A stretch of DNA of 64,000 nucleotides from assembly GCA_025057375.1 (NCBI GenBank), contig JANWWO010000007.1, positions 1-64,000 on the forward strand. The letters run 5' to 3'. Below are positions 1 through 64,000 of this stretch, in pieces. Source of the DNA: Candidatus Absconditabacterales bacterium. Its GTDB lineage: Bacteria > Patescibacteriota > Gracilibacteria > Absconditabacterales > Absconditicoccaceae. Each line of letters begins with the position of its first letter. Position 1 is the stretch's first letter. Under the pieces are notes generated by a model, which was not told the origin of the DNA, ran no database searches, and saw only the letters and a program-made list of their open reading frames with translations. Position numbers and translations under genes: made by a program.

Positions 1-305
1 GGGATGCTTTTGGATCAAAGACGTTGTGTATGTCATGCTATGCTTATTGTATCATAGGGGAGGATTCTTGGCTGCTGGGCATCGCCATCAGCAAAAAAGA
101 CTACCACTGACTCGAGTGAAGGACGTTGTGCTTTGAGTGTTCGTCGTGCATTGCTGAGGATATGACTCATTGTCCATACACCGTCATCAGGCAAAAATGC
201 TGCATGGGCTTGATGTGAGGTAGGATAAGGATTCCCATGACTGAGCGATCATATGACGCGTGCCATCAGATCTGGAAGGTGTGTATCTCGTGTGGTGACA
301 TGCAT
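1..305 (-). CDS. Unknown protein, 3' end beyond the left edge
   Basis: Read with TGA as Gly, the minus frame from an ATG at 303-305 stays open to the window edge, so the C-terminus is missing. The visible part looks protein-like (SLSHGNPYPTSHQAHA, then a segment ending VVVFFADGDAQQPRI), but I recognise no family. A second ATG at 264-266 could be the start instead. It lies 124 bases downstream of the end of the topoisomerase gene, and a plausible minus-strand promoter sits in that gap, so it may have its own transcript. Confidence 0.5.
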
Positions 306-336
306 CAGGCAGGGCGTGGAGATAAAAGCTTTGGAG

Positions 337-364
337 AGTATAAAAAAACTCTCGCACAATGCAA
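337..364 (-). promoter_or_regulatory. Possible promoter for the gene at 1-305
   Basis: On the minus strand there is TTGCAT at 359-364 and TATACT at 337-342, with a 16-base spacer, just upstream of the first gene. The overlapping GAGAGT/ACTCTC inverted repeat at 334-352 may be chance or an operator. Confidence 0.3.
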
Positions 365-429
365 GAGAAAAATATTGCTTGATGAGGGGTAACGAGAACG
401 AGAAAAATGCGTACAATGACAATTGTGTC

Positions 430-2949
430 TTATTCGCCTGTATGTCCAAATAATCAATCATTCGCTTTTTTTTCTTGGTGTGCTTTTTCTTCTGCTTTTT
501 TTGCTTCTCTGTATTGCTTGTTTTCTTTTTTTTCTTCCCATGGTTGGAAAATGGCTTCTATTATTTTTGTTCCTAGGGGTTTCATGCTCTTTTCTGGGAT
601 GGTGAGATGGAGATCGTTGGAGTGGATGGTTTGCTGATCTCCATCAATATATTTGATAGTGATGGATCATTCATCGATTGCAAGGCAACCTGTGATGTTT
701 TCGGTTGCAACTTTGTCTCCTTTTTTCGCTCTTTTCCAGATTCTTAGATCTTCTATAGCAAGCATTTTATGGTGTGTTTGATTATACACAAGGACAAATG
801 CTTCATCACGATACAAGAAGGAATCTGCAATGGTGTCTCCTTCTTGGAGGTCGATGGCTTTGATCCCTCCTGCTGTTTTTCCACTTGCTCTTACTTCATC
901 TTCTGGGAATAACAAAAAATATCATCACTGACTGACAATTCAGATTTTGTCTCCTTGACGGAGTGCGAGGACAGAGATGATTTTTTCTCCTTGTTCGACA
1001 AGATTCATAACTACGGTTGGGAATTTTTTGAAACTGAGCACCAGATTTTTATCAATTTTTTTGATATTATTGTGTGAGGTGAGAAAACTGAGATAGTCAT
1101 ATCAGACATCAACAGTTTTGACAAACACGATGTCTCCTGTCAGTCCAAAATGTTTTTTGAGATCAAGAGGATGGTCAGATGTTTTGGATCAGGGCATATC
1201 CTTGAGTCTCTGGACTACCAATTCTCCTTTGGAGGTGATAATGACAAAATTGTCTTGGTTGTGCGTATAGATAATATCGCGGGTATGTGATGGGATGTTC
1301 ATTATTCTACTTTGGAACATTACTCTCACTGTCCAATCATTGCCTATCCATACAATCGTATCTTCTTTGACTTTGTCTGCTTCGTTAAGAATCGATTTGA
1401 GAGTAGAATTGAGGGATCATACACTGGTATCAGTTGCGACCGATGTTCTTCTTTCATCACCAAATTGTTCTTTTACTTCAATCAATTCTTGACTGACGAC
1501 GTCGTCTCTTTTTGCTGGATTATTTAGGACTTCTTGTAAAAATTCGATTTCTTTACGTTTTGCCTCCATCTCGTCAAGAATTTTTTGGAGTTCTAGTCAG
1601 ACGAGCGATTGGAGTCTCATCATCAAGATATAATCTGCTTGAGGTTCACTAAACGCAAATTGTTGTATCAAGCGATCTTTGGCTTCAGCTTTGGTTGCGG
1701 ATGCGCGGATGGTTGCAATGACTGCATCAATCTGATCAATCGCCATCTGGAGTCATTCGAGCAGATGGAGTCTTGCTTGTGCTTTGTCCAGCAAAAATAT
1801 GGAACGACGGATGACTACAATTCTCCTAAATTCAACAAACTCAGCAATCAAATCTCTGATATTCAGAGTGCGTGGTTGTATTCCTTCATCAACCAGGGCA
1901 ACATTATTGATGTTGATAGTGGATTGCAGTTCTGTCATCTTGAACAGCAACACGAGCAACTTATCAGCATTGACTCATTTTTTGAGATACAATGCGATAC
2001 GGATTGTTTTCCCACTTGATTCATCTCTAATATCATCAATTCCTTCAATTTTTTTTTCCATTACGAGATGTGCAATTTTTTCAACCAAACTTGCTTTGTT
2101 GACTTGGTAGGGAAGTTCGTCGATGACGAGAATGCTTCCATGTTTTTTATCTTCTTCACGATGGGTTTTCCCTCTACAGACGATACTCCCTCTTCCCGTA
2201 CGATAGACTTCGCGGATATGTGCTGGATTGAAGATAATTCCTCCTGTGGGGAGATCTGGACCTTGAATAATATCCATTATCTCATCGACAGTCACATGCC
2301 TTGGTTGCCCGTCAGATCAGATTTTCTCATTATGCTTAATAAAATACAAACACGCATCAATCACCTCACGCAGATTGTGTGGAGGCATATTAGTTGCCAT
2401 CCCTACGGCAATACCCATTGTTCCATTACAGAGGTGGTTGGGGAATCTGGTAGGGAGAACACTTGGTTCTTGGAGAGATCCGTCAAAATTATCTCTTCGC
2501 TGTACAGTGTTGAGTTCGATATCTGCGAGCATCGTTTCTGCGAGTTTGGTGAGTCTTGCTTCGGTATACCTCATCGCAGCTGCACCATCACCATCAATTG
2601 ACCCAAAGTTTCCTTGTCCATCAATAAGTGGATAACGAAGTGATCGCCATTGAGCTTGGCGAACCATTGCATCATAGACACTACTATCACCATGCGGATG
2701 ATATTTTCCAAGAACCTCTCAGACAATTCTCGCAGACTTTTTGTGTTTGGCCGAAAAAAAATTTTTCATATCGTACATGGCGTAGAGTATTCTTCTGATG
2801 ACGGGTTTGAGTCCATCCCTCGTATCAGGTAGTGCACGTGAAACGATCACTGCCATTGCATAGTCGATATAGGACTGTTTGATTTCTTCTTCTATTGACA
2901 TAGGAATGATAGTTTCATGGATCAAACTTGGATTTTCTTGATCTGCCAT
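430..2949 (-). CDS. gyrA: DNA gyrase / topoisomerase IV subunit A
   Basis: Type IIA topoisomerase A subunit, which breaks and rejoins DNA through a covalent tyrosine. The product is about 839 residues, normal for GyrA. The N-terminus has [27 protein letters not shown], here quoted only for its core [14 protein letters not shown]. The catalytic tyrosine is in [13 protein letters not shown] at about residue 128. The C-terminal half shows beta-propeller repeats (for example [15 protein letters not shown]). The tail is rich in Lys and Glu. I do not see a clean GyrA box; the nearest is [15 protein letters not shown], so a ParC-type role cannot be excluded. TGA codons encode Gly throughout. Start ATG at 2947-2949, stop TAA at 430-432. 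Confidence 0.92.
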
Positions 2950-3053
2950 GGGATGATGTGAAAATAAAAAAAAGATTGACCACGATGATGGGTTAGTCTG
3001 TGTTGTAGTGATTTTGATTTGTATTGCAAGGAGAAATGCGGAAAGGATTGTAT

Positions 3054-4115
3054 TTATAAAATGGGTAAGTGACCATGGTTGTTGTCGTATGTTACTCTTT
3101 TCCCGTGTGCATTTGATGCCTGTCTAAAGATTCGCAAGATCGGGTTTTTTCCTTCGATCCATGTATGAAAGAGATCGCTCAAAAACACCTGATCTAAGGC
3201 ACTTCGTCTTGGATCATGTGTTATGATCTCCATATTGTGTTGTTTTTCTTGTGTCGTCGCATTGGGATTGTTCTCAAGATATCTGAGTATTTTTTTATAC
3301 TGTTCGAGTGATACGGTATTCATGATATCCAGTAGTATTATATAATTTTTGCGATTTGTGAGATTTGGTTCTTTGTTGTGATATTCTCCTAATGCTCATG
3401 GTATTATATTCTCAAAATAATTTTTGCACAGTATACCGAAAGTTGGGTCAAGATGATATTTTATGTATGGAAGATTGAGCATCCCACTTGCCATAGGAGA
3501 TTTGGCTGTCCAGAATGTAGATTGAAATTTCGCTATTTCTGATTCACATCCTGGTATTTGCTTAAAATTCTCTATTGCTTGTAGCCATTGAGTGGTATAT
3601 CTATATTGATGGCCTAATATTCATGTAATAAAAAGTTCATGATATGATGCGCTTCATGTTTCTATTTGACTTTTCAGATGTGGTGCCATAGTACGTATAT
3701 ATTCCATTAATGCTCAATCAGCAATTATGCGGTTATATTTTACTGGATCTTGATAGTTTTTATAAGGTCTAGTTCTTAGAAGATCATTGTGTATTAGATC
3801 TGTTATTAGGTCGGTGTATGTGTTTGGTGCTCAGAAACGGTTGGTAGGATAGCTTTTCTTCACTTTGATTGCTTCTATCAATCACGCAATGAGTGAGGTG
3901 GTTATTCACGTTTTTGTTGTTATGTTGTCAAAATCCTGTTGTTCAGCATGAGTGAGATAAGCTTATCAGATGCATTTGATGAGAATTTCTTGTGCTGTAT
4001 CTCATAGTTCGTCAAGGAATTGGATCAGCAAATCTTGGAGGATCTTATTTTTTGTTTGTTGTGTGAGACGACGTCATCGAGGGCCTGTGATAGTAAGTCA
4101 AGTGACGAAAAAAAT
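3054..4115 (-). pseudogene. Broken unknown gene with one in-frame stop
   Basis: A single minus frame is protein-like from about 4115 to a TAA at 3054-3056, but it is interrupted by TAA at 3963-3965. Before the stop it reads PFLDELGDTAQEILIKCIG; directly after it the same frame resumes with AYLTHAEQQDFDN and continues for about 300 codons. The unbroken composition on both sides suggests a nonsense mutation or a sequencing error rather than two genes. The start is unclear: two TAA codons (4116-4121) end the gene upstream and no ATG follows in frame. No family recognised. A start at 3323 would give an 89-residue fragment only. Confidence 0.5.
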
Positions 4116-4118
4116 TTA

Positions 4119-5970
4119 TTAAAGATAGGAATTTTGGTTAGTCAGTTTGTTATTTTTGATCATATCATTCACAGGAGCATCAATAGATAGCATAGACATA
4201 GCCACTTTTTCTCATCATGTGTAGATGATTTGTGTTCATAACTTAAGACCAGGATTAGCAAAAAAATCTTCGACTGATTCGTGTACGGGATCACTATTTT
4301 GATACTTTTGTTTAGACATTTCTTCAAGCAACTGTATGGCTATTTCTGTTCATACTACTGCTCATAATACCGTAAAAAACACGCTTACAATATATCTGAA
4401 AATTCCATTGATGGCGGCATATCATGCAATTGATCCTTGTGGTCATGCTATCGATCATGCAACTGCTCCTATGATACTTAGGAGGTTTATGAATCATTCG
4501 ATAAAGGCCTGCTGGTGGGCGTTCATGTTGAGATAGAGATTTTCTTTGATAGTAGTCATTTGTGTATTAAATGCATCTTGATAGTCAGTCGTGATTCAGC
4601 ATGCTTTGACAAATGATAGTGTATTAGGGTCAAATCCATCGATGAGTTCTTTGTATGCTTTCCCTTGTGGTGATGACATAAATCATGTAAGCGCATTGCT
4701 GTTTCTCGTATATAATTGTGTGAATTTTGTGGAAGACGAGCATTGGAGGCAAGAACGCCGATATAGAGATGGAAATATTTACGTTTCATATCGATTTCTT
4801 GTCCTATCGTAATAATGAGTGGGAGCGCGGGATGGAGGAGTGGTGGAGAAAATCATAGATTACGGAGTATTGTTTGTTCATCATTCGTAAGGGACTTTCA
4901 TTCAAGAGCTTTTTGTATGATAGGAGCGAGTCATTGATCAGTGTTTGCGAGCGAGGGGAACACTCTACGTCGAAATGTTTGATACTGTGTGAGGGATTCC
5001 TGAATCAGTGGGAGATGTTTTTTTCGTTCTTCATGATATCATGTTCGTTGAGTCCATAGTCATGAGAGGTTTCATTGATATCATGTATCAGCTAGGATAA
5101 TGTTTTGCATTCGTGTGTCAATTTGTTGCGCGGCTCAGGTATATTGTTTGATTGCAAGTTCGAGCACTCACCGTGTATTATTGAGTTCTTGTACAGCATT
5201 GACGAATGGTGTTGGATTTCATTTTGTGAGGTCTGTTATTGCATTCATAATTTTTTCTTCATTAGCTTGTTTTGTTGTGAGTATATGGCGTAGTGCGTTT
5301 TGTACGTTTTGATTTTGTTCTTGTAAGAATGCAATAATATCTTGTATCGTTGGTGGGTTACTGATCGTTGGATCTGGGTATTGATAGTTTTTTAGCCATT
5401 CTATTCCTTTTTGTTTTGCAGTAGTGATCATATCTTTCCATATTGATGTTTTTTCAAATACTATCCCATTTCTCAGTGAGAGCTTCCATGCAATAGCAAG
5501 TATTGCATTTTTTTCTTCATTATTGCCTTTTGTTCGGACATATTCACATAGATGTTGAAATTTTTGTAGTAGACCTTCGGGAATTGTGAGATCTATGTTT
5601 GCGAGTCAGGATCATAGCGTTGTGATAATCTCGTGTGGTGAGAGTGGGATATTATTTGTCGATTGGGTATAGAGTTCACGAATCTTTTGTGTTATTTGTC
5701 TTTTTTTTCTTCTTTTGTTAGTTTGACGAGGATTCTCTAGTGGATATAGTGGCTGATTGTCATTAGTGTTTTCGTCGTCATCGGTGTTTTGCCTGTGATT
5801 GCTATCTTTATTAGGATCGATGTTTGGATGCTGTATGCCTTGCTCTGGTCATACATTATCTGGTCATATATTGCATGGGGGAATGTTGCTCATCTTCATC
5901 ACGAGAGGCCTTTGTATTGCTCAGGAAAATGATGGAGAAAGACAAGCCAAGAGAGAGCATAGGATCATTG
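4119..5970 (-). pseudogene. Exported unknown protein, frameshifted near 4735
   Basis: From an ATG at 5968-5970 the frame reads MILCSLLACLSPSFSGA, a short signal peptide or lipoprotein signal (SLLAC), then a Pro/Asn/Asp-rich linker and a helical region. An 8-T run at 5994-6001 lies just upstream; one more base there would join an ATG at 6004-6006 and give a longer signal peptide. At about 4735 coding switches to another frame, resuming with FMSSPQGKAYKELIDGFDPN and two hydrophobic stretches (residues of the type GFINLLSIIGAVAGSIAG and RYIVSVFFTVLGAVV). It ends at TAA 4119-4121. No family recognised; either decayed or affected by a base error. Confidence 0.5.
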
Positions 5971-6023
5971 TGAAGACTTCGTTTGTGTATTTGTTTTTTT
6001 TGTCATAGGTGGGAAGATGGTTT

Positions 6024-6714
6024 TACATCTCACTGAGATAGTTGCATATTAGGCATAATAAATACAATATTATGAAATAAAAAAAATTTTCATGTCAGTG
6101 TAGCATACCCTCACTGCAGCGTGACATAGAGAATGATTTTTGTTTGTGTGCTATAATGGCTCTTTTCGTAAGATATATTATTTGTTGACGTCTATCTGTT
6201 CAGATGTAAAAAAATTAGTAGCATATCTACAAACCATTATAGATATCATGATTTCTTTTGGTCAAAAATCATGATTATAAGCACATAAAAAATGATTTAT
6301 GTATTATGTATACTGTGTGGTGTAATATTCGTAAGGTGTGATGATTCTCTTATAATATGTATGTATTGAATTACGCCTACGTAATGGTGTATGGATCTAT
6401 TTTTTATATAAGATTAGACAGAATTTCAACAATATGCTTTGACTTTATTAAGAAAGAGCGTTATCCTAATTCTAGCATTATTGGTTGGTATATCGTCTAT
6501 GATGAGGTTTGTTATGATTATAGCCAACATTTCTAACATGCCGTACATGTTACGTTTTTTTATTAGTACATCAGACTATTACGCGTCATTTATGTATTCT
6601 TGTGATACATGGCAGATATACTAAAGTGCGTCAGTCCTGTTTGTATGAAACAGCACAATGAATAATAATATATTTTTTTGCAAGTTTTTTTGTAATCATG
6701 TAAGAGATGATTGA
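6024..6714. other. AT-rich intergenic region, no confident gene
   Basis: Low-complexity AT-rich DNA between the exported gene and the TrbC-like gene. The only plus-strand candidate is a TTG-started hydrophobic frame of 61 codons at 6439-6624 (starts MTLLRKSVILILALLVG). It has no ribosome site or recognised family and I do not call it. The region must carry the promoter of the gene at 4119-5970. Confidence 0.4.
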
Positions 6715-7629
6715 TTAGGCAAATTCTTGGACAATTTGGTAGCTTACTAAGAGAAAAAGGAAAAAGATAATTGTTCCAAGAAATACGCCATAAGCAGTTT
6801 TTTTGAATAATCAAAATCCTTCGCCCTTTCATCCATCGACAACCAGTCTCAATCCTGCATAGATCATCATGACCAAAAAGAAAAACCCCATGACCCATGC
6901 CATAATTTTTGCTATATTGATAATTGTTTCTGTGGCTCTTTCTTTAAAATTTGGAAGTTGTGCGATGAAGTAGATATAATCGATCGCTTTGACGAAAGTC
7001 ATTGCAATAACAACATTCAGAGCACCATTTTTTGCTTGATCAATTTTTTCTTCTTGTGATACCGTTTGCATCATTTGATATCAGTGCCAAATAAGCATGA
7101 TAATGCCAAAAAAGAATGCAAATGCTTTGCAAAATCAAAAAATATTTTTTATTATAACATTCTCTACTTTCTTAACAACTTCTGCACTTCCTTCGAGATT
7201 GGTCATTCCTATTCCTACATCAATAATTCGTATTGCTCCGAAGAAGAGTGTAGCTCCCATTCACACAAAAATAAGATTTTTTATTGTTCCTAATGCTTTT
7301 CATTCATCGTCTGCATCAAAGATGAAGAGAATTCCGTTATAGACAAAAATCAAAACGAGGAGTCCATACGCTATGATTCTGGCAATTCCCCAGATCTGTC
7401 ATCATCAGGCAGAAGGATAAAAGAGTGCCATAATATTTTCTCTTAAGGAGAGGTCTTTGTTTACATTCCACTGATACAAACGTTCAACTCTTCCTTGTGC
7501 GTCCGCAGTTTCTTGTTCATTGACGACATCTTGTGCGACATGCTGAAAAAAATTTGGCATGACAGCATGCGTATGAGTAAAAAAGAAGGAGAGGAAAAGA
7601 GTACAGAGCGTATATAGAATTATTGCCAT
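6715..7629 (-). CDS. Multi-pass membrane protein, TrbC/VirB2-like
   Basis: A 304-residue protein with a signal peptide (MAIILYTLCTLFLSFFFTH, cleavage near HAVMP) followed by at least five hydrophobic segments, including IARIIAYGLLVLIFVYNGIL and ITLKV-like later helices ending LVSYQIVQEFA. The arrangement (signal peptide, then paired helices with short Gly-rich loops such as LRLVVDGGKGEGFGLFKK) resembles the TrbC/VirB2 pilin-type proteins of type IV secretion. In this case the two-helix unit appears to be repeated. It directly follows a smaller protein of the same type (7678-8148) on the same strand, 48 bases apart, so they are probably co-transcribed. Family placement is by architecture, not by a catalytic motif. 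Confidence 0.6.
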
Positions 7630-7677
7630 TAGCCCCTGTGAGTAAAAAATAAGAATATAGATGATGCGTCGTTTTTT

Positions 7678-8148
7678 CTAAAATGTTTGGTTTCCTAGCG
7701 CATTGATGATAATTGCAGCCAATTTGATCACAAACCAAAATCCCAACAGCAGTGCAAGTCAGATCCCAATGTTTTTAAATCTATTGATGACTTGACTCAC
7801 ATCTCCATTGTTATGACCAGCTGCGGAAACAAGAAGAAATCAATTATAAATAATCAATACTGTTGCAATAGTAAGTCAAAAGTAGGTGAGCCATTGAAGA
7901 TAGGGGCTGAGGTTGTTTCTTATCGAGTCAAGGGTATTGGCAAGTCTGTATTGTCTTGGGTATTGTCATCTGCCATCAACGCGGTTCATTCTTGTTTCTT
8001 GAATACGGAGTCATTCATTGGTTTTGCCTGCAACATTATCAAAAATTTGGTCTGGTGATGTTCATCGTCTTCATCGTCTTTCTTGTTGTGCTTGGGTCGG
8101 TAGTGCACACAATATTATGATAAGTATGTATATAATACTACGAATCAT
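7678..8148 (-). CDS. TrbC/VirB2-like pilin-type protein
   Basis: A 156-residue protein. The signal peptide is MIRSIIYILIIILCALPTQA, with cleavage likely before QQER. A basic Gly/Arg-rich region follows, then two hydrophobic helices (WLTYFGLTIATVLIIYNGFL and NIGIGLALLLGFWFVIKLAA) separated by a short polar loop. This is the layout of VirB2/TrbC pilins. The start at 8146-8148 gives the signal peptide and is the only sensible one. Upstream lies TTGACA followed by an AT-rich -10-like stretch, after the terminator of the small RNA at 8220-8479, so it probably has its own promoter. Stop TAG at 7678-7680. Confidence 0.65.
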
Positions 8149-8219
8149 CAACAAAAGAAAGATAAAATATTCCCTGGTAAGTGTAGTGATTTTTTATAAT
8201 AAATGCAAATTTTGTCAAT

Positions 8220-8248
8220 AAAAAAACATTGACAGAATGCCGTCAATG
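8220..8248 (-). terminator. Rho-independent terminator of the structured RNA
   Basis: On the minus strand a perfect 7-bp stem (CATTGAC / GTCAATG, loop of 8) at 8227-8248 is followed by seven T (8226-8220). Confidence 0.85.
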
Positions 8249-8479
8249 TCCTTAATGGACACGGCATCGAGGGGTCGTTATAACGCACCCATGGGTTAGG
8301 ATTCTTGAAAAAGAGAATCAAAAATCATGGATTCGTTGCTAAGAAGTACTCGATGCCGCTCCGAAATTTGCATGGATTATTGGGTAATAACCCTATGCAA
8401 TGTGTTGTGGAGAGGAATGCCTCTGTACAATCACCTAGTGCATGGCACATAGCTATCTATACATAAGCTTTTGTACAGC
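8220..8479 (-). ncRNA. Structured RNA of unknown family
   Basis: About 260 bases without a reading frame but with dense complementary pairs, bounded by a promoter and a perfect terminator on the minus strand. Visible helices in transcript order: CTGTACAA (8471-8478) with TTGTACAG (8423-8430); a GTGC/GCAC hairpin near 8440; AGAGG-CATT-CCTCT near 8415; TGCAT...ATGCA enclosing GGG/CCC around 8370-8400; and a 9-bp stem GGCATCGAG/CTCGATGCC pairing 8349-8357 with 8263-8271; then TGTCC/GGACA. It lacks the GGAAAGTCC core of RNase P, the SRP GGAAG...AGCAG signature and a tmRNA tRNA-like domain. It could be an unusual 6S or a lineage-specific RNA. Confidence 0.7.
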
Positions 8480-8482
8480 TTT

Positions 8483-8512
8483 AGTATAGTCAACTTAGTT
8501 CCAAATGTCCAA
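8483..8512 (-). promoter_or_regulatory. Promoter of the structured RNA
   Basis: Minus strand TTGGAC at 8507-8512 and TATACT at 8483-8488 with an 18-base spacer. It lies inside the last codons of the rluA-like gene, and the predicted start falls at the first helix of the RNA. Confidence 0.6.
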
Positions 8513-9526
8513 TCAGGAAGGCCCAATGGACAGTTTTTCCTTGACTTGTGATGAAAACTTCATTTTATCCCAGTAGGGAGGGAGTGGTGCGGTGCATTGG
8601 ATTAGCGAACCATCACAATCCCTAAACTCATAATCCCAACAGTGAAGGAGATGATGTTTCATTCATGTGTCGCGGAAAAACTTTCTATTTGCTGACGGAA
8701 TACCATAGACGACATCACCAAGGAGAGGATACCCAATGTAGGCACAATGAGCTCTGATTTGATGCATTCTTCCTGTTTCTAGGCGAACACATGCAAGACT
8801 TCGGTCGACTCATGATGGTAATGTTCATTCACAGATATTTCGTATATGTGTTATACTCATTTTTCATGATTTGTCAATAGAAATTTTTCATCTTTGGAAT
8901 TTTGTATCAAATATTTTTGTAAGCGGTGCTTTGATTGTTCTTCGTTTCCCTTGATTTCAAAGTTTTCACCCCACAATTGTCAGATAGATTTTTTTTACAC
9001 TATGTGTGTGAAGTTGTGTTGCAAAGTGATCACAGGACACTCTTTGCATTCATGCAATACATACTCATGATGTATCTCTATCCAAACGATGACAAAAAGC
9101 AGGTTGTGATAGATTATCTTTGCTTGGTTGCGTTTGTGCTCGCTGACGAAGTATCTCATACATACAGGTTGACTGTCCAGGACTAGAAAACATACTTATT
9201 CATGCTGGTTTATTCCATATACATCGATTGGTGTCGTGAAAAAGAAGAAACTGACTCGGATCAAGATCGTCACTATCGGTTGTATATTTATATGTTTTTT
9301 TTGGTACGATATTTTTTTCGAATCAGATTGGCAGACTGACATGATCTCCTTGCAGGAGACGATAGTTTTGGGCGTGTTTTTTGTTATTTACTTTTATTGT
9401 CCCTTTTCTGAGTGCTTGAAAAATATGTGAGAGGGGCATAGAAGGATTGTGTTTTGCATATCGTTTCCTTACGAAACTATCTAGTCTGACATTCGCCCAT
9501 GATTCATCAATAATAAGTGTTTGCAT
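8495..9526 (-). CDS. RluA-family rRNA pseudouridine synthase
   Basis: A 343-residue RluA-type synthase, converting specific uridines of 23S rRNA (or tRNA) to pseudouridine. The N-terminus is an S4-like RNA-binding domain ([20 protein letters not shown]). The catalytic motif is [13 protein letters not shown] with the active Asp near residue 150, and the C-terminal part has [19 protein letters not shown]. The Gly of DTSG and several others are TGA. Length and order match the family. The start ATG at 9524-9526 gives the full S4 domain. The gene ends at TAA 8495-8497, where the RNA promoter begins. Confidence 0.93.
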
Positions 9527-9582
9527 GTAGACAGGAGACTAAAAAATAAGCCTGTTTGTATATACCAATTTTTTTTTTTAAT

Positions 9583-9615
9583 GCAAAAGAAAATGCTCTC
9601 GTTTGACGAGAACAT
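9583..9615 (-). terminator. Rho-independent terminator after the DUF1800/DUF1501 gene
   Basis: The arms ATGTTCTCGT and ACGAGAGCAT (minus strand, loop CAA) form a 10-bp stem with one mismatch, followed by TTTTCTTTT. Confidence 0.75.
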
Positions 9616-9629
9616 CTTTTGGGAAAATA

Positions 9630-12600
9630 TTATTCTTTGTTACGGATAATTGCAGCATTGTATAAAAGCTCTCAGAACATTCATCTATTCAGTGCTTCAT
9701 TGACTCATGGTGATGAAATTTTCCGATCACGAGGCAGATATCATTCTGAACGAGCGGCATTCATATAGACAGCCCATCGTGGATTGCCTTCTTGTCTTTC
9801 ACCATTCAGGATTCTGTCCATGACGGCTGTGGCTTGTGCATAGGTAAGGCGTTGTTTTGGCATAAATTTACCAGCACTTCCTTGCATCAATCCTCTCTGA
9901 CATGCATCACGAACAAAATGGATAAGTGTTGGGTCTATTTGTGATGCATCTTCGAAGGTACATTGTCTCGTATTTTTGATGACTTTTGTCGGGTTGTGCA
10001 TCATATCGGCCATTACCACCATTCTTGCCATTTGTTCTCTCGTGATCGCTGATTGTGGTCTAAATTCAGCAATCGTATTATATTTGGTAAATCAGTGTTT
10101 ATACATCCATGCAACAAGATTAGATGTTGTTGGTCTTGTAAGGACTGTTTTTTGGGCTCTGAGTCTTGATTCTGCAAGTGTTCTGAGATAGTTTCGCTGT
10201 TCTGTTCCAGGTGTCTGTGTATATCTTGTGTTGGCGATAGAGATTATACGATTGAGAAACATTGTATATTGTTTAGGATTGTTTTGGAATCTTCTATCAA
10301 CCTCTCTTATGAGGCGATCCATGCCATTTTTTTGTGCTTGTGTCATGCCTGTAAAGGCTTGATTGCTTGATGATCATACTCATGGTCTTGGAGGATTTGG
10401 TTGTGATGGAGTTTGTGGTTGTGTTGGTCTGATAGGTGCAGTAACTTGCGAGATAGGATTACACAATCCATCATAATAACTTGGCGAATTGTCTCCACTA
10501 GGGCAAACATCCATTCTTAATCATCCTCATCAACCACCGCTATCTCTTCATCATCATGGAGCGGGGGTTGTCGTTCTTGTATCAATAACAGTAGAACATG
10601 TCTTTTCATCGCCAATGCCACGTGTTGTGAGGGTATAAGTTGTCAATGCATTTACGGGAGGGACTGTTTTTTGTGTTCTTACTGAGAGATTTGTTATATC
10701 TCAGACATCTTGATTACCAGCGATCGTTGCAGCAAGAGGATTTCATCATACGAAGGTTCGTGCAAGTGTATAACTGCCATCAGTATTTTTCGTATGCGTC
10801 AGTGTACAACTTGGTGCAGGAGCTGACAGTGTGACAACATGATTGATTGTTCCGCTACAGGTATTTGTTGCTGACCCATTCGTTACTGTAGCTTCATAGA
10901 CATATGAGATATTTGGCATAATGATTCTTTCTACTGACCCAGAGATTGCTGTATTTGTTCCAATTGCAGCACCATTTTCTCTAAGTGTCCATGACGTTGC
11001 ATTTTTCCCAAGAACGTCGATAGCATAACGATAGTTTGTTCAATCTGATCATGGCAATTGTCTCATGATGAGTTCACACGCTACTGCTTGGGAGTTAATA
11101 AGTGCAAAATATCATAGTTGTGTCGTTTTAATCGTAACAGTATTATTTGACGTTCATGTTGTTGTATGAAGTGTTCGATTTTCTCCATCACGTGAGTAGT
11201 AGATATCATATGTTGCGTTGACTGTTGTAGGAATTATAATATCGACAGGAAGAGTGAGTGTTGCTCCTATTCCACGTGTATCGGGTCCTACAGCAATCAG
11301 AGAATTAACCACCGCATCTCTCATTCTCATACCTCCTATCTGTGCTGACGCTGAAACAAAATGAGATGGATTGATAGTATAAGGCAGAAGAACTGCACCG
11401 CTTCGTGCTCCTGATCATTCAAGTGAGACGATTTGTGTATTTGATGGTACACGCAGTGTTGGTGACTCATTGGTGAGACGATAGGTGTCTGCAGGGATAA
11501 GAATAGGAGTTTCTAAGTTAAAGGAACCAGTGATGCGTGTTTGTTCGTATGCTCTAAAGATTAAATGATTTCCTGTGTCATTGTAGACAAATTGGTTGGC
11601 AGGACGAATATGAGGAGTTTTGAGTTCTCCTGTAATAAAAGTTGTAATGTGCTGATTATCCATTCCTGTCAATCCAAAAAATCTTCTTTCTCAGCCTCAC
11701 TGTCGCTGTCTTGTAAAGACGATATTTCAGTTTGGTTGAATAATATATCTTGATGTATTCCAAAAATCTTCTTGTACCAAATTATTTCGTCATGTTCCCC
11801 ATGCTGCTCGTACATGGCTTGCCATATCTACAGGACGATAGTTAACATCTTCAATATTTGCATTGATTGTTGCTCTTACATTTCGGTCACTTTGTGCACC
11901 AAATGTCATATGAGTATAGACAAAGCGTGGTGGTGTTGTATCGATTTCTTGTTCCAAATCAAATTGTGCGACAATTGCTGGTGTTATGCCATAGAGTGCT
12001 TCAAATATACGACGGTACACTGCTCTATAGTCAATTCCGACACCTAGTCGGTCTCTTTTGGTATTGATAAGGTCGATACGTCCATATGATTTTTTGGGGA
12101 AGGCTTGCTGCACATTAACATTGTTGCTGACGATAAAATATCATCATCATTCACCATGATCTGTTCCATCACTTCCATTTCTTTTGATTGTTCTTCAAAA
12201 TTCTGTATGAACCACAATAGTGACATTGTGCCCTTTGGTTTTTGCTTGATCAAAAAAGAAACGGATATCGCGAGCGAATGAATCAATTTTATTGTTGAGA
12301 ACATCGTCTGCTTGTTGTCACGCATGTGTATCAAATCAGTGTCATCAAACAGCGTAAAACGCATGCCCCATATTATTATCCAAGAGCTTATTGATATATG
12401 CCAATTGTCATGACAGTTGTCGTGATGCAGCATTTGGTCATGGTTTGCGTGCTACCTCATCAAGTTTGATTGCTCATGCGTATGTGAAACGTAATTGTCA
12501 TTGATATTGTGATTCTGACCTATGGATAGATGCTAATGATCATGTCATAAATGCTATAATACGATTTCTCTCAGCTTCTGATGGGAGTGTTTCCCATCAT

Positions 12601-14849
12601 GGTGCAAACTGAATCATACTTGATCATGGTCAGATATTTGTATATTGTCCATGAGAAAATATGTTTGGTTTATTGAGTCCGATGACAAAGGTATTGGCCG
12701 GACTATCATTTTTAATGAGATGTCAAAAAAGTCATTCTGTTCCAAATTCTTGCCTATTGTAAGCGGACACAGATTGTCTTTGAGCAGTATCATGACCTCT
12801 ACTATGTCAGGGATTCCCGACACCATGAATCGTGATTAGTTCGTTTGATGCTATGAGGTCAGATAGTGGTTTGAGTCTATTGTTAAAGAGATGAACTCAC
12901 CTTGCATGCATCTGTGAAAAGGGGACAGCGAGAATTGTTCTATCTGCTACATAACGCATATATTGGTCTTGTGGCACAATTCAGTAAATTCGATCATATC
13001 ATCAAAAGAGTTCGAGAAAAACGATTTTATTGGGTCATGCAATAATTGATGTAGGCAACGTAGCAGAAGTGTTGTACGATGTGTGTCATTGCTTGAGGAG
13101 ATATTCAGGTTGCATAAGAATCAAAGCAATTGCTCCTCTCATTCTTCTATTAACAAATCATGAATTGGAAGGATCAAATGGTGTTCCATCACCAATCATG
13201 TAATTGATAATATGTGAGCGGACTCATGAAGGAAGTATTCATGGTGATCATAGGAAGAGGGTTTCGAGAGTATCGAGGTATTCCTCGGCTGAACTAGGAA
13301 CATTTCGAAGCAGTCATCATGAAACCACAGTTCCACTTGTCCCTAAGATCTCAAAGCGTCATGTTCGATCTATCTTTGGCGATCATCGGTGAGTTGTTAT
13401 TGTATTGAAGGCAAAATTTGTTGCTTGCATGATTCGTCTATTGACAATGTAGTCATTGATCCAGATATCTGCATTATCAAATCAATCTCTTCAAAAGATC
13501 GATCATGGATAAAAGGGAATTCGTCCCAATTCTGTTAATAGGTCTGCATTCATGGTATGTATGGATGTGGTTGATGGCATACGATGCGTCAATGCTTTTA
13601 TTGTTCCAATTGCAAGTTCTACGGGTGTTTTTTTTTGGGGAACATTTTTGATTGCTGGTGAGTACATCCATTCTCTAGTCAGTAACCATTGAATTGTGGG
13701 AAGGATTTCATATTTATTTGCTATAAATTGGTTTGCAAGTTCTTGAATGTGTGTTCTTGCGTCTCATACGACATTGTTGAGTTTGACTCTGTCGTCAACA
13801 TAAAATTTGTACAAAAGATATGCGACATATCTTGCTATGGTTGCTTCTCTTTTTGCAAAGATGTAATTGATAGTATTATCAAAAAGTCCATTGTTTCCAC
13901 TGATAGAGACATGCGCTTGTGCAAGGTTGATTCTATCTGTTGCTGGATCTCGATAGGGAAACATTGCTGGCGTATATCAGGGAGCTAATGATCATGAGAG
14001 TAACTGTAGGCCTGAGGACATGTTGCGCTGGTTTGGATTGAAGCGTACTTGATGAGACACAGGATCTGCTTCTAGTCCGGTCAATTTTTTTGCCAGTGCT
14101 ATTACATCTTCATCTGTATAGTTTGGTTTTGCTTGTCATGGTGTATCAAGAATATCGTATTCTCCCATCAAGAAAAGTTGGAGTAGTTCTCTTGCATAGT
14201 TTTCATTTGGGAAGTTAACGTTTTGGTGAAGAAGGTCAATGAATCTTCCAACGGCATAGTCTCACCTTCCTCATTGTCATGTACCGAGTGGTGTGCTGTT
14301 GTTAAACATATGTCTTTGCACCATGGTTTTATAGTTTCCTAGTGTATACGAATATAGGAGTCTTTGCTGATCAACAATATCGGAGATTCTTACGTCTCAT
14401 TCTCTGTTGACTGCGAATATATCATACCACAACAGTGATAACTTTGCTTTGGCTTCATAGGGGTCGAGAGCGAGCATTGTTTGATAATATCTATTTGCCC
14501 ACGGATTATTTGACCATCATTCAAGCACAAATCATGGTTGAGCCATTAATGCAGTGATTGCGTTATCCATCTGTGTTTTTGCAGGTCAGTCTTGGTTGGG
14601 GAATAGGAGTGCAACTGCTCATGACGCAGATCAGGCGGCAGTCAACTGGTCAACAATTGCTGGTGTAGGGTGAAAAAGGACTTTGCGGGCAAGATGAAGG
14701 GCATCATCACGTGTCCACGTTGATTGGATTGATGCATAGGTAGGTGTCCAGGCAATGAGAATTACAATATTTACACACAATGCAAATAATGTGAGAGGAA
14801 AAGCATTCATAGAATCAGAAGAGAAAGATAAAAGACAAAAAAGATTCAT
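9630..14849 (-). CDS. Giant exported DUF1800-DUF1501-SLH fusion protein
   Basis: One minus frame of 1739 residues. It starts with a signal peptide (hydrophobic run ending APTYA-like, WTPTYASIQS; M1 or M14 may be the start). The first third is DUF1800: DDALHLARKVLFHPTP, then NENYARELLQLF and a GDYAVGRF segment. The middle is DUF1501: TIVVHTEFGRT followed by NGSDGTDHGEGGGYF near residue 900. After it come Thr/Ser-rich Ig-like segments, a Gly/Pro-rich linker (PAPGGGRDSGGGGG) and, over the last 170 residues, SLH-like repeats (LTYAQATAVMDRILN, RDACQRGLMQGSAGKFMP). In other bacteria DUF1800 and DUF1501 proteins are usually separate adjacent genes. Probably a cell-surface protein; the reaction is unknown. 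Confidence 0.88.
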
Positions 14850-14928
14850 TGACTAAAAAAAGTTTGTTGTTTGTTTGTTGTAAGCGGAATTCTTTTGTCA
14901 AGATATGTGATACATGTTACTAAAAACC

Positions 14929-14955
14929 TTGACTAGTATAACTATTTTCTATACA
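14929..14955 (+). promoter_or_regulatory. Candidate promoter for ruvB
   Basis: TTGACT at 14929-14934 and TATACA at 14950-14955, a slightly short spacer of 15. The 206-base divergent gap 14850-15055 holds no gene and must serve both directions. Confidence 0.4.
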
Positions 14956-15055
14956 AATTGCAAGATATTCTTGTATTTTGTTAAAAAATTCGTACGTTCG
15001 ATGGTGATTGATGTCAATCAATAATGTTGGTATTGCTTTTATTTTTTGTATTTTA

Positions 15056-15991
15056 ATGGTTGTCAAACATGTTGGTGGTTCTCAGACGCAGTCGACAGTA
15101 TCATTGAGACCTCAGGATCTGTCTAGCTATTTTTGACAGGATCATATTAAACGTTTGCTTGATGATGCTGTTCGTTCTGCACAAAAAAGACAACAACCTC
15201 TTGGGCATATCTTACTGAGTGGACCAAGTGGATATGGGAAAACGACATTGGCGTCATTGATTGCATCTCAGCTTGGTGCTCAGTTTTATTCTGTCACTGG
15301 ATATGCGATCAGTAAGCCAGCAGATATCATTTCGTTACTCACCAGTCTTCAGCCAGGTGATGTGTTGTTTATCGATGAGATTCATAGGATTAAGCCATCA
15401 ATTGAGGAGCTTTTGTATATTGCGATGGAAGATTTTTCTCTTGATGTTGTTATGCCTGAGGGATGATCGATGAAGATTCCTTTGGTCCCTTTTACATTGA
15501 TTGGTGCAACAACTAATCGTGATCAATTGACAGAACCACTCAAGAATAGGTTTGTCTATGACTGTCAGTTTGTTCCGTATTCTGATACAGAAAAAATAGC
15601 TATTCTCACTCATTATCTTGCTCTCTATGGCTGTCGTCTTGTGCAAGATTTGATACCGGAGCTTGCTACCTACTGCATTTCTGTTCCGAGAGTGATTCAT
15701 ACGTTTGTGATTAAGGTGAGAGATTGGATGATATCGTATGATATTGCTGAGTTGACTCCCGCTTTGTGGGAGGAATGTCGTCAGTGGATGGGTGTCGAAA
15801 AATGATGATTGATGCCTCTTCATCAACGTTATCTTGCGTATCTCACAACACTCTGACGTCCTACATGACTCAAAACACTGGCAATGCATTTGGGCGTAAG
15901 TGAGCAAACAATCGAGCGTGATATCGAACCGCTTCTGTTTCATTGTGGGAAAATTGAAAAAACACCTAGAGGAAGAATTTGTGTTGGTTAG
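15056..15991 (+). CDS. ruvB: Holliday junction branch migration ATPase RuvB
   Basis: RuvB is the AAA+ motor that drives branch migration with RuvA. The product has 311 residues, close to the usual 330. Order seen: LRPQDLSSYFGQDHIKRLL at the N-terminus, Walker A GPSGYGKTT (residues 56-64), Walker B FIDEIHRIKPSIEELLY, sensor 1 GATTNRDQL, arginine finger in LKNRF, and the winged-helix end with SEQTIERDIEPLL and TPRGRI. Several Gly, including FGQDH and GRPTGLKT, are TGA codons. The ATG at 15056 is chosen because it precedes the conserved LRPQ motif; a TTG at 15155 would cut off the first 33 residues. No ruvA or ruvC is seen nearby. Confidence 0.95.
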
Positions 15992-16042
15992 GGGTTTGAT
16001 AGTGTAGACTATACCATAGTTTTTTATTTTGCTCTCTTGTGT

Positions 16043-17230
16043 ATGGAAACTAAACCGCTGACATTACGCCATGTTATCGCGACTGTTCAAAAAGCTTTTG
16101 ATACTGTAGTCAGTGATCGATTGTTTCGATGTGTTGCTGATGTAATCAAGATGCAGCGTCATAAGTGGACCTGGTATTGTGAGATGTGTGAATACTCTTC
16201 TCAGGGAAGTATTGTTGCCAAGGCAAAGCTGAGAATTCCACACCAGATGATGATAGATTTTTGTACTGCTATTGGGTTTGATACGCCTGCTTCATTGGTG
16301 GGGTCACAGATTCTTTTTTATGCGTCAGCAACCTTTCATGATGAGTATGGTTTTTCACTTCATTGTCATGCGCTCAATCATCACTTTGTGACAGCAAAAC
16401 GTGAGGATGCGAAACAGCGTTTGCGTCAGGAGCTTAGAGAGCTATGGTATCATAATCGTCGTTTTCGTTTAACTAAGGTTCCTTGTCATTTTGCCATCAT
16501 TTCTTCACAAACATCCCAAGGACTTCACGATTTTTTGACTATTCTTGACGACCGTCAGCTTCGTTATTCTTACCAAGCATTTTGGTCACCGATCCATGGC
16601 AATGAAGCACGTGAGTGAGTCTATGAAGCCTGCAAAAAAATCTATCTTCATCTCAAAGCACACCCTTATGCATTCGATGCTATCGTTATTGTCAGGTGAG
16701 GTGGTGGGACAAGTGGTATCAGTTGGCAAAACGATCCTAGGATAGTGCGTGCTGTGTGTCATCTCCCATGCCCTGTTATGCTTGCGGTTTGACATACGAG
16801 CGATGTGTCGTTGTTGGACGAAATTGTTGCTTATCCACTCAAAACCCCATCTGATGCCTGACATTTGATTTGTGATCTGTATGAGCGTACGCTTGCGATC
16901 GTTTATGGCCATGTTGATGATTGTGCAAGATGTGCTACTTTGCGTTATGTTCAGGGGATGCAGGTACTTGAGCAGTTATGCTTGGATATAACAATGTTGT
17001 ATCAGCGTGCGCTTCAGCAGTATGAGGACCATATTGTTGCTTTATGTCAATCTATTGCTTTGTATGATCCCTCATGGTATTTTTCTCAAGGTTGGGTTGC
17101 TGCAATGGATGAAAATGGAAAAAGGCTTCACTGACTGCCACAAGGTCAGGATCCATTTTGGCTGTATGATGGGATGTCGTGGGTCCATGTAACGCAATGG
17201 ACAGTTTATTCATCGATGCCACGAAACTAA
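16043..17230 (+). CDS. xseA: Exodeoxyribonuclease VII large subunit
   Basis: A 395-residue XseA, which with the small subunit degrades single-stranded DNA. An N-terminal OB-fold-like part (KPLTLRHVIATVQKAFDTVV) precedes the catalytic domain with ISSQTSQGLHDFLTIL, IVIVRGGGTSGISWQ and CPVMLAVGHTSDVSLLDEIV, all hallmarks of the family. The coiled-coil C-terminus is shorter than in Escherichia coli. It lies 51 bases after ruvB on the same strand. The ATG at 16043 is preferred to a TTG at 16037. I do not see xseB next to it. Confidence 0.93.
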
Positions 17231-17292
17231 AAAGATATACTTGCTTGTGTATAAGATATCGGAGGTTTTTTATTTTGACATAATAATTGTTA

Positions 17293-19401
17293 ATGGAGAG
17301 TATCATTGCGATTATGATATTGCTTGTGATTGGCTCTTTTGCGAGTATGCTGGCAAAAAAATGGAAAATTCCGTATACGATTCTTTTGTTTTGTATTTGA
17401 CTTTTTCTTGTCCCTTTGTCTTCTTTCCCTTGATTTTCTTTGATCAAAGGGTTTGTCTTGTCTCCGACGATTTTGTTGTATGTTTTTTTGCCGATTTTGT
17501 TATTTGACGCATGATATAGAATTTCTCTCCATGATTTGTATAGAGAGTGATGGCATATCGGGATTCTTGCTACGTGAGGAATTGTTTTGAGTACTGTGCT
17601 ATTGGTTTTGCTCTTGTATGGGATATGGTCATTATTTGGTATTGTCCCGAGTGTACTGTATCTTGCTTTGGTTGCTGTGATTATTTCTGCAACAGACCCT
17701 GTCGCTGTATTAGCTTTGTGTAAAGAATTGGGAGTGCCTAAGCGTTTGTATTTGTTGTTTGAATGAGAAAGTATGCTCAATGATGCTACTGCTGTCGCAA
17801 TTTTTTTTGTTATTCTTGGTCTTTTTGTACAAGGATGATCTCTTGGCTTTGATGATGGATTGAGATGACTACTGACGTTTGTTTCTATGATGCTATGAGG
17901 TGTAATGATTGGCTTGGGCAGTGGTTTTGTTTTTTCTAAATGACTGCAATGGATCAAACATCAAGAATCTGCAGAGATTGCCATCACAATGGTTATGGCT
18001 CATGGAACATTTGTGATGACTGAAATGCTCAATCATCTCATGCGTGAATCATCCTTTCCTTGGCTCCAAAGCAGTGCTGTGATAGCAACGATGGTAGCAT
18101 GATTGGTGATGGGGAATTATGGGAAGGCAAAATTGAGTCTCCATGTTGAAGCAACTATGGATAAGATTTGGTCGTTTTCTTCATTTGTGACCAATGCCTT
18201 ACTTTTTTTGTTGCTTGGGTTATCTCTTGCACGTTTGGATTATGATGTGGTGAGATATCGATATGTGATCGCTACTGTTATTGCATTGACGGTGGTAGTT
18301 AGACCTTGTGTTGTCTTTGTATGTCGTTTTTTTTCTCAACGTCTTACTTCTCATTTATATCCTATTCCTCGTGATTGGGCGCTTTTGCTTTCTCGATGAG
18401 ATTTGAAGGGGGCTATTGCTATTACGCTTGTTTTCTTGACACCTCAAGATTTGGTTGTCCCTGGTCGATCGCTGACAGTGACACCATATTCGATGCTTTT
18501 GGCGATAGTTCTTTGCTGTGTTGTTTTTTCGCTTTTGGTTAAGTGACTGACGATGCTTCCTATGATGCGTATGCTTTGACTGGATCGTCTTTCTGATTTT
18601 GATCGTTTTTCTCGTTTGGAGGCTCAATTATCAATTTATCATACGATTGTTCAAAAAATTGGAAGAATGAAGACTGATATGCACACACGCCCTCAGGATT
18701 ATGAGTATCTTTTGTCACTCTATCAAACGAGAATCGATGAAGCAAAGCTTGCTCTTGAATGTTTGGTGACTCAGCAATGATCTGATTTTGTAAAAAGAGC
18801 ATTGGCTCTTCATGCTCTGGGTGTGGAAGAAGCATATGTCCAAGAAATGTATCAATTTCATGAAATAGATGAGCCTCTCTATTATTTTTTGCTGACCAAA
18901 ATTCATAGACAACAAGCAAGACTCATTCACAATGAGGATCAACTTCAATCAGGTCAGTCTCATGCTTTTTTCTCGTGGTGGCAGTGGTCATGGATTAGGC
19001 GATTGACTCGTCGCTTTGAGTATCGTGATTTGCGTGATGATGAGCGTATGTATCGTGTTCAGAGGGCAAGGTTTGTGGTGACGGGTAAGGTCGTGAGATA
19101 TTTTCGTGAACATCAGCGTCATGATTGTGCTCTTGATCCTAGTCTTTATGATGAGATTATCCAGCAATACAATACTTTTCATCGTAAGGCATGAGATGCG
19201 ATAGCAAGGTTGGTGGAACGTGATACGCAATGACGTCTCTCTCATATCAATCATATTTTGCTTGCCAAACATTTGGTAAAAATTGAGATGTCGATGGTAG
19301 ACCATATGTATCGTAATCATACTATTAGTGAAAGAGTGTATCACGATTTTGTTACTTTGATGGATACGCAAGTTGATGGTGAAGGAGTGATTTTGGTCTA
19401 A
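17293..19401 (+). CDS. Na+/H+ antiporter of the CPA1 (NhaP) family
   Basis: A 702-residue membrane antiporter exchanging Na+ (or K+) for protons. About twelve hydrophobic segments fill the first 420 residues. The conserved ISATDPVAVLALCKELGVP and the GESMLNDATAVAIF motif carry the transport aspartates, and RGDLKGAIAITLVF (RGG-like) follows. A cytosolic tail of about 270 residues is rich in charged helices and has no domain I can name; such tails often regulate CPA1 transporters. Many loop glycines are TGA. It sits 62 bases after xseA. Confidence 0.93.
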
Positions 19402-19409
19402 TTACTTCT

Positions 19410-19646
19410 TTATTTTTCAAAAAAAGTCAAAAAATCTCTTGCAATTTGATTGTAGATTAGTATCAATACTTCGGTGTCTTTATTTTCTACCTTTTTTGTG
19501 ATGCGTTCAGCGATATGTTTTATTCTTACCATTTTCGTGCTCATGATTGCTTGAGATCGCGGAGAGATGTTGGGAAAAGAAAAAACATACTGACGAGCTC
19601 TAAATTGGTAGTATGATAGATACACATCTCAATCCTCTCCGTACAT
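19410..19646 (-). CDS. Small unknown protein, 78 residues
   Basis: A minus-strand frame starting at ATG 19644-19646 (MYGEDGDVYLSYYQFRARQY) and ending at TAA 19410-19412, convergent with the antiporter gene and 8 bases from its stop. The second half is charged and helical (MVRIKHIAERITKKVENKD). No family recognised. A start at an internal ATG would leave only 44 residues. The protein-like composition and clean boundaries support it. Confidence 0.5.
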
Positions 19647-19686
19647 CACAGTCGGTGGGGATTTTTTTATTTATTTGGAGAGAGTG

Positions 19687-22600
19687 ATGACTGAAGTAAT
19701 AAAACAACCAAACAGATGAATGACAAAAGGTGCGTTATATGAGATCGATCTCTGATGAAAACACACAAGTTCGTTAGCATGAATGATGAAAGGTGCGTTA
19801 TATGCGGTGATGAGGGAGTGAGTGGCTTTACAAATTCTCTGACCAGAATATTGAGTAGTTAGGGATGTTCCAAATATTGTATTATCTAGAAACATAAAGG
19901 GTATAATACAAGATCTTTCAGCTGCGCTGTCCATTGATAGATTTATTATTCAACAAGTATTAGCTTTATGTATTGTGCATGGTTTCATTGAACATTTTGA
20001 TGTTTGAGTTCAATGATCATTGTGACCTAATGATATATGGTACAGTCAACAAGCAACAGCATGTCGACGCACAAACAATCCATGCTCTTTGGACGAAGCA
20101 GTAAATATTCTCATATCGTTTTTTGAAAAGGTATCTCATCTTGAAGCAATCCAACAGTTTTCTTCTCAAAATACAATTCCCTGAGTTGAATTTTTTTTGA
20201 TAAATGGACCACGAAATATAGAAAGACCTTACGATTCTGAGAATATTGGGTCAATGTCTCTACAGGAATATTGCGACCATTTATATGAGAATGCTTTGTA
20301 TTGTCAACAAGTACTATGACCTGCTGTCTATCTACGTAATATGATGTTGTCAGAAAAAATTTGAACTCATCCTTGAATAGAATTACGTTGATGAATACAT
20401 CCGCCGTTGTCTCTTACTCACCCATCCCAAGAAGCATCTATAGCTATCCCATTAGGGAAAGAAGAAATATCATTCCCACCTTTTGCTACACACTATAATG
20501 ACTTTATGTCTTGGTTTTGATTTGAGCCACAAGATACTCGTCCATGAAGGCAGATATCAAAATACTTTCATGAAATATATACAGAGATCAAGGAAATCAT
20601 GCATACTTTTTCTAAATGAGATAAGTGGATAACAGACTGACGATCAAGTATTATGCGTATGTTGGAAGAACAAGAAAGAAGAAATAAAGCACATCTTACT
20701 GCAAAACAAAAGGTAAATGGAGAAATCAAGTTACTATCTTCTATAAATAGCACTCTAAACCTAATTATAACAATAATTAACCGTATGGCAACAGATAAAA
20801 AAAGAGGAGCTATACAAGAAAAAATCAAAAAAATATCGCTCCCTCTACAAAGAGATAATGGTGGAAATACATTTTTTAATCTTTTTGTTGAATTTGTTCA
20901 ATGTAAAGAACGCGAAAGAATACAACAAGAGCAAGAACAAACCAAGAATCCAGATTTATTTGCCTTAAAACACATAATCACCACACAACTAAATGATAAA
21001 GCATTATCAAGTTCAATTATCATCATAAATGATGATATATCGATAAATGATGTGCCTACAATAGACAATAAAACACTGTGAGAATGTATATGAAAAATTA
21101 AACATACTGGCGAAATGTTAAGTTTAGATGTAATACAAGAAGTATATCAAGCCATTATAAACAAGAATATAAAAACTATTGAGTGAGAAAATAATAAGAA
21201 CAGATATAAACAATCAATGGACTTATTTTTCGAAACATATATCTGTCCACTTTTTTGAGAATGAGAACTCAAATCAAAACAAGATATCATATCTTTACTG
21301 TGATATTTACAAAAGTTTGTAGAACAGGTGCAAAAAAAAATTTTACATGATCAACAAAAAAAGATTGATACGATACTTGATCCATATACATATGACTCAC
21401 ATTCAAAAAACAACAACAACATAGGCATAACTGGAATGGATGGAGATATATATGAAGAAGTAAAAAACATATATGAATTAATCCAAGATCGGATAAATGT
21501 CTGAAATTTTGATCCACGTTCGTCTCAAGGGATAATACAAAAAATACAAGAAATAATCATAAAGTGTGACGAGGAAAGAAGACACAAAGAAAGACAAAAC
21601 ACATTACTCAGCGATAGTATAGAAATTTCGACATTTTTGGTCTCTTTCCTCAAAAACATTAAAATAGATTACGAAACTCTCATAAGAAGAGAAATTGATA
21701 AAAGGCTCTATCAAGCATATAAAAACAAACAAGACTATGATCCATCTCTAGAAGAGTGGATGATTATCCATTCATCAGAAGATCTTCGTATGGCAGAGCA
21801 AAATAAAAGAGTTTTAGAAGAAGAAATTGTTAAGCTAACGGAAGAACTTGAATGGTATCAACAACAACAAACAAAATTTCGTCCTCAAAACATTGAAGAA
21901 AATACGATAGTTACAGGATTTCTTTCTGATAGAATAAAATCACTAAGAGATACTATTGAAGCAAAAAAGAAGAAACTAGCAAAATTGAGACAATGAGGTG
22001 AGAAGTGAAATCAATCAATCGTAGAAAGAGTAAGACAGAATATACAAACCAAAATAGCGTATGTTCAGGAATTGATAAGACAAAAACAACAAGAGATACA
22101 TAACATTCGTGAGAAAATTGCTACCTTCAATACATCTCTTCAAGAGCTTGCTACATTAACAACAATCCCAAAAGACAGCTCACAAATACAAGAAAAAATT
22201 TTGGGAAATACTATAAAAGCCTTTCAAACAAACACAGATGTTTTTATTCAAACAAGAAAAAAAGAGATACAAAAAGAGATACAGAATTTGTTAGATAAAA
22301 AGAGAAAATTAATACCAAGTATATCAGTACAAGAGGAAAGTAAGAAAATTGAAACTACTATTGCTGATTTGGAACAGTTACTACAATCCTCCGATAAAGA
22401 GGAAATATTTACATGGTATCGAAATAAAACGATTTGAGAATTACAAGAAAAAATTATTAACGCAAAAACTCAACAAGAAAACAAGCTAGATGTGTGGGAA
22501 AATGATCTAATGTCATTACAAGAATCTCTTACAATGTATCAGTCCACACAAGTACCTCACGATCCTTCTTGAGATGCAATATCTGTCGAGAATATTATTG

Positions 22601-23580
22601 GATATGTCCAAGAAGTATACAACAAAATATATAATCAGATACTATGTTTTATCAATGATCTTCGTGCGGTGAGAGATTGATGAAAACGTCTCGTTTTTCG
22701 TAAATGAATTTCATGACTTGTAATATGTGATCTACATGAATCTTATGAAAGAGACTTTTTCCCTCGTGAGCAATTTTTTGCTTATCAAAACGCAAGAAAA
22801 AAAGAAGAAATAATTCACAAAAATTACCCATGAACAAATAAACAAAAAGAATGAAAAGAATGAGAGCAATCGTATCAAATACTTTTTGATATGAGATCTT
22901 ATACATGCATGATGCTAAGTATATTCTTATCGTTCCGTACACCTACTTGAAGAACATGAGAGTTTTGTGAAATTGGAATAATACAAAAACTACATAACGG
23001 TACATTTCTTCCTCATGTTAGTGTTATCCAAACAACACCTGTAGGTATTTGAGTCTCCAAGGAATGAACGCTTGTGGCTTCTAAGGTGGCATGATGATGA
23101 ACGAGCGAGGATTTTTTCTACCAAGACAATAAGAATATATTTTACAAAACGGTAAAACAAGCAATTTTTTGACAAGCAGATTACGAAGTCATTGTTCAAG
23201 CTTTAATAGACAATTATAACCAACTATCTAAATCATCAATTTCTGTGGGGGATATTGAAGAATCTGAACTTATCAACGCAATCATGATTCTTGCGTATGC
23301 TCAATTCCATCAATGAGCTGTGATTATTGATGATCCTGATAACCACTTACGATTTAGGTTCCATACAAAATGAGCGGAGGAATCCGAAGATGCTCGACAA
23401 AAAAGGATGGCCAGAAAGAAGCAAAGAAGAACAACAATGCGATCAATACTGGGGTTGCAAGAAATTGGAGAAACAGGAAAGTTTCTTGTCCCAGCATGAT
23501 ATCAGTCACCAACGATTATCGCTCCTATTGTCCAAAAGTTTATTGATGCATATAACGAACGAGCTAAAAACAATAAATAA
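19687..23580 (+). CDS. Very large helical protein of unknown function
   Basis: An open frame of 1297 residues with TGA read as Gly. The N-terminus contains a short internal duplication: MTKGALYEID and MMKGALYAVM lie 20 residues apart and are encoded by near-identical DNA (19728-19744 and 19788-19804). Residues of about 330-1000 are rich in Glu, Lys and Gln with heptad patterns (coiled coil). The last 300 residues look globular (VVICDLHESYERDFFPREQ-like and VIQTTPVGIGVSKEG). There is no signal peptide or membrane segment. I recognise no domain. The next gene (23644-24810) follows after 63 bases and may share its transcript. Confidence 0.75.
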
Positions 23581-23643
23581 CACATATACGAGAACACAAC
23601 AATAACTTTTTACTTTTTTATTATACAATTATTATACAATATA

Positions 23644-24810
23644 ATGTTATCAAATGGAGTAGAGTTAGAAAAAAGATTGACACAAACAGATTCTTTCCCC
23701 TATTGAGCGAGATTTCAGACAACACGAGAAGAGTTTCGAAAAATCTATCAGTGTTTTTATAAACACAAAGAAGTGTTACGAAACATACTATCATCAGATC
23801 GATGATTCTGCTCGTATAAAAACCTAGAACAGTTACCTTCATATACAAACAAGATGAATATTAGTCCTCACGAACAACCAGCACCACCAACTTTACTTTT
23901 TGCAATGAGAATTGAATTGGCAAAAATATTGCAAATCCTTTTATGAGAGCAACGGTGATGACCAAATGCTTTTATCCTCTCAAGAGATCGTGCATGATTT
24001 TCTGGTGAAAAGGGTGATGGAGATGTATTTTATAACCAAAAACTTCTTACACAAAAACAAAAAAGACTTCCGCTATGAACAACATATCAGTGAGTAGCGA
24101 GTTGCTATAATGGTCTTGTACAAAAAATTTTCCCTGTCATAGGTTGATGAGTCGATAGCAGAAGGATATGAGATTCAGCAGAATATGCAAAAAACGAGTC
24201 CAATTGGGCCAGTTTTTGGAAAAAATATCATGAACATTTTTTTTCTATCACTACCGATCTGTCAGATACCTTCAATAACAATCTTTTATACAGTGTACAA
24301 GATCGAACAAAGTATGTTTCTATGTTGATTGAAGTACAAAAAATAATAGATTGGTATGATGAGAAAGAAAAATCCCATGATGAACGAGTAAAAATTACAA
24401 GCTTTTATGACAACGAGCAACAAAAACTTTTTTTCATTAGAGGTAAAATAGAACATGGGACCCTTACTCTGATACAATGAGAGGGAGAAAATTGTAAAAA
24501 GATTACTACTAAAGACTTAGAACAGTATATTGCAAACGATCAAACATCAGGTCCTACCGCGCTTCCAAAATATTTGTTATCTATTTTTTACAATCATTTT
24601 CGTATTGATGACGGGAAGGATCTCCCTTTTACGTATGCGCTTAAAACATATTTTTTGGCACTCACGCAAAAAGTAACAGGGACTAGTATCCCTTACCCAA
24701 TTGTTGCTTTTCCTGAAGGTGTCATTAAGCAAACCAAAAACCACTATCCTTGTGTGCAATATGATCCGTTTGTTACAAAAATTATTGCAAATTTTGTATG
24801 AAATACGTAA
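23644..24810 (+). CDS. Unknown soluble protein, 388 residues
   Basis: Open from ATG 23644 to TAA 24808-24810. The sequence has a Gly/Arg-rich early part (LLGEQRGGPNAFILSRDRAG) and a globular C-terminal half (HFRIDDGKDLPFTYALKTYF). There is no signal peptide, membrane helix or motif I can assign. It sits between the 1297-residue protein and the peptidase locus; its low Gly codon variety (mostly TGA and GGT) matches its neighbours. Confidence 0.65.
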
Positions 24811-24859
24811 AAGACTTGATAGGTATAACGCAGTTTTATTTTTTGGTTATGATCAATCA

Positions 24860-26044
24860 ATGATTTCTTCTTCACAACTCTATAAGTATGCACAACTTCT
24901 TGTTTGATTTGGATTAAATGCAGGGAAATGACCACAATCATGACAAACAATATGTATTACTCTGCAAGACTCTGCAAAAGATTTTTTGCCTTATTTGATC
25001 AAAAGTGTGTATGAATATGATTGTTATCCACTCGTTCATTATATACCATCAAGTTTGTCATCACTTATTTGTGAATATGCAAACGAAACACAAATTGCTC
25101 ATATATTGCATACAAGAAATCAATGAATTGTGGATCAAAGTGATCATTGGATTGATATTATCTCTCCTGCCGACCCTTTGGCTATGCAACATCTTGATGG
25201 CAAAAAAGTCTGACTCTATGACGTAGTGGAAAGCGATCTTATGATGAAGATGTTTGAAAAAGAAAATCGCTGACAGCTTTCATGGACAGAGTGACTTTTT
25301 GCAACTGAGTGACTTGTTCGCGTTGTCTGAATGACGCTTGATGAGTATCGGGAGCAAATAATCAATGCATGTTTTCTTGATGCAGAAAATCCAATTCAAA
25401 AAAATAGAGATATTATTATGCAAATAGAAGAATTTCGTGATAAGCTTAACTCGCTTGATATTATTGATGTTCATATGCAAGGTCCAGATTGTGATCTTTA
25501 TATTCATATATGAGATCAAAGAAAATGGATGACCTGATGATACAAAAATATTCCCTCATTTGAAATATTCACATCACCAGACCGAAGAGGAACAAACGGA
25601 TGGATACGTTTCACTCAACCTCTCTATGTAACATGAAAAAGGGTCAGTGATATCTTTCTCCGTTTTGAAAATTGAGTTGTTGTTGAATATAATGCATCAG
25701 AAAACAAAGAGTTTTTTGGTGCACTTCTTGCGACGAAAGGATGATCAATGATTGGGGAATTTAGTATGACGGATACAAGATTCTCTCGTATCAATAAACC
25801 AATGGCTGTTACGCTTTATGATGAGAATATGTGATGACCATATGGAAACAGCCATATTGCAATAGGGAATGCATATTTGGATACGTTTGTTGGAGAGATA
25901 TATGATGGGGTTCAAGAAGAATTTGGCTTCAATAGCTCTGATATTCATTATGATCTGATTATTACAACCCAAAGAACAATAACAGCAACAACTAAATCTG
26001 GAGCTAAAATGTGTATTTATAGCGATTGAAAGTTTGTTGTGTAG
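24860..26044 (+). CDS. Aminopeptidase, peptidase family M29
   Basis: A 394-residue metallo-aminopeptidase of the thermophilic aminopeptidase T/II family, which removes N-terminal residues from peptides in the cytoplasm. The N-terminus SQLYKYAQLLVGFGLNAG is typical. The metal site is in the C-terminal half: FENGVVVEYNASENKEFF, GGSMIGEFSMTDTRFSRI, TLYDENMGGPYGNSHIAIG and a final Asp-rich segment. Spacing and length fit the family well. The gene begins 49 bases after the upstream stop; an earlier in-frame ATG at 24758 would overlap that gene, so 24860 is chosen. Confidence 0.92.
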
Positions 26045-26071
26045 GTATTGTTTTAGTTTTGTGCATACGTA

Positions 26072-27124
26072 ATGATTTGTGGATGACATATCCAGAACAT
26101 TCAGAGCTATCTTTGTCAGCATTCATTTGACTGTCTTATTATATATAATGGCATAAAAGAAGAACCATCATTTATTAAGCCCATGTTACAAGATGAACCT
26201 ATTGATGCAATGGTCGCTTTTATCACACCATCTTCGTTTTCATTTTATGTTCCTTGACGATATGCAGATCTTGCATCTAAAAAACATAATATGCAAATTT
26301 TGCCATCACCAACCAAAGTCCACATGCTCGAAGACATATATAAATATCTGCATCAAGACTTCAAAAGAATTTGACTTTGTGGGCGTATATCATATCAAGA
26401 ATACAACATTATACAATCTATTTGTCCTATAGCAAAAATAGAATCCCTAGATACTCGTATTCTAAAAATATATGCAAACAAAACATTTGATACGAAAAAA
26501 AGCATTCAAAAAATACAATCGTTAACTCAACATATTTTTGATTCTATAAAAGTTCGTCCATGAATGACAGAAAAAGATATAGAAAAGCAATTTCTTGATC
26601 ACATTCCTTCATGATACACCAAAGCGTTTCTTTCTATTGCAGGATTTGATAACCTTCGTGATAGTACCATTGCATCAGCGACAGATAGAGTCATCAATAC
26701 TTGAGAAGTGGTTTGTATTGATTTTGGTTTGTATGGGAATGGTGTCCATAGTGATATGACCAGATGTTTTTTTGTATGAGATGATAGGTTCTGACTGCGT
26801 GATTGATATCATCGTATTCAGTTAGTTATCAACGAATCATTACAATTTATCATCCCATGAAAACATAATAAAGAATTTATCCAAGACTTGATTGATGTAT
26901 CAAAAAAATATTGATTGACGGAATATTGTCTGACAGACTTGGGTCATGGAATTGGTTGGGATCTTCACGAATATCCTGATCTTTATAATGATGATTTTAT
27001 TTTTGAGGAAGGAATGTGTTTTACGCTCGAACCTGAATACAAACTTAATTGATACTTTCTGAGATATGAAGATATTTATACGATTCATCAAGGGGAAACA
27101 CTTTTATTGCAATCGTTAGCATAG
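26072..27124 (+). CDS. Xaa-Pro aminopeptidase-like, family M24
   Basis: A 350-residue M24 (pita-bread) metallopeptidase, likely cleaving Xaa-Pro or similar N-terminal bonds. The five ligands are visible: Asp in VCIDFGLYGNG, Asp in VHSDMTRCFF, His in DLGHGIGWDLHE, Glu in FTLEPEYKL and Glu in LRYEDIYTI. The N-terminal 130 residues form the usual creatinase-type domain. Glycines such as the one in YTIH-side loops and PGKHNK are TGA. It starts 27 bases after the M29 gene and is surely co-transcribed. Confidence 0.92.
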
Positions 27125-27201
27125 TAAAAAATGTACATTTCACATTCTTCTCGTGTAAGCATACAACCTCACAATTGTTCTTTGCCTCCTTCTCCCTCCT
27201 C

Positions 27202-28177
27202 ATGCACATCATCGATCTCTACCAAGACCGTATTCTGTCCTATATTCATGATTTGGGTCAGTGGACATCTTTTTCTCTCAAAATATATACCGCCGACTAT
27301 CCAACCAATGCATGATCGTGCGACGATTATCTTGCTCGTGGGATACATACGATTTGGTGAGTGGTATGGCCCTATACGGTCCAGTGAAATATGGCAGACA
27401 AGGCGACGAGAAAAATACTATTTGTTCAGAGACAGAAAAAAACTCTTTGCTGGCTATCACCAATGGGCGAGAGATGGATCGATACAGCTTCTGCATCAAA
27501 CCAAAAAGAATAGGTACTGACTCTGTTTTGGTCGTTCTCCATCTTGAATGATGTGATGGGATCCAGTCGTTTGCAGATTGTGAGCGTTTGTATGAGCACG
27601 GCGTTAGATCATTGTGATTTGTTCGCAATTGTGCCAATGCGTTGTCTGGTTGCAATTTGGATGATCAGGGGGTTACATCATTTGGGCAGAGGTGATTCAG
27701 CGAGCAAATCACAAGGATGTCATGATCGATACCGTACATATGAATCATCGTGCGATGATGGAGACATTGACGATTTCAAGCCGTCCCATCTTCAATACCC
27801 ATTCCAATCTCATAACTTTTTCTCTGCATCCCAGAAACGTACAAAATAGCTTTGTCCGTGCCTTGGCTGATCGTGGAGGACTACTGGGTTTGTCAGTCTA
27901 CAAAAACTTTGTGCAAATGCAGGATTGTGAAGCGAGCATTGCCCTCTACTGTCATCAGATTCAGCATTGTAGCGATCGTGGTGGTGATGATGTTGTGTGA
28001 TTCGAGAGTGATTATCATGGATTGATGATGGACGATATTGTCTTCTGATGTGAAAAGATTTTTGAGATTGATCGTTTGTATGATGCGGTGATAGATCTTC
28101 TTTTTGGGTGTAATTGTGCTGAAAAGTTTTTTGCTGGGAATGACCTGCGTGCGTTGGAGGCATATGGATTGGTATAG
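27202..28177 (+). pseudogene. Broken membrane-dipeptidase-like gene (M19)
   Basis: Three successive plus frames together resemble a renal/membrane dipeptidase. Frame 1 begins MHIIDLYQDRILSYIHDLGQ; frame 2 carries VLVVLHLEGCDGIQSF (the family's EGG glutamate) and VRSLGFVRNCANAL; frame 3 resumes with VIQRANHKDVMIDTVHM and PIFNTHSN, the two metal histidines, to the stop TAG 28175-28177. Shifts lie near 27340-27440 and 27690. In the N-terminal D-x-H-x-D motif the His is Tyr (DLYQD), a one-base change from CAC. Together these point to an inactive gene, though base errors could explain the shifts. Confidence 0.65.
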
Positions 28178-28277
28178 GGACTTTGGTGAAGCCTGTCCCC
28201 TATGTCCTGAAAAATCTAAAATTGTAAGCGAATACCTATCATTTTCTTTTTTATTTTTCTTATCCACGATTAAACCT

Positions 28278-29969
28278 ATGACACAAAAACAACCCCCCCT
28301 TGTAACCATAATTGCTACTAATTGACCAAAATTTTGGAAATGAGTGAAGGACAAAAAGATGGATTATCTGTATTGAGGCAAGCCAAATCAGTATTGATTT
28401 CCTGTAGCTCTTTCTGGAGATCTCGCAAAGGAAATGGAAACATATGCAACAACTATGCAAACTTGGATTGCGCAATGTACACCTGAAGAAAGAGACGAAA
28501 TCATCAAAGCTAAACCTATTTTTTTGCTGGGGAAAGCATTGGATACATCACAGATAAATGAACAATTGACAGCGATGATCAAGAAGTGATTTCAGATTCC
28601 TTTTGTGGCTGATGCTATGATTGGGATCAATACGGAATGAAAAGTAGGGATGAAAGCACTAGAAATGCAATCAGGAATTTGATACTTTTGGGAACTTGTT
28701 CTTCTTGCTCAGGCGAGCTGAATAGATGAAAAAGAATACATTTCTGACAATCTTCGTGAGGCGGTTCGCCATGTCAGGGAATGTGTGTGAAATAAGAAAA
28801 TTCTTGTGATCGATGTGGATCCAATGCGATGATGAACCTGTCTTGACCAAAGATGAATGCAAGTATATATCAATAATGACCCACAATCATATCCATGTTC
28901 TATTTTTGATTTGACAAAAAATAAGGATTGAGAGCGATGCTTTTCTCAAAAAAATGATGATAAGGAAGAGATTGCCGTATTGTCTCTTGATACCTATGCA
29001 ATAGCGTGTAGAATGACACCTGATGATCTCGCAGCATTGGAAGGTATTTGTGATCCTACAAATACGAAATGGGAAACATTTAGAACTACACATCCTCAGC
29101 GAAAGGATCAGTATACCAAAGAATTTTTGAAGACTGTGTATCAATTTTTGACTGATGCGTGAGTGACATGGATGCGGCACCCAACACGATCAAGGATGAT
29201 TGATAAAGCAGATATGCCAAAGCTTGCGGATAATGAAACAACAAAAAAAATGGCTATGTCTCAATATCGCACTACTGACACAAACATCCCTGCTGGTGTC
29301 TATTATATCAAACCAGAAAATGGGAATAGTGGTTCGTGATGATGAGGCATATATATCCATCTTGCTGAGTGACCAATTTCATTTGATGCCATAAAACAAC
29401 AACTTCCTGATATAGAAGCAGATGAAACAACCATTGATCAATTTATCATCCAAGAATATATTCATCCATACGAGTTTACTGTGAATATCCCCTTCATACA
29501 ATCAGCACTTGCAGACACATTGGGGACATCACAACCAAGCACAACACATGCAATGAAATGAATAACTGAGCAAGCAATAGTAGAGATTAGATATATCATT
29601 TTCCCACAAAAAACAGAAAAGTGACAACAACCGCAGTGATATATGATGGCAAGAACTGCTCCATCACGCACCTTTGCACAAGAGCACGTATATGAACAAA
29701 TACAAAAAGAATATTCTGATATTGATTTTTGCTGATTTTCTCATTATACTCAGCTTTTATTAGCTCTCCAATCTTATCCAAATATTGATGATGAGAAGAA
29801 AATAAAAATTGTTCGTGCCTATGTCGCTCATACAATGACCAATCTTGGCAAAATCATGACAGCGATGTATGAAAAAATACAGCAATGAAGGTATGGAGAC
29901 GATGTGCAAGATAATCAATCTGCCTATCAACTTATGCCTTTTGGACGAGCTGTTGTCTCAAAACAATAG
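28278..29969 (+). CDS. ATP-grasp-like protein of unknown substrate
   Basis: A 563-residue soluble protein. Residues of about 350-420 include PAGVYYIKPENGNSGSGGGG, which looks like the ATP-grasp lysine and glycine-rich loop, then IDQFIIQEYIHPYEFTVNIP, like the hinge and metal-binding part. The N-terminal region reads VTIIATNGPKFWKGVKDKK. If correct, it would join a carboxylate to an amine or peptide using ATP. It lies among peptidases and two GCS2-type ligases, consistent with peptide or amino-acid conjugation. The assignment rests on these short motifs; a different nucleotide-binding fold is possible. Confidence 0.55.
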
Positions 29970-29998
29970 TTATTGTGTTCTTTACTTTGTATGTTGTG

Positions 29999-31210
29999 AT
30001 GTCTTCTCTTTTCTTCCTTATTGACGATCTTTTTCAGCTCCAAATCACGCGTGATCATCCGCTCGCTCTTTATCCCACCTGATCATCATTACCCTCATGA
30101 TGACCAGAATATCATGCAGATTCTCTCAATCATCAAGGAGATATTCAAAACATTCCTTATAGTCAGTATTATCATACACAATTGGCTCAGATTACTAAAG
30201 CACTCCATGATTTTGCAATCACAACTGCGATCGACCGACCGTCCGAAGACAGACTCGTACTGGATTCTTTCATCGCCAAACGAGAGGAGGTATGCCACAC
30301 TAATGATTGGCTATCGTTGGAAGAGTTTTGGGTCCAGCAGTCGCACAGACAAGGGAAATATCTTTTGAGTCTGTGACCAATCGAAAATTATTCAGATCCG
30401 CTCTGATGAACCAAAAGACTTTTTACTGCTGTCCTCCTTCGTCGTGATGATCGTTTGGCTACAGACATCAAAAAAATATGTACGTTTGTCTCTCGTTTTG
30501 CGTCTCGTGCATTTCCTGATTGTCCTCAAACGCCGGTATCAGTTTGGATGGGAAATATTGTTGACTGGGCGGGTGAGATTAAGAGTGTCCGTGCATCGTG
30601 ACGGTCCAGACCTGAGCAGACGGACATCATCAATCGTGTCTGATCTATCAAGCAAATTTTTCTTGACCAAACCGTCGCCAAAGCACGGGCAGAATATCTT
30701 CCCCTCCACTCACTTCTCGCCCAAGAACTATGATGTTTACTGGACGAGGGGTCAGTCAAAGATTTTTTTCAGAATTATTTTTGGATCGGTTTGTTGTGTC
30801 ATGAGCTTGGGCATACGATAGGAAAATATCCTGGCTATCCTGAGAGAATGAGCGAACGATACCAAACAATCGAAGAAAATCGTGCAGAAATTATCGCAAT
30901 CAAACTGTGGTATGAATTGTATGATGAGAATATTGGAGAAAAACATCTGACCTGACTGTTTTTGTGGACTTGATTGCTTGCGTCGTGTTCGATGTGGCGT
31001 GGGTATCATCACCATGGGGAAAGAAAAGCTTATCGCTACCATTTCCCGATTTTTGCTCGTTTGCGAGAAGCATACCAAATCTGAGATGATCGTGTGTGTA
31101 TGGAACACCTGTATGCGGAATTGATGAGCATTGTTCACCGTGGCACCAAAGAGCAGTGTGAGCAATTTCATGCATCATTGGAATACAAAAAATTAAAAAA
31201 TTTCTTGTAA
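29999..31210 (+). CDS. Dipeptidyl peptidase III-like zinc peptidase (M49)
   Basis: A 403-residue protein resembling the catalytic half of DPP III. It has GPIENYSDPLGGTKRLF (family GPYExYED segment), a zinc motif in LLCHELGHTIGKYPG and the third ligand in TIEENRAEIIAIKLW (family EECRAE). DPP III enzymes have the six-residue HELLGH; here it is five residues, HELGH, i.e. a classical HExxH. There is no signal peptide. It starts 29 bases after the ATP-grasp-like gene and is followed by an attenuator-like leader. Role: removal of dipeptides from peptide N-termini, inferred. Confidence 0.75.
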
Positions 31211-31268
31211 TAGGAAGAAAAAATCTTATCTTGTCAATACATAAACTTTACTCAACCAATTTTTTCTT

Positions 31269-31337
31269 ATGATCCGTTTTCCTGTTGTATATTATTTTGG
31301 ATTTTTCTTCTCCCTGTGAGAGGTGGTTTTTTGATAA
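31269..31337 (+). CDS. Phe/Tyr-rich leader peptide (22 residues)
   Basis: A short frame ATG 31269 to TAA 31335-31337. Its core is FPVVYYFGFFF: six of the 22 residues are Phe and two Tyr. Two internal TGA codons are read as Gly under this code. The end of the frame overlaps the 5' arm of an antiterminator, and a terminator follows. This is the arrangement of classical amino-acid attenuation leaders such as pheA. No strong ribosome site is visible, so translation is inferred. Confidence 0.6.
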
Positions 31338-31402
31338 TGAAAAAAACAGATACTCATACCAGCCTCTCATCCATATATGGACTAGGAGGTTTTTTATTTT
31401 TT
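31318..31402 (+). promoter_or_regulatory. Transcription attenuator upstream of the first GCS2-like gene
   Basis: Segment 2, GAGAGGTGGT (31318-31327), pairs with segment 3, ACCAGCCTCTC (31358-31368), leaving one bulged G: an antiterminator. Alternatively CCTC of segment 3 (31363-31366) pairs with GAGG (31386-31389) around an inner hairpin TCCA-TATA-TGGA, followed by TTTTTTATTTTTT: a terminator. The two structures exclude each other. A ribosome stalled at the Phe codons 31302-31310 would leave segment 2 free; one reaching the leader stop would cover it. Confidence 0.65.
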
Positions 31403-31416
31403 CTTTCTTTTTTTTC

Positions 31417-32484
31417 ATGAATATTCGAAGATTAAAACCAAACAATATAATACATAACCCTCGTAAACGTGTGTGATTAGAGGTAGAAAAATGTATTATT
31501 GATCGCAAAGGAAACCCTGTTTTTTCCATTGATGGGAAGTTGCCGTACAAACACCTTTCAGACGTTTTAGCAGATAAAATGAAACAATATTGATTCACGA
31601 TTACGTGCGAAGTATTTCGTCATCAAATTGAACTTGTTCTTTCCACACCAATGATGGAAGAAAAAGCTATTGATGCGATGCAGGAATGATTCCGTTGTGT
31701 GCAAGATTATTTGGCGACACAGTGACTTGCATTTGCTGACCAATCTCATCCTTTGCCATATCCATGATGATGAGCGGATGATGTGCTGACGCCATTTGAT
31801 TTTTATACAGAGAGTATGACGAAGGTAAATGAAAAAGGACGAAAAATGATGAAAAATAATCCTTTGATGGACTATGTCACCCCCCAAGCGTGATATCAAG
31901 TTGCTATTCAAAAAATATGACAACAAGCACAAGATTTTTCTTTTGCACGAAACGCATCTACCTGTTCTCTCCATCAGCATACATCACTTTGAGACTCACA
32001 TCTTACCCTCCAGCTCGTATGGGCATTGAAACTCCTTGAATCTCATAGTATCGATACATGATGATCTGATTGGTACCAAAAGTTCGGTATGTGATCAGCT
32101 CGCTATGAAGCATGGAAAAAGATAGTAAATATTAGAAATCAAATCAATGAGACCTTGTTCCCTTTTGGAAAATCTCTTTTTGGTGAATGATGAGTAGAGA
32201 AAAATCCACATAACCGAGAACAGCATATTTCTCAACGGTATTTTGGTGGGAAATCTATTCCATGGGGAAATCCTTATGTTCCTAGAGATCATCAGTTTGC
32301 TGTCCTCAAAGCACCATGATGAACTTTTACTGCTGAACTCAGAGGACATGATGCTCCCACAAATCCAGATGATATTAAAACAATGGTTCAGCGCAATAAA
32401 GCATTACAACAAGAAGCATGTGCATTGGTACAAGAACGTCTTTCTCAATATCAATCCGCCCCCAAAGTTTATATAGTATCGTAG
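31417..32484 (+). CDS. Carboxylate-amine ligase-like protein (GCS2-type)
   Basis: A 355-residue protein with features of the glutamate-cysteine ligase 2 / YbdK fold: VGLEVEKCIIDRKGNPVF at the N-terminus (ExE metal motif), CEVFRHQIELVLSTPM, then SHPLPYPGGG, and a C-terminal FTAELRGHDAPTNP. Such enzymes form a gamma-glutamyl or other amide bond with ATP. It is preceded by the attenuator, so its expression may depend on Phe (or Tyr) supply. TGA codons encode many of its glycines, including the GG pairs. The exact substrate cannot be told. Confidence 0.6.
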
Positions 32485-32554
32485 GCGTTACGGTACTTTT
32501 TTGTTTTATAAAAAAACTCTCATTTTTTCTTGTAATTTTGTTTCAAAGTATTAC

Positions 32555-32566
32555 TGTACTAATACA
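32555..32566. promoter_or_regulatory. Candidate operator of the TrpR-family regulator, copy 1
   Basis: TGTACTAATACA has TGTA/TACA arms and lies 28 bases before the regulator's ATG. A near copy occurs at 32913-32924. The E. coli trp operator also contains GTACTAG/CTAGTAC-type arms. Confidence 0.35.
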
Positions 32567-32593
32567 TCAATACAATTTATTTTCGTTGTTCTT

Positions 32594-32857
32594 ATGTATT
32601 ATCACGATTCTCTTCCTCACGTCGCTGACTTTTTGAGAAAAATATCGACTGACGATATGGAGGATGTGCTCCAGGATTTTTTGACTCCTCAAGAAATTGT
32701 CGTTCTGGCTGAGAGGATAGAATTGTTCAAACAGCTCAAAGCAGGGAAGACCCAAAGAGAAATTGCAAATGACATGGGAATTTCGGTAACCACGGTGAGT
32801 AGAGGGAATAGAGTCTTGCAGTATGGTACGGGTAAGATTGGGAAATATGTGACGTAG
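32594..32857 (+). CDS. TrpR/YerC-family transcriptional regulator
   Basis: An 87-residue protein of the Trp-repressor superfamily. It has the family's N-terminal helices (MEDVLQDFLTPQEIVVLAER) and helix-turn-helix GKTQREIANDMGISVTTVSR followed by GNRVLQYGTGK. Length equals YerC-type members. The ATG at 32594 is preferred; earlier in-frame starts add a hydrophobic stretch foreign to the family. It lies between the two GCS2-like genes and two TGTACTAATA sites flank it, suggesting autoregulation and control of this locus. The corepressor is unknown. Confidence 0.88.
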   Translation: MYYHDSLPHVADFLRKISTDDMEDVLQDFLTPQEIVVLAERIELFKQLKAGKTQREIANDMGISVTTVSRGNRVLQYGTGKIGKYVT

Positions 32858-32912
32858 GGTATGATACATCGTATCGCTTAATATTGTATTGTTTTTTTCA
32901 CACATGTTTTAT

Positions 32913-32924
32913 TGTACTAATATG
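32913..32924. promoter_or_regulatory. Candidate operator of the TrpR-family regulator, copy 2
   Basis: TGTACTAATATG shares its first eleven bases, TGTACTAATAT versus TGTACTAATAC, with the site at 32555 except the last, and lies upstream of the second GCS2-like gene. Confidence 0.3.
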
Positions 32925-33016
32925 AGATTGTGTGTAAGGGAATGATGATGGGGGTAAACAAATCATTTTAGGAATCTCGCCCTTGGATTTTTTTTATTCA
33001 TTATTATAAAAAACCA

Positions 33017-33799
33017 ATGAAATGATATACATTTTGAATTGAAAACGAAGTGATTATCCTTGATTTTCAATGACGCTGTGTCCCAAAAAACGCGGAGGTA
33101 ATACAAAGATTTATCCAAAAATATCCTCAATACGCAAACAACATCAAACCAGAACTTGATGCTTGCCAAGTAGAGCTCATTACTGATGTTCATGAATCCC
33201 TTAAGGCTGCAACGACACAAATTATCACACTGACAAATCTTGTTGCAAGAATTGTATCTGATTTGTGATATATATTATCTAAAAATCCAGCACCAGACTA
33301 TCCAGCATCAGACCAAAAAACATCAGTTGTCTCTGATCCTTGTATTCAAGCTAAATATCACAAGATTGACGTATTATTGAGAGAAAAAAATGTCAGATAC
33401 GCAACCAATATTGCTGGTATTCATATCAATATCGGTCATCTAGATGCACAAAAAATTCTTACTCTTCATCATGAGATGTCAAAACGTGTAAAAAATCTTT
33501 TGGATCAAAATGATCCTGACAATCTCGCATTTCATCCCCAAAGATTTAACCGTTACAAAATAGTCGTGGATGCATTCGAAACAGCAATGATTTTTGAACC
33601 AGATGAGTGAAACTATCTTGATGAGCTATGACATCCCAAAGATCAATGACATAGTTTAGTCAGGCTAAAAAAATATTGAAATAGATTGGTTACAGAGTTG
33701 AGAACACCACGTGGATGATATGATCTACCGAGTGTCATACAAAGTATTCAAACAGTGCTAACAAGTATTATTATTCCCTCACTCCAATCTGTCCGCTAA
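33017..33799 (+). CDS. GCS2-type carboxylate-amine ligase-like protein, short
   Basis: A 260-residue protein clearly related to GCS2 enzymes: YTFGIENEVIILDFQG with the ExE motif at residues 7-13, LDACQVELITDVHESL, AGIHINIGHLDAQKIL (the family HVH segment) and VTELRTPRGGYD near the end. It is shorter than typical members (about 370), lacking parts of the central domain. Start ATG 33017; a TGA-coded Gly follows two codons later. It is the second such protein in the locus and differs strongly from the one at 31417-32484, so they may form a pair. Confidence 0.7.
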
Positions 33800-33944
33800 T
33801 TCTCAGTCAGTATTTTTCTCTCTTGTATCTTTATCCAAAGTCACTAGACAATTGTGTATATACAGACATTGTGAACGGTCTGATACATCCCAACCCTATA
33901 ATCTCTATACAACCAACACTTTATTCCACAATTACACGCAACTC

Positions 33945-35039
33945 ATGTCCTCTATTCTCATTCTTGCTCTCGACCTCATTCGCATCCCATCCGTCAGTTT
34001 TGATCTCACCGCTTGTCGTCACGTTCTTGACTACATCAACGCTTACCTCGACCACAAAGGACAGATTATTGAATACAACGACAAACCATCTCTCATCGTC
34101 GCAAACTATGATACAACTATTCACGGCAAACGAGCTGATGTTGTCTTGAATGGTCATATTGATGTTGTCCCTCCCACGCAAGAATGACAGTTTGATCCAA
34201 AAATCGTGTGAGACAAACTCTATGCCCGTGGAGCTGGTGATATGAAAGCGGGTGTTGCAATTCTTGTCGAATTGATGAAAAAAATTCTCACTGATTGATT
34301 TTTTGGGAAAAAAGTCTTGTTGATGATTACCTCTGATGAGGAAGTGTGAGGTTTTGACGGTGTAGGAAAACTTGTAGAGGATGGGCGAGGGGGTGATCTC
34401 GTCTTGATCCCTGATAGTGGTGATTTGTATCGTTTTGTCATCGCAGAAAAAGGGATTTTGACCATCAACGTCCAAGCTAATTGATTCGCTTGCCATAGTT
34501 CTCGTCCACGACTTGGAGACAATGCTATCACCAAAGCATACCGTTTTTTTGAGGCATTGAAAAACGATATTGTTGATATGGAAAAACTTGTTGCACCAGA
34601 CTATCGATGATCGACCTGTGAAGTGACGATGGTTTCATGATGAAAAGCGATGAATACGATTCCTGACTCGTGTGCAATGACGATCAATATCAGACATACG
34701 GAGGATTGGTCGCGTGACACACTGATCCAAACGGTAAAAAATCATGCTGACAGGATTGGTGTCAGTGTCGATGTTTCTTTGTATGGACCACTTCTCTATA
34801 CCAACCCAACACATTCTTTGATTCAAAACTATCATACACTTGCTCGCAATCATCTTGGTGAGCAGGTGGTGCAATGACAAGAACACGGTGCGAGTGATGG
34901 CAGGTTTTTTGCTGAGAGGTGATCGGTGGTGATTCTCCATAGACCGACTTGTGCTAATATCCATGGCAATGATGAGTGTGTGCAGATTAGTGATATGGAA
35001 AAACTTTTTTTTCTCTATGATGAGGTCGTGAGGTCATAG
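33945..35039 (+). CDS. M20 family metallopeptidase/deacylase
   Basis: A 364-residue M20 enzyme (ArgE/DapE/CPG2 type). Metal ligands are visible: His and Asp in VVLNGHIDVVPP, Asp in ARGAGDMKAGVAILV, Glu-Glu in ITSDEEVGGFD and Asp in LIPDSGDLY; the C-terminal His motif is EHGASDGRFFAE. A dimerisation domain occupies about residues 175-285. The ATG at 33945 gives the normal N-terminus; 31 upstream in-frame codons look like noise. It hydrolyses an N-acyl or peptide bond, closing the peptidase locus. It overlaps the convergent GHKL gene by 25 bases. Confidence 0.93.
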
Positions 35040-35839
35040 TCTGCTTCTGGGAGTGTTGCCTTTTTCATTGAGTGGAAGGGGATAGTGATAGTAAATGTGG
35101 TTCATTTTTTCATGGAGTTTTCTATTGTGAGAGATCCATTATATGCCCTGACAGTTTCAATTATTTCTGTCATCCCAATACCAAGGGATCCACTTGTAGA
35201 AACTGCTTTTCCATCGTAGCTTCATGTTTGTAATCAGAGATTTATTGCATCGATTTGTTCTGGTGAGAGTATTGTTCATCATGGTCAGATCCTATTATGG
35301 ATGATAATCCTTATGGTTTCCATGTTATGATCTTCGTTGATTGTTACGGTAGGTCGTGCTTTGCCATGTTTGATGGCGTTCAAAAAAATTTGGTTGCAGA
35401 TATTGCATAGATCAGAAGGTAACTCGCATCATAGAGTTGAGAAAAGTGATGCTAGTGATGATCTGTGTTGGTCTGTTAAGACCTTTTGGAGATATGTTCG
35501 ATCTTCTAGTGTAAATCAATTCGTTGTTAGTGCTGTTATTACTGCTGTGCATGTTCAGCGAATGGTGTGTACATAGCTTTTTAGTTGCTTATCAGAGAGT
35601 TGCCTTTCTAGAGCTGCGAGCATGGTATTATATTTCTCGACAGCCTTTTTGCTCTCTTCGATAGCCTTTTTACTCTTTTCATCTATTATGCCTGCATGAT
35701 TTGTTATTATTCTCGTGAGTATGTCTATCATAATGTTATAGATTTTGTCTATTATCCCAATTACTTTTGTTGTATCATTGTACATTATAGCTTGATTGTG
35801 ATCTTGAGGTCATACTATGTGTGATACTTTTTGTGTCAT
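35015..35839 (-). CDS. Orphan GHKL (histidine kinase-like) ATPase
   Basis: A 274-residue soluble protein. The first 100 residues are helical and coiled-coil-like (KSKKAIEESKKAVEKYNTML). The C-terminal half is a HATPase_c domain: N box CNQIFLNAIKHG, G1 NRIGPGGTILSPEQI, G2 GSLGIGMTEIIETV and the closing KGTTFTITIPF. No membrane segment, sensor domain, or obvious phospho-acceptor His motif with following Glu/Pro is visible, and no response regulator lies nearby. It could be a cytosolic kinase or an ATP-binding switch. It precedes the two large genes at 35959-41007 but may be transcribed separately. Confidence 0.8.
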
Positions 35840-35958
35840 AAGGATTGGTGTAAAAAGATAAAATATCGGTATGTGACATCTATATGGGACATCTAATAGA
35901 AGAAGACTGATCTGTGGTATTGTTGTGACGACTTTTTGATTATATTAGTTGTTGGTTG

Positions 35959-38900
35959 TTATAATGGAAGTCCCAGCGCGTTGTAGTCTTCTTTGCTATA
36001 TCAGAGAGAAGCAAGATAGTCAGAGAGTTGAGCGTGATTGTTTCCGTTTGTATGATTGTTGATTGTTTCGATAATTGCTCTTTTGCCTGCATGTGAATAG
36101 CCAATGCTACAGCGCGTGGTGTCTCCTCGTGTGGTGAGCGCTTCATTGATTGTATCACGGATAGCAAGGAGATCATCTTTGGCAACAAGATGATTAACAA
36201 GAATATGCCGTCAGTTGTTCTTTTTTTGGACTGTGATCATGTCATCAGAACATAGGAGCTTGTGAGTTATTGCAAGCTTGATGCACTGTGCTTGTTCATC
36301 GGGCGTCATATCCTTTCGTCATTGTGCGATTTCGGTATTGAGTGCATCGGGATTTTCGTTTAATTTTGCCATTAGTGCTTGCTCGTGTTGATCAAGCTCC
36401 TCATTGTGGATCAATGCTTTGTAACCACCATAGAGTCATGCTCAGAGGACAGCAAGGATGGCCACTCTTTTGCTACTTCATTTGACAAAACGTAGTCATT
36501 CTTTGAGAAATGCTCTGATTCATCAGGTTGCGATAACACGACGGCCATCCTTAGTCAATTTCCAGAGTGTAGCTGGGAGGTCGATCGATGCTTTTTTGAC
36601 TAGATATCAGACGTCTCTGATAGGCTCTGTCATAAAACGTCATAATGCAGCCGGCGTTGACTGTCCGAGCATTTTTGCTAGAGAGACGTTTTTTGCAAGT
36701 CTAAAAGTATCGTATCCTAGCAATCATACACCAAATCATGCTCACGTTCGATCAATAGTGGAGAGATCAAATCAGGGACCAAACTGTGTTGCGTGGGAGA
36801 TGAGCATGATAGGTCATACAAAGGGAATCAACGAACCAAATCATTTCATGAGACTCATTCCTATATTACTATTGTCTTTTTCCATTTCTGCTAGTACTTC
36901 TCCTCCCACAAAAATAAGAGGAAGACTCTTTGCGATGGTTCCTAGTAGTTCAGGTGCGTGGAGAGAGAGCGTTTTGATATTTGCAAAAAATTCTTGTGCA
37001 TCCTTGATAGAACTTAGATGGAGTTTGATTTGTCCATTGGTCTCAAGCATGTCTTTGAGAATCAATCATTGTTTGGAACGGTGAAAAAGATTACTGACGA
37101 TATTCCAAGCTTTGTCTGATTGAAGAAGTCTTTCTTGTGTTTTTGCGAGCGATGAGATGTGTTGTGTCAGTGTACGATGATAGGTATATTGTGTTGCATA
37201 TGCTCTTGGGTTGAGCTTTGCTCCTGCGGATTTGAACCATGCAGTTCGTCATCATTGGAGTGATTCTGCATGTGCAAGCATATCTTGTGTTCTTGCCATA
37301 CAAGCATCACCAAAAATGCCTTTTAGGTCTGCAAGGGATGTTCCTGGTTTGATTTTTTTGGTTGATGCATCAAATCGTGCTTGTTTTTCCAATCATGCTT
37401 TGCTCGTGATTTTTGCGAGAAAATCATCCATAATTTGTCAATGTCCGTTTTTTTGCATAAGATTGTGTAACTCATCAAGTGTGGTGATTCATGGTGTCTT
37501 GAGTGCATTGATGATGATTGTATTCTCTTTGAGAATACGAATGGTGTCGTGATAGTTTGCCATGATAGGTCATAGATGCGCAGTTCATGCCAATGTTTTT
37601 TCTAGTTCAATCAAGATTTTCCCTTGTTTTGTCATATCCTGTGTTATTCAGGCAACGAGTGCGTCGATTCACCCAAGACTTGTGCTTCCTCATTCGAGGA
37701 TTACTTTGGTGAGGTGTCAGGTTATCGTTCCTATTCAGTGGCTGAGCGTTTTGAGCAATCCTCCATGTCTGTAGAGACTAGACCAGAGGTTCATTCTTGT
37801 TTCGGGAGAAAGCTGGTTGTCACTTTCATGTATCTCTTGAGCAATCTCTTCCAGTGATATCTCTCATCGACAATACTCCCGAGCATGCCCAAATAGTGTG
37901 GGTATATGTTTCCCAAATGCATACATTCACTTTTTTGCATGATCCAAAGGAATAATGGCGAGATCTGATCGATCGATGATTCCTTCATTGACCAACGTGA
38001 GCATATAAGAAAAAATCATTGTTGCAGGTAAGGTTGCGATATCCAATCCTGTTGAGACAAATCATCATCCTTCCTCATGTAGGTGTGTAAGCTTGCTGAT
38101 TTTTTCTTTGTTTGCTGAGGTTCGTTTGTCTCGGGCGATTGATCGTTTGGTAGGATCAATGCTTTTTTTGCTTATTTCTTCCCACTTTTTTCTTTGAGTT
38201 TCTTTTTGTTTGGTGACAAAGTCTGTTCGTTGGGATTCGGTTGTCTGCTCTTTCTTCTCTTTGGATTGTTCCTGTGCTGGTTGTTTGTCCAATCATAGTG
38301 ATTCTTTTATGTTGGTGACTTGATCCATGATTGTTTGTATGGCTTGTTCAGTCTGGTTCTTGGCTGATCATGATAATCATGGGAGTTTTTGTTTGGCGTC
38401 GTCGAGCCGTTTGGTGATTTCGTCAAGACGTGTGATGATATCTTTTTTTTCTTTGTTTGATTGTGATGAAAAAAGTCATGCAAGAGATCATCGTGATAGT
38501 CGCGAGGGGAGTGTGATGCCAAGTTGTTTAGCAATAAATCATCCGGCAAGAAGTATGCCTCATCCAATTGCAAGATTTTTGGTCCACTCTCGAGCAGAAG
38601 AAAAAAATCATGACTGACGAGTGTCGGTGGATTGCTCTTTATCTGTGTCAGAAGACTCTTTTTTTTCTTCTTTTGTTTTGTCTCAAAAAGCCCACTTCCA
38701 GAGCGATGAGATTCCTTGCCATGCTTTGTATCCAAGATACAGTCATCAGAGAATTCATGCTCAGATACCGATTTTTTTCATAAGTCATCGAGGTTCTTTG
38801 TCTGCCGTGATTGCTTTATTTGATGGAGTGAGTTGTTCGTATCATGAATGGATTTTGGGTGATCAAAGAGATGATTCGGTTGTTTTTGTTACAATCGTAG

Positions 38901-39126
38901 ATTCTAGTTTGATTGTTTTTGCTGTGGTGTCCAAAATCATATCTGTATGATCAATGATTGCTCATTGTTCCAATGATTTCTCTGTATCAAGAACTATCTT
39001 ATTGTGTTCTCATGATGCGTGGTCTATGATTTCCTTCTTATTTGGCATTGTAAGATTTTCGTGTGTTAATCATGATGTATGATCTATATCGTGTGGATTG
39101 TGTCTTTCACGAGATGTGATATTCAT
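35959..39126 (-). CDS. Large unknown protein, 1055 residues
   Basis: A minus frame from ATG 39124-39126 to TAA 35959-35961. The N-terminal part is Ser/Thr/Lys-rich and acidic (STDTDKEQSTDTRQ-like), followed near residue 115 by a short Gly-rich hydrophobic stretch (IGIGAGILGRLYLGYKA). The middle is helical with long charged segments (SKEKKEQTTESQR). Later come hydrophobic patches LPLIFVGGEVLAEMEK and FGVGLLGYDTF. It resembles the adjacent gene at 39163-41007 in composition, and the two are separated by 36 bases in the same frame. There is no signal peptide. No family recognised. Confidence 0.7.
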
Positions 39127-39162
39127 GTATGACAGAGAAGTAAAAGATGTGTGATAGAGGTT

Positions 39163-41007
39163 TTATGGTGTTGAGTCAAGTGCAGGAAGTGGATCGATTA
39201 TGTCATGGAGATGATCAAAGATTGGTTGCGCGAGTTCTCATCAGCTATGTACAACGTCAAAAGCAATTGTTCCGATACTGTACCCCAAATAGCTATATGT
39301 TGCTGTTTTTCCAATCATTTTTGCTGCTATGATGCCTGTATCTACAATAGATAAGATTTTTGCTGCTGTGTGAATTGCTTTTGCTCCTTTTCAGATGGCT
39401 GCTCATCATTTGATGAGTGTTCCTACTCAGGGGATCAATCCAAGGATACCAAATCATGCTCTTGTTCGTCTCTCCGCTCATGAAAGATCGTTGCCTGTTA
39501 TGTCTTTTCAGGCAATAGCAGCTCCTAGATCATAGATGCCTCATACGATGGGGATCATTCCTAGTCATATATCTGCTCCAACCAGTGCCTTGTCTTTTCG
39601 TGTATCAGCGTTGAGTAAGGCTATTCCTATCCCTATCGTTGCAAATCATGCTGCTCCTCATGTTAGTATTTTTTCTCCTTTTTCTCCTATTTTTTTTCGT
39701 TTGGATACGAGTTTCTTTGTTCATCCATTGGCAGTCAAGAGGTCATCGAGTGCACCATATTTCTGTTTGAGTTCATTGAGTGTCTGTTCATCACAGTATC
39801 TGGTTCCTAGGAGGAGTTTGTCAGTATATGGCTTGAGTTTGGTGTTTGTGTCGTGGGTGAGTTTGGTGACTTTTATTTGTGCTTCTTGGGTGAGCGATGC
39901 TTGTTGAGAAGGATTTTTCGCAATTGCGTGTTTGAGTTCTTGTTCTATTTTTATGACAGATTGGTGATGATGGTTGCGAATCGTCTCGGTTGTATTGATT
40001 GTTTTTTCTATGATACTTTTTCCGATTTTATTGCTATATTCTGTGAGTTTGTCTGGTTTTCATGATTCTAGATATTTGCCCATGGTAGCGATAATGGTGA
40101 GTCATGCTGCTCAGCCAAATACTCCTGTACTTTTGGGGTTGTTGATAGATGCTCTCAGATCAGTAAGGAGAGGGTTGTTGTGTATGCCCTGTGTATGTGC
40201 GAGTCATTCTCGATGGGTGAGTTTGTTTTTCCAGAGGGGAAGGAGGATGGATGCCAAAAATTCATTAATTTTTTTTCATCAGACAGCAAGTCGTTTCCCA
40301 CTGAGAAGATCCTTTGTCGTCCATGGTCATGGTCCTGTGGGAATATATCAGAGTTGAAGCGCACGGGTGAGGATAAACGTTTCTGTTTTCATCGATTCAT
40401 CGAGTGTTGTGATTCGTTCCTGGAGTTGTGAAGGCATGGTCACCTCTTGTGTTATTGTTTCTGGATGTGTCGTGTGTTCTGTTTTATTGTCGTGAGTGTT
40501 GGTATTTTGTGCATGTTGAGGTGGTGTATCCTCGTGTTTTTTTTCTTGTTGTGTATGATCTGCATGTTCTGGCTGTTGCTGTCTAGGAGATAGCTGTAGC
40601 GTATTGTTCTTGTTTGGTGTGTTGTCATGGACTGATGATCATAGGTCTGACAGTGATTGTTCTGTTTTTTTGATAATAGCTGTTGTTTCTTCTCGTTTTG
40701 TGGTTATTATTTCACGCCATCCTAACAAAAAATCAAGAACTTTGCCTTTGAGCCATCAGACTGCTTTGTTCCATAGTGTTTCGATCAATGATCATTCTTG
40801 ACCATGCGTGGAGGTAATAAGATCGTCAATAAGGTCAATAACGTTTTTTTTTTGGTCTCGTGCTTGGGTAGCAAGATCGATGAGTGATTTTTTTTCGAGA
40901 ATATGATGAAAAATCATCCCCTTTAACTCTCAAAGCTCTGCTTCAACCTCATGAGCAAAACGGGAGAGGATTTCTTTTTTCCCAGGTATTGTAGGAGATT
41001 CTTTCAT
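39163..41007 (-). CDS. Large protein with a pre-toxin-like segment, 614 residues
   Basis: Starts at ATG 41005-41007 behind a near-consensus promoter. The N-terminal 250 residues are helical, then Gln/His/Thr-rich and acidic. Residues of about 465-560 read ADIGLGMIPIVGGIYDLGAA, IAGKDITGNDLSGAERR and LGLIPGVGTLIKGGAAIGKG. This order (IPIVG, GKD-TG--LS--ER, LG-IPGVG, Gly/Lys/Ala helices) is like the pre-toxin TG region that precedes toxin domains in polymorphic and LXG toxins. Only about 50 residues follow, ending LPALDSTP, too short for a known toxin. There is no signal peptide. Function inferred only from this segment. Confidence 0.65.
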
Positions 41008-41046
41008 GGGGGCAAGAATAATAAATATGTGCTTTGTATTATACAA

Positions 41047-41074
41047 ATTATACAAAAAAAATATTTTTTGTCAA
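41047..41074 (-). promoter_or_regulatory. Near-consensus promoter for the gene at 39163-41007
   Basis: Minus strand TTGACA at 41069-41074 and TATAAT at 41047-41052 with a 16-base spacer, 40 bases before the ATG. A second TATAAT follows directly. Confidence 0.75.
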
Positions 41075-41159
41075 AATTTTTAGACGCTCAGTCTTTTCTC
41101 TTGCAAATTGCCTAAAAATTCTTAGACTCTGGCTTAGATTTTTATTTTTTTGTTTGCTA

Positions 41160-41756
41160 ATGCGTTTGTCTTTTCTGGCGTGTGTGATGCTTGGTTTGGC
41201 TTTGGCATGATGTTGGTGAGGTGGTTTATCTTCAACGGATAGTGGGGAACCACTTTCTTCGTGACCAATTGAGGAAGGAATGAAAGTATGGGTCGATTAT
41301 ACCATCACTGATCAAGTTCATACTGGCATTGTTCTTGATACAACAGATGCAGTTGTTGCATCATGAGCACAATATCCTCTTACAAGAACGACCTTTGGTC
41401 CAGAATTGATTACTATTGTAAACGGCTGATTGTTTGCGGATGATATTGTCCAAGCATTGATTGGGAAAAAACCATGAGATGTTGTGACTGTTGAGGTGAT
41501 ACCTAGTCTTGAGAAGCAGGCTTTATATGATATAAACAATACTGCTTCTTTACCAGGAGAACTTTTTGATAGGGCAGGAATAACGATCAGAGTGTGAGAT
41601 GTCCGTGTGGTTGATTCTTCTCTTGGTATTGTTCGTGAGATCCGTGGTGAAAGGCCAAATCATGAGATTATTGTTGATCGTAATGATCGATCTACGTATC
41701 GCCCGCTTCTCTGGACAGTGACTGTTCGCCAAATTGGTGGTAAAAAACCAGAATAA
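41160..41756 (+). CDS. FKBP/SlyD-like lipoprotein
   Basis: A 198-residue secreted lipoprotein. The signal peptide MRLSFLACVMLGLALAGC carries a lipobox ALAGC whose Gly is a TGA codon, which itself supports the code assignment. After a Gly/Ser linker comes an FKBP-type fold: VWVDYTITDQVHTGIVLDTT, FGPELITIVNGGLFADDIVQ and ALIGKKPGDVVTVEVIP, matching the peptidyl-prolyl isomerase/SlyD pattern with its inserted flap. Likely a membrane-anchored folding factor. It is transcribed divergently from the pre-toxin-like gene. Confidence 0.85.
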
Positions 41757-41861
41757 TCGTATCAGCCCCATCTGGTTGTGCATTTAGAAGCAGATCCTGA
41801 TCGTTTATCCTATTTTGTCCTGTGTGTCAGAGATTTTTATCTCCCTGTTATAACGAGAGTT

Positions 41862-42716
41862 ATGACTCGTCCATATTCGCTGGTTTTGGGGTGAGGTGCA
41901 GCCAGATGATTTTCTCATCTTGGTGTGTGGTCATGGGCAGAGTGAGTACTATGATTGCCTCACGAATGTGTAGGGACAAGTATGGGAGCAGTGGTGGCTG
42001 CCGCAATTGCCTGTGGTATGAATTATGTAACGATGAGGCAGATTGCTGATAAGCGAGCACCAAAACGGTTTTTTTCTTTGGATGTTGTTGCAAAAAATGG
42101 CTTGATTGCAGGGAAAAAAATACAACAATTTTTGACCTCGTTGTTTGGACAGAGGAAAATTGAGGATTGTAGGTGTGATTTGTGTATTGTGGCTACTGAT
42201 ATTGATCGTGGTGTTGCTGTACCTCTTCGTCAGTGACCGATTGTTGATGCGTTGATGGCAAGTATTGCCATTCCTGGTATTTTTGAACCAATTCATACAC
42301 AGCACTACCGCTTGGTTGATGGCGGGATGACTGCCAATCTGCCAGTTCAATTTGCACGTTGTCCACGGATTCTTGCTTCATCATGTTTTTTGGGTAATCA
42401 AGCAAAAGTAATTACGGTGGTGGATACGAGGTGGGATCAAGTCAAAGCAAAAATGTTTGGGATCAATCATACAGTTTTGGCAAAATCTCTTGATCTTTTT
42501 TTCATTGCTAATGAAAAATTGAGTTTAGTAGAATGTGAACATACTAAACAGATTCTTCTTATCAAACCTCGCATCGACCAAGGTATTTTTTCGTTTGGTG
42601 AGTATGCAATGATTATTGATGCTGGATTTTGAGCATGTGCCGCGGTACAGGAGACGCACCCTGCAAAGAAATGGCTACGTACTCTTTGTGCTGCTCAGTT
42701 GTGAGCAATCGTCTAA
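41862..42716 (+). CDS. Patatin-like phospholipase
   Basis: A 284-residue patatin-family acyl hydrolase. The oxyanion loop is LVLGGGAARGFSHLGV, the nucleophile is in VGTSMGAVVAA and the catalytic Asp is in LVDGGMTANLP. Two of the three oxyanion glycines and others are TGA. It cleaves acyl chains of phospholipids; the cytoplasmic location is inferred from the lack of a signal peptide. The same frame stays open upstream to the FKBP stop (VHLEADPDRLSY from a GTG at 41778), so a 28-residue N-terminal extension is possible, but the family normally starts just before GGG. Confidence 0.92.
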
Positions 42717-42785
42717 GGCACCATGTTTTTGTCTATATAATCATCTATTTTAGGGAAAATATTTTTGTAAATATATAGTATGATG

Positions 42786-43397
42786 CTATTTTTTTAGCAA
42801 TTGATGTTTTTTCAAAAATTGCTCAAATAATCAAATTTTTTCGTCATAAAATTCGACAGGTTTATCAACAAAGACGAGCGAGTCACGACTTTTGCGGTAG
42901 TGGAGAATGAGAGCGTTTGCTTTGTTATGATTATGTTCGAGGAGATAGACTTCGAGAAGATTGTAAATAATTTCGGCATCTTTATTATTGATTTTATAGG
43001 ACTTTTCTAGATAGTCGAGTCCTTTGGTTCTATTGCCATACCGATACTCACACAATCAGAAGCAACGCATGATTTCGTGATTTTGACCATCAGAGAGTTC
43101 CATTGCTTTCCAAAAAAATTTTCTTGCTATTTCCCATTCATTTTTTTCCATTTCGATGACGCCTTTGAGATACCAGCCCATTGGATCTTTTTCATCTTGG
43201 TTATAATTATAAAAATCTACTGCCTTTTTGGCTTTGTCCATATCTCCTTTTCTGTATTGGATATCAGCGATTTGGAGTAGTGCGTCACGGTCATTGGGAT
43301 TGCGTGCAAGTACTGTATTGACGAGAGCGATTGCTTCATCATAACGTTTTTCTTTTTTGAGTGCTTCGATGGATTCGAGCATTGCAGGTGTAATCAT
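42786..43397 (-). CDS. TPR-repeat protein
   Basis: A 203-residue protein made of tetratricopeptide repeats: RYDEAIALVNTVLARNPNDR, ALLQIADIQYRKGDMDKAKK, WYLKGVIEMEKNEWEIARKF and GNRTKGLDYLEKSYKINNKD. It has no signal peptide or membrane helix, so it is a cytosolic scaffold. One TGA at 43056-43058 encodes Gly between the third and fourth repeats. It ends at TAG 42786-42788, convergent with the patatin gene 70 bases away. Confidence 0.85.
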
Positions 43398-43532
43398 GGA
43401 TGATGAATAGAGTAAAAAGTTGATAGTAGAGGTTATGATATAGTGAGTATAGAGATATTGTATCAGAAATGCAAAAAAAAACTCATACTCTTGATTTCAT
43501 GCTTTACTTTTTATTCAAATTTGATACACAAA

Positions 43533-43571
43533 AAAACACTGATGCTTGATAGCAGTCAGTGTCTTTTTTTT
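43533..43571 (-). terminator. Terminator after thioredoxin, usable in both directions
   Basis: ACACTGA (43533-43539) and TCAGTGT form a stem around 43533-43561, with a T run on each strand. On the minus strand it follows the thioredoxin stop, so it probably ends that transcript. Confidence 0.75.
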
Positions 43572-43573
43572 TG

Positions 43574-43912
43574 TTAGGAGAGATAGGTAGTGAGCGCGTT
43601 GCTATAGATATTTTTTGGCGCTACACCAACTTGTTCTCGTACTACTTTGCCATTTTTGAAGATTTTGACAGCAGGAATAGAGCTTATTTCATAGTTTTCT
43701 GCACTTTCAGGATTAGCGTCAACATCACATTTTGCAATTATTGCTCTCCCTGCAAAGTCGTCTGCGAGTTCAGAAATGACGGGTCCAAGCATTCTACAGG
43801 GGCCACACCATCCTGCCCAGAAGTCTACCAAAACAGGTTTGGATCATGCTTGTTGGAGAATAGATGCAAATGCATCATCAGTAATATGGAGGAGGTTTTG
43901 AGAATCTGCCAT
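43574..43912 (-). CDS. trxA: Thioredoxin
   Basis: A 112-residue thioredoxin, the cytosolic dithiol-disulfide carrier. The active site is VDFWAGWCGPCRMLGP with the CGPC cysteines at about residues 36-39; the cis-proline loop is ISSIPAVKIFKNGK. Length is normal. The start ATG at 43910-43912 gives MADSQNLLHITDDAF; a TGA encodes Gly in QQAGSKPVL. A terminator follows. Confidence 0.96.
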
Positions 43913-43952
43913 AGGAAAGAAGAAAAAATAAAAATGAAGAGAGGAAATCATT

Positions 43953-44285
43953 TTAGGTTATCACAGGAGGTGCTAGGGGAGTGTCTGGACATTCGATAGA
44001 GAGGACACATCATTCAATCAGTGATCTGGCAATTTTTTTGCGTGCGAGCGCATAAGTCCCCGCATATACAGTTTTGGAAATGCCCATACATTGTGCTCCT
44101 TCATCCATTGTCATTCAATTGATATCTTTGTCGACGATTGTTTGGAGTTCGTCTTTTGTCATGATGATATGTGGTCTGTGTTGTAGCTCTTCATGAGACA
44201 ATTTGAGCGGTCCAAAGCACTGACAAATCATCGTCATTGGATCAAAATTGACATATCTTGGATTTTTTTTACGTCACCTTGGCAC
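43953..44285 (-). CDS. DUF134-family predicted DNA-binding protein
   Basis: A 110-residue protein of the DUF134 type, starting at GTG 44283-44285 with VPRGRKKNPRYVNFDP (family MPRPRK...F.P). The centre has a helix-turn-helix: INGMTMDEGAQCMGISKTVY followed by AGTYALARKKIARSLIEG, matching the family's DEAA..M.VSR...R....ARKKIA pattern. It ends shortly after with a Pro-rich tail. It lies 40 bases upstream of trxA on the same strand and may control it. Target unknown. Confidence 0.8.
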
Positions 44286-44376
44286 ACGAATGGTTGTGAA
44301 AAATAAAATGGGTGGTATCAATTTCCGAACATATTCTATTTATTTTTTCTGATTTTGCAAGAGAAAATTGAGATTG

Positions 44377-45819
44377 TTATTTTTTGTTTGGTTGTTGTTT
44401 TTGAGGAATTGCGATGGTTTGAATTGTGACTTCGATAGACGTAGTATTGTATTTTGCTGACGAGGAGAGATCGATGTGTTGTGCAATAAATTTGAGAAAT
44501 TTTATTCTTTGCGTATCATGTGATGATAGTGTCTCTAGTGTATCTGTTGTGTTGTTTTTTTTATTGTAGAGATCAATTATGACTGTCATCATTCTCAAAG
44601 CTGCAAGTTTATGATTATTTGTTGGATCGTCTTTTGTGCATTGAAGTGTTGTTCACAGATCAGATTGTAAAAATTTCTTGAGGAAGGTTGTAGCATTCGT
44701 TTTTGATCTATTATCTGCGATAGTGTTTATATCATTCGTAATCGCTTTGATAAAGTCTGATATTTTTTGATAGTCAGCTACTTGCATATCGTCTGCTTTA
44801 TCTTTGGTTGTTGTTACTGTGATCATCACTCTTTCATTGTCTTTGATGGTTATGTACTTTTTTGCATTTTCGTTCAGTTTCCATGATCATGACGCAAACG
44901 CATTATTTATAGTACGAGGATTCATGGATTCTGTAGTTTTTTCCCTCGTGTCAATTCAGCTGGGAGGAGTAGTGGGCTGTGTAGGTTCATTTCAACTTGT
45001 TGGTTGCTGGGTTTGTATGTTATTTTGTGGGTCCGTAATTGCGCTTATATCAATATCGTTTGTTGTGTCTGTAGGGAAACACACACACAATTGTTTTTGT
45101 CATAGTTTGTTGGCATTGGCTATCAATTGTCTGCACATACTGTCATATTGACTTTGTGGATATGTATGATGGCGTATTTTGTAGAGTAACATGTTAGTCT
45201 CTTTGATCAATGCTTTTGTTATGTCGTCTATTTTGAGCGGTTGAGAGAGATCTTTTGCGATGATGCATCATCATCTCCCTTTGATAGAAGTAAGATCTGA
45301 TATTTGTGTCTGTGGTGTTATCATATGATAATCGGTTGGGTAGCGAGTGTCTCATCGATTTCCATAGATGATTCTTCATCGTCATGACGGAGGTGTATAT
45401 ATAAGAGATTTTCATCCCTGTAGGTATTCTTCACCTGTAGGACTTTTCTTGATTGCAGATGAGTCATATGAGAAGTCTTTGAGTGTAAGTATTCTTCCTC
45501 AGTGAGGAATGCTAAAGTTATTGAGAGATATTGCGTGCTGGTCTTTGTATCATACACTCTTGAGGTGTAATACTCACAGATGCTGTGCAAAACGTGTTTC
45601 TGCTTGTTGATTGGCAGTTTCGATAATAGTATTGAATAATGTAGCGTTGTCCTGTTTGCATTCCTTTAGGAGGTTGTATTGTTGCTCTAACGTTGTACGT
45701 TCTTCATCATCAATCTGTCAATCTGCAAGTTTCTTTTTTATTGCTTGATTGTTTTTATCCTTTAGATCATCTATGATTTGAGAGATACTATGATCGCATG
45801 ATGATTGTTGATGTCGCAT
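44377..45819 (-). CDS. Unknown protein, 480 residues
   Basis: Open on the minus strand from ATG 45817-45819 to TAA 44377-44379. The first 90 residues form charged helices (IIDDLKDKNNQAIKKKLADG). A central part looks beta-rich (LNNFSIPHGGRILTLKDF, KSLIYTPPSGRGRIIYGN). A Thr/Pro-rich linker (EPTQPTTPPSG) precedes a C-terminal helical part. No motif recognised and no signal peptide. Its start codon directly abuts the possible ATG of the divergent gene at 45820. It belongs to a group of helical, Lys/Asp/Thr-rich proteins in this window. Confidence 0.65.
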
Positions 45820-45948
45820 ATGGTGTTTGGGGAAAATAAAATATTGTTTCTTGTTATTTTCTCTTGTATTTTGATAGGAATACTCTTATTATATACAAAG
45901 GATACTCATTTGTCAAAAAATAAAGACATTATTTATTTTGTCGGCTGT

Positions 45949-47100
45949 ATGGAAACAAAAAATCTTGTTCCTCGTCCACCTTTTTCTACTTCTACAAAGA
46001 AACTTTTTTGGGGTGTGTGTGTTTCATTACTCACGGTGTTACCTTTCTCTGAGAATTATGCACAGATGGGATCAAAGCAGCTTTTTTCTCGTCTTGAGCA
46101 ATTCCCTTGTGATTCTCTTACATATTTGCGTATGGCGATAGATACCATTGATTATACTGAAACATGAACCGTAAGCGAGAGAAGGAGCCTTTTTCTGACC
46201 AGACTAGCGCAGGCGCTCACTGTGCCTAGAGAAGATGATGAAAACATGTTGTTGACGTATAAGAAAGCTGCCATGCTTCTCCAATCAAGAATGTGACACT
46301 CTATTGTATTGCCTGAATTGTGAGAACAATCATTGTATCCAGTATTGTTTTCTGATCATGTTTTGCTCATTGATTATCTACCTCTTACTATGTTGAACAA
46401 CAGCTGATGCTCTCTATGAGATTCGATTCCAAGAGTGTTTGTGTGATGAGGAAAGTTAGCTCTATGAACAATCATTTCAACATCACTTGTATCACCTTAT
46501 CTAGGTCAATGTGTGATTTTTGTCGAGCCTCTCACACAGAAGACATATCAAATAGATCGTGAATTACAGGCAATGAATATCCATGTGCCATACGATAGTC
46601 TCTATGCTCTCATGCTCGCGAGTGTGACAGCAAATGAGATTCATCATCTCGTTTCCTACTCAATTTTTACTAGATGGTTGCGTGACGATCAGTATTTACA
46701 ATCGGAACATGCTGTACTGTCTGATTTGTCCCAGTATTATGGATATGGTTCATCATTGTTACAGTATGATGAATATGCTTCAGATTGTGCATCGCTCCTG
46801 TGATCCAAGGATCGCTTTTCTCAAATGATTATTCTCACACGCCTTTTGGTGACTTATCTTTATTTTACTGACCAGTATCCTCCTCATCCTATGGGTGAAC
46901 AATATTCCTTTTCTCTACGTCGTTTATATGAGATTTTTCATCTTGATCCGCTCAATCGATGATGGGACTACTCACAGTCGTTATTTCATGAAGTGTTTAC
47001 CAGTCTTGTAACCATACCCCCTGATCAACGACAAACATCCATGAATATGCTTCGCAAAGATTATGTTGCTTATCTCAAGTATATAGCCAGAGAAAACTAA
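45949..47100 (+). CDS. Unknown exported or membrane-anchored protein
   Basis: Ends at TAA 47098-47100. From ATG 45949 the N-terminus has a basic region and hydrophobic core ([20 protein letters not shown], then ENYAQ), a plausible signal peptide; the product is 383 residues. The same frame is open further upstream to an ATG at 45820 that would add a membrane helix (ILFLVIFSCILIGILLLYT). The remaining protein is globular with [10 protein letters not shown] and [18 protein letters not shown], which I cannot place. The start is therefore uncertain; function unknown. Confidence 0.6.
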
Positions 47101-47203
47101 AATTTGCGTTGTGTATCGTATCTTTGTTGTGTATAGTGGCTTGTTTTCAGTATTGCTTGGTTGTATTGTATCCTTACATGATGTTTTATTTTTTTCTCCT
47201 GAT

Positions 47204-49585
47204 ATGGCATCACATCTCGTTATCGTAGAGTCTCCAGCAAAAGCATCGACGATCGAAAAATATCTTGGCTCTGATTATCATGTTTTGGCGAGTTTTGGGC
47301 ATATTGCTGACTTACCCAAAAAATGAATGGGGATAGATATCGACAACAATTTTACGCCGACCTATGAAATTACTCCCGAAAAGAGAAAAGTTGTCTCCCA
47401 CCTCAAATCCGCCGCCAAACAAGCACAGACGATCTGGATCGCAACGGATGAGGATCGTGAGGGAGAAGCGATTGGTTGGCACATTTGCACTGCCCTTTGA
47501 TTGGACCCCACAACCACCAAAAGGATTGTCTTCAACGAAATTACCAAATCAGCTATTATCCACGCCATCAACCACCCAAGGACGCTTGATCTCAATTTGT
47601 TTAATGCTCAACAAGCGAGAAGAATTCTTGATAGATTGGTAGGATTTGAGGTATCGCCAGTTCTGTGGAGAAAAATCAAAACCTGACTGAGTGCAGGAAG
47701 GGTTCAGTCAGTCGCAGTGAGGATTTTGGTTGATCGTGAAAGGGAAATCAGAGCATTTGTTCCTGATATCAACTATAAGATTACTGCAACGGTTGGTCAA
47801 AAAAAACAGCAATTCACCGCAGAACGAAACAAAAAAATTACTGACGAGACTGCAGTCAGAGAGATTCTTTCTCGTTTTGTGGATCATCAGATTACTGTTT
47901 TGGATGTGGTTAGTAAAGAGGGCACCAAAAAACCATCACCTCCGTTTACGACGTCCTCGCTTCAGCAAACAGCCTCATCCAAACTTGGCTATAGCCCTAA
48001 AAAAACTATGCAACTTGCACAAAGGCTCTATGAAGCCGGGTTGATTACGTATATGAGAACCGATTCGATAGCAATGGCAAGTGAGGCGAGAGAAAAAGCT
48101 TGTTCGCAGATTTCTTCCCAATTTGGTCCTGAGTATGTCAACGAAACAGTCTATAAAACGACTAAACAATCAGCTCAAGAAGCACATGAATGTATTAGAC
48201 CGACTGATTTTTCTCGTTTGACTGCTGGTAGTGATCCTCAACAAACTAAACTCTACCAATTGATTCGAAAAAGAGCAATAGCATCGCAAATGAAGCCCGC
48301 TTTGCTCGCAAAATCAGAAATTCATCTGGGACGTATGTGAGATGTGCTTGAGAAACCACATTTTGTTGCCAAAGGAGAAATTGTATCATTTCCGTGATTT
48401 CTCGTTGTGCGATGACAGGAGGATAATGAAACGTTGTTGCCTGATGTCCAGATTGGACAGTCATTGCCTCTTGATAGTATTCTTGCAATCCAAACTCCAT
48501 CCAAAGCACCTGCGAGATATACTGAGGCGAGTTTGATTAAACAATTGGAGGATTTGGGGATTGGTCGTCCGTCAACATATGCACCGACAATCGAAACTAT
48601 CCAAAATCGTGGTTATGTTGTCAAACAAGATGTGCAGGGCGTTGAAAAAACATACCAAACGCTCACCCTTAGTCAGTGACATATTCTTCCCTGATCGATT
48701 ACCAAAGTCGAAGGAGCAGATAAAGGCAAATTGTTGCCAACAGATATTGGCACCGTGGTTAATGATTTTCTTGTCGAATATTTGCCTGAGATTGTGGATT
48801 ATCAGTTTACTGCAATTGTTGAGGCTGAATTTGATCATATTGCTGAGGGAAAACTTGCGTGGACAGAGATGTTGGCTCGTTTTTATCGTAGATTTCATAG
48901 TACGATCGTCAAAACGATTGGTGAAGCAGAAAGAGTAAGCGGTGAAAGAAAAATCTGAACTGACCCAAAAACCTGACTGACGGTGATTGCCAGACTAGGT
49001 CGTTATTGACCTTTGGTACAGTTGGGAACGAGTGAAGAGCTTGGAGACAAAAAGCCACAATTTGCATCGATTACTTGATGATTGACGATTGAGACCCTGA
49101 CTCTCGAATCTGCGTTGAAAATGTTTGAGCTTCCAAGAGTGATCGGAGAATTTGAGTCCAAACCTATGCTCGCCAACAATGGACGCTTTGGGCCGTATAT
49201 CAAACATGGGGATGTCTTTGTGTCTATGCCAGCTGGCTATGACCCAATGACGATTGATGCTGATACTGCAATCCAAGCCATTCTTGACAAGAGAGAAAAA
49301 GACAAAACTAAGATTTTGCTCCGTTTTGATTATCAGGGGACGGAATGTCAAATTATCAGAGGTAGGTGGTGATACTATCTTTCCTATGGCAAACAACCCA
49401 TCAAACTCCCCAAGACCAAAAAACCAGAGGAGTATAGCGTGGATGATTGTATAGCGTTGATCGTTGAGTATACCACGCAATTTGGAACCAGTGCGTCGGG
49501 TGAGGGGAAGACTCGTTCTGCGAAAAAAACCACGGGAAATAAAAGAAAGACCACCGCGAAAAAAAAGATAAGTGTGAAGAAATAA
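47204..49585 (+). CDS. topA: DNA topoisomerase I
   Basis: A 793-residue type IA topoisomerase that relaxes negative supercoils. The Toprim domain begins [19 protein letters not shown], followed by [15 protein letters not shown]. The gate/catalytic segment has [18 protein letters not shown] and the active tyrosine in [13 protein letters not shown] (about residue 283), then [10 protein letters not shown]. The C-terminal part holds repeat-type topo_C domains ([24 protein letters not shown]) in place of zinc fingers, and a Lys/Arg/Thr-rich tail. Order and length fit bacterial TopA. TGA gives Gly in several motifs. An A-rich stretch and hairpin follow the stop. Confidence 0.96.
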
Positions 49586-49590
49586 AAAAA

Positions 49591-49617
49591 CACCACGGAT
49601 GGTGATTGAATGTGGTG
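49591..49617 (+). terminator. Hairpin after topA
   Basis: CACCAC (49591-49596) and GTGGTG (49612-49617) form a 6-bp stem behind the stop codon; the following CGTTATTTTG is only moderately T-rich. Confidence 0.5.
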
Positions 49618-49639
49618 CGTTATTTTGTTCATGAAACGT

Positions 49640-50591
49640 GCTGCTATGCTTGTGTTGTTGCAGATTTGTAGGATGTGTAGTTGGATTGGAAAAAGCTGTT
49701 GTCAAGTTTGCTTGTGACTGTGACAGTTGGAGTTGCATTCATATTTTTTTGGTCGTATGTTACTTGCTTCCTTATAATCAGCTCAGTGCTAGTTTTTTTC
49801 AAAATCTTGTATTTTTTTTCATTGATCTATAATTTTTTGTAGTTCGTGATGAGCTGATTGCTTTTTGGTTTGTATCATTGTCAATTGTCAGATATTTCTG
49901 TATCATTGTGTTCGTAATATTTGTGAGCGATGTGCTATATTGTTGTTTTGATGCGAGTAAGGAGTTGTTTTGGTTGGTGAGATTGATGACTTCAAGTTGT
50001 TTGTCTTCTGTTCATATATTTCCTACGCTGTTTGTCTTACATTGTGTTTCAATATCTTCTCTGATTTTTGTATTCTCAGTAATTTTTTTTCGATGTCATC
50101 GATCATTCATTTGTAGTTGAGTTGTTCATTTGTGTTGATCTGATTATCTTGCTTGTATTCTTCATAAAGAGACGATGCTTCAAAAAGATTTTTCTTTGTA
50201 CGTCCTCAATCGATCATAGTGTTTTTTCAAATCATTCTTTTGCGGCATAATAGTCCTTATTGAGTAAGACTGGAGATGTCAGTTTTTTTTGATCAATTGC
50301 TGTTTGGACAGAATTCTTCAGCGTATTTTTCTCATTTTCCTTGAGAGATGATGAATCGGTGATTGCATTTAGACGACTGAGAGCATTTCATGATAATTGG
50401 GATAGTATTGATGTGAATCTAGGCAACATGTGTTTGAATTTGATTTTTTCTCATGATACAAGCGATTGTACTCATGAAACATCATCAGAGAATTGTTCTG
50501 TGGATCATACTCAGAGATTTGCGAGATAGTCGACCATTTGTTTTTCTGACGTAACATCTGTAAACTCACCAAAAGGTTTTTCTCTATTTTT
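49640..50591 (-). pseudogene. Decayed coiled-coil gene with several frameshifts
   Basis: The minus strand is protein-like throughout but in changing frames. It begins near 50591 (EKPFGEFTDVTSEKQMVDYL), shifts near 50195 in an A-rich run into NLFEASSLYEEYKQDNQINT, then again near 50035 into DKQLEVINLTNQNNSLLASK, and once more near 49850 into LQKIIDQGKKIQDFEKN. Each piece ends at TAA or TAG. The composition (Asn, Gln, Lys, Thr, Ser) is like the other helical proteins here. Either a decaying gene or a stretch with homopolymer base errors. Confidence 0.5.
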
Positions 50592-50877
50592 TTAATACTG
50601 TTTGATGTCCCTTCAGTTGATTGAGGGATGTTTGGAGACGTGCCAGATCGTCACGATACATTTCTTTTTGATCTTGTGTGAGAGTATTGATTGTATTTTG
50701 AAGATCTTGTCGTACACTAGTAGCTTCTATAATTTTTTGATCACAGGTGTTTTGTGCTTTTTCTGTAGTATCAATTTCTGGCAGACATGTTTCTATGTCA
50801 GTCAATTTTTTTTCAAGATTTGTGATTGTAGTATCTACTTTGATATTGCCTTTTTGTGTTTCGACAGATCATCGCAT
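50584..50877 (-). CDS. Small coiled-coil protein, 97 residues
   Basis: Minus frame from ATG 50875-50877 to TAG 50584-50586. It is almost wholly a predicted coiled coil (TTITNLEKKLTDIETCLPEI and EMYRDDLARLQTSLNQLKGH). The frame stays open upstream with a hydrophobic stretch (FYLFIPFPIPFY) that could be a membrane anchor if the true start is earlier. No family recognised. It overlaps the start of the decayed gene below it by a few bases. Confidence 0.5.
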
Positions 50878-50936
50878 TGATTCTGGTTGTTTTTGTTGAT
50901 AGAATGGTATGGGAAAGGGAATAAAGAGATAAAAAA

Positions 50937-51101
50937 CTAGTGAGATTGGGGTGTGTCGAGTGAGGCGTTTACTTGGATGCGATCGGTCAGGATTTGCATC
51001 TCTTGGGTGAGTTGGGTGGCTTGTTGGGAGAGCGTATTGTATTGTGCTGTGAGAGAACGAAGATGTGCGATGTAGGCACTGAGAGGATCATAGAGTGTCA
51101 T
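50937..51101 (-). CDS. Very small helical protein, 54 residues
   Basis: Minus frame ATG 51099-51101 to TAG 50937-50939, starting MTLYDPLSAYIAHLRSL, with a regular heptad pattern (QYNTLSQQATQLTQEM). Length and clean start suggest a genuine small protein, perhaps a partner of its coiled-coil neighbours. It contains no TGA codon. No family recognised. Confidence 0.5.
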   Translation of the reverse strand: MTLYDPLSAYIAHLRSLTAQYNTLSQQATQLTQEMQILTDRIQVNASLDTPQSH

Positions 51102-51129
51102 GGTTCATAAGAAGAAATAACAAGTGTAA

Positions 51130-52585
51130 TTAGTTGGAAGATGGTAGTGGAGTTTTGATTATGGTGTATTGATCTTTTCAGGCTTTGGTAGTAATTAATA
51201 GTGTATGAGTAATGATGTCAATCGTCGATGAGTTGTTTCGTTGCCGAAGGAATAGATAGGAGTGATCAGTCTGGTTTGACAAGTGATATCTGTGGTTTTC
51301 TCCATTTGCTAATTCTGTGATAACAAATGCTCAATGCTCATTTTCTATGACATAAAATGAATCTGATAAGTTTTGTGGAGTATTCGTTGCTTCCTTCGCT
51401 TTCCGCTCCTCAATCGTCGCTTGTTGCGGATTTTGTTTCGCGAGTTCGACGAGTGCGGTATATGTTTGGGTTAATTTGTCTTTTCGTCTTTGAAGATCGG
51501 TGATGTGATTATTGATAGCTGTCATATCTCGTCAGTTCTTATCTGAGGTATTGAGTGCAGTGATTGTATTGTGTAGGTTGGAACTTGCTGTTTCGAACTT
51601 AGTACATTCTCTTTGTAATTCATCTTTTTTATTTCTCACTCGTGGTTTGTCTTCAATGTCTAATAATTTGGGAAGTGTTAGTTTTGAGACTTTGTCCAAA
51701 GCCTCAGTTTTTTTTCTTTCTTTTTGTTTTTTGTCACGATCTTGTTCTGCTTGTTCTTTCAATGCTGTCTTTCTTGTTTCTAGCTCAGTTTTTTTGTGTT
51801 CAAGTTCTTTGATTTTTGATGTGATGTATGCGATGTTTGCTTCTTTTCTTCATGGTACAAGATCGTTGATGTGTTTAATGATAGCATCACAATCTTGTTT
51901 GTAGATATGATAGTCTGTTTTGAGTTGATTTTTTTCGTTTATGACTGTTTGTGATATATGTGGTCACGTGATGGAGTCGATTGATGATGGGTCGAGAGAT
52001 AGGGAGTTTACTTGTGAGAGGAGATTGTTTTTTCGTATTTTTGTTGTTGTTCTTGTTGTTTTTGTTCTTGTTCTTGTTGTCAAAAACTGCTTGGATTGTT
52101 TACCCATCTGATCAAATTATCACTATCCGTTTCTGTGATCAAGATTCATGTATTGGTATCCTTTACATATTCTCTAATTTCCCCAAAACATACAAGGTCT
52201 GTCCATCACATTTGTCATCAACAATGACTTTTGATCATGAATATCAACTCTCTCAAAAGCATTTTGTACAAAATAAAACCAGAGCTGTTTGGATGATTGC
52301 AATTCAGCGGACCTGTGTAGGTCATGATGGTAGGTTTCTTTTATCTCGCGTTAGAGCCACAGATAGTTGTTGTGCTTTCCTTGTTATATTGATACTTTTA
52401 TCAAAAAATAATATTGCATTTGCCACATGAGCGTCTCTCATAAGAAATTGTTGAATTGTCTGTTGATGCCTTTCTAATGTGTTTTTTGTTTTGGAAATCA
52501 AGTTATCTATCTCAACTTTACGTTTTTCATTTTTTGTAAATTGATAGTCAATCTCGTAATCAACATTTTGCTGTCGAATAGCCGT
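51130..52585 (-). pseudogene. Long coiled-coil gene broken by frameshifts
   Basis: Coding-like in three minus frames that join into one protein of roughly 480 residues. It begins near 52585 without a clear ATG (AIRQQNVDYEIDYQFTKNEK), shifts near 52175 (VLGKLENV then KDTNTGILITETDSDNLIRW) and near 52035 behind a Gln/Glu repeat (QQEQEQKQQEQQQKYEK), then stays open to TAA 51130-51132. The last 250 residues are strongly coiled-coil (ELEHKKTELETRKTALKEQA), ending in a beta-rich part (NGENHRYHLSNQTDHSYLF). No family recognised. Decay or base errors; both joins fall in repetitive DNA. Confidence 0.5.
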
Positions 52586-52741
52586 ATCTTAGAGGGAAAA
52601 TAAAATGATTTTATTAAGTTTTCTCTTCTGCTTCTTTTTTGCAAATTTTTGAGAACTTTTTTATTTGCTTGTTTCTTTCTTGCTTTTTTGTTTGATATGT
52701 ATATGATAACAATAATGTATGCTTCTTTAGTTTTTCTCTGG

Positions 52742-53065
52742 ATGATGCAACTGATCAAAAACAATCAATGATTTACATGCCGACACTGTGGACTAGCTGT
52801 TCCCCCAGCGCCCAAGCGTTCCAGAAATCACTGTCCGTCATGTTTTTGTTCCCTGCATGTTGATGTCATACCTGGTGATAGAGCATGTACATGTGTCTGA
52901 CACATGGTGCCAGTGGCGTATGTATACAAAACAGCAGGGGTAAGAATAGAGCATGCCTGTATGATTTGTGGACATCATCAACGAATCGGGCAAGCAGAAG
53001 ATGATTGTGTGCTCAATCTTGATGAACAAATTGCGACATGGACGATCATGCGTGTGATGAGCTAG
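52742..53065 (+). CDS. RNHCP zinc-ribbon protein
   Basis: A 107-residue protein with two zinc ribbons. The first reads FTCRHCGLAVPPAPKRSRNH, followed by CPSCFCSLHVD, and contains the RNHCP signature that names the family. The second pair is HACMICGHHQRIG. Likely an RNA- or protein-binding factor; function unknown in the family. Start ATG 52742 (M M Q L); an in-frame ATG at 52715 would add nine hydrophobic residues. Stop TAG 53063-53065. Confidence 0.88.
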
Positions 53066-53134
53066 ATTTTCTCTTGCTTTTCGCTGTGAAAACGCTAGTA
53101 TTTTATGTATATTTTATGTTTTCTTGAGTATGTT

Positions 53135-56100
53135 ATGATCAGTTCATCATTTGGCTCTGTGTCCCCACGACGTCGCTGGCTCAACATTCTCTTTTTTGTG
53201 TTTGTCGGGATAGGTGTAGTGTGATCTGTCTTTGGGTTGGTTCGATTTAATCGTACGATTTTGGCTAACTTGCCTCCGATTGATCCCAATAATCTTCAGT
53301 CAGTTTTTTCATTTTCACAATCATCAACAATTACCGACAGAAATGGTAAAAAACTCTATAAACTTTTTGATGAAAATAGAGTCTATATCTCTCTTGATCA
53401 GATGTCAAATTTTTTATTGGATGCTGCAATTGCAACAGAAGATAAAACGTTTTGGACTAATGATGGTTTAGATTATCGAGGAATTGTCAGAGCAGTGAGA
53501 GATCAGATTTTGGTAAAACTTGGAAGATCAGTGACTGCGTGATGAGCATCCACAATCACTCAACAGCTTGTCAGGAATCTTTTGTTGACGAGAGATATGA
53601 CTTATGTCAGAAAGCTCAAAGAAATGGTATTGACCTACAAATTGTATGATGCGCTTGATTATTATATGGCTCAAAGGTTTCCTGACCTCTCCAAAACTGA
53701 GAAAAAAAGAAAACAAAAAGAACTAGTCCTAGAACTCTATCTCAATTTTGTCTTTTTGGGGAATAATGCTTATGGTGCAGAGATAGCATCACAGACATAT
53801 TTTCGTAAATCTGCAAAAGATTTGACGATTTTTGAGGCAGCAACACTCGCCTGAATTATTCAGCGTCCATCATTTTTTAATCCCTACACCAATAGAGTTG
53901 GGACGCCCTCGTCTCTTTGTCGTCATACCAATACTGATAACTGTTTGTGAGTTGTGTGATGATTGCATGTTGTATCTCAGGGAGAATCTGTCTCGATTAT
54001 TTGAACACCAGATTACAATGAAGCGGTGGCAGTTGTTGTCCGTTATCTTTCGTGACTCAATCTTGATATAAGTGCGGACAATAGACAATTTTTGGAGTTT
54101 ATGAGAGGAGAAAAGACGTTTGATGTAGAAATAAACGGGACGATATATAGTTTTTCGTATGTCTGGGGAAGAAAAGATACTGTCTTGTCCAGAATGTATG
54201 CAGAAGAGAAAATATCGTGATCTGACTATATTCAGGCTGTTCTTGATGGATTGACGGCGACGTTTTATCCACCAAGGATGGATATTCAAGCACCACATTT
54301 TGTTTTTTGGGTAAAAGATTTTTTATTGACGTCGCCTCAATTTGCTGATTTGGCTTTGGATGAAGAGGATTTGACAAAAGGATGATATGTGATTAGGACA
54401 TCTCTTGATCTTGATCTTCAAAAAAAAGCAGAAGAGATTGTTTTGCAATATAAACAAGCAGCGTTGGCAAGAAAGGCAACCAATAGAGCCCTGCTGTATG
54501 CTGATTCTCAAAATGGCGATATCCTCACCTATGTTGGATCATTGGATTATTTTGATGAAGAGATTGATGGGAGTGTCGATATGATTAGAGCACCCAGACA
54601 TCCAGGATCAACAATAAAACCGTTTGTGTATGCCTATGGGATACAAAATCATGGATTTACTATCGATACACCATTTTTTGATATTCCTTTGAGAGTATGA
54701 CCAAATACGCCTGGTAATGCTGATGGTAAGTTTGTTGGTCTTCAATCACTGAGAGAGGCGTTGGCATGAAGTCGCAATATTCCTGCTATCAAAGCATATT
54801 TTGCTGTTGGCGAACAACAAAAATTGATACCATTTCTTCGTTCTTTGGGTATGACGAGTATCCGTCCTACGCATGATTATGGGTATGCTTTGTCTCTTGG
54901 CGCTGTTGAACTTCCCATGATAGAACTTGCTCAGGCATATGCTCATTTATCTGCTTTGTGAGATCCTGCAATTTTCAATCCTATTCTGGACATTCGTGAT
55001 GCAGAAGGGAATTTGATTTACGAAAGAAAAGTTGAGCGTAAAAAAAGAGTTATTGAGCAATGACCAGCTTATTTGATCTGGAAAATATTGTCCGAAAATA
55101 TCCATATGCCTGCGTGATGGGCAAATACATTGAGAGTACCTGGTCTTCCCACAGGAACTAAATCGTGAACATCAAACATGAGAGATAAAGACAATATTAG
55201 TAGAGCAAGAGATGGACGATTAGTCACGTATACACCTTCTCGTGTTGTGGTAGCATGGGTGGGGAATAGTAACGGTGCTCCGATGGGTCCAAATGCTTTT
55301 TGAGAACTCAATGCTCCTGTTGTTAAAGACTTTTTTGCGTATTTGATAAAAGAACAAAAGATTGACTCAAGTCAAACGCATCGTCAAATAGAGACAACAT
55401 CATTGAGTATTAACAAAATTACTTGACTTTTGCCCTCGAGTTCGACACCAGAATCTCTTATTGTTCAAACGCTTGGCTATGTACATTCTCTTCCCAAACA
55501 AGTAGATCCTCAGTTTACACCTATTTCTGTTGACTCATTATGTAATGGTATGGTGTCCGATTTTACTCCACCTGAGGAAGTTGTGACTGCGTATGTGGTT
55601 GCATCGTTGCCGTCTGTGATTCCTTCTCAGAGGGATCGTGCTGATATTATAACATGGCTTGCTGAAGGGAATGTTGTCGGGACAGGCAACAAAAGACCAA
55701 ACGTCTCCTACAATCTTCCATTGATTTTTTTGACTGCTCCTAATAAACCTTGTGAGGAGAGAATTCCTAAAATTGATGAAGCAATCAGGATTGTAGTATC
55801 GGATCGTCAGACAAATCGTCTTGCGAAGCGTTCTCGCTTGTCAGTCAATGTTTTTTCTCCTCGTGTCCCTATTACGAGAGTATTGGCCTATCTTGATGAT
55901 CGCATGATTGGGCAACAGCAATTTTCTGATACGGTAAATCCTCGTGCATTCTCGCTCAATGTGACATTGCCCTCTGGTGTTACTCAGTGAAGATTGAGAC
56001 TTGTTGCACTCAATAGTGCTTGATATAGTAATGAATGGTCCCAAAATATTACAGTTGTCCAGGATACTACTCCTCCTGTTTTGTGAGAGGTTGGTGTAAC

Positions 56101-56440
56101 GCAGGATGCTGCCGACTATCGTGTGCGTATCACATTTGTTGATGAGGTTTCTGGTGTTGATAATGGGATGATCATTATGCAAGGAGCAAAGACTCAAAGT
56201 TTTCGTGGAGATACTGTCGAGGTTCGTCTTTCACAGCTTGCACAAATTGGCTACAAAATTATCGATGGTGCGTGAAATGAAACATCATGACTTATTCAGC
56301 TCTCTGACTATGCTACATCATCGTCACCAGATGTTCCTCCTTCACCAGAGTCACAGACCCCTGTTCCTCAGTCGTCATCTTCTCAATCAGGGCAGGATAT
56401 ATCCTCATCCTCTTCAGATGGTTCATGATCTGCACAGTAG
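53135..56440 (+). CDS. Class A penicillin-binding protein (PBP1-type)
   Basis: A 1101-residue bifunctional peptidoglycan synthase. One membrane helix near residues 18-40 is followed by the glycosyltransferase domain with the catalytic Glu in IATEDKTFWTNDG (about residue 102) and GGASTITQQLVRNLLL. The transpeptidase domain has the Ser in APRHPGSTIKPFVYA (about residue 492), an SRN-type motif in ALAGSRNIPAIKAY, and KSGTS near residue 680. The last 250 residues are Ig-like (DTTPPVLGEVG) and end in a Ser/Pro tail, a likely wall-associated extension. TGA codons encode Gly in all catalytic motifs. Confidence 0.95.
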
Positions 56441-56460
56441 TTTTATTTTTTTATATTTTT

Positions 56461-57003
56461 ATGCATATAGTTCTTTTTGGTATTCAATGATCGGGGAAGT
56501 GAACGCAAGCTGCACGTCTTCGTCAACACAATTCATCACTTGCCTATTTTGCACCGTGAGACATTTTTAGGGCTTTGACATCTCAGGCAAATGCATTGGG
56601 TGATTATGTGAAAGAAAAAATAGCTGCTTGACAGTTAATCAAGGATGATATTGTTCAGTGATTGTTTAGCTTGTATACCAAGACTTTGGAATGACGTCGT
56701 ATGCTACTTGATGGGTTTCCTAGAAGTCAGGATCAATTTGATACGCTTCATTCTTATCTCCTTGAGACGGGAGAGTCTTGTGTAGGAATTGTTCTTGATC
56801 TTCCTGATCATATAGCGCGTGAAAGAATGCTCGCTCGTGGTCGTCCTGATGATACACCTGAAGCGATTGATAAAAGAATTGCTCAATACTACGCTTCTAC
56901 CCAACCACTTCTTAGCCGTTTTGGTCGTTACTACTGATTGCATACTATTGATGCGACAATGAGTATTGATGATGTATTTGAAGCAATTGTTGCTATCATC
57001 TAG
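56461..57003 (+). CDS. adk: Adenylate kinase, short form
   Basis: A 180-residue enzyme converting ATP + AMP to two ADP. The P-loop is FGIQGSGKGTQAAR, in which two of the glycines are TGA codons, direct proof of their meaning. AMP-binding residues are seen in FAPGDIFRALT and LLDGFPRSQDQFD, and the lid-arginine segment is ARGRPDDTPEAIDKRI. The large LID insertion is absent, as in short-type kinases. It starts 20 bases after the PBP gene and probably shares its transcript. Stop TAG. Confidence 0.95.
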
Positions 57004-57030
57004 GTTTAGATGATGTTGGATATTTGTTGT

Positions 57031-57543
57031 TTAGGCAGATGCTTCGTTTATGCAGAGTTCGTCACCAAAAGGAAGTGGTGTGACCTTAAGGGCTTGGTAG
57101 AGCTTACGACGGTTGGGGACGTCAAAGGTCCACGTTTGGGTATTGATACAGGGATGCCATCCTACGAGGTCTGCAGTAAACAGATCAGTATGCATATAGA
57201 CAGGGAGTGGTGTTTGTATACACCCAAAGATACAGACTGATCAAGGAGAAAGTCCAAGTATTGAGGTAAGCATATCTGGTGATCAGAAAGACACATCCTT
57301 ATATCCCAACATACGCCCAAATGTTTTAATTGAGAGTCTTTTATGTGAACTAAGACAGACAAGCATGGTATGCCGGTTACCATCTTTTTTTCCCATCAAA
57401 AAAAGATTTTTGGTATGGACTCATGGGATGATATGATCATAGTGCTTTGAGTCTTGAGTAGTAAAAAAAGCAGGATGTGTATAGGAAGTATAAGTAATGT
57501 CGTTTTTGGCACAAAATCATTGGGCATCGGTGAGTGAGAGCAT
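57031..57543 (-). CDS. YbaK/ProX-type aminoacyl-tRNA deacylase
   Basis: A 170-residue protein of the YbaK/prolyl-tRNA editing domain fold, which hydrolyses mischarged tRNA. It shows HTKNLFLMGKKDGNRHTMLV, KTFGRMLGYKDVSFGSPDML and ILGLSPGSVCIFGCIQT, the family's TKNLFL, seeLle..G..pGSV pattern, with the conserved Lys in the first. Convergent with adk, 27 bases apart. Start ATG 57541-57543, stop TAA 57031-57033. Specificity (Pro, Ala or Cys) cannot be told. Confidence 0.85.
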
Positions 57544-57610
57544 GACTGAGTGAATACTGAGTAAAGATGAAGAACATATGTCGTGTGATTGTATGATTTT
57601 CTTCCGTTTT

Positions 57611-57643
57611 TGCAAGCTTATTTATTTTTGCTTGCTTTTTTTT
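57611..57643 (+). terminator. Strong plus-strand terminator without an obvious gene
   Basis: GCAAGC (57612-57617) and GCTTGC (57630-57635), a 12-base loop, then eight T. The nearest plus-strand gene upstream ends at 57003; the next starts at 57692. It may end a short leader or small transcript. Confidence 0.6.
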
Positions 57644-57691
57644 GCGAAATCACTACAGTCATGATAAGGTTTTTATTTTTTTGGTATTGTC

Positions 57692-58531
57692 ATGTATCAC
57701 ATTTTTTGATTGATTGCGTTTATCGTTGTTGTTCCTGTTTTTGCTCAATCATCACCACTTATCACTGATGAGGATATCGAATCTATTATTGCAGAAATTG
57801 AAACGATGCTTGCAGAGGAAGAGCGTACGATGAACTCGTGAGATTGGATTATGACCGGAACTGCTCCTTCTATTACTGTTTCCTTACTGCCAGAATTGCA
57901 AGCATTGAGAAACCCAGCATCAATGATCCTTCGTAATGTTCAAGAAGCAATTTCTTTTATTCATGGAGAATGAATTACAAGGTTTGGGACGGTAGAGACA
58001 TTTGGCGCAGAGAGAAATATCAGAAGAGATGAAGTAGCAACAATGTTTGCAAGAACGTATAAGATATTTGTTTCGGACACTGTCCCTGCTCTGCCTTCTC
58101 GTTGTTTATTTGAAGATCTTGATCAAGCTCATAATGATTTGGTAGAAATCGTGAAAGAGTCATGTGCTTTGTGACTTTTCCAAGGATCCAATGGTCGTTT
58201 TCTCCCAAGATCTCAGTTTACCAATGCACAGGCTTTGGCTGTTCTTGTAAGAATGGTTTCTGGGCACGAGCCAGAGACAGGAGGAGTGCATTGGGCGCAA
58301 GCATATTGGGTGTCTGCCCGTCAATTTGGTTTGACGCAAGGATTGGCTGCTGATAATCGTGCCAATCTCGATCGGCCAATTACGAGAGGTGACGTTGCAA
58401 AAATGCTTGAGGCTGCTGTTCGTTTTCTTGAAGCCAAGCAAGCATTACAGCCATCTGCTCAGCAAGAACTTGTTTTTAGACAGACAGGGTATGCTGTGCA
58501 GGCAAGAAGATCGAATCGTATGAATCAATAA
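57692..58531 (+). CDS. Exported SLH-domain protein
   Basis: A 279-residue secreted protein. The signal peptide is MYHIFGLIAFIVVVPVFA, cut before QSSPL. A helical stretch (IESIIAEIETMLAEEERTMN) precedes three SLH-like repeats: NIRRDEVATMFARTYKIF, NAQALAVLVRMVSGHEPET and PITRGDVAKMLEAAVRFLEA, joined by CALGLFQGSNGRFLPRSQ. Such repeats anchor proteins to the wall or carry surface contact. It shares repeat style with the giant gene at 9630-14849. A terminator follows the stop. Confidence 0.88.
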
Positions 58532-58540
58532 TTTTTTGTT

Positions 58541-58566
58541 AGGAACATGATTGTGTTCCTTTTTTT
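58541..58566 (+). terminator. Rho-independent terminator after the SLH gene
   Basis: AGGAACA / TGTTCCT, 7-bp stem with a 6-base loop, followed by seven T. Confidence 0.85.
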
Positions 58567-58685
58567 GTGATTTTAGGATATGTGTCTGATATGTAGGATA
58601 TTGCATGTTTTTTTATCTTCGCTTCGTTCGGAATGTTCATATGTGTTTTAGGATAGGATAGGATTTTTATTTTTTTTTGTTATGG

Positions 58686-59375
58686 ATGATTCCTTTGGAC
58701 TGGTGTATTACGGTTGATTGATTTGCAGGAACAGGGAAAGGAACAGCATCGTTTCTTCTTGCCAAGCACCTTGGATATTCGTGTCTTGATACCTGAGCAA
58801 TGTATAGAGTGATCGCATTGGCTTTGCTTCGTGCGTGATATGCTGTTGATGATACTGCAGGTATTGTCTCTTTTTTACCTACAATTCCTTTTCGTCCACA
58901 AAAAGATGACCATGGTGGCTTCGTTCGATATTTGGGTGCTGAGGATGTCTCATCTCATATTAGGATGCCTGAGGTATCTGCCATTGTTTCTCAAGTTTCT
59001 AAAATTCCTGAGGTGAGGAGTCTTTTGATCAGGTATCAACAAGAATTGTGATCGCAGGGATGACTTGTGGCGGATGGAAGAGATATGGGATCTGTGGTCT
59101 TTCCTGAGGCACAGGTCAAGTTTCTCTTTAGATGTGATAGTTTGATAAGAGCACAAAGACGCCAAAAACAGCTTGGAGAGCAAGGAATTTTCCAGTCTCT
59201 TGAAGATATCGAGGCAAATATTATCATGAGAGATGAGCTGGATCAGCATCATATCGATGCTTTGATTAGAAGATTTGGTGATGATGTGGTGACGATTGAT
59301 ACATGATTATTATCGCCTGAGCAGGTGTTGGCGACTATGCTTGATCACGTTCGTTCTCGTGCGAGTGTGCGCTAA
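58686..59375 (+). CDS. cmk: Cytidylate kinase
   Basis: A 229-residue CMP/dCMP kinase. The P-loop is VDGFAGTGKGTASFLLAKHL with Gly from TGA, followed by LDTGAMYRVIALALL, the CMP-binding segment. VADGRDMGSVVFPEAQVKFL is the family GRDxGTVVFPxA motif, and RAQRRQKQL the arginine-rich lid. The start ATG at 58686-58688 gives MIPLDWCITVDG; an ATG four bases upstream is out of frame. It precedes comEC by 37 bases. Confidence 0.95.
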
Positions 59376-59412
59376 AAGATGGTTGTACAATGGGTAGTAG
59401 TGTGTCGTCTCT

Positions 59413-61062
59413 TTGTCACGAACGGTGTTGTTTTATTTTGTTTACCTGGGTGTGATGTTGGTCGTGCTGTCCTTTGTGCTTGCAATAGGGGCGTGGATGA
59501 CCTGATGGGGAATGGCTGGACGATGGATTATCTGATTGCTATGCTGTCTGGTGATGCTAGTCTTTTGTATTTTTCATAGACGACCATCACTGGTGGTGGG
59601 GAGGTCGATCTTGACGTTTGTGACAAAACGATCACGGAACGGCGTGTCTATGATGAGGTCAGCCTTCTTTTTTTTTCTTGTATGGTCGATTGCAGGGGTG
59701 TGTATCGTGGTCCTGTATCTTCGTCAGTATGCTATGCTGTGTGGTGTATCTTTGACTCCTTGATTGGTCAGTCGTAGTCTTCATGAGGGATGGGAGCTCT
59801 GCACGCCTGACCCGATATATCAGGGAGTGATGATGGTTGATGAAGTAAGAAGGAATCAGCAGTTTGTCGGTCGTTTGGATGATGGTCGTCGTGTGATGGT
59901 TAGATATGATGGTTTCGAGCCACAGGTTGGGGAATACTTGTGGGTAAGTGTACGTTTGGATTTCCCATGGCGTGTAGTTGCTGGACCTGTATGGCAACGT
60001 CCGTTTGTTTCGGTTCGTCCTGTTGTCCAAGATACTTTTGGGCAGTATGACTTTGATTATACCCAATGGCTTATTCTCAAGGAAATTGTTGCGACGACGT
60101 ATGTATCGTCTGTCGTGCCACTTGCAAAGTATGATGATTCGTTGATCATGAAGACGCGTCGTCTCATTGCACAGCGTTTTGATCACTTGTTTGGTGATGT
60201 ATTTGCATGAGCACTGTATGCATGATTTTTGCTTGGTGATACATCATGATTTGATCAACGTGAATATGATCTCTTTCGTGATGCCTGACTGATCCATGTA
60301 GTAGCAGTGAGTGGTGGTCATATCGTTGTCGTCTTGCTTTTGGTGAGTTTATTGACGCGTTTTTTGCCTTTTTATCTCGGATTAGGTATTAAGGCGCTTG
60401 CAGTCTGAGGATTTGTTCTACTTGCCGGGGCCTGAGCAAGTATCATGCGTGCTGGTGTGATGGCATTTGTTTCATTGGCGTCATTGGCAGTGGGGAGGAT
60501 GGTGAGCGTCTATCGTCTCCTTGGAATCACGAGTGTGGTCATGATTGCTGTCAATCCACAGATTCTCTTTGTGGATGTATGATTTTTGTTGAGTTTTGGT
60601 GCAGTGATTGGTATTGTCCTCACGGGAGAGATTATGAAGGTGTTTGGGTTGTCACCCACGCGTTGGTGGGGGGTGTTGCTTCATGATTATCTTGTCCCTT
60701 GTGTTGGTGCAAGTGTGGGAGTGTTACCTGTGTTGTTGTTTTTTATGGGGACGTGGAATGTTGGTGGTATTGTTAGCAATATACTTTTGGCCCCTTTTTT
60801 GTCAGTAGGGATGGTGTTTGCTTGACTGGCGCATGTGATCCCCTATGGATGATGGATCTTTGATGTTTATCATACAAGTGCTGTTTTTTACGCAGATCGT
60901 ATCCTTGATCTTGCATATGTGACTGTTGCGTTAGGCCCTCGTTTTGAGATTGTGTCGTGGTCTTGGAGATGGGGGATTTTGATTGGATGACTTGCGAGTC
61001 AATTGTTTTTGTGTGCATGGTTTGCTCATGTGTGATTTGTCCAAGAAGAGCAAAAAGCATAG
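59413..61062 (+). CDS. comEC: ComEC/Rec2 DNA-uptake channel, without hydrolase domain
   Basis: A membrane protein of about 549 residues, the inner-membrane channel for transforming DNA. The N-terminal helices and an OB-like domain (FVGRLDDGRRVMVRYDGFEP) are followed by the competence domain: LFRDAGLIHVVAVSGGHIVV (family HxxAxSGxH) and six or more helices. The protein stops at TAG 61060-61062, shortly after the last helix, so the C-terminal metallo-beta-lactamase domain found in many ComECs is absent. The start is uncertain: TTG 59413, ATG 59455 or a later ATG at 59656. DNA downstream is degenerate. Confidence 0.85.
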
Positions 61063-61621
61063 ACTACTGACTATTGTTCGTTCTTTCTCTCGAATATAAA
61101 ATATGAACTCTTACAGTGAGACTATAATCACAAAGTGTTATTATTGTGCCATTCAATTGTTTGATATATGTTTTTGTTTCGATTGATGGGATTTGATATT
61201 CCTACGGGTTTTTGTGGTGATATTGTTTTTTTGTGAAATGTGTATGGGACATAGTATTTTGTTTGTGATTGGTATGTTTGTCTCATGTTTTTGGTCATAA
61301 TAGCTATACGGGGACGTGATATGTGTGATTGTTGACAACCAATATGACTGTTTGTTTTGTGACGTTGACCGATTTGTGGAATTTTGTACTGCTTTTGTTT
61401 CACAAGCTTCATTAGGGATGTGAATGATTGGCACATAAGGAACATATGATCCAATGGTATATCGTGATGATTCTTTGCATATAAATCAATCCAAAACTCC
61501 GTATCGTGGCACGATGGCAATGACAATATACCAACTGTCCTCATACGATCAATCAACAGTTGATTGGTGAATGTGTTGCTTTTGTAAGGACAAAAAACTT
61601 GTATATGTAGTTGTTCAATAA
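61063..61621 (+). pseudogene. Degenerate reading frame after comEC
   Basis: Protein-like plus frames that do not connect. One runs to TAG near 61252 and includes FRLMGFDIPTGFCGDIVFLG. Another, from about 61304, reads DVICVIVDNQYDCLFCDVDR and then GMGMIGT, meets TAA 61436-61438, and resumes in the same frame with TYDPMVYRDDSLHINQSK to TAA 61619-61621. The mix of one shift and one nonsense codon indicates decay. Rich in Cys; no family assigned. Confidence 0.4.
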
Positions 61622-61671
61622 CATTGTCCTAGACTTTATGATTATTATGATTTAATTTTCACACAACAATA

Positions 61672-62283
61672 ATGGCGTAACAAATCACAGAAATATTAGC
61701 TACTTGACGAGGGAAATCGAAGCGCTTGTATATAGAGATGTTTTTATGTGATAGTACAATTTCAAAACAAAACGTGAAAAACATTATTGAATATGTTGTG
61801 GTTGATGTGACGACTACTCAGTGTGCTCGCTTTTTGTTATTACACAAAACATAATCAAAAGGATATGATGGATTTGTTAATATGATATATGATAAGCATT
61901 GTAGAGTCAATCATAGCACGTGTGAATGTAGTCATCCCTCATGATGTCATATCAATTGAATTGATCTTGCATGTGCCAAAGCATTATGGAAGATGATTTT
62001 TCTCCTGTGAAGAAACGTACAAAAGGAAGGAGTACATACACTATTGTTTTTTCCTTGTTGTGAAAATAGTATTGATGCCACATGTGATGTTTTCCCTTTT
62101 TGAGATGTTTGTTAGTCTAGAGCTTATTATGTTTTTTCGTACTATTGTTGATGAGAGAAACAGCAATGATATGATGTGTGGGGGAATATGATTTTTTGAT
62201 ACCAAAACCATCGTATCAAGATGAACTTTTCGTTATCAGACGAATATCCACAAACCAATACGGTAGATTGATCTAGCAGTTAG
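61672..62283 (+). pseudogene. Frame of 203 codons with three in-frame stops
   Basis: From ATG 61672 the frame reads MA, TAA, QITEILATGRGKSKRLYIEM, and continues in one frame to TAG 62281-62283, broken by TAA 61678-61680, TAA 61852-61854 and TAG 62113-62115. Between the stops it is protein-like (NIIEYVVVDVTTTQCARF; STCECSHPSGCHINGIDLAC) and uses TGA where Gly fits. Each stop is one base from a Lys codon. The HPSGCHINGIDL stretch slightly resembles M23/M15 peptidases, but I do not assign a family. Confidence 0.45.
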
Positions 62284-62383
62284 ATAGTAAAACATATATT
62301 GTGTACGAGGGAGCGGGATGAGGAGGTTGAATTATTTTTATTACAGAGCTAGATATTATATCTCATGTTCAAATAGAAAAATC

Positions 62384-62414
62384 ACACTGACTGTCTATTG
62401 GTGTCAGTGTTTTT
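62384..62414 (+). terminator. Terminator after the degenerate frames
   Basis: ACACTGAC (62384-62391) and GTCAGTGT (62403-62410), 8-bp stem, then five T. It suggests the decayed unit was once a transcribed gene. Confidence 0.7.
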
Positions 62415-62489
62415 GTCTCCTTTGTGGTTGCGTGTGTGCAGGGTTTCTTTATATTCGTGATCAGGCTTGTTTATGGTGTTTTATTGGTC

Positions 62490-62669
62490 ATGCTTTTCGC
62501 GGTCATTGATGTATTGAAATTGTTCTGATCCAAAACGATTGTCCGTGATGTTTCATTCTCCATCAGGAAGGACCAAAAATGTTCTTTGGTGGTTAGTAAT
62601 GATGTTGGGGAAACGACCCTGCCGTCATTTGGTGAAAAAAAGAGCAATAACAAGGACTGATTTCTGTAA
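62490..62669 (+). pseudogene. Relic of an ABC transporter ATPase N-terminus
   Basis: Fifty-nine codons from ATG 62490 to TAA 62667-62669. VIDVLKLFGSKTIVRDVSFS matches the start of ABC ATPases (ABC-F like). The Walker A site reads VVSNDVGETTLPSFGE, where VGxNGxGKTTLL is expected: the key Lys is Glu and two glycines are lost. The rest of the domain is gone. It cannot bind ATP in the usual way and is a dead fragment lying just before the tmRNA promoter. Confidence 0.6.
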
Positions 62670-62692
62670 TGGTCAGATAGTTTTTTTTCTTC

Positions 62693-62720
62693 TTGCTTTT
62701 GATCACAAAATCAATAGTAT
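62693..62720 (+). promoter_or_regulatory. Promoter of tmRNA
   Basis: TTGCTT at 62693-62698 and TAGTAT at 62715-62720, spacer 16; the tmRNA 5' end lies 13 bases after the -10 element. Confidence 0.55.
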
Positions 62721-62732
62721 TGATTGTGCTAT

Positions 62733-63123
62733 GGGGATGTTTTGGTTTCGATGGAAGAATTCGTAGTACATCACGAGCCACTTGTCGATGGGCGTACCGA
62801 CACAAAAATAATCGTCCAACTCTATCGTGCAAACGACAAATCTTTGACTGCAAGAGCAATGTATGCTTTTAATCCAGCATATGCTGCTTAGTCCCTTTCT
62901 CTTTAGAGAATTGTATACCCTGTTTCTCGCGGATTGCTACCGTAACGCGGAGGGTGAAACGAAGGTAGTGACCTAGAATTGTGAACCCTTTGGGGCAAAG
63001 TGTGTGTTTGTGTCATTATCATCACACTGCCAGCACCAAAGTATCGTGGATTAAATAATGACTGTGGTGGGAGAACGTGATGTATTGCTCTTTCAGACAC
63101 GGGTTCAAATCCCGTCATCTCCA
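62733..63123 (+). ncRNA. ssrA: Transfer-messenger RNA (tmRNA)
   Basis: Rescues stalled ribosomes and tags their products for proteolysis. The 5' end GGGGATG (62733-62739) with GGTTTCGAT behind it is the tmRNA consensus. It pairs with CATCTCC (63116-63122) to form the acceptor stem. The T arm is ACGGG-TTCAAAT-CCCGT (63099-63115). The discriminator A (63123) is followed by T7, so CCA must be added after transcription. The tag frame starts at 62829 and encodes ANDKSLTARA then MYAFNPAYAA, ending at TAG 62889-62891: the usual AND start and an Ala-Ala end for proteases. About 391 bases. Confidence 0.95.
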
Positions 63124-63640
63124 TTTTTTTGTAGTAAAAAATATTGACTGACGGATGAGGTGTGTAGACTTGTACGCGAGGGGGAAATTGTATAGTGGGA
63201 ATATGTATAGGGGACAGGATAATGACTCAAAATTGTTGTTTTGATCTTGGTTTTGGCATGTATTATTGAAAGATAGGAACTAGTACAGAAATAGCTCAAA
63301 GAGAGGAAGGATAAGATTTTTGCTTTGAGAAGGGTAAACACTATCAAATGATCATGGTTGTCGTTGGTGAGGATATAGGAGGCAAGGGAGAGATTGAAAC
63401 ATATAGAGATATTGTATAGTGCAAGCCTGTTGATTTTTTTGAATATATCAATACAATGCGCTTACTTAGTATTACACCCTCAATGCAAATGTAAACGGCA
63501 TGGTCAAACATATCTTCTTTACTCTGGGGTTTTCGAACACCAATCAGGTGCAAGTTTGTGATAGATTGATCATGTTCCTCTTGCAAGTTAGATGAAAATG
63601 TGTATTTCCTCCATAAATATGTTTTACAGACAAGATAGTG
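63124..63640. other. Region without a confident gene
   Basis: Begins with the T run that ends tmRNA. A minus frame at 63344-63586 (80 codons, TTG start, containing VRKPQSKEDMFDHAVYICIE) is the best candidate, but it lacks TGA codons and a recognisable family, so I leave it unassigned. A GGAGG sequence on the minus strand near 63615 could be a ribosome site. Confidence 0.3.
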
Positions 63641-63727
63641 TGTAAGCGTATATTATTGATGGAATGTTGCTGTGGTCAAAAGATGTGCAAAATATTTTGT
63701 GGTGTTATTTTAGTTTTTGCGTTGCTC

Positions 63728-64000
63728 ATGATTCGTTTTTTTGTTTTTCTTCTTCTTGTTTTTCCTCTCTTTTCATTTGCTTCCTTGATAGTGAGTTCTG
63801 AGACAACGAGCTCGTGGGAGCAATGATTTTGTCAGGAATTGGTAATTCGTAATACCTGATTGCAGGTGATAGATTGATGGACGATTCGTATTCGTTCATA
63901 TCGTCTTTCTTCGATGTATACCAAACGGTCTGCTGAGTGGTTCCAAGATGGGAACGATATTGTTGTGCGTCCAGTTGATCGAAATCGTCGCCTTGATCCA
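63728..64000 (+). CDS. Exported protein with CBM2-like domain, cut by the window edge
   Basis: Starts with a signal peptide MIRFFVFLLLVFPLFSFA. The mature N-terminus reads TSSWEQGFCQELVIRNTGLQ, then VIDGWTIRIRSYRLSS and DIVVRPVDRNRRLDP, which follows the W..GF...v.v.N.G...i.GWt pattern of family 2 carbohydrate-binding modules. That suggests binding to cellulose, chitin or another glycan outside the cell. TGA gives Gly in QGF and NTG. An earlier ATG at 63683 or GTG at 63638 is possible. The rest of the protein lies beyond the window. Confidence 0.6.

Follow-up and report, generated by a model that had tools for sequence, protein, structure and literature searches.

The stretch at 31239-31416 of the window (the whole 64,000-nucleotide piece of DNA that was analysed) reads, with a probability of about one half, as the leader of the transcript of gene 31417, acting as an attenuator of transcription that is coupled to translation, a judgement drawn from the sequence. 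Attenuation, at about even odds, is the best explanation, and translation coupling the best mechanism. E. coli amino-acid attenuators are textbook leader-peptide RNA switches, and because the leader of 31417 is laid out like them, translation of a leader peptide probably decides whether gene 31417 is transcribed. The features involved are as follows.

31203-31234, plus strand: predicted promoter, TCTTGTAAT (31203-31211), 14 nt and TTATCTTGT (31226-31234), with a start at about 31239-31241
31269-31337, plus strand: predicted leader ORF, 22 codons from the ATG at 31269 to a TAA ending at 31337, MIRFPVVYYFGFFFSLGEVVFG and stop
31307-31312, plus strand: strand 1, within the codons Phe13-Ser15, pairing with 31318-31323 by folding
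31316-31327, plus strand: strand 2, the 5' side of the antiterminator by folding, within the leader ORF
31358-31370, plus strand: strand 3, common to antiterminator and terminator by folding
31361-31391, plus strand: terminator-like hairpin of strands 3 and 4, -11.4 kcal/mol, z -2.75
31390-31415, plus strand: T tract, the putative U tail of the terminator and, for the next gene, the U-rich translation-start tract
31417-32484, plus strand: putative controlled gene, 355 aa, weakly GCS2 carboxylate-amine ligase-like, with one homologue, in the genome G006

The genome background amounts to 1.13 Mb in 21 contigs, with 846 genes called under code 25. A tRNA-Gly(UCA) is present, so UGA is read as glycine, and the description of a UGA=Gly organism with two UGA codons inside the leader, given in a sequence-only reading of this DNA, is borne out, the two codons being numbers 17 and 22 of the leader ORF. 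As UGA makes up 37% of the glycine codons in the genome, their occurrence there is ordinary.

Predicted promoter and leader ORF

A promoter motif, TCTTGCAAT-N14-CTATACTtA, was learned from 503 upstream regions of the genome; the -35 element of this consensus is altered. The predicted promoter at 31203-31234, which is probably active, scores 6.16, a value equalled in 18 of 1000 shuffles of 31150-31268 and in 41 of 1000 shuffles of 31180-31416, and overlaps the stop of the preceding gene, 29999-31210. Its -10 block lies 183 nt from the start of gene 31417 and 35 nt 5' of the ATG of the leader ORF, 30-39 nt being the commonest promoter-to-start bin in the genome. The ORF itself, recovered by translation at the place claimed for it earlier, is presumably translated. 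As a start its ATG is of intermediate quality, at the 20th percentile among real starts and the 75th among intergenic ATGs, which counts against an attenuator. As befits an attenuator, the prediction sets a promoter 5' of the leader ORF and none between the terminator and the gene, where the space from hairpin 31361-31391 to the ATG of 31417 is too small to hold one.

This arrangement bears on the proposal that the hairpin is a mere terminator of gene 29999-31210, which is very improbable. That gene is on the same strand, with hairpin and T tract 3' of it, and intrinsic terminators of the canonical hairpin and T-tract type are in use 3' of stop codons in the genome. However, many of those lie within ~30 nt of the stop, whereas the present hairpin is 151 nt past it, with a promoter predicted in between. 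In G006, moreover, the upstream neighbour of the homologous gene is divergent, so that the corresponding hairpin cannot terminate another gene's transcript.

Competing stems

Folding of the leader region yielded two alternative structures that share strand 3. The antiterminator, GAGAGGUGGU (31318-31327) with ACCA-G-CCUCUC (31358-31368), contains one bulged G and was refolded at -13.6 kcal/mol (z -2.6), in agreement with the 10-bp, singly bulged pairing first described; its duplex with strand 3 reaches 12 pairs and -17.0, attained in 0-1 of 2000 shuffles, and the two competing stems are found jointly in 0 of 1200. A small hairpin of strand 1 with strand 2 (31307-31312 with 31318-31323) is additionally present. 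The stability of the whole 177-nt leader is ordinary (z 0.06), the unusual part being the specific competing stems alone. When the growing RNA was folded, the antiterminator appeared once strand 3 was out and the terminator once strand 4 was out. The structure seen in the sequence-only reading is real and unusual. Its mutually exclusive antiterminator and terminator of classical geometry are supported, as are a predicted promoter 5' of the leader ORF and the recurrence of the layout in G006.

The evidence for termination is partly confounded by the way in which this genome starts its genes. Shine-Dalgarno sites are absent before its start codons (3% vs 7% in a control stretch), and most starts have 5' of them, at about -25 to -5, a tract rich in U that peaks at -20, with T up to 66%; the starts of G006 and G005 show a similar U-rich, SD-poor tendency. 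Since the tract is general, any hairpin just 5' of a start resembles a terminator, and the T run 5' of gene 31417, which ranks with the strongest of these tracts in the genome, is not terminator evidence by itself because most genes carry it as a start tract. Of the competing stem said to run into a T run, therefore, the hairpin holds (z -2.75) and the T run loses its independent weight. The stem and the antiterminator with which it shares a strand remain mutually exclusive, and the hairpin probably terminates.

It is in this light that the absence of any attenuator, which is rather unlikely, has to be weighed: the T tract would be a normal start tract, the hairpin would arise by chance or act only on translation or RNA stability, and the upstream ORF (uORF) would be a chance product of T-rich DNA. 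Besides the start tract, this explanation is favoured by the generally weak excess of hairpins, those of <= -10 kcal/mol beside start tracts numbering 8 vs 3.2 in shuffles and hence being merely 2.5x commoner, and by the frequency of uORFs, 274 of 609 upstream regions holding one of 15-40 codons. It is opposed by the competing antiterminator and the joint stems, both beyond chance in the shuffles, and by the repetition of the layout in the sole homologue.

What distinguishes 31417 is its competing stem. In a scan of 504 upstream regions of the genome, a hairpin beside the start tract was present in 27, of which 3 also had a competitor at p <= 0.05 (1.4 expected). The competitors before genes 19687 and 31417, both in the window, reached p 0.003 and 0.007, and these are the two credible attenuator-like cases among the 504. 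The third match, C14:49511, was rejected, its hairpin being the promoter palindrome itself. The same scan of G005, a family control of 1.04 Mb with 468 upstream regions, returned 11 hairpins and no credible attenuator-like case, the single hairpin at p <= 0.05 having a weak competitor and no uORF. At G005:C1:138218+ there is a 1208-aa protein, the first residues of which appear Cas12a-like.

Model of the proposed switch

A ribosome footprint was masked codon by codon along the leader ORF. As long as the ribosome stands on codons 1-13, the antiterminator is in place before strand 4, and on codons 14-23 the terminator has a probability of 1.00; the flip at codons 13-14 falls inside the FFF run. 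The ORF is therefore placed so that, in this model, ribosome position selects the stem. It makes no difference whether the UGA at codon 17 is taken as Gly or as stop, as the ribosome sits on strand 2 either way and the predicted outcome is equal.

According to the proposed mechanism, RNA polymerase would start near 31240 and a ribosome would start on the 22-codon leader ORF. A ribosome held at or before about codon 13, in the stretch Tyr-Tyr-Phe-Gly-Phe-Phe, would leave strand 2 free to pair with strand 3, and this 2:3 pairing would prevent the hairpin, so that gene 31417 would be transcribed. A ribosome that advanced as far as codon 14 or the stop codon would cover strand 2, upon which strand 3 would pair with strand 4 and the resulting 3:4 hairpin would end transcription in the T tract. 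The position of the ribosome would then be the signal.

Recurrence of the layout

The homologue of gene 31417 in G006 is 26% identical over the full alignment, and no other relative was found in 353 genomes of the class, 287 genomes of the phylum, genome_contigs or viral_contigs. An M20 peptidase adjoins it; in the window, an M20 peptidase lies three genes on. Like that of 31417, the G006 leader has a predicted promoter, a uORF (28 codons) with strand 2 inside it, competing stems and a hairpin close to the gene start, at 24 nt. It differs in its peptide, MKLTVHLIYMIRNLYMERRGVLLTIKSD, which is without an aromatic run, and in its weaker stems, both of which jointly were attained in 13 of 1200 shuffles, a significance of 1%; its footprint model is less clean toward the end of the ORF. 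Conservation in relatives, which comes down to this one homologue, is thus divided: the pairing layout is kept, but the Phe codons are not.

A second attenuator-like leader occupies 19437-19686 of the window, before gene 19687-23580, an orphan of 1297 aa with no homologue in 49 genomes of the family. It shares with the 31417 leader a promoter (TCTTGCAAT/GTATCAATA), a uORF (36 codons, at 19501), competing stems (-21.1 and -13.5 kcal/mol, jointly 0 of 1200 shuffles), a hairpin near the start (23 nt before it) and the motif AGATACnCATnnCA, which lies directly 5' of strand 3 at 19618 and 31348 and has no further intergenic copy in the genome; its peptide, MRSAICFILTIFVLMIAGDRGEMLGKEKTYGRALNW, and its orphan target set it apart. 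An overall similarity of the two leaders was discarded, the best local alignment having been equalled in 31 of 500 shuffles.

Comparison with known leaders

E. coli leaders served as controls. Both of their stems were attained in 0 (thr), 0 (pheA), 1 (pheST), 3 (trp) and 0 (his) of 600 shuffles, and in the footprint model pheA, trp and pheST formed the antiterminator before strand 4 mainly with the ribosome around the control codons. With pheA and pheST (pheL and pheM) the 31417 leader has in common a short leader ORF, aromatic codons and alternative 2:3 and 3:4 stems, and all three have strand 2 beginning 49 nt past the leader ATG; from the terminator end to the gene start there are 27 nt in pheA and 26 nt at 31417. 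In contrast to pheA and pheST, the Phe run at 31417 hardly exceeds the T-rich background, the target is not a gene of Phe synthesis or charging, the leader is longer with its stop after strand 2, the 1:2 protector is weak, a Shine-Dalgarno site is lacking and UGA is a sense codon. Furthermore, unlike the pheA and trp leaders, untranslated 31417 RNA favours the antiterminator, and hence there is no strong protector hairpin.

Such a preference of the free RNA would also suit an attenuator read by a protein, a small molecule or a tRNA on the leader RNA, with the ORF incidental, a possibility that appears improbable. It is in keeping with the unlike leader peptides of the different cases and with AGATACnCATnnCA, which both leaders of the genome carry and which is intergenic nowhere else. 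However, this motif was chosen post hoc, is short and is absent from G006, and strand 2 lies within a uORF in all three leaders, as fits control by a ribosome. Comparison with Rfam likewise gave no riboswitch match in the leader even at E 10; a T-box riboswitch was rejected, no T-box family model matching up to that value. The Phe_leader family (RF01859) aligned over its full length and in register, at 16.6 bits against a gathering cut-off of 55 (E 1.6-1.9), and does not count as a match.

Leader peptide and putative controlled gene

Control by charged tRNA-Phe or tRNA-Tyr, as the sequence-only reading had it, is not supported. Over codons 2-16, shuffling of this T-rich stretch matched the Phe count in 17% of cases (P 0.17) and the Phe+Tyr count in 3.5% (P 0.035); the G006 leader has no Phe run; and a scan of upstream regions revealed no comparable leader before pheS or the two genes of the Trp/Tyr synthetase family in the genome. 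Among 448 uORFs, 3 are as aromatic as the leader ORF, which is itself counted. The target is not one that makes or charges Phe, being weakly GCS2-like. Aromatic residues can be taken as a weakly supported first guess for the amino acid sensed, if there is one; sensing of aromatic amino acids by the leader is possible, and a specificity for Phe is unproven.

The description of the downstream gene as GCS2-like stands in part. Its product matches TIGR02050 at E 0.0045, but has no Pfam match, and the label stays weak because comparing profiles against GCS2 sequences of other families in the class gave a probability of 0.9%. The AlphaFold model of the product is unusable (pLDDT 38.7).

No report of leader-peptide attenuation in Patescibacteria was found in a full-text search of the open-access literature. 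It is tentatively suggested that ribosome-coupled attenuation may operate in Patescibacteria that read UGA as Gly and lack Shine-Dalgarno sites, that one U tract may be both terminator tail and landing site of the next ribosome, and that at least two orphan genes of the genome analysed may be so controlled. If this is true, transcription is coupled to translation in these minimal and probably host-dependent bacteria, which sense translation supply in a genome that is recoded and lacks Shine-Dalgarno sites; the U tract with its double use would show how genomes with U-tract starts avoid, or exploit, accidental termination.

The TrpR-like locus and other observations

Downstream of gene 31417 lies a further gene.

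32528-32857, plus strand: TrpR-like gene (32594-32857) with its own predicted promoter (32528-32559) and an operator-like GTACTAATAC at 32556, outside the switch

The encoded protein has a match to Trp_repressor (E 2.3e-15) and further matches among solved TrpR structures. As the gene has its own predicted promoter and operator-like palindrome, the suggestion that a regulator locus is under leader control is doubtful; a link of the locus to aromatic amino acids is plausible, via TrpR and not via the leader. Operator-like palindromes (GTACTAATAC/T) at 32556-32565 and 32914-32923 flank the TrpR-like gene, the one at 32914, GTACTAATAT, standing 5' of the following gene (33017-33799, with a PF04107 match at E 2.8e-6), and the same palindrome motif occurs at the start of a TrpR-like gene in G034 (L007:1483). 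G025 (L009 1501-3251) has a TrpR-like gene and, after it, a possible GCS2-like gene, alignable with the window genes and without a Pfam match, and then an AstE/aspartoacylase-type hydrolase gene; the TrpR-like gene of G007 precedes a Trp/Tyr-type tRNA synthetase.

Elsewhere in the window, 39163-41055 is a gene with a Pre-toxin TG domain (PF14449) at its end, which adjoins one for a 1055-aa protein without a Pfam match. For the tmRNA at 62733-63123, ARAGORN predicts an unusually long tag, VQLYRANDKSLTARAMYAFNPAYAA.
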